A stretch of DNA of 46,156 nucleotides from Alphaproteobacteria bacterium SS10 (GTDB taxonomy: Bacteria > Pseudomonadota > Alphaproteobacteria > TMED2): NCBI GenBank assembly GCA_019192455.1, contig JAHCML010000003.1, positions 816,685 through 862,840 of the forward strand, written 5' to 3'. Positions 1-46,156 of this stretch are shown here, one piece after another (position 1 is the stretch's first letter; the number at the start of each line of letters is the position of its first letter). Made by a program: the position numbers and the translations under genes. The notes under the pieces are model-generated. The model ran no database searches. It worked only from the letters and a program-made list of their open reading frames with translations, and was not told where the DNA came from.

Positions 1-300
1 GATGCCTGGGTCACCGCCGACCAGCATGGCGCCACCGGGAACAACACCGCCGCCACAGACCCGGTCAAACTCACCGATCCCGGTCAAATGCCGGCGGACC
101 ACGCTCTCGGCGGGTTGCAGGTCGGTGAACTGGATCGATTTGCCCTTGGTGCTGCGGTCTTTAAGGCCGCCGGGGTTAAGAGCCTCGGTGCTTTCCTCAA
201 CGAGGCTGTTCCAGGCACCGCAGCCATCGCATTTGCCAACCCATTGGGCATGGACCGTGCCGCATTCCTGGCAAACAAAGCTGCTGCGCCGCTTGGCCAT
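1..300 (-). CDS. radA: DNA repair protein RadA (5' part only)
   Basis: RadA is a RecA-like ATPase with a Lon-like C-terminus that helps process branched recombination intermediates. Only the first 100 codons are inside the window; the gene runs off the left edge. The visible part starts MAKRRSSFVCQECG and holds the N-terminal C4 zinc finger (CQEC then CDGC). It ends in the beginning of the Walker A motif (GGDPGI, with GKT/S expected just outside). The start ATG lies 5 bp downstream of the stop codon of the MlaF-like gene, so radA is probably the last gene read from this minus-strand run. The zinc finger plus Walker A context makes the identity secure; only the C-terminus is unseen. Confidence 0.93.
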   Translation of the reverse strand, partial: MAKRRSSFVCQECGTVHAQWVGKCDGCGAWNSLVEESTEALNPGGLKDRSTKGKSIQFTDLQPAESVVRRHLTGIGEFDRVCGGGVVPGGAMLVGGDPGI

Positions 301-305
301 AGGCG

Positions 306-1094
306 TTACGGGGCCTCCACCTGCATGGCGATGGGGCCTTGGGCACTGCCGGTAACAAATTGGGTCACATGGGCATTGCCTGGATTATCGATGCTGCTGA
401 CCGGGCCGTCCCAGATAAGCTCACCCTGGTAGAGCATAACGATGCGGTCGGCGATCTTGCGCGCGCTTGCCATGTCATGGGTGATCGAAACGGCGGTGGC
501 ACCCAGCGCCTTCACCTGCTCAATGATCAGATCATTGATTACATCACTCATGATCGGGTCGAGGCCGGTGGTTGGCTCATCGAAGAAGATGATTTCCGGA
601 TCGCCAGCAATGGCGCGGGCCAAACCAACCCGCTTCTGCATGCCGCCCGACAGTTCTGCCGGGAATAGGTCCGCGACTTCAGAGCCGAGGCCAACGGCCG
701 CCAGTTTTGAAACCGCGAGATCGCGGGCGGCGGGACGGGCCATGCCCTTACCCTGCATCAGACCAAAGGCAACGTTTTCCCAAACGCTGAGGCTATCGAA
801 GAGGGCAGCACCCTGGAACAGCATGCCGAAATGTCGATATTGCGCTTCCCGCTCACGACCTCGCAGCCGGGCGGTTTCGACGCCATTGATCTTGATGCTG
901 CCCTTATCGGGATGCATTAGGCCCAGAATATTCTTCAACAGCACAGATTTACCGGAGCCGGAGCCACCAATCACAACGATCGACTCTCCCTTGGCCACAT
1001 TCAGGTCGATGCCGCGTAGGACATGCTTGGGCCCGAAGGACTTCTCCAGCCCGCTGACTTCAATGATTGGTGCTGTCTGGTCTGCTTGGGTCAT
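306..1094 (-). CDS. mlaF: MlaF-type ABC transporter ATP-binding protein
   Basis: This is the cytoplasmic ATPase of an MCE/Mla-type phospholipid transporter that moves lipids between inner and outer membrane and maintains outer-membrane asymmetry. The 262 residues carry Walker A GGSGSGKS (residues 43-50), the ABC signature LSGGMQKR, Walker B IIFFDEP and the switch His in ITHD. The LSGGMQKR and TTGLDPI wording is typical of MlaF rather than of general importers. It overlaps the upstream permease gene by 4 bp (ATGA), so the two are translationally coupled. The substrate-binding MlaD partner is not visible here and may lie elsewhere, so assignment to a complete Mla system is inferred. Confidence 0.9.
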   Translation of the reverse strand: MTQADQTAPIIEVSGLEKSFGPKHVLRGIDLNVAKGESIVVIGGSGSGKSVLLKNILGLMHPDKGSIKINGVETARLRGREREAQYRHFGMLFQGAALFDSLSVWENVAFGLMQGKGMARPAARDLAVSKLAAVGLGSEVADLFPAELSGGMQKRVGLARAIAGDPEIIFFDEPTTGLDPIMSDVINDLIIEQVKALGATAVSITHDMASARKIADRIVMLYQGELIWDGPVSSIDNPGNAHVTQFVTGSAQGPIAMQVEAP

Positions 1095-1879
1095 TTGACG
1101 ACGAACAGCTCAGTGATGACGTAGTTGAAGGTCAGGATCATGATTGAGGCGGCAACCACGGCATTGGTGGTGGCTTTACCCACACCCTGGGCGCCACGGC
1201 CCGAGTTATAGCCCTGATAACAACCCATTAGAGCGACGATGAAGCCGAAGACGGCGGCCTTGGCGAGGCCAGAGATCACATCGATGGGTTTCAAGAACTC
1301 AACGGTATTGGAGAGGTAGGTGGCGCTGTTGAAGTCCAGCACATAGACGCCAATCAAATAGCCACCCAAGACCCCGATGATATCGGCAATCAGGACCAGT
1401 AAGGGCAGGGTCAGCGTACCCGCTAGCAGCCGTGGTGCGATCAAGTACTTGAATGGATTGGTGGATAGGGTCCAGAGCGCATCAATCTGCTCTGTCACCC
1501 GCATGGTGCCGATTTCAGCGGCGATGGCAGCGCCTACGCGGCCCGCTACCATCAAGCCAGCCAGAACGGGCCCCAGCTCCCGCGTCATGGAAAGGACAAC
1601 CACCGTGGCCACCGCGCCCTCAGCTTGGAAGCGGGAAAAGCCGGTGTAGCTCTGCAGCGCCAGCACCATCCCGGTGAACAGGGCGGTCAGGCCAACAACC
1701 GGTAGTGAGTAGAAACCCATCTGAATCAACTGCCGCCAAACCATGCGTGGGAAAAATGGCGGCGTGATCATGTGGCGAAGCGCCATCCCGGTGAACTGTG
1801 CCAGCCGCCCAATCTCGGCCATGGCGGCCAAGGCGCTTTGGCCGATAACGGCGAGCGGGTTGATTGAGCGGGTGGTCAT
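1091..1879 (-). CDS. mlaE: MlaE-type ABC transporter permease
   Basis: Membrane permease of an MCE/Mla-type lipid transporter and partner of the ATPase encoded directly downstream. The 262-residue protein has the MlaE/YrbE family core: a hydrophobic first half containing TGMVLALQ, the conserved stretch MTRELGPVLAGLMVAGRVGA, then EIGTMRVTEQIDAL and several further membrane segments. The ATG at 1879 is used; the 3' end overlaps mlaF by 4 bp. The gene sits 45 bp after alr, so alr, mlaE, mlaF and radA may be one transcript. No MlaD, MlaC or MlaB is in view. Confidence 0.9.
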   Translation of the reverse strand: MTTRSINPLAVIGQSALAAMAEIGRLAQFTGMALRHMITPPFFPRMVWRQLIQMGFYSLPVVGLTALFTGMVLALQSYTGFSRFQAEGAVATVVVLSMTRELGPVLAGLMVAGRVGAAIAAEIGTMRVTEQIDALWTLSTNPFKYLIAPRLLAGTLTLPLLVLIADIIGVLGGYLIGVYVLDFNSATYLSNTVEFLKPIDVISGLAKAAVFGFIVALMGCYQGYNSGRGAQGVGKATTNAVVAASIMILTFNYVITELFVVK

Positions 1880-1924
1880 AGGTCTTTGGTCTGTGATCAG
1901 GATTTGCGGTCGGGGAGGTGCCCG

Positions 1925-3046
1925 TTACGAAGTGGTAGCGCCCTCATAAACACGCTTGTAGCGGTTGCCAAGGCTGGTGAGGATTTCATAGCCAATTGTG
2001 CCGTGATCGGTCGCCACATCATCCACCGAACGGTGGGGGCCAATGATCTCGACATAGTCGCCGGTTCGGCAGGCATCAAACGGAATATCCGTCACATCAA
2101 CGCCGGTTAGGTCCATTGAAATGCGGCCAACAATCGGTGCCTTCAAATCCCCGAAGGGCACATGGCCACTATTGCCGCCCTGGCGGATAAAGCCATCGGC
2201 GTAGCCAAGGCCAAGGGTGGCAATCTTACTGTCCCGCTCTGCCACCCAGCTGGCGCCATAACCAACCGGCGTGCCAGCAGGAATGTCGCGCACCTGAAGG
2301 ATCCGCGCGCTTAACCGAACCACCGGCGTCATTGGGTTGTCGGTCCATGGCGTCGGGTTAAGGCCATAGAGCGCCATGCCAGGGCGGGTTAGGTCAAAAA
2401 TGTATTCTGCCCCCCGGAAGATACCGGCGGAGTTGGCAAAGCTGGCCCGCGTCTCGGGTAGCTTTTCCATGACCGAGCGGAAGGCGGAGAGCTGTTGCTG
2501 GTTCTGCTCTGTCTCCTCCACATCGGCGGAGGCGAGGTGGCTCATCACAAAACGCAGATCGAAGCCTTTTAGCGCCTCGGGATCTTCGGCGACTTCATCA
2601 AACTGATCAGGGGTCAGGCCGAGGCGGCTCATACCCGTATCGACATGGAGAATGGCGGGCAGTTTGCGGGCCGCCGCACGGGATGCGGAGCGCCAGCGGT
2701 GGAGGTCACCAGGATCATTGAGCACCGGGATAATCCGGTGGGTGATCATCTCAACCTCTGAGCCTTGCGTGTAGCAGCTTAAGACCGCGATCTGTGCATC
2801 GTCCAAATGGCTACGTAGCTCTATCGCTTCATCCAGCGTGGCCACGAAGAAGAAGCGGCACCCAGCGGCCCAGAGGCGGTTCGCCACCTCTTCAATGCCA
2901 AGGCCATAGGCATTGGCCTTAACCACACCGGCGCACATGGCAGAGCCACTGCGCTGTTGTAGGGCCTGATAGTTGCGCGCAATGGCGTCGAGGTCGATGC
3001 GCAGCAAGGAGTTGCTGCCAGAGGTCTGGAATGTGGCGGAATCCAT
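1925..3046 (-). CDS. alr: Alanine racemase
   Basis: PLP-dependent racemase that converts L-alanine to D-alanine for peptidoglycan. The PLP-binding lysine is in the family motif VVKANAYGLG (about residue 43), and the second-base tyrosine region reads VGYGASW in the C-terminal half. I chose the ATG at 3046, giving 373 residues; a TTG codon directly before it would add one residue. It follows dnaB on the same strand after an 84-bp gap, an order common in alphaproteobacteria. Length is normal for the family and no key residue is obviously missing. Confidence 0.95.
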   Translation of the reverse strand: MDSATFQTSGSNSLLRIDLDAIARNYQALQQRSGSAMCAGVVKANAYGLGIEEVANRLWAAGCRFFFVATLDEAIELRSHLDDAQIAVLSCYTQGSEVEMITHRIIPVLNDPGDLHRWRSASRAAARKLPAILHVDTGMSRLGLTPDQFDEVAEDPEALKGFDLRFVMSHLASADVEETEQNQQQLSAFRSVMEKLPETRASFANSAGIFRGAEYIFDLTRPGMALYGLNPTPWTDNPMTPVVRLSARILQVRDIPAGTPVGYGASWVAERDSKIATLGLGYADGFIRQGGNSGHVPFGDLKAPIVGRISMDLTGVDVTDIPFDACRTGDYVEIIGPHRSVDDVATDHGTIGYEILTSLGNRYKRVYEGATTS

Positions 3047-3130
3047 CAAGCCGGTCCGGGCCCTTTCCGGGCGTGACTATGGGGGCGGTGCGGGTATCCA
3101 GGGTTTGGTCCGCACCCGAGCGGCACAACG

Positions 3131-4642
3131 CTAGTATTCAGTGTGCTCAATGTCGAGGTCGTCGAAGCGGGTGAGCTGTTCTTCAAAGCTCAGCATCGGG
3201 CTGCCAATCGGGCCGTGACGCTGCTTGGCGATGATGACTTCCGCCTTACCATCCATCAATTCCGCGCGTTCCTGCCAGTTCATGAACCGCTCGTTATAGC
3301 GATCCTGGCTCTCCTCTGGCCGTTGCATTGGTTCCGCACGGCGGAGGTAGTAACTCTCCCGGAACACGAACATGACCACATCCGCATCCTGCTCAATGGA
3401 GCCTGATTCCCTGAGGTCGGCCAGCTGTGGTCGCTTATCTTCCCGCTGCTCAACCGCACGGGAGAGCTGGGACAGGGCGATCACCGGCACATGTAACTCC
3501 TTAGCCAGCGCCTTAAGGCCCCTGGTGATCTCGGAAATCTCTTGAACCCGGTTGTCAGAGCTAGAGCTAGAGCCACGCAGCAGCTGCAGGTAGTCGATGA
3601 CCACCAGGCCAATCTTGTTGGTCCGGTGTAGGCGACGGGCGCGCTGGCGTACCTGACCGATTGAGAGGGCCGGGGTGTCATCGATGAACAACCCAACCTC
3701 TTGCAGGTCGCGGCTTGCCTCGATGAAGCTTGGCAGGTCCCGCTCACTCAAATCACCACGCCGGATCTTATCGGACGGGATGCGGGTGACATCGGCCAAG
3801 ATACGACCGGCGAGCTGATCGGACGACATCTCAAGTGAGAACATTAGAACCGGCGCGCCTTCTTCCCCCTGGGTTTGCTGATAAGCGTGGGCGGCGCGGA
3901 ACGCGATATTGGTGGCAAGCGCGGTCTTACCCATCGAGGGACGACCAGCCAGGATGATCAAGTCAGAGGGGTGTAGGCCACCAAGCTTGGCATCCAGGGT
4001 TTTAAAGCCGCTGGTAACACCGGTGATGCCACCACCGGTGCGATAGGCCTTCTCAGCGGCATCGATGGCCACCTGCATCGCCTGGACGAGGGAGACGCTG
4101 CCTCGCTCAGTATCGCCTGACGTGGCAAGGGTGAAGAGCTGGCTCTCTGCCTCTGCCAGCTGTTGGGCGGCGGTTTCATCCAGATTAAAATGACGGGCAT
4201 TCGCGCTGATGTCATGGCCCAGCTCAATCAGTCGACGCCGCAGGTGCAGGTCGATGATGGCCTCGGCATAGTCGACGACGGCGGCACTGACACCGCCGGC
4301 CCCCTGTGCCGCAAGCTCACCCAGATACTCACCACCGCCAACTTCTGCCAGGTCATCATCCTGATCAAAGAAGGTGCGAAGGGTCTTCGGATTGGCTACC
4401 TGTCCGCGCTGGATCAAACGCAGAATGGCTTCGAAAATCCTGCCATGGGCGGGGACATAGAAGTGCTCAGGCCGCAGCCGATCTTCTAGTCGGTCCAGCA
4501 ACCGGTTTTCATACAGAAGGGCACCGAGAAGGGCTTGTTCAGCCTCGGTGTTCTGGGGCGGGAGTGGCGCACTGCCAGAGCCACCATCATCGTGGCCGAA
4601 CTGCTCTGGGTCGTTTGCGGGTAGGGGGGAGGGCGTATTCAT
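3131..4642 (-). CDS. dnaB: Replicative DNA helicase DnaB
   Basis: Hexameric 5'-3' helicase that unwinds DNA at the replication fork. The 503-residue protein has an N-terminal helical domain starting around PPQNTEAEQALLGALL and a RecA-like motor with Walker A GRPSMGKT (residues 233-240). The motif around VVIDYLQLL follows, with the DnaB-typical LSQLSRAVEQR and LRESGSIEQDADVV further on. No intein is present. The first 30 residues are a low-complexity, Gly/Pro-rich extension. In the mRNA a small inverted repeat (GGGTA/TACCC, 4648-4660) lies just before the ATG, and no Shine-Dalgarno sequence is evident. The ribosomal-protein operon upstream ends in its own terminator, so dnaB probably has a separate promoter. 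Confidence 0.97.
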   Translation of the reverse strand: MNTPSPLPANDPEQFGHDDGGSGSAPLPPQNTEAEQALLGALLYENRLLDRLEDRLRPEHFYVPAHGRIFEAILRLIQRGQVANPKTLRTFFDQDDDLAEVGGGEYLGELAAQGAGGVSAAVVDYAEAIIDLHLRRRLIELGHDISANARHFNLDETAAQQLAEAESQLFTLATSGDTERGSVSLVQAMQVAIDAAEKAYRTGGGITGVTSGFKTLDAKLGGLHPSDLIILAGRPSMGKTALATNIAFRAAHAYQQTQGEEGAPVLMFSLEMSSDQLAGRILADVTRIPSDKIRRGDLSERDLPSFIEASRDLQEVGLFIDDTPALSIGQVRQRARRLHRTNKIGLVVIDYLQLLRGSSSSSDNRVQEISEITRGLKALAKELHVPVIALSQLSRAVEQREDKRPQLADLRESGSIEQDADVVMFVFRESYYLRRAEPMQRPEESQDRYNERFMNWQERAELMDGKAEVIIAKQRHGPIGSPMLSFEEQLTRFDDLDIEHTEY

Positions 4643-4684
4643 AGTGGGGGTAAGCTACCCGCAGCCCGGCCGATCGCGCACCCC

Positions 4685-4721
4685 CAAAACAGCAAACGGC
4701 CGGCACGAATGCCGACCGTTT
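4685..4721 (-). terminator. Intrinsic terminator of the rpsF-rpsR-DUF2232-rplI operon
   Basis: Read on the minus strand, the sequence folds into a 12-bp stem (AAACGG-U-CGGCA paired with UGCCG-G-CCGUUU, with one U-G wobble) closed by a UUCG tetraloop. It is followed by GCUGUUUU. The stem occupies 4694-4721 on the plus numbering and lies about 48 bp after the rplI stop. A UUCG-capped GC-rich stem followed by a U-rich run is a standard factor-independent terminator. Confidence 0.8.
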
Positions 4722-4768
4722 CATGCACAGGCTGTTAAACCTGTGAACAACATTTTCAGCCTAGAAAA

Positions 4769-5449
4769 TTAGGCCTTGTTTTCTTCTTCAGCGTCACTGG
4801 CAGCTTCTTCGGTAGCAGCTTCAGCGGTCTCTTCTTCAGCGGCTTCCTCGGAAGCTTCTTCAGAAGTGCCGGAGATGGCTTCGATGACGTCTTCGTCGAC
4901 TTCAGCGATGTCAGAATTTTTCAGCTGCTCTTCAGTGACCAACTCGCCTTCATCGTTGCGGATCAGGGCGCCGCCAGCTTCACGCTGGAGGGTGGCCTCA
5001 TCGCTAGAACGGGCAACGTTGGCGCTGACGGTCACAGCAACCTCTGGGTGCAGGGTCACGCGGATGTCGAACAGGCCGATCATCTTAATGGCGTCGTTCA
5101 GAACAACCTGACTGCGGCCAACTTTAAAGCCAGCTTCGTTCAGGGCGTCTGCAACGTCACGGGCGGTGACAGAACCGTAAAGCTGACCAGCTTCACCAGC
5201 CTGGCGGACCAGGATGACTTCTTGGCCGTTCAGCTTCTCACCGACAGCTTCCGCCTCTTGGCGACGCTTCAGGTTGCGGGCTTCCAGCTCTTTGCGCTGG
5301 CTGTCGAAGAACGAACGGTTCTCGTCATTGGCGCGCAGGGCTTTGCCTTGTGGCAGCAGGAAATTGCGGGCGTAGCCCGGCTTAACTTTCACAACATCGC
5401 CCATCTGACCCAGATTTTCGATGCGTTCCAGCAGGATGACATCAAGCAT
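4769..5449 (-). CDS. rplI: 50S ribosomal protein L9
   Basis: Binds 23S rRNA near the L1 stalk base. The N-terminal domain is clear: [20 protein letters not shown], then [16 protein letters not shown] start at the ATG at 5449 because it is preceded by a perfect GGAGG with 6-nt spacing and matches the family N-terminus; a longer upstream frame would add 11 unrelated residues. The product is 226 residues, against about 150 in E. coli. The excess is an acidic Glu/Ala-rich C-terminal tail of about 50 residues after the globular C-domain. The start overlaps the 3' end of the DUF2232 gene by 8 bp, and a terminator follows the stop. Confidence 0.96.
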
Positions 5450-6428
5450 TTTTAACCTCCAACTTTGCCCCCAACTTCGCATTGATCCAGGCGCGTAAAC
5501 CCAGGGGCGTATCTAACAAACCAACCAAAATGACTACCGCTAATGACCCGACCTGAACGGTCACACCGATTAGCGCGTAAAACAAAATCCGAAACAGCCA
5601 GGTGTATCTCAGCTGGCTAGTGATCTCGTGCACTAAACCCAGCCCGGCCAAGAGGCCCGGCAAGGCAAGAATGATTGCCGCGTTGAGCGACATGAACCCG
5701 ATGGTGCCTGTCGTCTGAGAGGCGACAACCACCGCTAAGGCGACAAGGCCGCTGTACCAAACTGGGACTGCGACAGCGCCAAACTTAAAGCCCACATCCG
5801 TGACCTTGCGCCGCCGGGCGAACCAGGCCACCAGCCTGGCATTCACCAAAACCCAAGACAGCACAGTGATCACGATCACCGCTGGCATAACTTTCAGCAG
5901 GCTCAGCCCTTGCTGGGTCTGCTGTACCTCCAAGGGGGTTAGGCCGGTCGCATCCACCTCTCTACTGAGGGTGGCTGACAAGGTATCTAACCCCATTGCC
6001 GCCAGTGTCAGGTCTAAGATGACCAACATGCTGGCCATCAAGATCATGAGGAAGCAAAGGCAGTAGCCGAGCTTCTTTCCTGATATCTGGCGCAGGGCCA
6101 TCGGGTCATTTGCGGCCCGCTCACCCCACAGATTTGTATCGTGGCTACCCACCAATATTGCGATGGGAAGCGACATGCCGACGAAGAAGTAGATCACCTC
6201 TTCAACGGTAAAGAAGGTCGCCATCGATCCGATAAGCACAATCAGTGCGATCAGCACGCCATTGATCCCAGCTACAAACCCACACCAAAGAATTGGCACA
6301 GGTAGTATCAAGATCAGAGGCGTACCGGACACCGGGTACAGCACTGTGAAATACAAAGCCGCGCTGGTTAGCAAACCAGCCAAAACACCCGATATCACCG
6401 GGGCCATCGGTCCTGTCTTCCAAGACAT
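5442..6428 (-). CDS. DUF2232 polytopic membrane protein
   Basis: Inner-membrane protein of unknown function in the DUF2232 (YybS-like) family. The 328 residues contain about eight hydrophobic segments. Among them are a first hairpin after residue 10 ([21 protein letters not shown]) and a C-terminal stretch ending near the [13 protein letters not shown] segment. Its position between rpsR and rplI is the usual one in alphaproteobacteria and supports the family call. I chose the ATG at 6428; a TTG two codons upstream is closer to a possible AGGG ribosome site and cannot be excluded. Its stop overlaps the start of rplI by 8 bp, so translation is probably coupled. Confidence 0.82.
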
Positions 6429-6528
6429 ATCCAAGCGGTCCCTGTGATGCGATCTTAACCATCAAGCGCAGACGACCAGGCCGGTGTTGATGTCAAAATC
6501 AACCAACCGGCCTGACGTTTGAACTTGC

Positions 6529-6771
6529 TTACTTCACCACGTAAGGCAGCAGGGCCAGGAAACGGGCGCGTTTGATGGCTTTAGCCAGCTCGCGTTGTTT
6601 CTTGGCCGAAACGGCCGTGATCCGGCTTGGGACGATCTTGCCGCGCTCGGAAATGTACCGGGACAGCAGTTTCACGTCTTTGTAATCGATCTTTGGTGCC
6701 GCATCGCCAGAGAATGGGCAGGTTTTACGACGGCGGAAGAACGGCCGACGGGCTCCACGCATGTTGCTCAT
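6529..6771 (-). CDS. rpsR: 30S ribosomal protein S18
   Basis: Small-subunit protein that binds as a heterodimer with S6 to the 16S rRNA platform. The 80 residues contain the family core (RRKTCPFS near the N-terminus, then [20 protein letters not shown], and a basic C-terminus [10 protein letters not shown]). The ATG overlaps the rpsF stop codon by 4 bp (ATGA), which couples production of the two partner proteins. Length and motifs are normal. Confidence 0.97.
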
Positions 6772-7229
6772 GCCTCTTCTCCTTCGCTTTCTTTAGCTGA
6801 TTGCTCAGCGTCATCACGACGTGGGCGATAGCCACGGTCACCACCGCGATCACCGCGTGGGCCACGATCGCCACGCTCACCACGGCCACCTGGACGCTCA
6901 CCACGGTCTTTTTGCTGAAGGATTGCGGATGGCTCTTCGTCGATCTCATCAACGCGAACGGTCATGTAACGCAGCACATCTTCGTTGAAACGCAGGGAGC
7001 GCTCCATCTCAGCAATAGCTTGCGCAGGGCCGTCGATGCCGAGCAGGACATAGTGCCCTTTACGGTTTTTCTGGATGCGATAGGCGAGTGAACGAAGACC
7101 CCAGTTTTCGGTCTTCTGAACGGTGCCACCGTTTTCTTTAACAATGCTGGTCAGGCTTTCTGCGATCGCATCAACTTGCGCTGCAGAGACGTCCTGCCGT
7201 GCAATAAGCACGGTTTCATATAAAGCCAA
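6768..7229 (-). CDS. rpsF: 30S ribosomal protein S6
   Basis: Partner of S18 in the 30S platform. The ferredoxin-like core is plain ([14 protein letters not shown] at the N-terminus; [16 protein letters not shown] in the middle). The start codon is TTG at 7229, preceded by AAGGAG with 7-nt spacing; no ATG fits the conserved N-terminus. The product is 153 residues. After about residue 110 it continues into an Arg/Gly/Asp-rich tail with repeated RGDRG-like units and an acidic end, longer than the short acidic tail of E. coli S6. It heads the operon rpsF-rpsR-DUF2232-rplI behind a promoter and a structured leader. Confidence 0.96.
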
Positions 7230-7347
7230 TTTGTTTCTCCTTATGGCTGTTCTATGGGTCTGGCGCCGTGGTTCTGACCACCAAATCGGGACCTAAACTC
7301 GGCCGCCCAGACCTAGCCGGGTACCCTTTGATAACCGGCAAGGAGTT

Positions 7348-7378
7348 GCTTCCATTGGCCATTTAAGTGGCCGGAAGC
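7348..7378 (-). promoter_or_regulatory. Hairpin in rpsF leader, candidate S6:S18 autoregulatory site
   Basis: On the minus strand the leader starts with a strong hairpin: GCUUCC-GGCCA, loop CUUAAA, UGGCC-AAU-GGAAGC. It has 11 base pairs and a three-base bulge on the 3' side. It lies at the expected start of the transcript, about 120-150 nt before the TTG of rpsF. Many bacteria control rpsF with an S6:S18-binding leader element that has a CCG motif next to a bulge; UUCCGG is present here. Whether this is that element is inference. A second small hairpin (GUGGU/ACCAC, plus positions 7268-7281) lies further down the leader. Confidence 0.4.
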
Positions 7379-7384
7379 GCGCGC

Positions 7385-7412
7385 ACTATACCCAGAAAGC
7401 GTGGGAAATCAA
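7385..7412 (-). promoter_or_regulatory. Sigma70-type promoter of the rpsF operon
   Basis: On the minus strand TTGATT (7412-7407) and TATAGT (7390-7385) are separated by 16 bp. They match the consensus at 4/6 and 5/6 positions. Transcription would start near 7378 and give a leader of about 150 nt before rpsF. With the fabD promoter it explains most of the 312-bp gene-free stretch 7230-7541, in which I see no further reading frame of note. Confidence 0.6.
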
Positions 7413-7457
7413 GCGCTGCGCCTTTCTTGAGCCCAGTATGGGTATGGGCGCCATTCC

Positions 7458-7485
7458 TTGACAGGAGTTGTGAGCCGGGTATCAA
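7458..7485 (+). promoter_or_regulatory. Sigma70-type promoter of fabD
   Basis: A perfect TTGACA (7458-7463) is followed after 16 bp by TATCAA (7480-7485, 4/6). It lies about 56 bp upstream of the fabD ATG and back-to-back with the rpsF promoter. It probably drives fabD-fabG and perhaps the rest of the plus-strand run. Confidence 0.6.
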
Positions 7486-7541
7486 GGCGACCCCGCCGCA
7501 ACGCACGCTTCCCGTGCCCATAAAATGATGACCATCAACTT

Positions 7542-8489
7542 ATGACCGATATCGCATTCGTTTTTCCAGGCCAAGGCAGCCAAAAGCCAGGCATGGGCCA
7601 AGAGTTGGCCAACGCTTTCGGCGCCGCCCGCGAAGTCTTTGAGATGGTGGATGACGCGCTCGGTGAGCATCTATCCCGCCTTATGTTTGAGGGGCCAGCG
7701 GAAACCCTAACCCTGACAGCGAATGCCCAGCCCGCTTTGATGGCGTCCAGCCTCGCGGTGGTTGAGGTGCTAAAGCGTGAGATGGGTGTCGATATCACCA
7801 CCAAGGCCAAGCTGGTCGCTGGTCACTCCCTCGGTGAGTACACGGCCTCCGCTGCTGTCGGCGTTTTCGATATTGCCACCACGGCGAAGCTGCTGCGCAA
7901 ACGCGGAGAAGCCATGCAGGCCGCCATACCGCCGGGTGAGGGCACGATGGCCGCGATCCTGGGGCTTGAGATTGACGATGTGGCTGCCCTGGTTGAAGAG
8001 GCCGCAGAAGGTGACGTGCTCGCCGTCGCCAATGACAACGCGCCGGGCCAGGTGGTTATCAGTGGCCATGCCGCCGCGGTTGATCGTGCCATGGCGCTGG
8101 CGAAAGAGAAGGGGGCCAAACGCGCGCTTCCCCTGCCAGTGAGTGCACCGTTCCACTGCCGCCTGATGGCCCCTGCCGCCGACGCCATGGCTGAGGCGCT
8201 GGCACAGATTGATCTGCAACCGCCAGCCCTACCGATGGTTAGCAATGTGAGCGCGGAGCCAGTGTCAGCCCCAGCGGATTTCCGCCGCGTGTTGGTTGAG
8301 CAGGTGACCAATACCGTCCGTTGGCGTGACTGCGTCGGCCGCATGGGCGATGAGGGTGTTGGCAAGGTTTATGAGCTGGGCACAGGCAATGTGCTGTGTG
8401 GCCTTATCAAGCGGATCAACCGCGATATCGAAACCGGTAATGCCGGTACCCCTGAAGAGGTTGAAGCGCTAGCCAAAGCGCTCGCCTAA
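7542..8489 (+). CDS. fabD: Malonyl-CoA:ACP transacylase FabD
   Basis: Transfers malonyl from CoA to acyl carrier protein to supply the extender unit of fatty-acid synthesis. The 315 residues show the family start FVFPGQGSQ, the nucleophile motif GHSLGEY (Ser96) and the catalytic His in APFHC. The C-terminal domain is complete. The ATG has no good Shine-Dalgarno sequence; two upstream ATGs are out of frame. It is first in a fab cluster and followed after 32 bp by fabG. Confidence 0.97.
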   Translation: MTDIAFVFPGQGSQKPGMGQELANAFGAAREVFEMVDDALGEHLSRLMFEGPAETLTLTANAQPALMASSLAVVEVLKREMGVDITTKAKLVAGHSLGEYTASAAVGVFDIATTAKLLRKRGEAMQAAIPPGEGTMAAILGLEIDDVAALVEEAAEGDVLAVANDNAPGQVVISGHAAAVDRAMALAKEKGAKRALPLPVSAPFHCRLMAPAADAMAEALAQIDLQPPALPMVSNVSAEPVSAPADFRRVLVEQVTNTVRWRDCVGRMGDEGVGKVYELGTGNVLCGLIKRINRDIETGNAGTPEEVEALAKALA

Positions 8490-8521
8490 CCCAACGACAA
8501 GATAGTTTGAGGATACCCCCG

Positions 8522-9262
8522 ATGTTTGATCTGAGCGGTAAAACGGCACTGGTAACCGGTGCGACCGGTGGCCTGGGCCAATCAATTGCCAAGGGCCTGC
8601 ATGGCGCAGGTGCGACCGTTATCCTGACCGGTACCCGTGAAGCGGTGTTGGCAGAGGTGGCTAGCGGCCTCGGCAATGACCGTGTGCATGTGGTGCCTGG
8701 CAACCTGAGTGCTGAAAACGGCCCGGAGACCCTCGCTAAAGCCGCAGAGGAAGCCGCCGGTCAGGTTGATATCCTGGTTAACAATGCCGGTATCACCCGC
8801 GATCAGCTGGCCATGCGTATGAAGGCAGAAGACTGGCAGCAGGTTCTCGATGTGAACCTAACGGCGCCCTTTGCCCTCGCTAAGGCGCTGCTGCGGGGCA
8901 TGATGAAGCGTCGTTTCGGCCGCATTGTTGGTATCACTTCAGTTGTCGGTGTCACCGGTAACCCCGGCCAGGCAAACTATGCCGCCGCCAAGGCAGGCAT
9001 GATTGGTATGTCGAAATCGCTGGCCCAAGAAGTGGCGAGCCGCGGCATCACCGTAAACTGCGTGGCACCTGGCTTCATCTCCACCGCGATGACGGACGCT
9101 CTAGACGACAAACAGCGTGACACCATGCTGGCCCGTATCCCAGCTGCAGCCTTTGGTGAGCCTGGTGATGTGGCCGCCGCTGTCGCTTATTTGGCAAGCC
9201 CGGAAGCGGGTTATGTGACCGGTCAGACCATTCATGTGAATGGCGGGATGGCCATGATTTAA
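8522..9262 (+). CDS. fabG: 3-oxoacyl-ACP reductase FabG
   Basis: NADPH-dependent reduction of 3-oxoacyl-ACP, the first reductive step of each elongation cycle. This is a classical SDR with the cofactor motif TGATGGLG, NNAG, the active-site Ser in ITSVVG and the YAAAK Tyr/Lys pair. I start at the ATG at 8522 because GAGGA sits 8 nt upstream and the protein then has the family length (246 residues). The longer frame begins with TTG and adds five residues. After the stop, a hairpin (CAGGCT/AGCCTG, 9265-9285) without a T-tract precedes acpP. Confidence 0.96.
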   Translation: MFDLSGKTALVTGATGGLGQSIAKGLHGAGATVILTGTREAVLAEVASGLGNDRVHVVPGNLSAENGPETLAKAAEEAAGQVDILVNNAGITRDQLAMRMKAEDWQQVLDVNLTAPFALAKALLRGMMKRRFGRIVGITSVVGVTGNPGQANYAAAKAGMIGMSKSLAQEVASRGITVNCVAPGFISTAMTDALDDKQRDTMLARIPAAAFGEPGDVAAAVAYLASPEAGYVTGQTIHVNGGMAMI

Positions 9263-9453
9263 AGCAGGCTCGGGGCGTAAGCCTGTGAACAACGGTGAGC
9301 ATTGCTTGCCGTATAGTCGTGCGATCCCTCTTGGCGCCCCGCCAAAAACCATGGTAAGGGACCGCGACTTTGCACAAAGGCTGGCGCAGTTCCGCGCTGG
9401 TTTCCCAGTTGTAACCCAACAGCAAACACTCAGTTAGAAGGAAGGATTTGGCG

Positions 9454-9693
9454 ATGTCCGATATTGCCGATCGCGTTAAGAAAATCGTCGTTGAGCACCT
9501 CGGCGTTGAAGAAGACAAAGTTAGCGAGAATGCTAGCTTCATCGATGATCTGGGCGCAGACAGCCTGGATACCGTCGAGTTGGTCATGGCGTTTGAAGAA
9601 GAGTTCGGGGTCGAGATCCCAGACGACGCCGCTGAGAAGATCCTGACCGTCGGCGACGCCATCAACTTCATCAAAGAGAACGGCGACTCCTAA
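9454..9693 (+). CDS. acpP: Acyl carrier protein
   Basis: Carries growing acyl chains on a phosphopantetheine arm. The 79-residue acidic protein has the attachment site in [11 protein letters not shown] (Ser37) and the usual four-helix pattern ([11 protein letters not shown]). I chose the ATG at 9454, with AAGGA 7 nt upstream; an in-frame TTG at 9448 is too close to that site. The gene is separated from fabG by 191 bp and from fabF by 247 bp, and the latter gap is rich in hairpins. This may let ACP be made in large excess over the enzymes. Confidence 0.97.
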
Positions 9694-9709
9694 TCGGAGA
9701 TGCCGTCTC

Positions 9710-9791
9710 GGCCGCGATTTTTGGCGGCCAGGCAGCCCTGGCACTGATGTTATTCGGCATCAGGGCTCGGGCCAGCGCCATTTGCTGGCCC
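9710..9791 (+). other. Three tandem hairpins between acpP and fabF
   Basis: Three inverted repeats follow one another just after the acpP stop. They are GGCCGC/GCGGCC with loop GATTTTTG (9710-9729), CTGATG/CATCAG with an outer AGCC/GGCT extension (9734-9767), and an 8-bp GGGCCAGC/GCTGGCCC with a 7-nt loop (9769-9791). None has a classical T-tract, so they may act as RNA stabilisers, processing signals or a leaky terminator. The rest of the gap up to 9940 shows only a weak GCAGC/GCTGC repeat (9885-9901) and the strong fabF ribosome site. Confidence 0.5.
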
Positions 9792-9940
9792 CATTGTCTT
9801 AGAAAATGACGGGTATGTGAGGCTGCGTGGTCATCGATTTTGGCTGCGCGGCCCCGCTTCGCATGGTAACCCCTGCGATCCCGAGCAGCCCTGGTTGCTG
9901 CCTTACGATTTAAGCGTTCATGGTTTTAGGAGGTGCTTCG

Positions 9941-11206
9941 ATGCGCCGTGTTGTCGTTACCGGAATGGGTATGGTGTCGCCGCTGGCGGGTAATCTGGCT
10001 GATAGCTGGAGCCGCTTGATCAAGGGTGAGTCCGGCATTTCTGCCGTTACCGAGTTTGATGTCAGTGATCTGCCATGCCGCATTGCTGGCCAGGTTCCAG
10101 ACATTGCCGAGGGCAGCCACGGCTTCGACCCTGACCTCACCATGGCGGCAAAAGATCGCCGGAAAAACGACCGTTTCATCCTGCTGGCCATGGCCGCCGC
10201 TGATGAGGCGATCAAAGATGCCGGTTGGGCCCCCGATGACGACGAGGAAAAAGACCGTACCGGTGTCATGATCGGCTCTGGTATCGGTGGCCTCGGCACC
10301 ATTGATGAGTGCTCCAAAACCTTGGAAGAGAAGGGCGCCCGACGTCTGTCGCCATTCTTTATTCCGGCCTGCTTGATTAACCTCGCCTCTGGCCAGGTTT
10401 CTATCCGCCACGGCTTCCGTGGGCCAAACCACTCTGTGGTGACCGCCTGTGCAACCGGCGCCCATGCGATTGGTGATGCGGCACGGATGATTGCGCTGGA
10501 TGATGCCGATGTGATGGTTGCTGGCGGCGCTGAGGCTGCTGTTAACCGCCTTGGCCTTGGTGGCTTCTGCGCTTGCCGCGCGATGTCTACCGGTTTCAAT
10601 GACACCCCAACCAAAGCTTCCCGCCCGTTTGATAAGGGCCGCGATGGCTTCGTCATGGGCGAGGGCGCAGGTATTGTCGTGCTTGAGGAGTATGAGCACG
10701 CAAAGGCACGCGGTGCGACCATCTATGCTGAGGTTGTCGGCTACGGCATGTCTGGCGACGCGCACCATGTGACCGCCCCGGCCGATGACGGCAATGGCGG
10801 TTTCCGCGCGATGAAGGCAGCGCTGAAACGTGCGGGCATCGATGCCGGTGATATCGATTATGTGAACGCCCATGGCACCTCAACACCGCTTGGTGATGAG
10901 ATCGAAATCGGTGCGGTTAAGCGCCTGCTGGGCAATCACGTGGCGGATGTGAATGTCTCCTCGACCAAATCAGCCATTGGTCACCTGCTGGGTGCTGCTG
11001 GCGCTGTTGAGGCGATCTTCTCTGTTATGTCGATCCGCGATCAGGTGATCCCGCCGACCCTCAACCTGGAAGACCCCTCTGATGAGGTTGGTGGCATCGA
11101 TCTAACCCCGCTGACCGCCAAAGAGCGCAAGGTTGAGGTTGCCCTGTCCAACAGCTTCGGCTTTGGCGGCACCAATGCCAGCCTGATCTTCAAGGCAGCA
11201 GCGTAA
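9941..11206 (+). CDS. fabF: 3-oxoacyl-ACP synthase II FabF
   Basis: Condenses acyl-ACP with malonyl-ACP during chain elongation. The 421-residue thiolase-fold enzyme has the catalytic Cys in VVTACATG (Cys170) and the two histidines in NAHGTSTPLGD and KSAIGHLLGAAGA. The start ATG at 9941 is fixed by a near-perfect TAGGAGGTG 7 nt upstream; a longer frame adds seven residues that include the ribosome site itself. It is followed by mltG after 11 bp. Confidence 0.97.
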   Translation: MRRVVVTGMGMVSPLAGNLADSWSRLIKGESGISAVTEFDVSDLPCRIAGQVPDIAEGSHGFDPDLTMAAKDRRKNDRFILLAMAAADEAIKDAGWAPDDDEEKDRTGVMIGSGIGGLGTIDECSKTLEEKGARRLSPFFIPACLINLASGQVSIRHGFRGPNHSVVTACATGAHAIGDAARMIALDDADVMVAGGAEAAVNRLGLGGFCACRAMSTGFNDTPTKASRPFDKGRDGFVMGEGAGIVVLEEYEHAKARGATIYAEVVGYGMSGDAHHVTAPADDGNGGFRAMKAALKRAGIDAGDIDYVNAHGTSTPLGDEIEIGAVKRLLGNHVADVNVSSTKSAIGHLLGAAGAVEAIFSVMSIRDQVIPPTLNLEDPSDEVGGIDLTPLTAKERKVEVALSNSFGFGGTNASLIFKAAA

Positions 11207-11217
11207 TCGGGGCCCCC

Positions 11218-12279
11218 ATGTCGGCCGCTGATACGCCAGAGCCTGATCAACAATCCCCGGATCCGAAACCGGTTAAGGGCCCCGTGCCGCGATGGGTACG
11301 TTACCTCGCGGGCGTAACCCTTATGCTTGTCACACTGGCTGGCTGTGCCGTTGGTGGTGGTCTGCTGTGGCTCAATGGCTGGGCAAATCAGGCCGGGCCC
11401 CTGGGTCGTCACACCTATGTTCAGGTGCCATCTGGCGCTGGGTTGAAGCAGATCGCTGGTTTGCTCGTTGAAAATGGCGTCATCGATAAGGACTGGCCGC
11501 TAATCCTCTGGGCAAAGCTGCAAGATACCGGCCGGAACCTTAAAGCGGGTGAGTATGAATTCCGCCCGGGCATGAGCCCGGAGGGCGCGCTCAACCTCAT
11601 GCGGAAGGGCGAGGTGGTTATTCACCAGGTCTCCGTGCCTGAGGGGTTTACCGTCGCTGAAGTGATTGCCCGGTTGGATGAGAATGATCGCCTTTCTGGC
11701 GGTGTGTGGATCACGCCGCCTGAGGGCTCCCTCCTGCCTGAGACGTACAACTTCGAACGCGGAACCAGCCGTGCCGCCATGCTTGATCGCATGAAGGTGG
11801 CGATGGACAACACCGTTGCGGATCTGTGGGAAGGCCGTGCCGAGGATCTGCCGGTCAAGACGATGGATGAGGCGATCATCCTTGCCTCAATCGTTGAGAA
11901 GGAAACCAGCCTGCGGGCCGAACAACCAAAGGTTGCCGGGGTGTTCATCAACCGCTTGCGTAAGGGCATGCGACTACAGTCGGACCCAACAGTTATCTTT
12001 GCCCTGACAGAGGGGAAAGCCCCGCTAGGCCGCGCACTAACCCGCGCGGACTGGAAGGTCGACCACCCTTATAACACCTATCAGAACAAGGGGTTGCCAC
12101 CGGGCCCGATCGCCAATCCGGGACGTAATGCCATCGCCGCCGTGCTGAACCCACAGATCCATAACTACATCTTCTTCGTGGCCGATGGGTCGGGTGGCCA
12201 TGCCTTCTCCGTCACCTATGACGAGCATAAACGGAATATTGAGCGCGCGCGGGCAGCACGCCGGGCAGCACGGAACTAA
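11218..12279 (+). CDS. mltG: Endolytic murein transglycosylase MltG
   Basis: Inner-membrane lytic transglycosylase that cleaves nascent glycan strands and is thought to end their polymerisation. The 353 residues start with a Pro-rich cytosolic tail of about 25 residues and a membrane segment (about 29-53). The periplasmic YceG domain contains ASIVEKET (catalytic Glu, about residue 227), LQSDPTV and the late motif HPYNTYQNKGLPPGPI. It lies between fabF and yicC with gaps of 11 and 3 bp. Placement of mltG beside fabF and ahead of gmk is common in proteobacteria. Confidence 0.95.
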   Translation: MSAADTPEPDQQSPDPKPVKGPVPRWVRYLAGVTLMLVTLAGCAVGGGLLWLNGWANQAGPLGRHTYVQVPSGAGLKQIAGLLVENGVIDKDWPLILWAKLQDTGRNLKAGEYEFRPGMSPEGALNLMRKGEVVIHQVSVPEGFTVAEVIARLDENDRLSGGVWITPPEGSLLPETYNFERGTSRAAMLDRMKVAMDNTVADLWEGRAEDLPVKTMDEAIILASIVEKETSLRAEQPKVAGVFINRLRKGMRLQSDPTVIFALTEGKAPLGRALTRADWKVDHPYNTYQNKGLPPGPIANPGRNAIAAVLNPQIHNYIFFVADGSGGHAFSVTYDEHKRNIERARAARRAARN

Positions 12280-12282
12280 GCC

Positions 12283-13188
12283 ATGGGCCAGGACAAAGCA
12301 CCAATCGCAAGCATGACCGGCTATGCCAGTGTCTCAGGCGGCGCGGAGGGGCTCCGCTGGATGATGGAAGTGCGCAGCGTCAATGGCCGAGGGCTGGATC
12401 TGAAGGTCCGCACGCCCTCAGGTTGGGAAGCAGCCGATGCGCTGATCAAGCAAACGCTTCGCGACAAGCTTGTCCGCGGCAATGTTAGCGTGACGCTGCA
12501 GGTGGAACGTGAGCAGCAAGGCAGCAGCTATCGCCTGAATGAGGCACTCGTGGGTGACCTAAACCATATGGCTGAGCAGATTGTTCGTCTGACCGGTCAT
12601 GCGGTGTCACTCAACAATATCCTCAGCATCCGCGGTGTGATTGAAGAGGCGGATAGCAGCAAAGACCTATCCGGAGAGGTTGCGGCCGCGCTTGAAGTGC
12701 TGAAACCTGATGTGGTCGCTTTGGCCGAAAAGCTGGTCACAGCGCGGCGTGAGGAGGGCAATGCCCTCGCCAGCATTCTGGCAGGTCAGGCCGATAGCAT
12801 TGAAACACTGGTTAGCAAAGCCGAGGCAACCGCCGGTGACGTGCCAAAAGCACTACGCGAGCGGCTGCTGGCCACCATTGGCGAGCTAACAGCCGAAACC
12901 GATATGCCCGTGCCGGAAGAACGGATCGCCCAAGAGGTCACGATACTCGCCGCCAAGGCCGATATTCGCGAAGAGCTGGATCGGCTCGCCGCCCATCTGG
13001 ACGCACTGCGCAACCTTATGGCTGAGGGGCGGGGCATTGGCCGCCGCCTGGACTTCCTGGCGCAAGAGTTCAACCGCGAGGCAAATACCCTCTGTTCCAA
13101 GTCCAGCAGCATTGAGCTGACGAAGATTGGGCTTGAGTTGAAGACGGTGATCGACCAACTTCGCGAGCAAATTCAGAACATCGAGTAA
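12283..13188 (+). CDS. yicC: YicC family endoribonuclease
   Basis: Member of the YicC/YloC family, shown in E. coli to be an endoribonuclease acting on small RNAs. The 301 residues begin with the family signature SMTGYA, then EVRSVNGRGLDL, and end with the conserved C-terminal half (EGRGIGRRLDFLAQEFNREA, NTLCSKS). The start is 3 bp after mltG and gmk follows after 44 bp; yicC-gmk adjacency is typical. Function in this organism is inferred from the family. Confidence 0.93.
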   Translation: MGQDKAPIASMTGYASVSGGAEGLRWMMEVRSVNGRGLDLKVRTPSGWEAADALIKQTLRDKLVRGNVSVTLQVEREQQGSSYRLNEALVGDLNHMAEQIVRLTGHAVSLNNILSIRGVIEEADSSKDLSGEVAAALEVLKPDVVALAEKLVTARREEGNALASILAGQADSIETLVSKAEATAGDVPKALRERLLATIGELTAETDMPVPEERIAQEVTILAAKADIREELDRLAAHLDALRNLMAEGRGIGRRLDFLAQEFNREANTLCSKSSSIELTKIGLELKTVIDQLREQIQNIE

Positions 13189-13232
13189 CCGTACGGGCCA
13201 TTAACGGCCAATACGGGTGAGGGAGCGACAGC

Positions 13233-13994
13233 GTGGGACAGATTAGCCAGGATCCGGTGCCGGCCAGCAGTGGCCAAGATGACCGACCAGAGGCCCTCAT
13301 CGCGCTGACTGAGCGGTTCCGCAAAATGGCCCTCGGCGATGATACGGAGCCGGTGGCCGCCGATGACGGCATTGTCCGCCGTGGCTTGATGCTGGTTCTC
13401 TCATCCCCGTCTGGTGCCGGTAAGACCACCATCTCCCGACGGTTATTGGATGAGAATGATGGGATGACCATCTCAATCTCCGTCACGACGCGGCCCATGC
13501 GCCCAGGTGAGATTGACGGCCGCGACTATTACTTCATCACCGAAGAGCAGTTTCAGATGCTGGTGGAGCATGATGAGCTGCTCGAACATGCCGCCGTGTT
13601 CGGTAACTACTACGGCACCCCAAAGGCACCGGTTGAAGCGGCACTGAGTGCTGGTCGTGACGTTCTGTTCGATATTGATTGGCAAGGCACCCAGCAGCTG
13701 GCTGAGAGCGCACGCCCAGATCTGGTGACTGTCTTCATCCTGCCGCCATCGGCGGAGGAGCTTGAGCGGCGCCTTAAAGCCCGGGCCCAGGATAGCGCCG
13801 AGGTCATTGCCAAGCGCATGGGCAAGGCCGCTGGTGAGATGAGCCACCATTCAGAATATGACTATGTAATCATCAACCGTGACCTGGATGAGAGCGTGGG
13901 CCGCGTTCAGACCATCCTTGAAGCAGAGCGGTTGAAGCGCGTGCGGCAGGGCAAGCTGATCGACTTTGTCCGTAAACTGCAGCAGGGCTGTTAA
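13233..13994 (+). CDS. gmk: Guanylate kinase
   Basis: Phosphorylates GMP to GDP with ATP. The kinase domain starts at about residue 46 (GLMLVLSSPSGAGKTT, containing the P-loop) and has the GMP-binding region VTTRPMRPGEIDGRDYYF. The frame opens with GTG at 13233, preceded by a GAGGGAG ribosome-like site, and gives 253 residues. This leaves about 45 residues, polar and Ala/Asp-rich, in front of a core that usually starts the protein. The ATG at 13326 would shorten the extension to about 14 residues but lacks a ribosome site. The stop codon lies in a TTAA shared with the stop of rsmA on the other strand. Confidence 0.94.
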   Translation: MGQISQDPVPASSGQDDRPEALIALTERFRKMALGDDTEPVAADDGIVRRGLMLVLSSPSGAGKTTISRRLLDENDGMTISISVTTRPMRPGEIDGRDYYFITEEQFQMLVEHDELLEHAAVFGNYYGTPKAPVEAALSAGRDVLFDIDWQGTQQLAESARPDLVTVFILPPSAEELERRLKARAQDSAEVIAKRMGKAAGEMSHHSEYDYVIINRDLDESVGRVQTILEAERLKRVRQGKLIDFVRKLQQGC

Positions 13995-14851
13995 GCCGTT
14001 TGCAGTAAGGCCTCGGCTAGTCGTCGGTACTCGCCGGGTGCGAGGGCATCGGCCCGCATGGTTGGGGTGATGCCCAGCCCCTCCAGTAGCTCAACCGGTT
14101 GATCAGCGATTGGCTTAAGGCTGGCGCGCAGCATCTTGCGACGTTGGCCAAAGGCGGCGGCGGTCACCTTCTCAACCATGTCAAATAACGCGCCACTAAT
14201 CCCTACCTCTAACGGGGCTAGGCGAACCACGGCACTGTCGATCTTTGGCGGTGGGGTGAAGGCACGCGCCGGAATTGTCATCACCAGGCGCACATCACAG
14301 CAAAGCTGCGCCAGCACCGATAAACGGCCATAGGCCTTACTACCCGGAGCGGCGGCGATCCTGTCCGCCACCTCTTTTTGGAACATGAGGGTCAGGCTCT
14401 CATAGGCCGATGCTTGTTTCAGCCAACCAACCAGCAACGGCGTGCCGACATTGTAGGGCAGGTTGGCGACGACGGCGCGTGGGGGTGGCACCGCCTCAAC
14501 TGGATCGACGTTTAGGGCATCGCCCTCAATCACCTGCAAGAACCCCTCGCTGGCATCGGCCAGGCTCCGGTTCAGGGCGGCAAAGCGGTCGTCCCGTTCA
14601 ATCGCGGTGACGCTAGCCACATCTGCCTCGACTAGGGCGCGGGTCAGGCCACCTGGGCCTGGCCCCACCTCAACCACATGGCAAGCTTGGCTCAGGCCAG
14701 CTTCCCGGACGATGCGCCGGGTTAGGTTGAGGTCGAGCAGGAAGTGTTGGCCCAAGGATTTGCGGGCCCATAGATCTTCAGCCTGTAACGCCTCTCGAAG
14801 CGCTGGCAGATCCTCGATGAGCGCCTGGCGGCCTGCTAGATCAAGCGGCAT
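13991..14851 (-). CDS. rsmA: 16S rRNA dimethyladenosine transferase RsmA (KsgA)
   Basis: Dimethylates the two adjacent adenines in the 3'-terminal helix of 16S rRNA with S-adenosylmethionine, a late 30S assembly checkpoint. The 286 residues show KSLGQHFLLDLN, the SAM motif VEVGPGPGGLTRAL and the catalytic NLPYNVGTPLL. It is last in the minus-strand run lptF-lptG-surA-pdxA-rsmA. Its start overlaps the pdxA stop by 11 bp and its stop overlaps the end of gmk convergently by 4 bp. Confidence 0.96.
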   Translation of the reverse strand: MPLDLAGRQALIEDLPALREALQAEDLWARKSLGQHFLLDLNLTRRIVREAGLSQACHVVEVGPGPGGLTRALVEADVASVTAIERDDRFAALNRSLADASEGFLQVIEGDALNVDPVEAVPPPRAVVANLPYNVGTPLLVGWLKQASAYESLTLMFQKEVADRIAAAPGSKAYGRLSVLAQLCCDVRLVMTIPARAFTPPPKIDSAVVRLAPLEVGISGALFDMVEKVTAAAFGQRRKMLRASLKPIADQPVELLEGLGITPTMRADALAPGEYRRLAEALLQTA

Positions 14852-15866
14852 GTGCGGTGCGTTTCACGGCGATATCGGCGGCCATATTGATGGCTGCGAT
14901 CAGGCTTTGTGGTCGGGCAATACCCTTACCGGCAATATCAAAGGCGGTGCCGTGGTCCGGTGAGGTGCGAATGAATGGTAGGCCCAGGGTCACATTGACG
15001 GTGTTGTCCATATCCAGGGTCTTAACCGGGATCAGCGCCTGATCGTGATACATGCAGAGCGCCACATCGTAGCTCTCCCGCTTTGATGCCTCGAACAGGG
15101 TATCGGCCGGGTGCGGGCCTGTGACATTGACCCCATCCTTCTTCAGCGCCTCGATTGCGGGCTCAATCTCGCGCTCTTCCTCCTGCCCCATCAGCCCGTT
15201 TTCACCGGCATGTGGGTTGAGGCCTGAGATGGCAAGCCGTGGCGATTGGATGCCAAACATATCGCGCAGATCGTTATGGACGATGCGGGCCGTGGTCTCG
15301 ATCAGCCCACTGCGAAGGATCAACGGCACATTGGCCAGCGGGATATGAACAGTGATGGGCACGGTCTTCAACGAGGGGCCAGCCAGCATCATGACAGCGC
15401 GTTCGGTCTCAAAGCCCGCAACCTGTGCTAGATGCCCCAGATATTCGGTGTGGCCGGGATAGCGGAACCCCGATTGCAGCAGCACATCCTTGGCAATTGG
15501 GTTCGTAACCAGTGCAGCCGCATGCCCTTCAATCACCGCGGCGGTGGCGATGTTAATGCTCTCAATGATCGCATCGGCATGGGCGATGCTTGGCTTGCCA
15601 AGCTCGGCTGGCACCTTCATTGGCAAGGGCCAAACATGGATTGTTGACGCATCGCTGGCCGCTGGCAGCTCGCCTAGGCTCTTAATGGCCTCAATATTGA
15701 TCTGAAGGCTGAGGGCGTCAGTGACACGCTGCAGGCGGTCCGGGTCATCCACCACAACCAGCGGGTGGCCCGCTAGGTCTAAGTTGCCGCTCAACACGGC
15801 TTGCAGCAGGATTTCACCGCCAATACCGGCGGGGTCGCCCATGGTGACGAGAATAGGCTTGGTCAT
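14841..15866 (-). CDS. pdxA: 4-hydroxythreonine-4-phosphate dehydrogenase PdxA
   Basis: NAD-dependent oxidation of 4-phosphohydroxy-L-threonine in pyridoxal phosphate synthesis. The 341 residues start VTMGDPAGIGGE. Metal-ligand histidines are in the family motifs YPGHTEYL, GLNPHAGENG and MYHDQALIPVK. It lies between surA (84-bp gap) and rsmA (11-bp overlap), the standard neighbourhood in proteobacteria. Confidence 0.96.
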   Translation of the reverse strand: MTKPILVTMGDPAGIGGEILLQAVLSGNLDLAGHPLVVVDDPDRLQRVTDALSLQINIEAIKSLGELPAASDASTIHVWPLPMKVPAELGKPSIAHADAIIESINIATAAVIEGHAAALVTNPIAKDVLLQSGFRYPGHTEYLGHLAQVAGFETERAVMMLAGPSLKTVPITVHIPLANVPLILRSGLIETTARIVHNDLRDMFGIQSPRLAISGLNPHAGENGLMGQEEEREIEPAIEALKKDGVNVTGPHPADTLFEASKRESYDVALCMYHDQALIPVKTLDMDNTVNVTLGLPFIRTSPDHGTAFDIAGKGIARPQSLIAAINMAADIAVKRTAHAA

Positions 15867-15950
15867 GATGATAAGTTGGTAGGCTGTCAGAACAAGAATG
15901 CCCGCACCTTAATCCCAACCGGCCAGGGCAGGCGAGGCTTGATCAGCAGA

Positions 15951-17207
15951 TTAGAGCCGCTCATCAATAAACGCTGCGGTCCTTAGGTCGCGTAGATAAC
16001 GCTGCTGCAGTAGGTCCAGGCGTTCAAGTCCGATATCGCCGCGAATGGTCTCATCATCTGGCAGGCTGATTTCACCCTCTTCACGGTCACAGACCATGAT
16101 CAGGGCAACAAAGTCACCCAGGGGCAGAGGGGCCGATATTTGGCCGGTTTCCAAGCCATTCACCACATTCTGGAATACGGGGTTCAGATCGCCCACCGCA
16201 ACTTGCCCCATATCGCCTGATAGGCTGGAGGGGGAGGCATCAATCACCGCCTGCATGGCATCACAGCTATCAATCCCAGCGGCGATATTGGCAGCCTCGG
16301 CAACCAAGCTCTCACCAGAGAGTTCCTCGCTCGGCTCAACGATCAGCTGCTTCAGGCTTAGCTTAGCCGCCGCGGCATTGGCGGCTTCCCGCACCCGTCG
16401 CACGGCAATCAGGTGATAGCCTTCCTCAGTGCGGATTGGTGGGCTAATCCGGTTAACCCCGATGCGCGGTAAAACAACATCGATCTCAGGAGCTAACTGA
16501 CCTGGCTGGATCCAGCCCAGGTTACCGCCCTGTTGTGCGCCGAGGCCTTGTGAGAACTGGGCCGCAACGGCAGCAAAAGGGGCACCACGCCGGATCTGCT
16601 CAACTAGTCGGATGGCCAGGCTGCGCACCGCCTCATCTTGTGCCGGGTTCTCAACGGGCAGGAAGATTTCCTGAACACCATAGGCGATCTGCCCCTGCTG
16701 TTGGCGAAGCTGCTGCTTGCGCATCGAGACATCATCTTCGGAGATGGTCACCTGCCGCCGCAGGCGTGCATTGATCACCTTCCGCCATGCGACGTCAGAG
16801 CCGACCTGCTCACGCAATGAGGTCAGCGGCACCCCGCGTCCCGCCAGCATGGACTGGAACTGCTCGGTTTCCATGTTATTGCGCTGGGCCATTAGGCCGA
16901 GCTCTTCCTCAATTTCCTCATCACTGATTGGCAGCTCCAGGCGGATGGCTTCTTGCCGTTTCAACTGCTCATCAATCAGGGTTTGCAGCACTTGCTCCTG
17001 CAGGCGGCGGCGGATCTCTTCATTGTCTTCCAGGCCGGCGGAAACAATAGCGATGGTCAGCCGGTCCCTTAGGTCTGATAGCGAGATGATGTCGTCATTC
17101 ACGACCGCGGCAATACCCTCAACCTGCGCCGATGCTTTAACCGGCGTGGTCAGCAGGGCGAGCGAGAAGAGAAGGGCGATCAGGGAGAGGCGATTTAGCG
17201 TTAACAT
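15951..17207 (-). CDS. surA: Periplasmic peptidyl-prolyl isomerase and chaperone SurA
   Basis: Chaperone for outer-membrane proteins in the periplasm. The 418 residues begin with a signal peptide (hydrophobic core LIALLFSLALL, likely cleaved after the Ala of KASAQ). The SurA N-domain follows (VEGIAAVVNDDIISLSDL), then a parvulin domain (about 165-275, with the core GGNLGWIQPGQL) and a second, degenerate parvulin-like C-terminal part. It starts 11 bp after lptG. LptD, a SurA client usually encoded in between in alphaproteobacteria, is absent here. Confidence 0.92.
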   Translation of the reverse strand: MLTLNRLSLIALLFSLALLTTPVKASAQVEGIAAVVNDDIISLSDLRDRLTIAIVSAGLEDNEEIRRRLQEQVLQTLIDEQLKRQEAIRLELPISDEEIEEELGLMAQRNNMETEQFQSMLAGRGVPLTSLREQVGSDVAWRKVINARLRRQVTISEDDVSMRKQQLRQQQGQIAYGVQEIFLPVENPAQDEAVRSLAIRLVEQIRRGAPFAAVAAQFSQGLGAQQGGNLGWIQPGQLAPEIDVVLPRIGVNRISPPIRTEEGYHLIAVRRVREAANAAAAKLSLKQLIVEPSEELSGESLVAEAANIAAGIDSCDAMQAVIDASPSSLSGDMGQVAVGDLNPVFQNVVNGLETGQISAPLPLGDFVALIMVCDREEGEISLPDDETIRGDIGLERLDLLQQRYLRDLRTAAFIDERL

Positions 17208-17218
17208 CGTTCGTCACA

Positions 17219-18313
17219 TTATCCGTCTTCGGATTGCAGCAGACCGGCGATGCCGGTCAGTACGCTGCAGATAGCTGGAATCCAGGCGGCAACCAATGGT
17301 GGAATGGTGCCAGAGGTGCCGAGAGCCTGGGCCAGATCACGTAGGAAAAAGAAAGCAAAGCCGGTCACCAGGCCACCGGAGACCAGAAGCAGCGTCCCGC
17401 CCTTGCGTGGCGGGCGGAGGGAGAAGGCGGCGGCGATCAACACCATGCCGATAAACAGCAACGGTTCCGCCAATAGGCCGTAATAGTGGAGCCGGGTTCT
17501 GATCGCGGAGAAGCCCGTGCGTTCGAGCGTTTCGATATAGCCGGTTAGGGCCCAGAACGAGATCTGATCCGGCTGGGCGAAGCTCTCTTCAATTGAATTG
17601 GCGGTCAGCACCGTCGGGATTTGATAGCCATCAACCTGCCCTGGTGGGCGCCCAGCCTCATTCAACCAGGCATCACTAAAGATCCAACGACCATCGATCA
17701 GCTGGCCGGTTTGGGCGTCCAGGCGTCCCATAAACTCATTGCCCTCAAAGAATAGGGCGGTGGCATCCTCAATCCGCATGGTTTCAGGATCAATTTCCCG
17801 GGCATGGATGATCGTCTCGGTTAGGCCATCGGCCTCCCGCAGCCAAAGGCCAGAACCGGCGAGGTCGATACCGCTGTTTTGGCCCCGGAAATACTGGTTT
17901 TCCTGCTCAACAAACTTGGTGATCAGGACAGAGGAGATTGGGTTCAGGACCCCAACCTTCACCATGCCAAAGGCACCCGCTAGCACCAGGGCGGGCAGCA
18001 AGAACTGCCAGGCGGAAACACCGGCAGCCCGGGTCACGATCAGCTCATGGGTGCGGGTTAGGCGCCAGAACGCGTACATAGCGCCGAACAGGATGGCCAG
18101 GGGCACAATCTGCTGCCCAACCTCTGGCAGTTTTAGGAAGCTCATCTGCAGGACGGCGGTGACGTCCATATTCGCCTTCTTCGACGCCCGGCGGAACAAC
18201 TCAAGCGTGTCGAACAGCAGGACGATACCCAGCAACAGGCCAAGCATCATCGCGACATAGTTGGCGAAGGTCGCCCCGATATAGCGGTACAGGGTAAGGG
18301 GTAGGCGCATCAT
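17219..18313 (-). CDS. lptG: LPS export ABC transporter permease LptG
   Basis: One of two permeases of the LptB2FG complex that extracts lipopolysaccharide from the inner membrane. The product (364 residues) has three N-terminal membrane segments, a periplasmic jellyroll region (about 130-270) and three C-terminal segments (for example PLLFIGMVLIAAAFSLRPPRKGG, typical of LptG). I start at the ATG at 18313 (MMRLPLTLYRYIG), 4 bp after lptF; the longer frame opens with TTG and would overlap lptF by 20 bp. Confidence 0.93.
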   Translation of the reverse strand: MMRLPLTLYRYIGATFANYVAMMLGLLLGIVLLFDTLELFRRASKKANMDVTAVLQMSFLKLPEVGQQIVPLAILFGAMYAFWRLTRTHELIVTRAAGVSAWQFLLPALVLAGAFGMVKVGVLNPISSVLITKFVEQENQYFRGQNSGIDLAGSGLWLREADGLTETIIHAREIDPETMRIEDATALFFEGNEFMGRLDAQTGQLIDGRWIFSDAWLNEAGRPPGQVDGYQIPTVLTANSIEESFAQPDQISFWALTGYIETLERTGFSAIRTRLHYYGLLAEPLLFIGMVLIAAAFSLRPPRKGGTLLLVSGGLVTGFAFFFLRDLAQALGTSGTIPPLVAAWIPAICSVLTGIAGLLQSEDG

Positions 18314-18317
18314 GGTT

Positions 18318-19460
18318 CTACGCAGCCTCCCCACCAATATCGGCGGGCATGCTTAACGGTGGTGGTCGTTTCGCTGCGATATAACGATGCGCACCGGCTA
18401 GGGTTAACAGCGCCATGGTGGTGGCGAATGCTGGAATGCCATACATCGCGATCACACCAGACCAGCCGCGATTGCCCGCATCGCTGAGCCCGAGGGCGGC
18501 CGCTTCAAGCAGGGCGAGGGCGACAATGGCGGCCGAGATGCGGCGGGTTTGTCCGCGGCGGTTGAACTCCCCAGTCAGCAGGATTGCCAGCAGGGTCAGT
18601 GGGATGGCCAAGCCGTATAACGGTTGTGATAGCTGGGCATGCGCCTCGGCAATATAGCGCCGCATCGTCTCCGCATCCGTAGGTTCGGACGGGAACAGCA
18701 GCTGCCAGATGGTCCGTTCCCCCACTGCCGGGATGGGTTGTTCCGCATTTCGGGAAAACAGTGATAAATCAATTGTGTAGCGATCAAAGCTAAGCTGTTG
18801 AAGGCGGCCTGGTTGCGCCGTTTCTTCCTGGCGGACGCCGTTATAGACCACGACCTGCGGACCTTGTGGCCCCTCACGCAGAACGCCGCGTTCGGCCATG
18901 ATAATGATCGGCGCTTCCTCGTTCCGGCTGTCCTCAAAGACGATGCCTTGCAGCTCACCACGCTCTTCCCGTTGCCGGACATAGAGTGTCATTTCCCGGC
19001 CCAAGGTATTGAAGACACCGGGGCGGATCAGCACGTCGGAGAACTCAGCCGTGAGCTGTTCCTGCTGCTGTTCAAACTGCCATTTAGCGGAAGGTTGGGC
19101 GTAGGTGTGCAGGGCGGCCAGTAACAGGGTGACCAGCAACGCCAAAAACAGGCCTGGTTGGGCAAGGTTCCACTGGCTGACACCAACGGCGCGCATCACC
19201 ACCAACTCAGAATCATTCAACAGCTTATTGTAGACGAAGACGATGCCGATCCCTGCCGCGATGGGCAGCAGGACGGTCAGGAACCGGGGCAGGGTGAATA
19301 GGACTAGGGCCAGGAACTCGGTCAGGCCAGCACCGCCATTCACCGCGAGTTCTAGGAAACGCAGCGATTGGGTCAGCCATAGGGCCACCGCCAGGGTCGT
19401 GAGAATCAGCCCCGTTGCGACCAAGAGTTGGCCCAATATGTACAAATAAAGCTTCGGCAT
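18318..19460 (-). CDS. lptF: LPS export ABC transporter permease LptF
   Basis: Second permease of the LptB2FG lipopolysaccharide extractor. The 380 residues have the family N-terminus (LYLYILGQLLVATGLILTTL), three membrane segments with NDSELVVMRAVGVS in the coupling region, a periplasmic jellyroll part (about 125-265) and three more segments near the C-terminus. It begins the minus-strand run and diverges from pepA across 330 bp. lptG follows almost directly. Confidence 0.94.
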   Translation of the reverse strand: MPKLYLYILGQLLVATGLILTTLAVALWLTQSLRFLELAVNGGAGLTEFLALVLFTLPRFLTVLLPIAAGIGIVFVYNKLLNDSELVVMRAVGVSQWNLAQPGLFLALLVTLLLAALHTYAQPSAKWQFEQQQEQLTAEFSDVLIRPGVFNTLGREMTLYVRQREERGELQGIVFEDSRNEEAPIIIMAERGVLREGPQGPQVVVYNGVRQEETAQPGRLQQLSFDRYTIDLSLFSRNAEQPIPAVGERTIWQLLFPSEPTDAETMRRYIAEAHAQLSQPLYGLAIPLTLLAILLTGEFNRRGQTRRISAAIVALALLEAAALGLSDAGNRGWSGVIAMYGIPAFATTMALLTLAGAHRYIAAKRPPPLSMPADIGGEAA

Positions 19461-19790
19461 GTCCGATGCGGTATGTCGCGTTTCAATCGCTGGTGTCGAA
19501 TTGCTGCCAATTCCTGGCGTGACAATGGCTGCGGGGATGGAAAAGCCCTCTGGCCACGCATGTCAAACATTGCCTCGCGCAAAAACATGACTAACGTAAG
19601 GCCGTGGCCACGCTTGTTAAATAGGAACCGGTCGAAGATGGCTGCTTCGTGATCTTATGTATCGCGAGGCCCGCTCCCCACCTTGCCGTTCTGGCAACCG
19701 ACCTATCTGTTTAACTGTTAGCGCGTATGCTATCCCGCCCGCAGCCCCTGTGTCCTCAGGTGGCTTCCTAGAAGTATTTAAGGAAATCAA
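19461..19790. other. Divergent lptF/pepA intergenic region
   Basis: No credible gene lies in these 330 bp. A small hairpin TTGCC/GGCAA with a 5-nt loop is at 19683-19697, and the 8-mer GGCCACGC occurs twice. On the minus strand a perfect TTGACA (plus TGTCAA, 19561-19566) has no acceptable -10 at 16-18 bp. The pepA ribosome site AAGGA is just before 19791. Promoters for both genes must be here but I cannot place them. Confidence 0.4.
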
Positions 19791-21371
19791 ATGATTAAAG
19801 TGAGTTTCTCTGATCGCGCGCCGGCCAAAACAGGCACGCTGGTGGCCACGGTTTTTGCCGATGGGGAGATGGGCGCGATCGCGAAATCCGTGGATGAGGC
19901 CACCGATGGCCTGCTGACCAAGGTGATGGCGCGCCGCAACTTCGATGGCAGCGCCGGTAAGCTGCAGATGATCACCAAGCCCGCTGGCGTTAATTATCAC
20001 GAGGTGATTCTTCTGGGCCTCGGGGCCGCTGATAAGTTCAGCGCCACGGATTTTGAAGAGCATGGCGGCAAGCTGTTTGCTGCACTGTCTGATGCAGGCA
20101 TTGAGTCGGCTGATCTGGCGCTCGACCTGCCAGAGGGGGAACTTCCCCTGGAAGCGCCAGAACTTGCGGCTCGCATCGGGTTTGGCGCCGTGCTGCGCGA
20201 CTACCGTTTTGAGAAGTACAAGACCAAGGCTGGCAAATCTGGTGATGATGCCAAGGACGACAAGGCTGAGAAGCGGCTGACCAAGCTCAAGATCGTGACC
20301 CGCGGCGTTGCCAAGGCCCGCACGCACTTCACGGATTTTGAGGCGGTCGCCGAGGCCGTGCACAAGGCCCGCGACCTGGTTAGCGAACCAGCAAACGAGC
20401 TGTATCCAGAGAGCTATGCGAAGCGCTGCAAAGAGCTTGAGAAGCTTGGCCTTGAGGTTGAAATCCTGGACCAGAAGACGCTTGAGAAGAAGGGCTTCAA
20501 ATCCCTGCTCTCCGTCGGTCACGGTAGTGAGCGGGATAGCGCCCTGGTGGTCATGCGCTGGGCCGGTGCCGATGCTGGCAAACCAGCCAAGGGCAAGGCT
20601 AAAGGCAAAGGCAAATCCAAGAAGAAGACGGATTTCGATAGCGCCCCAATCGCCTTCATCGGTAAGGGCATCACCTTCGATACCGGCGGCATCTCCCTCA
20701 AGCCGCCAGCCGGTATGGGCGATATGAAGTGGGATATGGCGGGCTCCGCCGCTGTTGTTGGCGCCATGGCTGCGCTGGCAGGCCGGAAGGCCAAGGTGAA
20801 TGCGGTTGGCGTCATTGCCCTCGCTGAGAACATGCCGTCAGGCCGCGCCATCCGCCCAGGCGACATTATTGGCTCCTTATCCGGGCAGAGCATTGAGGTG
20901 CTGAACACCGATGCCGAGGGCCGTTTGGTGTTGGCCGATGCGCTTTGGTACACCGAAGATCGGTTTAAGCCGGTCGCCATGATCGATCTTGCCACCCTGA
21001 CCGGTGCGATCATCATCGCCCTGGGCAAGGAATTCGGCGGCATGTTCACCGATAGTGATGAGCTGGCCGACGGCCTGACCGCGGCTGGTAAGACAGTGGG
21101 CGAAAAGGTTTGGCGGATGCCCCTCGACCCTGCTTTCGACAGAATGCTGAACACCGATGCGGCTGACATGAAGAACATCGGTGGCCGTGACGCCGGCAGT
21201 GCCACGGCGGCCCAGTTCCTGAAGCGGTTTGTTCGCGATGTGCCATGGGCCCACCTGGATATCGCTGGCATGGCTTGGTCCGGTAAAACGACCCCCCGCA
21301 CCCCGAAGGGCGGTACCGCCTTTGGGGTTCGGCTGCTTGATCAGCTGGTTCGCGATAATTACGAAAAGTAA
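19791..21371 (+). CDS. pepA: Leucyl aminopeptidase (M17 family)
   Basis: Di-metal aminopeptidase that removes N-terminal residues from peptides in the cytoplasm. The 526 residues have the metal and active-site motifs GKGITFDTGG, MKWDMAGSAAV, NTDAEGRL and the C-terminal MAWSGKTTPRTPKGGTAFGV stretch. AAGGA precedes the ATG. Unusual is a Lys/Gly-rich insert of about 20 residues (about 262-283, KGKAKGKGK-like) just before the metal-binding core, where relatives have a short loop; it is probably surface-exposed. holC follows after 17 bp, a common pairing in proteobacteria. Confidence 0.95.
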   Translation: MIKVSFSDRAPAKTGTLVATVFADGEMGAIAKSVDEATDGLLTKVMARRNFDGSAGKLQMITKPAGVNYHEVILLGLGAADKFSATDFEEHGGKLFAALSDAGIESADLALDLPEGELPLEAPELAARIGFGAVLRDYRFEKYKTKAGKSGDDAKDDKAEKRLTKLKIVTRGVAKARTHFTDFEAVAEAVHKARDLVSEPANELYPESYAKRCKELEKLGLEVEILDQKTLEKKGFKSLLSVGHGSERDSALVVMRWAGADAGKPAKGKAKGKGKSKKKTDFDSAPIAFIGKGITFDTGGISLKPPAGMGDMKWDMAGSAAVVGAMAALAGRKAKVNAVGVIALAENMPSGRAIRPGDIIGSLSGQSIEVLNTDAEGRLVLADALWYTEDRFKPVAMIDLATLTGAIIIALGKEFGGMFTDSDELADGLTAAGKTVGEKVWRMPLDPAFDRMLNTDAADMKNIGGRDAGSATAAQFLKRFVRDVPWAHLDIAGMAWSGKTTPRTPKGGTAFGVRLLDQLVRDNYEK

Positions 21372-21388
21372 TTTAAGGTCAGCATCTT

Positions 21389-21898
21389 ATGGTCGGTTCT
21401 GAATCTGCCGAAATCCGCTTTTACCATCTGCAACGCATGCCGTTGGAGAAGGCGCTGACCATGATCCTTCGCCGGGTGGTGGAGCGTGATCAGCGGGCGG
21501 TGGTGGTCGGCAGTGATGTGGCCAAGCTTGAGATGCTGGACACCCATCTCTGGACCTCACCACCAGAGGCATTCATTGCCCATGGCCGGGCCGGTGATCC
21601 GGCGATGGCAGGTTTTGAGGAGCATCAGGCCGTCTGGCTGGATGAGCAGCCCTCAACCCCAAACAAGCCACAAGTCTTGCTGCAGATTGATGGCGCTGAG
21701 TCTGACCTAGGCACCGTTTCGGGGATTGAGATTTGCTGTGATCTGTTTGATGGCAACGATGATGCGGCCGTCGCAGCCGCCCGTGATCGGTGGAAGCGAT
21801 ACCGCGACGGTGGATACCGCCTGACCTATTGGCAGGAGACCGAGCAGGGCGGCTGGGCCGAGAAGGCATCGCACCCACCAAAGGATGCCGCAGGCTAG
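21389..21898 (+). CDS. holC: DNA polymerase III chi subunit
   Basis: Clamp-loader accessory subunit that contacts SSB. The 169 residues match the family pattern: IRFYHLQRMPLEKAL at the start, ERDQRAVVVGSD in the middle, then LDTHLWTSPPEAFIAHG. The C-terminal part after about residue 145 is polar and less conserved. Its place directly after pepA is the usual one. Confidence 0.9.
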   Translation: MVGSESAEIRFYHLQRMPLEKALTMILRRVVERDQRAVVVGSDVAKLEMLDTHLWTSPPEAFIAHGRAGDPAMAGFEEHQAVWLDEQPSTPNKPQVLLQIDGAESDLGTVSGIEICCDLFDGNDDAAVAAARDRWKRYRDGGYRLTYWQETEQGGWAEKASHPPKDAAG

Positions 21899-21928
21899 GC
21901 CAACTGTTTCTGGCAGCTATGCCAGCGC

Positions 21929-21957
21929 TTGTCCTTACCCGCCGGGACCGTTATAAG
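21929..21957 (+). promoter_or_regulatory. Sigma70-type promoter of ndk
   Basis: TTGTCC (21929-21934, 4/6) and TATAAG (21952-21957, 5/6) are separated by 17 bp, about 70 bp before the ndk ATG. With the terminator after ndk this defines a monocistronic unit. Confidence 0.6.
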
Positions 21958-22023
21958 CCCGCGCATATCCAGAGATTGGCGATCCCGCCATCCCCATCCA
22001 ACGAATGAAGAGAGAGCATCCCA

Positions 22024-22446
22024 ATGGCGGTTGAACGCACATTGTCGATCATCAAACCCGATGCCACCAAGCGTAACCTGACCGGCCAAATCAACAGCCG
22101 GTTCGAAGCTGCTGGCCTCCGCATCGTCGCCCAAAAGCGTATTCAATTGAGCAAGGCCGTCGCTGAAGGTTTCTACGCCGTTCACAGCGAGCGTCCGTTC
22201 TTCAACGACCTGGTCAGCTTTATGGTTTCCGGTCCGGTTGTGGTTCAGGTTCTCGAAGGTGAAGGCGCAATCGCCAAAAACCGAGAGATCATGGGCGCCA
22301 CCAACCCGGCTGAAGCTGCTGACGGCACCATCCGTAAGGATTTCGCTGAGAGCATTGAAGCCAACTCTGTGCACGGTTCCGATGCACCAGAGACCGCTGC
22401 TGAAGAAATTGCATACTTCTTCGCAGGCACCGAGATTACGGGCTAA
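22024..22446 (+). CDS. ndk: Nucleoside diphosphate kinase
   Basis: Equalises nucleoside di- and triphosphate pools through a phosphohistidine intermediate. The 140 residues contain the active-site motif NSVHGSD (His117), the N-terminal [11 protein letters not shown] and MGATNPAEA. It has its own promoter upstream and an intrinsic terminator downstream, and converges with the small coxIV gene. Confidence 0.98.
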
Positions 22447-22484
22447 GGGTTTACTGGCCAACACCAGTTGATCCGAAGAATCAG

Positions 22485-22516
22485 AAACGGCCGGGCATCC
22501 GCACCGGCCGTTTTTT
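22485..22516 (+). terminator. Intrinsic terminator of ndk
   Basis: A 10-bp stem AAACGGCCGG/CCGGCCGTTT (22485-22494 and 22504-22513) with a 9-nt loop runs into TTTTTT (22511-22516). It lies 38 bp after the ndk stop, and the convergent coxIV gene ends 22 bp further on. Confidence 0.9.
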
Positions 22517-22538
22517 ATTGGCTAGTCTGTCGCTGCGA

Positions 22539-22682
22539 TTAGAGCAGGAAGGCGGCCATCAGCACGAGAATTGCAATGATTACTGCCGTGCAGATGGTGG
22601 CGGCCTTGGTGAAGCCACCCCAAAGCTCTTGTGCGCGCTCAACTTGCTCTGGGCTTGCGGTGCGTGGTTCGTTCGACGCCAT
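22539..22682 (-). CDS. aa3-type cytochrome c oxidase subunit IV microprotein
   Basis: Small single-pass membrane protein of 47 residues in the bacterial aa3-type cytochrome oxidase subunit IV family, which attaches to the terminal oxidase. A short polar N-terminus (SPEQVERAQELWGGFTKA) precedes one hydrophobic helix ending LVLMAAFLL at the very C-terminus. The Trp-x2-Phe-x-Lys pattern before the helix is typical. I chose the ATG at 22682; a frame extended to a TTG at 22733 would add 17 unlikely residues. No other oxidase gene is near. Confidence 0.75.
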   Translation of the reverse strand: MASNEPRTASPEQVERAQELWGGFTKAATICTAVIIAILVLMAAFLL

Positions 22683-22789
22683 GGTCTGATCACCCGTCTT
22701 AATGGTCTGTGTCGTTAGGTGGCTTGCGGCCAACCATTACCCGGATGTTATGGGCAATGGGGCAGCGAGATACAATAGGTTCCGGTGTC

Positions 22790-23425
22790 TCAGGATACGG
22801 AAATCTTGTCGCCGTCCACTTGGACACGACCACTGGCCAAAAGGGCGAGGGCCTCTGGGTAGATCCGGTGCTCTTCAACAAGGATCCTGGCGCTCAAGCT
22901 ATCAACGCTGTCATCCGCCTCAACTGGAACCCGCGCCTGCATCAGGATGGGGCCTGCATCCATGTCCGCGCTAACCAGATGAACCGTGCATCCAGCCTCT
23001 TTGGCACCAGCCTCTAGGGCTTGAGCTTGTGCGTCTAAGCCTTTGAAATCAGGAAGTAAGCTTGGGTGAATGTTCAGTAGGCTTCCATACCATTTACCGA
23101 CAAAATCAGCCGATAGAAGGCGCATAAACCCGGCAAGGCAAACGACCTCTATATCTCGCTCCACCATGGCCTGGTGAATGGCTTCCTCAAAGCTCTGCTT
23201 GCTGTCGAAACCTTTACGCTCAATCGCGATGGCCTCGATGCCTTCCGCAGCGGCGGTCTCTAGGCCCTTAGCATCGGCCCGGTCCGCGATCACCAGCTGT
23301 ATTTCCGCTGGATATGACGGGTCATGGGCCGCCTTGATAAGAGAGGCCATGTTGGACCCACGGCCAGAGATCAGCACCGCCGTGCGTTTACGGGCAATGT
23401 TGCTGTTTGCGGCGGCCGGGCTCAC
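22790..23425 (-). CDS. purN: Phosphoribosylglycinamide formyltransferase PurN
   Basis: Uses 10-formyltetrahydrofolate to formylate GAR in purine synthesis. The protein (211 residues) has [13 protein letters not shown] for phosphate binding, the catalytic Asn/His in [10 protein letters not shown] and the Asp in [11 protein letters not shown] start at the GTG at 23425, which forms a 4-bp GTGA overlap with the purM stop and has GAGG about 10 nt upstream. A TTG three codons earlier directly abuts that site. Coupling with purM is typical. Confidence 0.94.
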
Positions 23426-24507
23426 GACAGCCAATCCTCACGCAGATTGATGTAGGAGACGCGTTCGTCTGGCGTTTGGCCTTCACTTGCCTCCACCGTG
23501 CCGATTGGCAGAACGGTCTCACCTTGCTGGGCTAGGATGTTGGATACCTGCTCAACCGCGTCGCCCGGCACAATGACAACCATGCCGATGCCGCAGTTGA
23601 AGGTGCGCAGCATCTCAAGCGGCGCAACGCGGCCTGCCGTGGATAGCCAGCCAAAGACTGGGGGCGGGGTCCAGCAATTCAAATCGATCCGGATGCCCAG
23701 CCCGTCGGGCAGCACCCGTGGCATGTTCTCTGTTAATCCGCCGCCGGTGATATGGGCGAGGCCGCGAACCTGATCGGTGGCCAACGCGGCAAGACAGCTG
23801 CGGATATACAGCTTCGTTGGTGCAAGGAGAGCGGCGCCTAGCGTCTGCTCAGCATCGAACGGTGCTGGGTCATCGAGGCCAGCGCCCTGTTGTTCAACAA
23901 TCCGCCGAACTAGAGAAAATCCGTTTGAATGCAGGCCGTTAGAGGTGATTCCTAAAATCGCATCGCCAGCTTGAATATGCTCCCCGGTCAGCATCCGCTC
24001 ACGCTCAACAGCGCCGACGGCAAAGCCTGCGAGGTCATAATCACCCTCGGCATAAAGGCCCGGCATCTCGGCCGTTTCTCCGCCGATCAGGGCGCAACCT
24101 GCGCGGCGACAGCCCTCGGCAATACCGCTTAAAATCGCGCGGCCGGTTTCGACGCTGAGTTTCCCAGTTGCGTAGTAGTCGAGGAAGAACAGAGGCTCGG
24201 CACCCTGAACGATCAGGTCATTGACGCACATGGCGACCAAATCGATGCCGATTGTGTGGTGGGTATCGCTCTCAATCGCCAGCTTGAGCTTGGTGCCCAC
24301 ACCGTCTGTGCCCGATACGAGGATGGGATCGTTATACCCGGCTGCTTTGAGGTCAAACGCCCCGCCAAAGCCACCAAGACCGCCATCGGCGCCCTTTCTC
24401 GCGGTGGAACGGGCCAATGGTTTGATCGCGTCGACTAGTGCGTTTCCGGCATCGATATCAACGCCAGCATCACGATAGGTCTGCGGGCTCTTGGTTTCCT
24501 GGGGCAC
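23422..24507 (-). CDS. purM: Phosphoribosylformylglycinamidine cyclo-ligase PurM
   Basis: Closes the imidazole ring to give aminoimidazole ribotide. The 361 residues have the family motifs [34 protein letters not shown] and [16 protein letters not shown]. The start is GTG at 24507 with no clear ribosome site. It heads the pair purM-purN and diverges from the DUF2066 gene across 136 bp. That gap contains a perfect 10-bp palindrome ACGACGTCGT (24572-24581). Confidence 0.96.
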
Positions 24508-24643
24508 GGTGGGCTATAGCTCTGTGGCGAGATGATTGGGTGTTTTGCTGATACCCAACGTCTAAGAACCAACGACGTCGTCGCGGGCCTAAACGATCAG
24601 GTGCAGCGGCGAGTGGAACATAACCGACCCACCGGTCATTGCA

Positions 24644-25945
24644 ATGGTGCCCAGCTTGCGTTTTCCGCTGATCTTGATTGCCCTCACAGCAGGTCTGTTC
24701 CTGGCTATTGCCGATGCTGGCCGAATTGCCCATGCGCAGAAACCATCGCTGGTGGCGCTGCACACGGTTGCGGGCATTGATGTCGATGTGACCGCCGATA
24801 CCGCTGTCGCCGCGCGTGATCAGGCCATCGCGACCGCCCAGAACCTAGCTTTCCGGGTGCTAATGCAACGCCTGACCCTGCTTAATGCGGGCGATCTGCC
24901 GGTGATTGAGCGCGAGCGTCTCGACCAACTGATCAAGGATTTTGAGATATCTGGTGAGCGTAGTTCGTCGGTTCAGTATCTCGGCACCTTCACCGTTCGC
25001 TTTATCCCTGACCAGGTTCGCCGTTACCTGCGCGAGACAGGCATCGGCTTTAGTGAGGCGTTCCGTCCACCGATGTTGGTGCTGCCCATCATTCAGGATG
25101 AGCGTGGGATTCGCCTCTGGGATGCGCCAAACCCCTGGCTTGGCACCTGGCAGGATCGCAATGGTCAGGTTGGCCAGCTGACCCTTATCGCGCCACGTGG
25201 CGGTCTGGAGGATTTGGTCACCAGTAACGTGGACCAAGCCCTAAACGGTGATCTGCAAGCGCTGAAGGCAATGCGGGAGCGCTATCGCACTGAGGCTGTA
25301 TTGGTCGCTGTCGCCCGCTTGGTGCCCGCCACCGATACAAACCCACTCCGCCTCGCCATTGAGTTTCGTGAGTATGGCCGCGCCATTCGGCCTGATGGCC
25401 CGCGCGAGGGCGAACGTATCTTTGGGTTCATTGACGCGACCCAGCTAACCCTGGCAGCTGGCGCTGATGAAAACCCGACGGCACTGCTGACCCGGGGCCG
25501 CGATGCCGTCATTCAACAGCTGACCACCGCTTGGAAGCAGGAGACGGTCGTCGCCCTGTCCAATGAGTTTGGTCGTATCACCGTGGCACTGCCCGTCGGT
25601 TCGTTAGGCGAATGGCAGCAGGCCCAGCGCCGCCTTGCTCAAGAGGGCGCCATCAGCCGGGTGACGGTTTTATCCATGGCCAAAGACCGGGTGCGTCTCG
25701 CCTTAGATCATTTGGGCAGTGTTGGTGAGCTGCGCCGCGTTCTGGCACAGCGGGGCCTCCGCCTGTCACCAGAGCCACTATCCCTAGATCCTGCTTTGAG
25801 CCCCTCCATCGATACCGGGCTGCTAAACAGCCAGCCGCGTTTGGTTGATGGCCCAACCGGCCCGCAGGGCGCCATTGATGCGCCGGGGCAGGGCAGTGTC
25901 TTGGTATCTGAACCCACCTATCTTCTGACCCTTACCGGCGGTTAA
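24644..25945 (+). CDS. DUF2066 secreted protein
   Basis: Unknown function; it matches what I know of the DUF2066 family, found beside purM in alpha- and gammaproteobacteria. The 433 residues begin with a signal peptide or anchor (FPLILIALTAGLFLAIADA, possible cleavage after AHA). A domain follows with VDVTADTAVAARDQAIATAQ and LPVIERERLDQLI, where relatives show the same register. The C-terminal third ends in QPRLVDGPTGPQG. It is upstream of the AI-2E permease and hdaA, spaced by about 40 bp, probably one operon. No catalytic motif is visible. Confidence 0.78.
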   Translation: MVPSLRFPLILIALTAGLFLAIADAGRIAHAQKPSLVALHTVAGIDVDVTADTAVAARDQAIATAQNLAFRVLMQRLTLLNAGDLPVIERERLDQLIKDFEISGERSSSVQYLGTFTVRFIPDQVRRYLRETGIGFSEAFRPPMLVLPIIQDERGIRLWDAPNPWLGTWQDRNGQVGQLTLIAPRGGLEDLVTSNVDQALNGDLQALKAMRERYRTEAVLVAVARLVPATDTNPLRLAIEFREYGRAIRPDGPREGERIFGFIDATQLTLAAGADENPTALLTRGRDAVIQQLTTAWKQETVVALSNEFGRITVALPVGSLGEWQQAQRRLAQEGAISRVTVLSMAKDRVRLALDHLGSVGELRRVLAQRGLRLSPEPLSLDPALSPSIDTGLLNSQPRLVDGPTGPQGAIDAPGQGSVLVSEPTYLLTLTGG

Positions 25946-25989
25946 CGCCCCCCGGGATTACCCATAGAAACAGAAAAAGAGCGGTGATC

Positions 25990-27204
25990 ATGGCGATTCC
26001 GATCAAAACGCAAATTCGCTTCTGGGCGATGGTGGCCGTGGTGTTTATCGCCCTGGTTTGGTTGCTGCAGGATGTGCTGGTGCCGTTTGTCGCCGGCTTC
26101 GCGATTGCCTATCTGCTCGACCCGGTTGTGAACAAGCTGGCCAAGGGACGGATGCCACGATGGGCCGCTGTTTTATGCGTACTTGCGACCTTCCTCGTTG
26201 TCTTTGTCTCGTTGATCATGGTGGCAGCACCGCTGATCACCCAGCAGGTTGGGGCGTTGCTATCAGCAATCCCAGAATTCGCCCGCAAGATGCAGGAGCA
26301 TTTGGGCCCGCGGATCGCTGAGATTGCTGCCCAATTCTCAAATGAGGATGTGGGGCGCTTGCGAGAGCTGGCTTCTCAATACGCCGGTGCGGTTCTGTCC
26401 TGGTTGGGTGGACTGATCCAGGGGATTGTGACCAGCGGTGCGGCATTGGCCAATATCCTCGGGCTGTTTGTGATCACGCCAATCGTCGCCTTCTACATGA
26501 TGCGGGATTGGCCGCGTATTACCGGTGCTATCGATAACCTGCTGCCGAAGGAACATGCCCCCGTCATCCGTCGCCTGTTCGGTGAGATTGATGGCACCAT
26601 GGCTGGCTTTATCCGTGGGCAGTTAAGCGTCTGCTTCATCCTCGGCACCTTCTACGCGATCACCTTGAGCCTGGCTGGTTTGAACTTTGGCTTTGTCATT
26701 GGGCTGACCTCGGGGCTGCTATCCTTCATCCCGTATATCGGTTCTGGCTTTGGCTTGATCGCCAGTGTTGGTGTCGCGGCATTCCAGTTCCAAGACCCGA
26801 CCATGGTTGGGATCATTGCCGCAATCTTCCTGGGGGGGCAGCTGGTTGAGGGTAATTTCCTGACGCCACGTCTGGTGGGGGGCAGTGTCGGCCTGCACGA
26901 CGTTTGGGTGATCTTTGCCCTGATGGTTGGCGGCAGCCTTTTCGGCTTTACCGGTCTTCTGCTCGCCGTGCCTGTTGCGGCCATCATTGGCGTGCTGATC
27001 CGCTTTGCGATCAGCCAGTATCGTCAGTCTGGTCTGTACCGTGGCACCGAATGGGGCGGCGAAAACAACGATCAGGTTGGCGGTGTTTCCGAGGCCTTGA
27101 GCGAGCCATTCTCGGAATTCGAAGCAGATGACGTAGCCGATGAGCTTGAAGAAATGGCCGGCATTGATGTGGATCCAACCGCGCCGGAACCTGGCAAAGC
27201 GTGA
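25990..27204 (+). CDS. AI-2E family (PerM-like) transporter
   Basis: Polytopic inner-membrane protein of the AI-2E/PerM/UPF0118 family; members include autoinducer and ion exporters, and the substrate here is unknown. About eight hydrophobic segments are visible. Among them are the N-terminal pair (FIALVWLLQDVLVPFVAGFAI) and the family core GLNFGFVIGLTSGLLSFIPYIGS and LVGGSVGLHDVWVIFALMVGGSLFGF. The last 60 residues are acidic and cytosolic. I chose the ATG at 25990 (AAAGAG about 8 nt upstream) over the GTG two codons earlier. It overlaps hdaA by one base (TGATG). Confidence 0.88.
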   Translation: MAIPIKTQIRFWAMVAVVFIALVWLLQDVLVPFVAGFAIAYLLDPVVNKLAKGRMPRWAAVLCVLATFLVVFVSLIMVAAPLITQQVGALLSAIPEFARKMQEHLGPRIAEIAAQFSNEDVGRLRELASQYAGAVLSWLGGLIQGIVTSGAALANILGLFVITPIVAFYMMRDWPRITGAIDNLLPKEHAPVIRRLFGEIDGTMAGFIRGQLSVCFILGTFYAITLSLAGLNFGFVIGLTSGLLSFIPYIGSGFGLIASVGVAAFQFQDPTMVGIIAAIFLGGQLVEGNFLTPRLVGGSVGLHDVWVIFALMVGGSLFGFTGLLLAVPVAAIIGVLIRFAISQYRQSGLYRGTEWGGENNDQVGGVSEALSEPFSEFEADDVADELEEMAGIDVDPTAPEPGKA

Positions 27205-27917
27205 TGACTAAGCCGGGGCAGTTTCCCCTGCCACTCTCCCATCCGCCGCGCTATGGGCGTGAGGACTATCTGGTTGGTGAGGCCAATCAGGTCGCCATGG
27301 AATGGATTGACCGTTGGCCGGACTGGCCGGGGCCGGTTACCTGCCTCGTTGGCCCATCCGGGGCTGGTAAAACCCACTTAATGACCATCTGGCAGCGGCA
27401 GAGTCAGGCGCTCGCCCTCGATATCGACGTGCTTGAGCCAACCCAGATCGGGGAGTTGGCCGAGGCGGCCACCAGTTTCACCCTGGATGACGCAGAGCGG
27501 CTGATCGGATCAGCAGCAGCGGAAGAGGGGCTGTTCCACCTTTTCAATCGCCTGCGCGCCGATGGCGGGCATCTGCTGCTCACCTCATCCCAAGGGCCTG
27601 CCCGTTGGGATATCCAGTTGCCAGATTTGGCCTCAAGATTGAAAACGGTACCACTCATCCAGCTGGCGCCGCCGGACGACATTATGATGGCGGCCTTGCT
27701 GGTAAAGCAGTTCAGCGATCGGCAGCTCGACCTACCGGGTGCGGTGATCGATTATATGCTGAAGCGGATGGAGCGTAGCTATGCTGCGGTTCAGGCCTTG
27801 GTTGCTGCCCTTGATCAGCAGGCGCTCGCAAAGCAGCGGGCGATAACAATTCCCATGGTGCGCGAGGTGATGGATCAGCTCGACGCGGCAAGCGATAGAT
27901 CGGAAGAGGATATCTAA
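27204..27917 (+). CDS. hdaA: DnaA-related regulator HdaA
   Basis: Homologue of Hda, which with the sliding clamp stimulates ATP hydrolysis by DnaA and so limits re-initiation. The 237 residues have an N-terminal part that reaches the Walker A GPSGAGKT (about 50-57), a degenerate Walker B (FTLDDAERL), sensor-like TSSQGPARWDIQLPDLASRL and a helical lid domain. The N-terminal QFPLPLSH resembles the short clamp-binding motif of Hda. It follows the permease with a TGATG junction; GTG at 27201 is an alternative start. Confidence 0.9.
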   Translation: MTKPGQFPLPLSHPPRYGREDYLVGEANQVAMEWIDRWPDWPGPVTCLVGPSGAGKTHLMTIWQRQSQALALDIDVLEPTQIGELAEAATSFTLDDAERLIGSAAAEEGLFHLFNRLRADGGHLLLTSSQGPARWDIQLPDLASRLKTVPLIQLAPPDDIMMAALLVKQFSDRQLDLPGAVIDYMLKRMERSYAAVQALVAALDQQALAKQRAITIPMVREVMDQLDAASDRSEEDI

Positions 27918-27920
27918 ACA

Positions 27921-28700
27921 ATGGATCTTGGTTTATCGGGCAAGACGGCACTGGTCTGTGCCGCAAGTAAGGGGTTGGGCCGCGCCTGTGCCATGTCGCT
28001 GGCCGCTGAAGGCGTTGGCGTTACCATCACTGCACGAACCGAGGCGACCCTCGCTGCCACCGCCGCGGAGATTGAATCAGAAACCGGTCAGAAGGTTAGC
28101 TTCGTCGCGGGTGATATCAGCACGGATGAGGGGCGGGAGGCTGCGCTGGCCGCCTGTCCATCACCGGATATTCTCGTGAACAACGCCGGTGGGCCACCAC
28201 CTGGGCATTTCCGTGACTGGGATCGGGATGATTGGATCAAAGCGCTGGATGCCAACATGCTGGCCGGCATCCTGCTGACCAAGGCCGTTGTGGACGGTAT
28301 GGGGGAGCGCCAGTTTGGCCGGGTGATCAACATCACCTCCGCTGCGGTGAAGGCACCGATTGAGATGCTTGGCCTCTCCAATGGCGCGCGGGCTGGCCTG
28401 ACCGGCTTTATGGCTGGCCTGGCCCGTCAGGTGGCCGGGCAGGGCGTAACGATCAACAACCTACTGCCAGGGCCGTTTGAGACGGACCGATTGAAATCGA
28501 ACCTGCAGGCCGTTGCCGATCGGCTTGGTAAACCGCTTGAAGAGGTGCGCAACAACCGGATGTCCGAAAACCCATCGGGTCGCTTCGGTCACCCTGATGA
28601 GTTTGGCGCCGCGTGCGCGTTCCTTGCGAGTGATAAGGCCGGCTTCATCACTGGGCAGAACATTGTTCTGGATGGTGGGGCGTTCCGGGGCACGCTGTGA
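27921..28700 (+). CDS. SDR family protein with degenerate catalytic motif (BKR-like)
   Basis: Rossmann-fold short-chain dehydrogenase/reductase homologue of 259 residues. NNAGG and the general FabG-like layout are intact, but key positions differ. The cofactor motif is CAASKGLG instead of TGxxxGxG. The Ser of the active site is present (Ser140), while the YxxxK pair is replaced by Ser153 and Arg157 in LSNGARAGL. This matches a known subgroup of BKR-like SDRs with imperfect catalytic tetrads, so enzymatic activity is uncertain. It starts 3 bp after hdaA and converges with the CYTH-CHAD gene. Confidence 0.85.
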   Translation: MDLGLSGKTALVCAASKGLGRACAMSLAAEGVGVTITARTEATLAATAAEIESETGQKVSFVAGDISTDEGREAALAACPSPDILVNNAGGPPPGHFRDWDRDDWIKALDANMLAGILLTKAVVDGMGERQFGRVINITSAAVKAPIEMLGLSNGARAGLTGFMAGLARQVAGQGVTINNLLPGPFETDRLKSNLQAVADRLGKPLEEVRNNRMSENPSGRFGHPDEFGAACAFLASDKAGFITGQNIVLDGGAFRGTL

Positions 28701-28709
28701 TCGCCCCGA

Positions 28710-30383
28710 TTATCGCCGCGCGATGATCCAATCATCGCCGGCGGCCTCAATCTCCAGCCATAGCTGGGTAATGCCCGGGTCTTTGTCCTTAAGCTCTTTG
28801 CGCCAGGATTTTAGCTGCTTATCAATTCCAGCCCGGGCATCCACATCATGTTCGAGCATGGGGTGGAGGCGTACTTCCTCCATCAGCTCCAACGCTGTGA
28901 AGACATCGTTTTGATGGCCCAGTCGATCTTGCAGTCGCGCCATCTGCTTCGATAGGCGCTTAAGTGGCTTTTTAAGGTCGATACTGCGCAGCAGCTCCGC
29001 GACATAGCGGGTCTTTTTGATCTTTAGGCGGAACCGATGCTGTCTCGCCGGTGCAATGGCGTCGAGGCGCTGCCCCCTGGCACTCATCGTCAGCTGCTGT
29101 TCAATCAACCATCGCGCGGCAATGCCCTGGAAGGGCTGGGCCAGGTGCTTCTCATCCCCTGCCGTTCTACCAAGTCCCTTGGCGCCACCGGAGGCGATGA
29201 GGGCGAGGCGCAGCAGGAGATCCGCATAGCGGTGATCATTCAGGGTCTTGAAGACTTGCGTCTTGGCTGCCTGTCGAAGGGCATTGACGGCCGGCCGGAT
29301 CATTGCTGGCAAATCAGTCGATTTGGCTTTGCGCTTGGTCGAACTTGGGATGTCGTCGGTGTTGCCGTGATCTGGGCTAAGCTCAACCAGTGTTTCGGTC
29401 AGGAAGACATCCCAGTTACGCAGAGGGCCGAGGCTCTGCCTTAGCCAGCGTAGGTCTTCCATCAACTCAATGGCTGCTTTGCTGGTCAGCCAGGGGCGGA
29501 GTGGGCGGACAATGGCATCCATCCGCCGCAGGGCGACGCGCATCTGGTGCACGCCCTCAGGCCCTGCATCCTCCAGCACGACTGTTTGATTGGCCATAAG
29601 GTCGGCCAGCGTTTGTCCGGCCTGCTGCGCAAGGGCATCTCGCGCGGTCTCGCCACGCTTAAGCGGTGCGGCCTCCGATTTCGTGGCTGAGGGGCGGGTG
29701 CCCTGGGCCAGGTGATAGCCCTGGGCCGCTTTGCTGCCCGCCGCAAGTCTGGCCCCGCTTACCTGAACTAGGCGTTCGGCAAGGCGGTAGATATCGGCGA
29801 CAGCACCCTCAACCAGCTCCAGCTCAACCTCACTCAACGGGCGTTCGGTGGCATCGGTTTTGAGGCTACCGCGATCTAGCGCCAGCTCGACCTTGCTGTT
29901 CCCAATTTGAACTGTCTGGGCAAGTCGGTTGACGTCACTCTCAAACACTGGCGCGAGGGTGTCTTCCCAACCCTCAGGCAACTTAAGTTTATCCGCATCA
30001 ACCCCTGCGATGATCATGTCCGTGTCGGGTGTTGGCGTCGTGCTGCCTTCGCCCAACTGCCACTCAAGCTCCGTCCGGCTGGTGCCACCGGCAACACTGC
30101 CCGTGCGATCCTTCCACTTAAGGTGCTGGAGCCATTTGCCGCCCTTGTTGCGGATGCGTAGGGCAGCGCCCAATCGCTGAAAGTCGCAGTTGGGCGTGTC
30201 GTAGTAACGACTGATAAGCTTTTGATCTTCCTGATTAATCGCAGTCGCTATCCCGTTGAACCATTCGCCATCACTGAGTTCGGTCAAGTTACTTCGCGGC
30301 AGGGTGAATTTAAGCTCCACCTCCTGCATTACTAGCGGTGCCTTGGTGTCGCTAATCTCTTGTTTTGCTGCTGTGCCGGTCAT
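28710..30383 (-). CDS. CYTH and CHAD domain protein (polyphosphate-associated)
   Basis: The 557 residues hold an N-terminal CYTH domain and a C-terminal CHAD domain. CYTH domains bind triphosphate-containing ligands; the ExExK signature is EVELK at residues 21-25, and later acidic strands read LSEVELELVEG. The CHAD domain (about 255-545) is a helical bundle with conserved basic faces, seen in VHQMRVALRRMDAIVRPLRP and HRFRLKIKKTRYVAELL; CHAD domains bind inorganic polyphosphate. Proteins of this layout include inorganic triphosphatases (ygiF type). The gene overlaps the SixA-like gene by 4 bp (ATGA), and the pair diverges from ppk1-ppx. The reaction performed here is not established from sequence. 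Confidence 0.9.
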   Translation of the reverse strand: MTGTAAKQEISDTKAPLVMQEVELKFTLPRSNLTELSDGEWFNGIATAINQEDQKLISRYYDTPNCDFQRLGAALRIRNKGGKWLQHLKWKDRTGSVAGGTSRTELEWQLGEGSTTPTPDTDMIIAGVDADKLKLPEGWEDTLAPVFESDVNRLAQTVQIGNSKVELALDRGSLKTDATERPLSEVELELVEGAVADIYRLAERLVQVSGARLAAGSKAAQGYHLAQGTRPSATKSEAAPLKRGETARDALAQQAGQTLADLMANQTVVLEDAGPEGVHQMRVALRRMDAIVRPLRPWLTSKAAIELMEDLRWLRQSLGPLRNWDVFLTETLVELSPDHGNTDDIPSSTKRKAKSTDLPAMIRPAVNALRQAAKTQVFKTLNDHRYADLLLRLALIASGGAKGLGRTAGDEKHLAQPFQGIAARWLIEQQLTMSARGQRLDAIAPARQHRFRLKIKKTRYVAELLRSIDLKKPLKRLSKQMARLQDRLGHQNDVFTALELMEEVRLHPMLEHDVDARAGIDKQLKSWRKELKDKDPGITQLWLEIEAAGDDWIIARR

Positions 30384-30976
30384 GCGGCCAGCTCCCCGGT
30401 TAGGGCGCGGGGGATCTGATATAGGACGAGCGAGCCTTTCAGCTCCTGGTTCCCAAGCTGATCCCAGTCTTCGATTTCGAGATCAAAGATGGCGAGGGCT
30501 GCTGTGGGAAATTTCCGCCGGATATCGGCGGCGTGTTCAGGCTCTGCTGATGCATCCAGCAGCTCCAGAACCAGCTGCTGAAAATCTGGGTTGTGGCCAA
30601 TCACCATGAGGCTGGTGATATCGCCTTTGGTCATGGCAATGCGTTGGCGAAGCTCGTCCGTTCCGGCGAGGTATATATTGCGGTCAATCTCAGCCGCGAC
30701 CGGGTTCGGCCAATCACGCTCGATCCTGGACATGGTCTCCAAGGTGCGCTTGGCAGAGGAGCAGATGATGTGGTCGGGGATTAGTCCGCGTTCGGCGATG
30801 AACTTACCCATCTGTTTGGCCGCACGATTACCGCGCGGGGCGAGGGGGCGGTCATGATCCGCCAGGGAGGCATCATCCCAGCTGGATTTAGCATGGCGCA
30901 GCAGCATCAACCGGCGTGTTCCCGCCTTCGGTTTCGGGACCTTCGTTTGTCCCATACCACCCGATTTGCTGCCCAT
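30380..30976 (-). CDS. SixA-like histidine phosphatase
   Basis: Member of the histidine phosphatase superfamily, close in layout to SixA. The catalytic LRHAKSSW motif is at about residues 25-32, with the phosphate-pocket Arg in SSAKRTLETM and the later His in VIGHNPDF. An N-terminal stretch of about 20 basic residues precedes it. The product has 198 residues. It is translationally coupled to the CYTH-CHAD gene downstream. A role on phosphohistidine proteins or on small phosphorylated molecules is possible; the substrate is unknown. Confidence 0.88.
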   Translation of the reverse strand: MGSKSGGMGQTKVPKPKAGTRRLMLLRHAKSSWDDASLADHDRPLAPRGNRAAKQMGKFIAERGLIPDHIICSSAKRTLETMSRIERDWPNPVAAEIDRNIYLAGTDELRQRIAMTKGDITSLMVIGHNPDFQQLVLELLDASAEPEHAADIRRKFPTAALAIFDLEIEDWDQLGNQELKGSLVLYQIPRALTGELAA

Positions 30977-31288
30977 GATGCGCGCCGCTCCCTTATTTTG
31001 AACTTATGTTTTTTCGCATGTTCCAGAGGTGCAAGCCTTCGGTCAAGCACGGTTTTTTCGTCAACGGGGTGAACCTTTTCTAAAGATTTCCAACGACTTA
31101 ACACCGATTTGGCTGGCGGCGGGCACACTGATGATCATATATAAGTAAGGTGTTGGGTAGTATTGCAGTCTGCGGCACAACTTGCTGCGGGATCGGGGTC
31201 CCTGCCCACCGTCACATATTTTGTAACGACAGTACCGTCGCCGCCCGTTCCGGGTGGCTTCAACCACCTACTGATCCAGTCACGGGTA
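30977..31288. promoter_or_regulatory. Divergent sixA/ppk1 control region
   Basis: No gene is supported in these 312 bp. For the minus strand, TTGACC (plus 31041-31046) and GAACAT (31018-31023) lie 17 bp apart, a modest promoter for the sixA-CHAD pair. On the plus strand, CCGTCAC (31209-31215) and TTGTAAC (31221-31227), spaced so that the repeats recur about every 12 bp, resemble a degenerate Pho box 60 bp before ppk1. An A/T stretch CATATATAAG at about 31136-31145 may hold the ppk1 -10 element. A TTG-initiated extension of ppk1 into this region is unlikely. Confidence 0.35.
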
Positions 31289-33529
31289 ATGGAAGACGCA
31301 GCCGCCACAACTGAGTTGATCAATCGGGAAACTGACACCGGGTTGCCGCCCGCTGCAGAACGCCCAGCACCAGTTGTAAGCATCGCCAAGCAGCCGCGGA
31401 TTGAGCCCGACGACCCCAAGCGTTTCATCAATCGTGAGCTGTCCTGGTTGGCCTTCAACCAGCGCGTGTTGGAAGAGAGCTATAACGCCAAGCAACCACT
31501 GCTTGAGCGGGTGCGCTTCCTCTCAATCTCCGCCAGTAATCTCGATGAGTTTTACACCGTGCGTGTGGCTGGGCTGAAAGGGCAGGTGGCTGAAGGGTTC
31601 ACCAAGACCACACCTGAGGGGATGACACCCACAGAACAGCTTAACGCGATTAATACCCGTGCCGCGGAGCTGATGCGGGACCAACAGACCTGCTACCGCG
31701 CGCTGCGTTCAGAGCTCGCTGAGGCTGGCATCCATGTGATCAAGACTAATGAGGTCTCACAGGCTGACCATGCCTGGCTTGAGCAGAAGTTTCTGACCGA
31801 CATCTTCCCAATTCTGACGCCGATCGCAATCGACCCGGCGCACCCTTTCCCATTCATCCCTAATGAGGGTTTCGCGCTTGCCGCCAAGCTCCTCAATGAT
31901 GAAACGGGGGAGGAGATGGATGCGCTGGTGCCGCTGCCGACAGGGTTGGACCGGTTTATTCGCCTGCCTGACGACCCTGTGCGCTTTGTCGTCCTTGAGC
32001 GGGTTGTCATTGCCTTCCTCGCTTACTTGTTCCCACCGCCTTTCCGCCTGATCGGCAGCGGTTGCTTCCGCGTGTTGCGGGATAGCGAGGTGGAGCTGGA
32101 TGATGAGGCGGAAGACCTGGTCATCACATTTGAGAATGCGCTGAAGCGCCGTAAGCGTGGTGAGGTGATCCGCTTGACCTTTGAACAGCGGATGCCAGAG
32201 GACCTTCGCGAGTTCCTGCATGAAGAACTCGATGTCTCTGCCGATGACTGCTTTGAATTCGATGGGTTGCTTGGCCTGGTCGATACCAAAGAACTGATCA
32301 TCGACGATTATCCGGACCTGTTGTTCCCGCCTTACCAGGCCCGGTTCCCAGAGCGTATTCGGGATTTTGGCGGAGACTGCTTTGCTGCGATCCGGCACAA
32401 GGACATCCTGGTCCACCATCCGTATGAGAGCTTTGACGTTGTCGTTCAGTTCCTGCGCCAGGCGGCCCAGGACCCCGATGTCATCGCCATCAAGCAGACC
32501 CTGTATCGGACCAGTGCCGACTCACCGATCATCAAGGCCCTGGTCGAGGCCGCAGAGGCGGGTAAATCCGTCACCGCGATGGTTGAGATCCGGGCCCGGT
32601 TTGATGAGGAAGCCAATCTGCGCTGGGCCCGCGATTTGGAGCGTGCTGGCGCACAGGTTGTCCTCGGCTTCAACGATCTGAAAACCCATGCCAAGGTTTC
32701 CATGGTGGTTCGGCGGGAGAGCAAGGGTCTACGCACCTATGTGCATCTAGGCACCGGTAACTACCACCCAATCACGGCGAAGATTTACACGGATCTGTCC
32801 TTCTTCACCTGCGATCCGGTGATTTGCTACGACTCTGCCCAGCTGTTCAACTTCATGACCGGCTATGCCCGACCGAGCCGGATGAACAAGTTGGCCGTGG
32901 CGCCCATGAACCTCCGCCAGACGCTTGAGCATGGGATCGAGCAAGAGATTGAGCATGCAAAGGCGGGACGCCCCGCGGCTGTCTGGTTCAAGATGAACTC
33001 GCTGGTTGATCCAGCCATTATCGATAAGCTGTATGAGGCGTCCGCCGCTGGGGTGAAGGTCGCCCTGATCATCCGGGGTATCTGCTGTCTGCGGGCAGGG
33101 GTGCCGGGTCTGTCTGAGAATATTGAGGTCTACTCAATCGTCGGACGGCACCTTGAGCACAGCCGTATCTACTGCTTTGGCAATGGCGAGGGGCTGCCCT
33201 CAGAGAAGGCGAAGGTGATGATCTCCTCCGCCGATTTGATGCCGCGCAATCTGGATCGTCGGATTGAGACGCTGGTGCCGATTGAGAACAAAACCGTGCA
33301 TCGGCAGATCCTGTACCAAATCATGGTCGGCAATCTGAAAGACACTGAGCAGTGCTGGATGATGCAACCCGATGGTCGTTATAAGCGCTATGAGATGCCG
33401 CCGGATAGTGATGGTGAGCAGTTCTCAACCCATGAGTATTTCATGACCAATCCTAGCCTGTCTGGCCGGGGTAGCGCGCTGCAGGCTGAGCTTGTGCCGC
33501 CGGTGTTGAGCCTAGATCCCCGCCGATAA
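31289..33529 (+). CDS. ppk1: Polyphosphate kinase 1
   Basis: Reversibly polymerises the terminal phosphate of ATP into polyphosphate. The protein (746 residues from the ATG at 31289) has the N-domain start [19 protein letters not shown]. The two phospholipase-D-like catalytic histidines are in THAKVSMV (His467) and LEHSRIY (His624); their spacing of 157 equals that of His435 and His592 in E. coli PPK. The frame runs 42 codons further upstream to a TTG, but those residues do not look like the family and there is no ribosome site. ppx follows after 124 bp. Confidence 0.96.
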
Positions 33530-33602
33530 CATTCGGGCCGCACAGCCCAGCCAATAGCCCGCAATCACAGGCCCCAGCTTGCCATCAGTAAGGTTGACGC
33601 GT

Positions 33603-33639
33603 ATCACGAGTGTTCTGCGTTTAACTGACTGCTCGTGAT
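33603..33639 (+). repeat. Inverted repeat before ppx
   Basis: A perfect 8-bp inverted repeat ATCACGAG (33603-33610) and CTCGTGAT (33632-33639) surrounds 21 bp and ends 14 bp before the ppx ATG. TTGACG at 33594-33599 lies directly upstream and could be a -35 element, but the best -10 (TTTAAC, 33620-33625) would need a 20-bp spacer. The repeat could be an operator or an RNA hairpin that hides the ppx start. Confidence 0.4.
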
Positions 33640-33653
33640 CACACCGCCGCTCT

Positions 33654-35162
33654 ATGCCTAATTCTGGAGCCCGCCGCCCGTTAAAAAGCGGCCAGGATGA
33701 CCGTATCGCCGTAATCGATATCGGGTCGAATTCAGTCCGGATGGTGATCTATGACCGGCTCGACCGAACGCCGCTGCCTATCTTCAACGAAAAACAGATG
33801 TGTGGCCTGGGCCGGGGGCTCGCCGCCACGGGGCGTCTAAACAAGGACGGTAAAGAGGCCTCACGCGTTGCTCTCAACCGCTTCGCTTTGTTGATTGAGC
33901 GCCTTGGCATCAAGCGCGTGATCGCGGCCGGCACGGCTGCCTTGCGAGAGGCGGAGGATGGGCCGGATTTCGTCGCCCAGCTTGAGCGTGAAACCAATCT
34001 CGATATCGAGGTTATCTCTGGCGCTGAGGAAGCGCGGCTATCGGCCTCGGGCGTGATTGCTGGTTTGCCCCAGGCAAAGGGGGTTATGGGCGATTTGGGC
34101 GGTGGCTCGTTGGAGCTTGTCGCCATTGATAAGCAACAGCATGGTGATCAGGAGAGCCTGCCGCTCGGCCCATTCAAGTTTCCGGAGAAGCTTAAAGACC
34201 GGGATGATGCGGTCGCCTATATCCGCGATCAGTATGAGAGCCTTGGCTGGCTATCAAAGCATAAGGGGCAGAGGATCTACCCCGTGGGTGGCGCCTGGCG
34301 GGCGATTGCAAAGCTCCATATGGGGCAGAGCGAGCATCGCCTACACATCATTCACGCCTACGAAATACGCCGGGAAGAGGCGTTGGATTTCACTGATCTG
34401 ATTTCTCGCCAATCCCGCAGCTCTTTGGAGAAGATGGGGTCAATCTCCAGCCGCAGGATTGATGTCATTCCCCATGCTGCCTTGCTGATGAATGTCCTGA
34501 TCGAGGTGATGGAGCCAGAGGCCGTGATGTTCTCCTCATACGGTCTGCGTGAGGGGCTGCTGTTTGATCGCCTGGATGCGAAGATGCGGGCTGAGGATCC
34601 GTTGCTTTACTCGTGCCGGGCTATTGAGGCGCGCAACAGCAACTTTGATGGTGCGGGCCCGCTGTTCCGTTGGACGGCGCCCCTGTTCCCCAAGGAAGAC
34701 CCACCCCATGAGCGCCTGCGACGGGCGTGTTGTTTGTTGAGTGATTTCTGTTGGGCGGAGCATCCGGATTACCGGGCTGAGCATGCGTTTCTGCGTGTCC
34801 TGCGCTCAACCATGGTTGGTATCACCCATGCGGAACGGGTGTTCCTCGCCACCGTCTTGCACCGTCGCTATGGCGGCAAGTTTGGGGCCCATGCGGTTGC
34901 GAGCCATGTGTTGGATGATAAGGAAATGCACCTGGCCGAGGTGTTGGGCAACGCCTTAAGGCTGGCGCAAACTTTGGCTGGTGGCGCGGAGGCGTTGCTT
35001 GAGCACACTAAGCTTGAGGTTGGGTCTAAGGAGTTGACCCTGCATGTGGATCCGGGCCACCTCCCGCTGATCAATGATTTGATTGAGCGGCGCCTGAGTG
35101 CCGTTGCCAAGGTTTTGGACCTATCGCCAGTGGTCTCACCGAACCGCGACGCGGCGGCCTGA
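33654..35162 (+). CDS. ppx: Exopolyphosphatase, Ppx/GppA family
   Basis: Hydrolyses terminal phosphate from polyphosphate or pppGpp; the family cannot be split by eye. The 502 residues carry the acetate-kinase-like ATPase motifs AVIDIGSNSVRMVIYD (phosphate 1), AGTAALREAEDG, SGAEEARLSASGV and GDLGGGSLELV (phosphate 2), followed by a helical C-terminal domain with the late HD-like part. It follows ppk1, the normal alphaproteobacterial order. The stop codon overlaps the ATG of the next gene by one base (TGATG), so that gene is probably made together with Ppx. Confidence 0.93.
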   Translation: MPNSGARRPLKSGQDDRIAVIDIGSNSVRMVIYDRLDRTPLPIFNEKQMCGLGRGLAATGRLNKDGKEASRVALNRFALLIERLGIKRVIAAGTAALREAEDGPDFVAQLERETNLDIEVISGAEEARLSASGVIAGLPQAKGVMGDLGGGSLELVAIDKQQHGDQESLPLGPFKFPEKLKDRDDAVAYIRDQYESLGWLSKHKGQRIYPVGGAWRAIAKLHMGQSEHRLHIIHAYEIRREEALDFTDLISRQSRSSLEKMGSISSRRIDVIPHAALLMNVLIEVMEPEAVMFSSYGLREGLLFDRLDAKMRAEDPLLYSCRAIEARNSNFDGAGPLFRWTAPLFPKEDPPHERLRRACCLLSDFCWAEHPDYRAEHAFLRVLRSTMVGITHAERVFLATVLHRRYGGKFGAHAVASHVLDDKEMHLAEVLGNALRLAQTLAGGAEALLEHTKLEVGSKELTLHVDPGHLPLINDLIERRLSAVAKVLDLSPVVSPNRDAAA

Positions 35163-36793
35163 TGTCATCGCCTACCGATATCCCGGCCAATACCCATGTG
35201 GCAGCCTTGGCCGAGGTTGAGCGTCTATACGCAACCGGTTCCAATGATGCCGCCCGAAGCTTTTGCGCTGAGCTTCAACGTAAGGCGCCCCATGATCCCG
35301 CAATCCGCGCTGTCATGCGCCAGATTGTGCAGTCGACCGAGGAATTCGACCGCGATGGCTATATTGAAGAGCTGCTTGAGACCTTAGCGACGGATGAGCC
35401 GTTGATGGTGGAGCGGGCCGCCCTTGGCTGGCACTACGTCGCAACCATCGATCGTCGTTATCTGATCCCCGGTCTTACCAAGGCATCGGTTCAGTTGAGG
35501 CGGGCTGAGCCACCTACTGATCCGAAGGATGTGGGGCCGCTGGACAATGTCTTCGAACGCCTAAAGCAGTTCGCTAGCCACGTTGATCGCTATGCCTTCT
35601 TGGAAGCGTTGGCCCTCGCTGACGATCCGCTGCTGCGCATGGACGACTATGCCGATATTGCTGATGAACAGTTGGGTGAGGCGCTGAAGGGCAGCTTTGA
35701 TCAGGAAAAGCTAAACATCGTGATTGTCGGCGCTGGTTGTGTCGGGTTGGCGCTCGCCAATACCCTGCAAACTGGCCTTGGCCCTCATGCGCGTATTCTG
35801 GTGGTTGAGAACCGCGTTGAACGACGCCACCGCAAGCTGCCCTATAGCCGCGTTTGGCTGACCCATATCAACATGCCAGAGCTTGAGAGTATTCTGGCTG
35901 AAGAGGTGGTGCAGGCGCTGGCCCATAGTGGCGCTGATGGCTTCATGGGCGCTTCGCTGGACATCTATGAGACGCTGTTATTGCTGTCCTGCCGCCAGCG
36001 CGGGGTGAAGTTCCTGTTCGATGGAGAACCGGATTATGGGTTCCTAAACGGCGCGGGCGTTGATCTTGTGTTCGATGCAACCGGCGGTCGTTTTCAGCTG
36101 CCCCCTGACGCTGAACCCGCCCATGCACCGCCCCCCTTGCCACCGGTCACGGTTGATGCGCGCCCAGCCTATGGTGGCCAGTTCGCGGATTTCGGGGTCA
36201 CGGATCGTACGGACTTCCCGCCGGTTGAGTTTGCGCTCAAGCCCGATGGCCAGCGGATGGTGCCTCATCTAAACGGTGAACCGGTCCGAAGTGCTCTGTT
36301 TAAGATCATCGATGTGCCGTTTGATTTGCATGATGAGCTGGTTCGGTTCGTCAGTGCTGAGAACGAGGACTCAACCTTCTACATCTGGCCGGGCCATTTG
36401 ACGGCTGAGCTGAACAAGCTGCTCGTCCTCATCAATCTTGATCAGGCTGGTTATGAGGGGTTGGCGGCCCGGGTCACGGGTAAGATGCCGCTGGCTGAAT
36501 TTGCGGCGGCGGGCGCTGTCTCTGGTCTCGATAGTCGGGTAACCGCCCTAATTGATCGCTTGGTGGCCTTGGAACAAACCCAGAATGGCGGGGTGCCTAT
36601 GCAGATTGAACCGCCATTTCTATATACGCCCTATCTCTGTCGTCAGACCCTGCCACTAGCCCAAATCCATGGTGTGCCGGTCGTGCCGGTGGGGGACAGT
36701 CTGTTCAACGGGCATCCAAAGGTTGGCAATGGGCTGCTGACCCATCTTCGTCACCTGCGCAACATCCACGATCTGATGCTGTCGCTATTCTGA
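35162..36793 (+). CDS. FAD-dependent oxidoreductase-like protein of unknown family
   Basis: I do not recognise the family. The 543 residues begin with about 175 helical, TPR-like residues (AEVERLYATGSNDAARSFCAE). A FAD-binding Rossmann fold follows, with NIVIVGAGCVGLAL (Gly190, Gly192, Gly195) and the acidic strand end RILVVENR (Glu217). Later come DLVFDATGG (about residues 300-308), and near the C-terminus VGDSLFNGHPKVGNGL (about 510-525), which resembles the GD motif of PHBH-type flavin monooxygenases. A substrate cannot be named. It is coupled to ppx by a one-base TGATG overlap and converges with the sulfotransferase gene, overlapping it by 9 bp. Confidence 0.75.
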   Translation: MSSPTDIPANTHVAALAEVERLYATGSNDAARSFCAELQRKAPHDPAIRAVMRQIVQSTEEFDRDGYIEELLETLATDEPLMVERAALGWHYVATIDRRYLIPGLTKASVQLRRAEPPTDPKDVGPLDNVFERLKQFASHVDRYAFLEALALADDPLLRMDDYADIADEQLGEALKGSFDQEKLNIVIVGAGCVGLALANTLQTGLGPHARILVVENRVERRHRKLPYSRVWLTHINMPELESILAEEVVQALAHSGADGFMGASLDIYETLLLLSCRQRGVKFLFDGEPDYGFLNGAGVDLVFDATGGRFQLPPDAEPAHAPPPLPPVTVDARPAYGGQFADFGVTDRTDFPPVEFALKPDGQRMVPHLNGEPVRSALFKIIDVPFDLHDELVRFVSAENEDSTFYIWPGHLTAELNKLLVLINLDQAGYEGLAARVTGKMPLAEFAAAGAVSGLDSRVTALIDRLVALEQTQNGGVPMQIEPPFLYTPYLCRQTLPLAQIHGVPVVPVGDSLFNGHPKVGNGLLTHLRHLRNIHDLMLSLF

Positions 36794-38251
36794 CCGGCCC
36801 GCCAATCCCCGATAGATCGCCATTGCTTCGCTGAGCTTCTCGCCATCGAACAAATCATCGGCAGTGGGGTCGGGCTTGCTTAAGAAGTACCCACCCAAAT
36901 CGTTATCGCCCGGCTGTAAGTCTAGCTTGTGGAGCAACCCATCAATCACCGGTTTCGGATCGGCGCGAAGCTTGTCCTGATCGACAAATAGGCATTGATC
37001 CGCCTGGCCCGTCACATGGGTGAAGGCATGGATCCAGTAGTCGAGCCAATAGTCGGGTGAGGCGGGGTCAAAGCGGCCTGTCGCAAAACCCTCAAACGCG
37101 ATGGGTTTATGCAGAAGGCCAAAGTCGTAATGCCCGATATCCGCCATATAGCGGCGGATGAAATCATCGCCAGCCTGCAACTCGCTGAACCGCTGATGTT
37201 GCCGCCAAAGGGAAGCCGCATGGGCATCCGGGCGCCTTACCGGCACGACAATTTTGGCATTTGGAAATGCCGCGCGTAGATAGGCGAGGCGGGCGATGTT
37301 GCCATTGTTCTTTGAGCAGTAGCGGCTGCCGCCGCGCGCTTTGGCCACCTGCGCCATATGCTTGGTCAGGAAGGTATTGGCCTTGGCATCCTGCGTCTCG
37401 GCCAACCAAATAGGGATGGTGTCGGTCTTAAACCGGTTGGGCCAGAACAGCTTCCAAATCACCTCTTCAAAGGCCTCTGGGCTGTCCAAATCAATCTCAA
37501 GCCCGTCACCATGGGCGCGCTGCTGCTTGGTGACCTGGCGCTTATCCCCACCCGAAAGCCGCCGCCACAGCGTGGGGGCCGTCACGAATGGCATGTCCCG
37601 ATAGGTATGGCTAGCGATCTGCGGCAGGCTGCTAAGCGCGTTGAGCAATGCCGTTGTACCGCCTCGTGCGAGGGAGGTGATGAAAATCGGGCTTTCAGTA
37701 ACAGCCTTCGATCCAGCCAGCCGGTGCTCCAAACCACCGGCGGTCTTAAGAACGATTGGACTGGCAAAGGCCAGTACATGCACGGCGCGATCGGTCGCCG
37801 AGTATTGGTAGGGTGTGTTGGCCTGATTGGCCGATTTGGGCCGCAGTCGGCGGGCAGTTTCCCCGATGACAATCGCCACAACTGACACGATGATGATGTA
37901 GTCCCAGCGCAGCATGAGGCTGAACACGTCATCAACCGCTGTGAGGCCGATAAAGGCTGCGAGGTAAATCGGTGCGGCTGCCAGCACGATGGCGAGGGCG
38001 AAGCGCCAAAGGATGCCAAAGCTGGCCCGGATCAGGGCAAAGCCAGCACGCCGAACCGCCACTTCCTTGGCGTCGTCATCAAGCTCGCTATTGGTGATCG
38101 CGCAGAGGCCGGTGGTGATGTCGTTCACCGCCGAGCGCGCAATATCGGCGATCCGGCAAAGCCACAACCCGGCGCCAAAGCCGATCACGGCTAGTAGAGA
38201 GATGATGAGCGCCAGGAGGCTGAACTCGGGGCTAAACTCAGGGCTGAACAC
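36785..38251 (-). CDS. Membrane-anchored sulfotransferase family protein
   Basis: The 488 residues start with hydrophobic segments (about 11-33, 79-103 and 115-131) and continue in a cytosolic sulfotransferase fold. The PAPS 5'-phosphate loop is PIFITSLARGGTTAL (about 188-202), and a 3'-phosphate site resembles AKIVVPVRRPDAHAASLW. It would transfer sulfate from PAPS to an unknown acceptor at the membrane. The GTG start at 38251 is 7 bp after the stop of the small YIGPG gene and has no ribosome site, so it is probably coupled. The first ten residues contain a duplicated FSPE unit. It is last in a three-gene operon with an arylsulfotransferase-like gene. Confidence 0.85.
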   Translation of the reverse strand: MFSPEFSPEFSLLALIISLLAVIGFGAGLWLCRIADIARSAVNDITTGLCAITNSELDDDAKEVAVRRAGFALIRASFGILWRFALAIVLAAAPIYLAAFIGLTAVDDVFSLMLRWDYIIIVSVVAIVIGETARRLRPKSANQANTPYQYSATDRAVHVLAFASPIVLKTAGGLEHRLAGSKAVTESPIFITSLARGGTTALLNALSSLPQIASHTYRDMPFVTAPTLWRRLSGGDKRQVTKQQRAHGDGLEIDLDSPEAFEEVIWKLFWPNRFKTDTIPIWLAETQDAKANTFLTKHMAQVAKARGGSRYCSKNNGNIARLAYLRAAFPNAKIVVPVRRPDAHAASLWRQHQRFSELQAGDDFIRRYMADIGHYDFGLLHKPIAFEGFATGRFDPASPDYWLDYWIHAFTHVTGQADQCLFVDQDKLRADPKPVIDGLLHKLDLQPGDNDLGGYFLSKPDPTADDLFDGEKLSEAMAIYRGLAGRSE

Positions 38252-38258
38252 GGGGGGG

Positions 38259-38510
38259 CTAGGCCTGTGGGTCCGTGTCAGCCTGATCGCTGGTCTTGCC
38301 GGCTGACTTCTTACCCTTCATCAGGCGCTTTAGCGGGTACCAGACCAGCCCGATGACCAGGAACAGCACGCCGAGCAGCACGGTGATGGTGACAATGATC
38401 GCGCCCAGGCTGGCGCCCGGCCCAATATAGGCGTGGGCGGTGCCAGGCATCGCCATAACCATGGCGGCCAACATAAGCATTAGCGGGGTGGCAAAGCGAA
38501 GGCGCGGCAC
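38259..38510 (-). CDS. Small secreted or membrane protein with YIGPG motif
   Basis: The 83-residue product has a signal peptide (basic start, hydrophobic MLMLAAMVMA, likely cleavage after the AHA of residues 25-27). The mature N-terminus is then YIGPGASLG, followed by one membrane helix (about 36-58) and a Lys-rich tail. Start is GTG at 38510, supported by AAGGA 7 nt upstream. I recall similar short YIGPG proteins next to sulfatase-like or sulfotransferase genes, but no function is known to me. It sits between the arylsulfotransferase-like and sulfotransferase genes, in the same direction. Confidence 0.8.
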   Translation of the reverse strand: MPRLRFATPLMLMLAAMVMAMPGTAHAYIGPGASLGAIIVTITVLLGVLFLVIGLVWYPLKRLMKGKKSAGKTSDQADTDPQA

Positions 38511-38556
38511 AGTCAGGTCCTTGATCTTGCGACGTGATCGTCAGGGATTACCGAGA

Positions 38557-39921
38557 TCAGTTAGGGCAGGCGCCCCAGCCATTGGTGAAATAGTCCCTCG
38601 GATAGATCTTTGCATCCGAAATCTCGCCGACGAACTCATCATCATAGCGATTAACGAACTCCCAGGTGATCTGACGGTTGCCATCAACCTCCAGCACGCG
38701 GCCGGCATCAAACTCAACGATGATCATGCCGTTATCGGGCAGGATCTCATGCTGCCCGCGAATGACCGACAGCATCTCCTCGCCGGGCTGCTCACCAAAC
38801 ACCACCTCGGTCTCTCGGGTCACCGGGTCCATGGTGATGATGTTCGTGGTGTAGGGGGTGGTTAGATCGGTTTGGTCATCGATATAGGCAGTGGCCGGGA
38901 CATTGTTGTTGTAGATCGACAGCAGGCCATCCGGGCGAAACTCTGGGTCATGTTGACGGAACCAAGGGCCCGCCTGATGCCATTTAACAAGTTTGGTATC
39001 AGGGTCGATCACCATGATCGTGTGTAGATCCCGCACGGATACCGCCAGATCACCAGCCTCAAACAGGGGGAAGGCATCGGCCATATCGCTGGTCAGTTCA
39101 GCTGCCTTGTTTGAATGCACAATTTCCAAATGTGGGATTTTCACGCCTGGTTGAATGCGGCTTGCCGTCGTCGCCCAGTACTCAACCCCGCCATCCCGCA
39201 TCGCGGCCGGGATTGAGATTGTGTCGAGGATTTCGCCCGTCTCTTCGTCCAGCTTCAGGATCGTATCTTCGCGCACCAACTCACCGCTAAAGGTGGTGGA
39301 GTAGGGCGGCATGCGGTCTGGGTCTTCGTTAGAGATCCAGCGATCACGGCCCAGGATCCAATAGCCACCAGCCTCCGCCCGGATGACCGAGTGGTGGGCG
39401 CGGGTATTGTTGGTCCAGAGAATGTCGCCGCATTGGTTCAGCTTAACCGCGCCGCAATACTCATAGTTGAAGACCAAATTCCCTTCTGGCGTCAGCAGGG
39501 CGCCATGGGTATCGGTGCGAAGTGGGGAGGTAACGCTGGTGCAGACCCGGTCGGCGCGGGTCGGAAAATGCTCAAAGTAATTGAGCGACCATTTGCGGAC
39601 GACGGTGCCGTCGCGTTCAATCAGTCGGGCTTGGTTCTCACCATCAAAGAACCCGGCCATGAAGACCAGGTGGTCATCGTTGGCGGTATTCTTGGTAACC
39701 CCATCGCCCTGATTGCGGGTCGGCTGCACATGGTGGCGGATACCATCATCGGTGAAGGCCTGTTGCACGAAGAGAGTGTTGTAGACCGTGCGCATCAGCG
39801 GCAGCGGCGGCAGATTATCCCGATGTGCAAATACGCCATACGTAAAGGCGCCAAACAGCCCAAAAATCACCAGGCTGGCGATGAACAAATAGCGGGGCAG
39901 CTGTTCGAGAAATCGAGACAT
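38557..39921 (-). CDS. Arylsulfotransferase (ASST) family protein
   Basis: The 454 residues begin with a short cytosolic tail and one membrane segment (LFIASLVIFGLFGAF), so the body faces the periplasm. The body has beta-propeller-like repeats of the ASST type: AHHSVIRAEAGGYWILGRDR, DLHTIMVIDPDTKLVKWHQ, then QHDPEFRPDGLLSIYNNN. ASST enzymes transfer sulfate between phenolic compounds without PAPS, using an active-site His; which His acts here is not clear. I chose the ATG at 39921 because the 63 residues in the longer frame are Pro/Arg/Thr-rich and not family-like. It probably heads the operon with the YIGPG protein and the sulfotransferase. Confidence 0.82.
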   Translation of the reverse strand: MSRFLEQLPRYLFIASLVIFGLFGAFTYGVFAHRDNLPPLPLMRTVYNTLFVQQAFTDDGIRHHVQPTRNQGDGVTKNTANDDHLVFMAGFFDGENQARLIERDGTVVRKWSLNYFEHFPTRADRVCTSVTSPLRTDTHGALLTPEGNLVFNYEYCGAVKLNQCGDILWTNNTRAHHSVIRAEAGGYWILGRDRWISNEDPDRMPPYSTTFSGELVREDTILKLDEETGEILDTISIPAAMRDGGVEYWATTASRIQPGVKIPHLEIVHSNKAAELTSDMADAFPLFEAGDLAVSVRDLHTIMVIDPDTKLVKWHQAGPWFRQHDPEFRPDGLLSIYNNNVPATAYIDDQTDLTTPYTTNIITMDPVTRETEVVFGEQPGEEMLSVIRGQHEILPDNGMIIVEFDAGRVLEVDGNRQITWEFVNRYDDEFVGEISDAKIYPRDYFTNGWGACPN

Positions 39922-40146
39922 GCGAGGTGTGTTGGCTGTGGGGGTAGATGGGCGGCGCTGCCCGTCAACTCGTGGTGCGAGGCGGGTACCACACAGCCCA
40001 AAATCTGTCCATGTTTTGTCGGTGAGGGGCGGCGTTGTTGGTGATTGTTCTGACCATCTGGCAGTGGCGCGCAAAAGCGTATTGGCCCTTTCAAACGCAA
40101 GGCGCATCACTGTTGATCTGAAATGATAAGCATGGGACGCGCCTAG

Positions 40147-40713
40147 ATGGCCAAGCTAACCCCAGAACAGACGATCGTGTTGGCTGGTGCCATTACCAAG
40201 CCAAGCGGTCGGTTGACCGATCTCGTGGACGCGACCACTCTACCGATCGAAACGGTCCGGGCTGCCTTTGGTAAGGATAGCCCGTTGAGCCATTTGGTCG
40301 ACACGGCAATTGGCCCACCCGATAACACCGAGTACTTCGCGCTTCGCGGGCAAAACCAAGCGATTGCGCAGCGTTGCCTGGTGGAGAATATCGGCCAAAT
40401 GGATGTGCCGGGTGCGACCCGCAAAGACGCCGCCGCTGCCTTCGCCAATCGTGAGGTGCGCCAAACCATCCGTAGCCATCTGCGCACCGCTAGCCGCACG
40501 ACCAACATGGCGACGAAACTTTCCGCATTGGCCCAGGCCGATCACGGCTTTGCCGCCGAAGAGCAGCGTCTCTCCCCCTATATGGAACTGGGCCACAAGC
40601 TGCCAAAACCAGCCTTGGTCGAAATCGACGCCCTAATCCGCTGGCGCACAAAACGCTTCGGCGACGTCCCCTTCGCCCAACCCGACGCAACGCCTGGTGG
40701 GACGCGGTTGTAG
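40147..40713 (+). CDS. Hypothetical protein
   Basis: I do not recognise this 188-residue protein. It looks soluble, mostly helical, with no signal peptide or membrane segment. The N-terminal part (LTPEQTIVLAGAITKPSGRLTDL) could be a small helical DNA- or protein-binding module, and a basic stretch RSHLRTASRTTNMATKLSAL follows. It has 225 bp to the divergent ASST-like gene and converges with the LRR-like gene, 8 bp apart. ATG start without a strong ribosome site. Codon use looks like the neighbours, so it is probably real. Confidence 0.55.
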   Translation: MAKLTPEQTIVLAGAITKPSGRLTDLVDATTLPIETVRAAFGKDSPLSHLVDTAIGPPDNTEYFALRGQNQAIAQRCLVENIGQMDVPGATRKDAAAAFANREVRQTIRSHLRTASRTTNMATKLSALAQADHGFAAEEQRLSPYMELGHKLPKPALVEIDALIRWRTKRFGDVPFAQPDATPGGTRL

Positions 40714-40721
40714 GGTGATTT

Positions 40722-42062
40722 CTAGGGGGGAGGTTTGCGGGCTATACAAGTCGTGCAGTGAACCTCAACACCCTCAATAACCGGCGCAATGTCTATAGCT
40801 GGGTTCAGCAACATTACCGACTTTAGGCTGGGCAAGCTGTTTAAGACTGAAAAGTCACGAATGCCGGTCCCGCCGATCGCCAGCTTTTCCAGATTATCGA
40901 AACCTTTGATCCACTGAAGCTTAGTTAGGAACCGCCCACCAACAAAGAGCTCAGTAACTGAGTTCAGCCTACTAAGGCCATCGACGTCTTCATCGTCGAC
41001 ATTGGCAAGCGTCAGTTTCTGAAGAGACTCAGAAGGTTTTGCATCGCCAAAAACCACATCATTATGTTCGGCAATAAACAGTTCGGTAATAGCCGGAGCT
41101 GTGATGATGGGCTCAATATCGACGTTCAAGCTTTGGAGCACTAACAGGCGCAACTGCGGCAGCTTTGAAAACGCGGATGCATCATCATCGAATAGAGTGT
41201 TGCCGGTCCAGATGCTGGCCAAGTCGGGGTATCCAGAAATCGCTGACCAATCTTGAACACTGCTTTTGTAAAGGCGCAGTTCAACGGCGTCAGCGTGCAC
41301 TTCTCCTACATTGATGTTCTGAGAATGCGTCTCTTGAATGGTTATGATCTTACGCCCATCTCTCATGTTGATTTGGGGCTCAGGGCTATCAACTTGTTGG
41401 ATGTTCTCTGGCTCCGCGTCCGGCCAATCCGTCGATAGACGCTCCAAATTGGCGAACTGCTCCTCATCGACAGGGCTCTTGAATGTCGATGCATGAATTC
41501 TCAGGTGTCGAAGCGATCTGAGGCAATACAGCTGTTTTGGATCTACGTTCGAGGCATCATTAATAGCTAGTCTTTCAAGGTTCAGTAGGCTGCAAAGGTA
41601 CTTGTCGAAGCCCTCTTGTGGGTACCGCAGGCTGATCCGTGAGAGGTTTTCAAGCTGGCTCACGCCGCTCAATTCAATCGGCTCGAAGAACCTGATTTCT
41701 AGAGACCCAAGGAACTCATAATCCGACAGGCTGACTAGATGAGGTTGTGCGGCATCCCAATACTTCTGCAGGCCATGGTTGATCCTGATCTGGAAGGAGG
41801 GATTGATGTGGTCCCCTTTATCTTCCCAGCTTATGGCCGCAGCCTCCAAACCGGCCAAAGCCTGCTCAATCTCACGCACGTAATAACGTGGTCCGGGCAT
41901 GCCTGGATTGAGCACTGGCTGCCCACTGTTCTCTTCAAGTGTTGGTGCGCGTTCGGGCCCGATGCGGGAGAAGTCGAAGTCTTCGGCTTTGGCGGGTGCG
42001 CCCAGTAACAAGGCCGCCGCTGCAATTGCCGCTATGGCGATGGATTTCAGCTCGCTTTTCAT
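40722..42062 (-). CDS. Secreted leucine-rich-repeat-like protein
   Basis: The 446 residues start with a signal peptide (KSIAIAAIAAAALLLGAPAKA, cleavage near AKA-ED). Irregular leucine-rich repeats span most of the rest, for example LENLSRISLRYP, LLNLERLAIND, LRSLRHLRIHA, LPQLRLLVLQSL, FDNLEKLAIGG and LPSLKSVMLLNP. It ends in a VHCTTC motif with two cysteines. ATG start with TAGGG about 8 nt upstream. Base composition is visibly more AT-rich than the neighbours, and it stands alone between unrelated genes, suggesting recent acquisition. LRR proteins usually bind other proteins; the partner is unknown. Confidence 0.75.
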   Translation of the reverse strand: MKSELKSIAIAAIAAAALLLGAPAKAEDFDFSRIGPERAPTLEENSGQPVLNPGMPGPRYYVREIEQALAGLEAAAISWEDKGDHINPSFQIRINHGLQKYWDAAQPHLVSLSDYEFLGSLEIRFFEPIELSGVSQLENLSRISLRYPQEGFDKYLCSLLNLERLAINDASNVDPKQLYCLRSLRHLRIHASTFKSPVDEEQFANLERLSTDWPDAEPENIQQVDSPEPQINMRDGRKIITIQETHSQNINVGEVHADAVELRLYKSSVQDWSAISGYPDLASIWTGNTLFDDDASAFSKLPQLRLLVLQSLNVDIEPIITAPAITELFIAEHNDVVFGDAKPSESLQKLTLANVDDEDVDGLSRLNSVTELFVGGRFLTKLQWIKGFDNLEKLAIGGTGIRDFSVLNSLPSLKSVMLLNPAIDIAPVIEGVEVHCTTCIARKPPP

Positions 42063-42175
42063 GCTGGCACCCTATCACAACCGCACATTATTTTGTGTTC
42101 TTAAGCGCCCAGGGCAGGGCTGGCTTGTTGGTTGTGGGCTTGCTCTCTTCGGTTTGATTTCGCACACTCGCTCTT

Positions 42176-42235
42176 ATGAACACCGGCACCCCATATCCGC
42201 GCCTGATTGCGCGAATTATTGGCCCGGTCGCTTAG
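42176..42235 (+). CDS. Putative ileS leader peptide
   Basis: A 19-codon frame reads MNTGTPYPRLIARIIGPVA. Three of its last nine residues are Ile, all encoded by ATT (42206-42208, 42215-42217, 42218-42220). The TAG stop (42233-42235) lies in the loop of the first leader hairpin. No other start codon exists in this frame back to a stop at 42155-42157. A Shine-Dalgarno sequence is not evident, which is the main weakness. It would report charged tRNA-Ile supply to the terminator downstream. Confidence 0.5.
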   Translation: MNTGTPYPRLIARIIGPVA

Positions 42236-42305
42236 ACTAGCGGCCGGGAGCGCGTTCATGCGCGCGCTGGGGCGACACAACGCCGATTGTGGCCCGTTTT
42301 TGTTT
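42223..42305 (+). promoter_or_regulatory. Candidate transcription attenuator of ileS
   Basis: Three structures follow in order. Hairpin 1 has a 10-bp stem CCCGGTCGCT/AGCGGCCGGG (42223-42248), one wobble and loop TAGACT. Hairpin 2 is AGCGCG/CGCGCT (42249-42268). A terminator-like stem then pairs GGGC-GA-CACAA with TTGTG-GCCC (42270-42295, GA bulged) and runs into GTTTTTGTTT (42296-42305). No plus-strand gene lies upstream within 1.4 kb that would need a terminator here, and ileS starts 134 bp further on. An antiterminator could pair GTCGC (42227-42231) with GCGAC (42272-42276), but I cannot fix it by eye. The remaining gap 42063-42438 shows no convincing promoter. Confidence 0.55.
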
Positions 42306-42438
42306 CAAGACAGCTTGCCTTAATTGCGCTACACCCAGCGCCTAGGAATTCGCCGCTTTCCATCCCGGTTCGTGTTGGGCCGGATATGAGAGCGCTGCTG
42401 CTGTTAATCCGAAGATCTGCACATCCGAGATTTGTCCG

Positions 42439-45294
42439 ATGACTTCTGAGTCTAATACCGAACTTAAAGACACTGTTTTCCTGCCAACCACCGACTTTCC
42501 CATGCGCGCCGGGCTACCGAAGAAGGAGCCGGAAATCCTCGCCTGGTGGGAGGAGATCGACCTCTACAAAAAGCAGCGTGAGGTTGCCAAGGGGCGGGAG
42601 AAATTCGTCCTGCACGATGGCCCGCCATATGCCAATGGCAACATCCATATCGGCCACGCGGTGAATAAGATCCTGAAGGATGTGGTGACCCGCAGCCAGG
42701 GCATGCTGGGCAAGGATGCCGTCTATGTGCCGGGCTGGGACTGTCACGGCCTGCCGATCGAATGGAAGATCGAGGAGCTGTATCGCTCCAAGGGTAAGAA
42801 TAAGGATGACGTGCCAATCCTGGAGCTGCGTCAGGAATGCCGGGACTTCGCCGCCAAATGGATTGAGATCCAGGCCGGTGAGTTTAAGCGTCTGGGCGTG
42901 GTCGGTGATTGGGATGCCCCATATCTGACCATGACCAATGATGCCGAGGCGACCATCGTTGCCGAGATCTTCAAATTCGTCGGCAATGGCGGCCTCTATA
43001 AAGGCGTGAAACCGGTCCTCTGGTCCGTGGTTGAGAAGACCGCGCTCGCCGATGCTGAGGTTGAGTATCACGAACACCAAAGTCAGATGATCTGGGTCCG
43101 CTTCCCGGTGGCGAAGGCCAGCGTGCCAGCGACCGAGGGCGCCAGCGTCGTCATCTGGACAACCACCCCCTGGACCATCCCGGGTAACCGGGCAACCGCC
43201 TATGGCGAAGACTTCGACTATGTCGTTGTTGAGGTGACCGAGCTGGGTGAGGGCAGCCACGCGCAGCTGGGTGAGAAGTTTGTTCTCGCTGCCGAGCTGG
43301 TTGGTGCCGTAACGGAACAGGCGCGCATCGCCGAGGTTAAGGAGCTGGCCCGGTTCAAGGGTTCAGAACTCGCCGGTACGGTTTGCCGTCACCCACTGCA
43401 TGCGCTCGATGACTATTACGGCTTCGATGTGCCAATGCTGCCCGGTGACTTTGTCACGACCGAACAGGGCACGGGCATCGTCCATATCGCCCCTGGCCAT
43501 GGTGAGGATGACTTCAAGCTGGGTAAGGAACACGGTATCGCCGTGCCGGAGACGGTGGCCGAGGATGGTCGCTATTACGAGCGTGTGGCGCTGTTCGCAG
43601 GTGAGACCGTGCTCGACCAGAAGGGTAAGACCGGCACCGCCAATAAGGCGGTGATGGCTAAGCTGATCGAGGCTGGCGGCCTCCTAACCCAAGGGCGGTT
43701 GAAGCACTCTTACCCGCATTCCTGGCGCTCCAAGGCGCCGCTGATCTTCCGCACCACGCCGCAATGGTTCATCTCGATGGAGACGAACAACCTGCGTGAG
43801 AAGGCGCTATCGGCGATCAAGGAAACCCGCTGGGTGCCTGAGAGTGCCGAGAACCGCATCTACTCCATGGTGGAGGCGCGGCCAGATTGGTGCATCAGCC
43901 GTCAGCGCGCCTGGGGCGTGCCGATTGCGCTGTTTGTCTCCAAATCCGACGGCAAAGTGCTCGACGACCCCACCGTCATGAAGCGGATTGAGGATATCTT
44001 CCGTGAGGAAGGTTCCGATGCCTGGTTCGCGCGGGATGCCCAAGATTTCCTCGGCAATGAATACAACGCCGATGATTTCGAGCAGGTGCGCGACATCGTT
44101 GAGGTCTGGTTCGAGAGTGGCTCAACCCACGCCTTCGTCCTAGAAGCGCGGGACGATCAACGCTGGCCAGCTGACCTCTATCTTGAGGGCTCTGACCAGC
44201 ACCGGGGTTGGTTCCACTCCTCCCTGCTTGAGAGCTGCGGCACACGGGGACGGGCGCCTTACAATGCGGTCCTGACCCATGGCTTTGCGCTCGATGAGCA
44301 GGGGCGGAAGATGTCCAAATCCCTGGGCAACACCACGGCACCCCAGGATGTGATGAAGCAATATGGTGCCGACATCCTGCGCCTCTGGGTGATCTCCTCC
44401 GACTATCATGAGGATATCCGGATCGGTAACACGATCATCAAAGGTCAGGCCGACCTCTACCGTCGCCTCCGTAACACCCTGCGTTGGACGCTGGGTAGCT
44501 TGCACGGCTTCGATGGCTCGGAGCGGGTTGCCCCTGCTGATATGCCGGAGCTTGAGCGTTGGGTGCTGCATCGTCTGACTGAGCTGGACGAGCTGGTGTG
44601 CGATTGCCTTGAGAACTTTGACTATCAACGCATGTTCCGCGAGCTGCATGATTTCTGTGCCAAGGACCTATCGGCGTTCTATTTCGACATCCGGAAGGAT
44701 GCGATCTATTGCGACCGCCCAGATTCCTTGCGTCGTCGTTCGGCCCGCACCGTGCTGGATAAGGTCTTTGACTGCCTGACCACCTGGCTGGCGCCGGTGC
44801 TGTGCTTCACCGCTGAGGAAGCCTGGCTTACCCGCCATGGCAAGGAAGCGGGCAGTGTGCATCTGCAGACTTTTGTCGATGTACCCGCAGAGTGGCGAGA
44901 TGAGGCTCTGGCGGCCCGTTGGGCCGATGTCCGCAAGGTTCGCTCGGTAATCACTGGCGCGCTTGAACTGGCCCGGAAGGAGGAGAAGATCGGTTCTTCC
45001 CTTGAGGCGAAGCCGTCGGTTTTCGTCACGCCAGAACTGGCAAAGGCCGTTGAGGGCATTGATTTCGCCGAGGTCGCCATTACATCGGGCGTCGAGTTGA
45101 CGAGTGGTGCGGCACCTGGCGACGCCTTCACCCTAGAAGAGGTGGCGGGCGTCGGCGTGCTGGCCAATGCCGCTGAGGGTGAGAAGTGTGATCGTTGCTG
45201 GCAGGTGTTGCCAGAGGTTGCACCGGTTGATGGCGGCAAGCTCTGCAATCGCTGCGCTGATGCGGTCGCAATCATTCGCACGGCAGCTGAATAA
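42439..45294 (+). CDS. ileS: Isoleucyl-tRNA synthetase
   Basis: Charges tRNA-Ile and edits valine. The 951 residues show the class I motifs [11 protein letters not shown] (HIGH) and [10 protein letters not shown] (KMSKS), the editing domain ([20 protein letters not shown]), the anticodon-binding region and the C-terminal zinc site CDRC ... CNRC, which marks the bacterial-type (IleS1) enzyme. The start ATG has only a weak ribosome site. Upstream is a candidate leader-peptide attenuator; downstream lspA follows after 14 bp. Confidence 0.97.
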
Positions 45295-45308
45295 GGACGT
45301 CTGGCCAG

Positions 45309-45932
45309 ATGGCTGAGGCTGAAACCGCAAAACCAACCAAGGCGGCTAGCAATAAATGGCTGGCCGCCTTTGGCTTGGCTGGGGTCATGGTTGTGGCCGA
45401 CCAGATTTGCAAATGGTGGTTTCTGCGCCAGCTCTACGGTTTTGAGGGTGTTATCACCCAGGCCAGCTGGCATCCGCCCATCGACGTCACACCGTTTCTG
45501 AAATTCGTCATGGTGTGGAATCGGGGTGTTAGTTTTGGCATCGGTAATACCGATGGTGATTGGCAACCCTATGTGTTGAGTGCGGTTGCCGTGGTTATCA
45601 TTGGGTTTTTAATCAACTGGTTACGCAGCGCTGATGATCGTTGGTCGGTGCTGGCAATCGGCACGGTGATTGGTGGTGCCATCGGCAATATCATCGATCG
45701 CGCACTCTACGGCGCGGTTGCTGACTTCTTTCATTTTTACATCGGTGACTATGCCTGGCCCGCCTTCAATATCGCCGATAGTTGTATTGTCGTGGGCGTT
45801 ATGATTCTTTTGTGGCGTAGCTTTACGCAACCCGAGAAGGCCGGAACACAACCGGCAGCGGTGGATGCGGGGGCTGGAAACACGAGTGATGGACCCGATA
45901 ACGGGTCTGACAACCGGGCTGAACGGAGTTGA
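45309..45932 (+). CDS. lspA: Lipoprotein signal peptidase LspA
   Basis: Inner-membrane aspartyl protease that cleaves signal peptides of prolipoproteins. The 207 residues have about four membrane segments and both catalytic Asp motifs (GAIGNIIDRALYGAVADFF and FNIADSCIVVG). The C-terminal tail of about 35 residues is Gly/Asp/Asn-rich and not part of the usual fold. It follows ileS after 14 bp, the classical ileS-lspA pair. The next gene encodes a lipoprotein that this enzyme should process. Confidence 0.95.
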   Translation: MAEAETAKPTKAASNKWLAAFGLAGVMVVADQICKWWFLRQLYGFEGVITQASWHPPIDVTPFLKFVMVWNRGVSFGIGNTDGDWQPYVLSAVAVVIIGFLINWLRSADDRWSVLAIGTVIGGAIGNIIDRALYGAVADFFHFYIGDYAWPAFNIADSCIVVGVMILLWRSFTQPEKAGTQPAAVDAGAGNTSDGPDNGSDNRAERS

Positions 45933-45936
45933 TACG

Positions 45937-46156
45937 ATGACGGGCAAGTTTGCTGGACATCGCGGTATTCCAACCATCCTATCGGTGCTTGCCATCGGTG
46001 TGGGCTTGAGCGCCTGCAGCGGTGTGCAAAAGCAGCTGGGGCTTGAGCGTGTCTCGCCTGATGAGTTTGCTGTCGTCTCGCGGGCACCATTATCACTGCC
46101 GCCGGATGTCAATCTGCGCCCACCACAACCAGGTGCCGCCCGCCCGCAAGAGGGCA
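45937..46156 (+). CDS. DUF3035 lipoprotein (5' part, BamF-like)
   Basis: The first 73 codons of a lipoprotein; the gene runs off the right edge. The signal peptide ends in a lipobox LSAC (Cys at about residue 27). A motif of the alphaproteobacterial DUF3035 family follows (RVSPDEFAVVSRAPLSLPPDVNLRPP). The PLSLPPD stretch resembles the N-terminal part of BamC, and I recall an alphaproteobacterial BAM-complex lipoprotein, BamF, described as sharing such a motif; equating it with this protein is inference. CGGAG about 8 nt before the ATG supports the start. It lies 4 bp after lspA. Confidence 0.82.
   Translation, partial: MTGKFAGHRGIPTILSVLAIGVGLSACSGVQKQLGLERVSPDEFAVVSRAPLSLPPDVNLRPPQPGAARPQEG

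Follow-up and report, generated by a model that had tools for sequence, protein, structure and literature searches.

The region upstream of ileS in the window, which is the complete stretch of 46,156 nucleotides that was analyzed, probably harbors a ribosome-mediated attenuator of ileS, which responds to charged tRNA-Ile and is built on a module conserved in Alphaproteobacteria. Translation of a short leader peptide probably decides on transcription of ileS. The computational evidence comprises the leader open reading frame (ORF) and its specifier codon, the hairpin, the position of the stop codon, the promoter geometry, the agreement between specifier codon and downstream gene, and a switch in the fold of the window RNA. 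Conditional leader-peptide attenuation of ileS had been proposed in an earlier, sequence-only reading of this DNA, and the conserved module, the leaderless geometry, and the stall-dependent fold indicate that this proposal was largely right. If true, Alphaproteobacteria possess a common and compact coupling of the levels of branched-chain aminoacyl-tRNAs to the genes for synthetases and for biosynthesis. For sensing, a single codon placed in fixed surroundings would suffice, which bears on the number of regulatory codons that an attenuator needs, and many short, unannotated leader ORFs would be explained by the module.

Leader region of ileS and its predicted fold switch

The leader is located between a divergent gene and ileS (Table 1). 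Direct reading of the sequence confirmed a 19-codon frame with three ATT codons for Ile (42206-42208, 42215-42217, and 42218-42220) and the end of this frame within hairpin 1, which has a stem of 10 bp and a loop of 6 nt; the TAG stop codon occupies loop bases 1 to 3. It also confirmed the second hairpin, the bulged stem, and the T-rich tract between the divergent gene and ileS. The bulged terminator contains an inner CACAA/TTGTG pairing and a T-rich tract at positions 42297-42305, and it lies 134 nt before ileS. The second hairpin was not conserved among the relatives. The fold energy of the whole region was unremarkable (z of −1.26), and simple promoter and terminator scanners reported neither a terminator nor a promoter in the leader region. 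It is conservation that lifts the site above chance.

Table 1. Features of the ileS leader region and its neighborhood in the window
Feature	Position	Strand	Description and basis
Divergent ORF	40722-42062	−	Divergent from ileS
Candidate leader promoter	42140-42168	+	−35 TTGCTC at 42140-42145, 17-nt spacer, −10 CACACT at 42163-42168, 7 nt to ATG
Leader peptide ORF	42176-42235	+	MNTGTPYPRLIARIIGPVA*; ATG at 42176, TAG at 42233-42235, 19 codons; read from sequence
CGA-ATT-A block	42212-42218	+	Arg codon CGA, specifier ATT at 42215-42217, next codon starts with A
Hairpin 1, 10 bp	42223-42248	+	Arms CCCGGTCGCT (42223-42232) and AGCGGCCGGG (42239-42248)
Candidate RNA polymerase pause site	42249-42260	+	U42259 is the 11th nt past hairpin 1, followed by G
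Second hairpin	about 42250-42266	+	GCGCG-TTCAT-GCGCGC; fold
Bulged terminator	42270-42305	+	GGGC (42270-42273) and GCCC (42292-42295); fold and partition function
ileS	42439-45294	+	Isoleucyl-tRNA synthetase, 951 aa; translation; regulated gene in this reading

The probability of the terminator stem in an RNA ending at 42305 was calculated by partition function, depending on the position at which the leading edge of the ribosome frees the RNA. This probability was 0.98 to 0.99 when the free RNA began at 42222-42226 and also when it began at 42246, which corresponds to a ribosome at the stop codon. It was 0.36 to 0.5 with the leading edge at 42227-42228 and 0.03 to 0.05 at 42229-42241, because only in about this last range does hairpin 1 release its 3' arm for pairing with the GGCCCG of the terminator. 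Folding thus supplied an antiterminator, which had been considered not to be fixable by eye. When the P site contains CGA and the A site the ATT at 42215, the edge is at about 42227-42229, and the terminator probability is 0.5 to 0.05, depending on the length of the footprint; for a stall one codon past this ATT, folding gave 0.03. A stall right at the specifier ATT is, therefore, predicted to give a partial to full switch, depending on the footprint. When positions 42228-42269 were shuffled and the terminator was kept, a switch of equal amplitude appeared in 1 of 300 cases.

We infer that translation, stalling, pausing, and termination would proceed in the cell as follows. RNA polymerase would start at or next to the leader AUG, and a ribosome would load on the leaderless 5' end. 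Hairpin 1 would form and probably hold the polymerase about 11 nt downstream. With ample Ile-tRNA, the ribosome would pass CGA-ATT-ATT and reach the stop codon within the loop of hairpin 1, after which the terminator would fold and transcription would end. With scarce Ile-tRNA, the ribosome would stall at the ATT specifier codons after the slow CGA and cover the 5' arm of hairpin 1; the free 3' arm would pair with the 3' strand of the terminator, and the polymerase would continue into ileS. CGA was a slow Arg codon in an assay with the Salmonella his leader (PMC4046918), so that its place in front of the specifier may favor positioning of the ribosome at this site.

Conservation of the module and the start of the leader transcript

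The 600 nt upstream of ileS were inspected in 80 alphaproteobacterial loci from 80 species. The comparison genomes lie outside the order and family of the source genome, and the ileS orthologues were 54 to 67% identical. Alignment of these upstream regions revealed strong conservation of the Ile codon, hairpin 1, and the stop codon, in agreement with the sequence-only reading. The module in the relatives is CGA-ATT-ANN-NNC-hairpin, with the stop codon usually inside the loop. An exact CGAATTA, followed 4 bases on by a CCC-GGG hairpin, preceded ileS in 25 of the 80 species; loci added from whole genomes brought the collection to 38 sites, and a later curated set contained 97 sites, 43 of them at ileS. 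At the 38 sites, CGAATTA was always in the frame CGA ATT ANN of a short ORF ending with RI[I/T/S]xP[V/A/I]L*. A C-terminal RI[ITS]xP[VA][LA]* with the stop at +21 or +24 from CGA was found in 40 of the 43 ileS leaders, and a stop codon within 39 nt of CGA was in frame at 68 of the 97 sites, compared to 6 and 39 for the other frames.

The codon following ATT always began with A and encoded Ile, Thr, Ser, Asn, or Arg, indicating that this A is held at the nucleotide level. The ATT sites were gathered with an ATT-containing model and the pattern CGA[ACG]TTA, so that selection accounts in part for CGA and A being invariant. Fairer tests were a two-mismatch search and a pattern in which any codon could follow CGA, and the two-mismatch search of the remaining ileS loci yielded one plausible variant only, L109. 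Hairpin 1 displayed covariation in 32 sequences, with 39 double-changed cells versus 11.5 in shuffles and 93.8% of the cells paired. A covariance model constructed from 20 other genomes, with the window left out, assigned 31.5 bits and an E value of 1.2e-6 to the window site, and nothing else in the window was significant with this model (next match, E of 0.85). The first model, which had been built with the window site, gave a single significant match in the source genome (E of 8e-8; next, 0.89). The window site contains all parts of the module, CGA-specifier-A, the 4-nt spacer, and the covarying 10-bp hairpin.

The Ile-rich character of the frame, on which the earlier proposal was based, needs to be restricted. 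The ATT at 42215-42217, always right after CGA, is conserved, but the other two ATT codons vary between relatives. Multiple Ile codons were consequently rejected as a conserved feature, only the codon after CGA being invariant, and Ile codons upstream of the specifier were not significantly enriched over leuA leaders.

The module was absent from two thirds of the compared alphaproteobacterial ileS genes. At module-less loci, for instance, L010-L018 and L028-L032, ileS was mostly situated close behind a ribF-like gene, as judged by eye from the table of loci. A ribF-like motif test alone was positive for 24 of 54 module-less and 5 of 25 module-bearing ileS loci. It seems that ileS is either co-transcribed with ribF or under the control of its own attenuated promoter.

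A TTGAC-like box, a spacer of 16 to 18 nt, and a TANNNT-like box preceded the ATG in 80 of the 97 leaders. In 46 of these, the distance between the end of the −10 box and the ATG was 7 or 8 nt; random anchors gave a flat distribution. This indicates that the leader mRNA is probably leaderless and starts at the AUG, which also explains the missing Shine-Dalgarno site. The observation that the leader peptide has no ribosome site was thus correct and is accounted for by the leaderless geometry of the related leaders. The statement that there is no clear promoter held in part: TTGCTC-17-CACACT-7-ATG agrees weakly with the consensus, has a poor −10 box, and was missed by a generic scan, but the family geometry is present in the window. 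Judged from the sequence, the transcript in the window probably starts at the A of the ATG at 42176.

Specifier codon and genes downstream of the module

Run against the whole class, the first model gave matches in 142 of 385 genomes at an E value of ≤0.1, roughly 90 of them with an E value of <0.001. Many strong matches were away from ileS and had ilvA (threonine ammonia-lyase), operons with cimA (citramalate synthase), or ORFs of about 100 aa downstream. The ilvA, cimA, and ACT-like downstream genes fit isoleucine metabolism, with the exception of a DUF4743/NUDIX gene. A phylum-wide sample added ileS leaders from further alphaproteobacterial families; all 18 matches among the 299 genomes of the phylum were in Alphaproteobacteria and none outside of this class.

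Among the 97 curated sites, those with ATT were assigned to ileS (43 sites), ACT-like genes including operons with ilvA and cimA (39 sites), and ilvA (1 site), with 1 further ATT site left unassigned, those with CTT to leuA (10 sites) and an ACT-like gene (1 site), and those with GTT to ACT-like genes (2 sites). The gene leuA was downstream of 10 of 11 CTT sites and 0 of 84 ATT sites (Fisher p of 1e-12, a figure inflated by related species); the sites behind this count come from many families. When the codon after CGA was left free in the pattern, almost only ATT was recovered, and both well-formed CTT sites were upstream of leuA. When CGACTTA with a hairpin was searched for specifically, nine loci were recovered, eight of them directly upstream of leuA; the ninth carried tandem CTT and GTT modules before an ACT-like gene, with an ATT module further on. 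In leuA leaders, Leu codons made up 0.28 of the 8 codons that precede CGA, versus 0.09 (p of 2e-6). Across the family, the specifier codon agrees with the gene that follows, which indicates that the codon after CGA acts as a single specifier codon, and the short leader ORF in the window likewise carries codons cognate to the regulated pathway. In a search of 190 genomes for GTT and TTT specifiers, GTT occurred in two genomes of one genus only, and TTT (Phe) was rejected as a specifier because no site was found.

On balance, we lean slightly toward regarding the module as a portable alphaproteobacterial cassette, in which one codon in the fixed context CGA-NTT-A, together with a pause-type hairpin and on a leaderless mRNA, specifies the branched-chain aminoacyl-tRNA to be sensed. 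A change of one base would retarget the cassette from Ile (ATT) to leuA (CTT) and, in tandem arrangements, to Val (GTT), and this would be a T-box-like specifier logic carried out by the ribosome. An exchange of ATT for CTT should then switch the sensed amino acid.

The ORFs of about 100 aa after Ile-type modules (L120, L143, L144, and L157-L186) contain TACFSVxAxADPGVMPRVLELFAKRGLVP... and have weak ACT_AHAS_ss and ACT_5 matches, which are below the Pfam cut-off. A search for relatives with a solved structure found none, and one relative is annotated as a hypothetical protein in Azospirillum. The DUF4743/NUDIX hydrolase gene recurs after the ACT-like gene (L151, L154, L162, L167, L173, L175, L178-L180, and L183), which suggests an unrecognized link to isoleucine metabolism. 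Two loci (L181 at 905/953 and L227 at 1500) contain a CTT and then a GTT module in one reading frame and, further downstream, a second ACT-like gene preceded by an ATT module. Three related genomes possess tandem ATT modules about 180 to 200 nt apart before an ACT-like gene (L131, L133, and L134, at about 1306-1324 and 1506). Between the leuA module and leuA, a second short ORF with GGLSRLMxG is located at two loci (L223 at 1682 on the reverse and L224 at 1680 on the forward strand) and is possibly another leader peptide.

Known systems, alternative explanations, and the output stage

Ribosome-mediated leader-peptide attenuators of the enterobacterial type, those of the trp, his, ilv, and leu operons, are textbook knowledge. 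They have in common with the module a short leader ORF with cognate codons and a pause-type hairpin overlapping the end of the ORF, and with the window also the stall-dependent choice between antiterminator and terminator. In contrast to them, the module uses one specifier codon fixed after CGA instead of a run of codons and a leaderless mRNA, one cassette serves different amino acids by codon change, and the terminator is not general. Proteobacterial attenuators have reportedly been surveyed by Vitreschak et al. in 2004.

Attenuators or leader coding sequences (CDSs) described in Alphaproteobacteria concern trp, ilvIH, cysS (PMC8632094), trpS, and ileS (PMC4117421). The uORFC-8-2 motif upstream of cysS in Rhodobacterales is a predicted ribosome-mediated attenuator (PMC8632094), which shares with the leader in the window an aminoacyl-tRNA synthetase gene, the occurrence in Alphaproteobacteria, tandem cognate codons in the first stem, and a U-run at the 3' end. 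It concerns, however, Cys and cysS only, and no CGA-NTT-A cassette is reported for it. The leader in the window has no Cys codon and precedes ileS, and does not belong to this motif. In Caulobacter, a ribosome-profiling study named leader CDSs for ileS (CCNA_03934), trpS, and ilvIH, and 375 mRNAs of this species are leaderless (PMC4117421). CCNA_03934 is likewise a small CDS upstream of ileS, a likeness by description, and it appears in that main text as a negative control only, without a mechanism, motif, or regulon. The statement that no ileS case of this form was known has to be modified accordingly: the Caulobacter leader CDS had already been named, but the main text gives no mechanism for it. 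The leader ORF trpL of the Sinorhizobium meliloti attenuator (PMC10117765) is alphaproteobacterial and leaderless too, but senses Trp, and is likened here by description. T-box riboswitches of ileS in Actinobacteria (PMC1262725) share the single specifier codon and the control of ileS but bind the tRNA directly and have no translated leader. The open-access literature yielded no account of a CGA-NTT-A module, of one shared by ileS, ilvA, cimA, and leuA, or of a swapped single specifier. Ribosome-mediated attenuation is known; the conserved one-codon-specifier cassette spanning ileS and leuA is, to the extent of this search, undescribed.

A T-box-like riboswitch, with uncharged tRNA pairing directly with the specifier codon and no ribosome involved, is very improbable in the window. 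In its favor, one specifier codon sets the amino acid, and some members have the UU of this codon as a bulge in the extended stem; but a tRNA-only switch needs neither a start codon nor a frame nor a stop codon, all of which are conserved. Moreover, there was no Rfam match in the window region (E of ≤5) or at 14 related loci (E of ≤1), the T-box covariance model included, so that T-box and other Rfam families were rejected. It is very unlikely that the site serves for autoregulatory binding of IleRS to its own mRNA with the ORF being incidental. An invariant 7-mer plus hairpin could form a binding site, but the block also precedes ilvA, ACT-like genes, and operons with cimA and, in a version differing by one base, leuA, and the identity of the codon follows the amino acid. 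A functionless chance hairpin and ORF between divergent genes would agree with the unremarkable overall fold energy, but conservation, covariation, and no other significant match in the same genome leave a negligible probability for this explanation, which the comparative data exclude.

Evaluation of the output needs to consider that a closed hairpin followed by a U-tract was present in 9 of the 43 ileS leaders. Intrinsic terminators in all ileS leaders were ruled out by this number, and conservation of the T-tract terminator, which the sequence-only reading had suggested as a check, was not general. A family-wide 2:3 pairing of the 3' arm of the hairpin with downstream sequence was rejected as well, being below permuted controls (z of −2.7). 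Both results indicate that the terminator/antiterminator output, the alternative pairing set by the position of the ribosome that folding yielded in the window, is not a family-wide feature. It is possible, albeit doubtful, that the same Ile-tRNA-sensing leader acts by an output other than intrinsic termination, with ribosome stalling or release remodeling an extended stem around hairpin 1 (CGAA and downstream UUCG) and in this way altering Rho access, RNA stability, or translation of ileS, and that the terminator-like stem in the window is incidental. The rarity of U-tract terminators in the family is consistent with this, as are 40 sites with a downstream TTCG versus 14.7 in shuffles, the UUCG of which can pair with CGAA around the hairpin, and a stem extension around CGAA of 1.38 versus 0.85 ± 0.10 in permuted controls. 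Leaders before ACT-like genes point in the same direction, as their frames often continue past the hairpin to a stop at +87 to +108, near the start of the next gene. On the other hand, the stall-dependent switch in the window was sharp and rare among shuffles, and a pause signal at a fixed distance is another possible meaning of the UUCG enrichment.

For attenuation by a ribosome that senses charged tRNA-Ile, the preferred reading, the sensing end is well supported, and the output end may differ between genes. Downstream of the hairpin, 96 sites showed T at the 11th base with a frequency of 0.54 versus a background of 0.26, YG at base 12, and A at bases 11 to 14 with a frequency of 0.04 to 0.05 versus 0.16. 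A spacing of 11 nt is that of hairpin-stabilized pauses such as the his pause of Escherichia coli, and U42259 in the window is positioned such that RNA polymerase may pause there.
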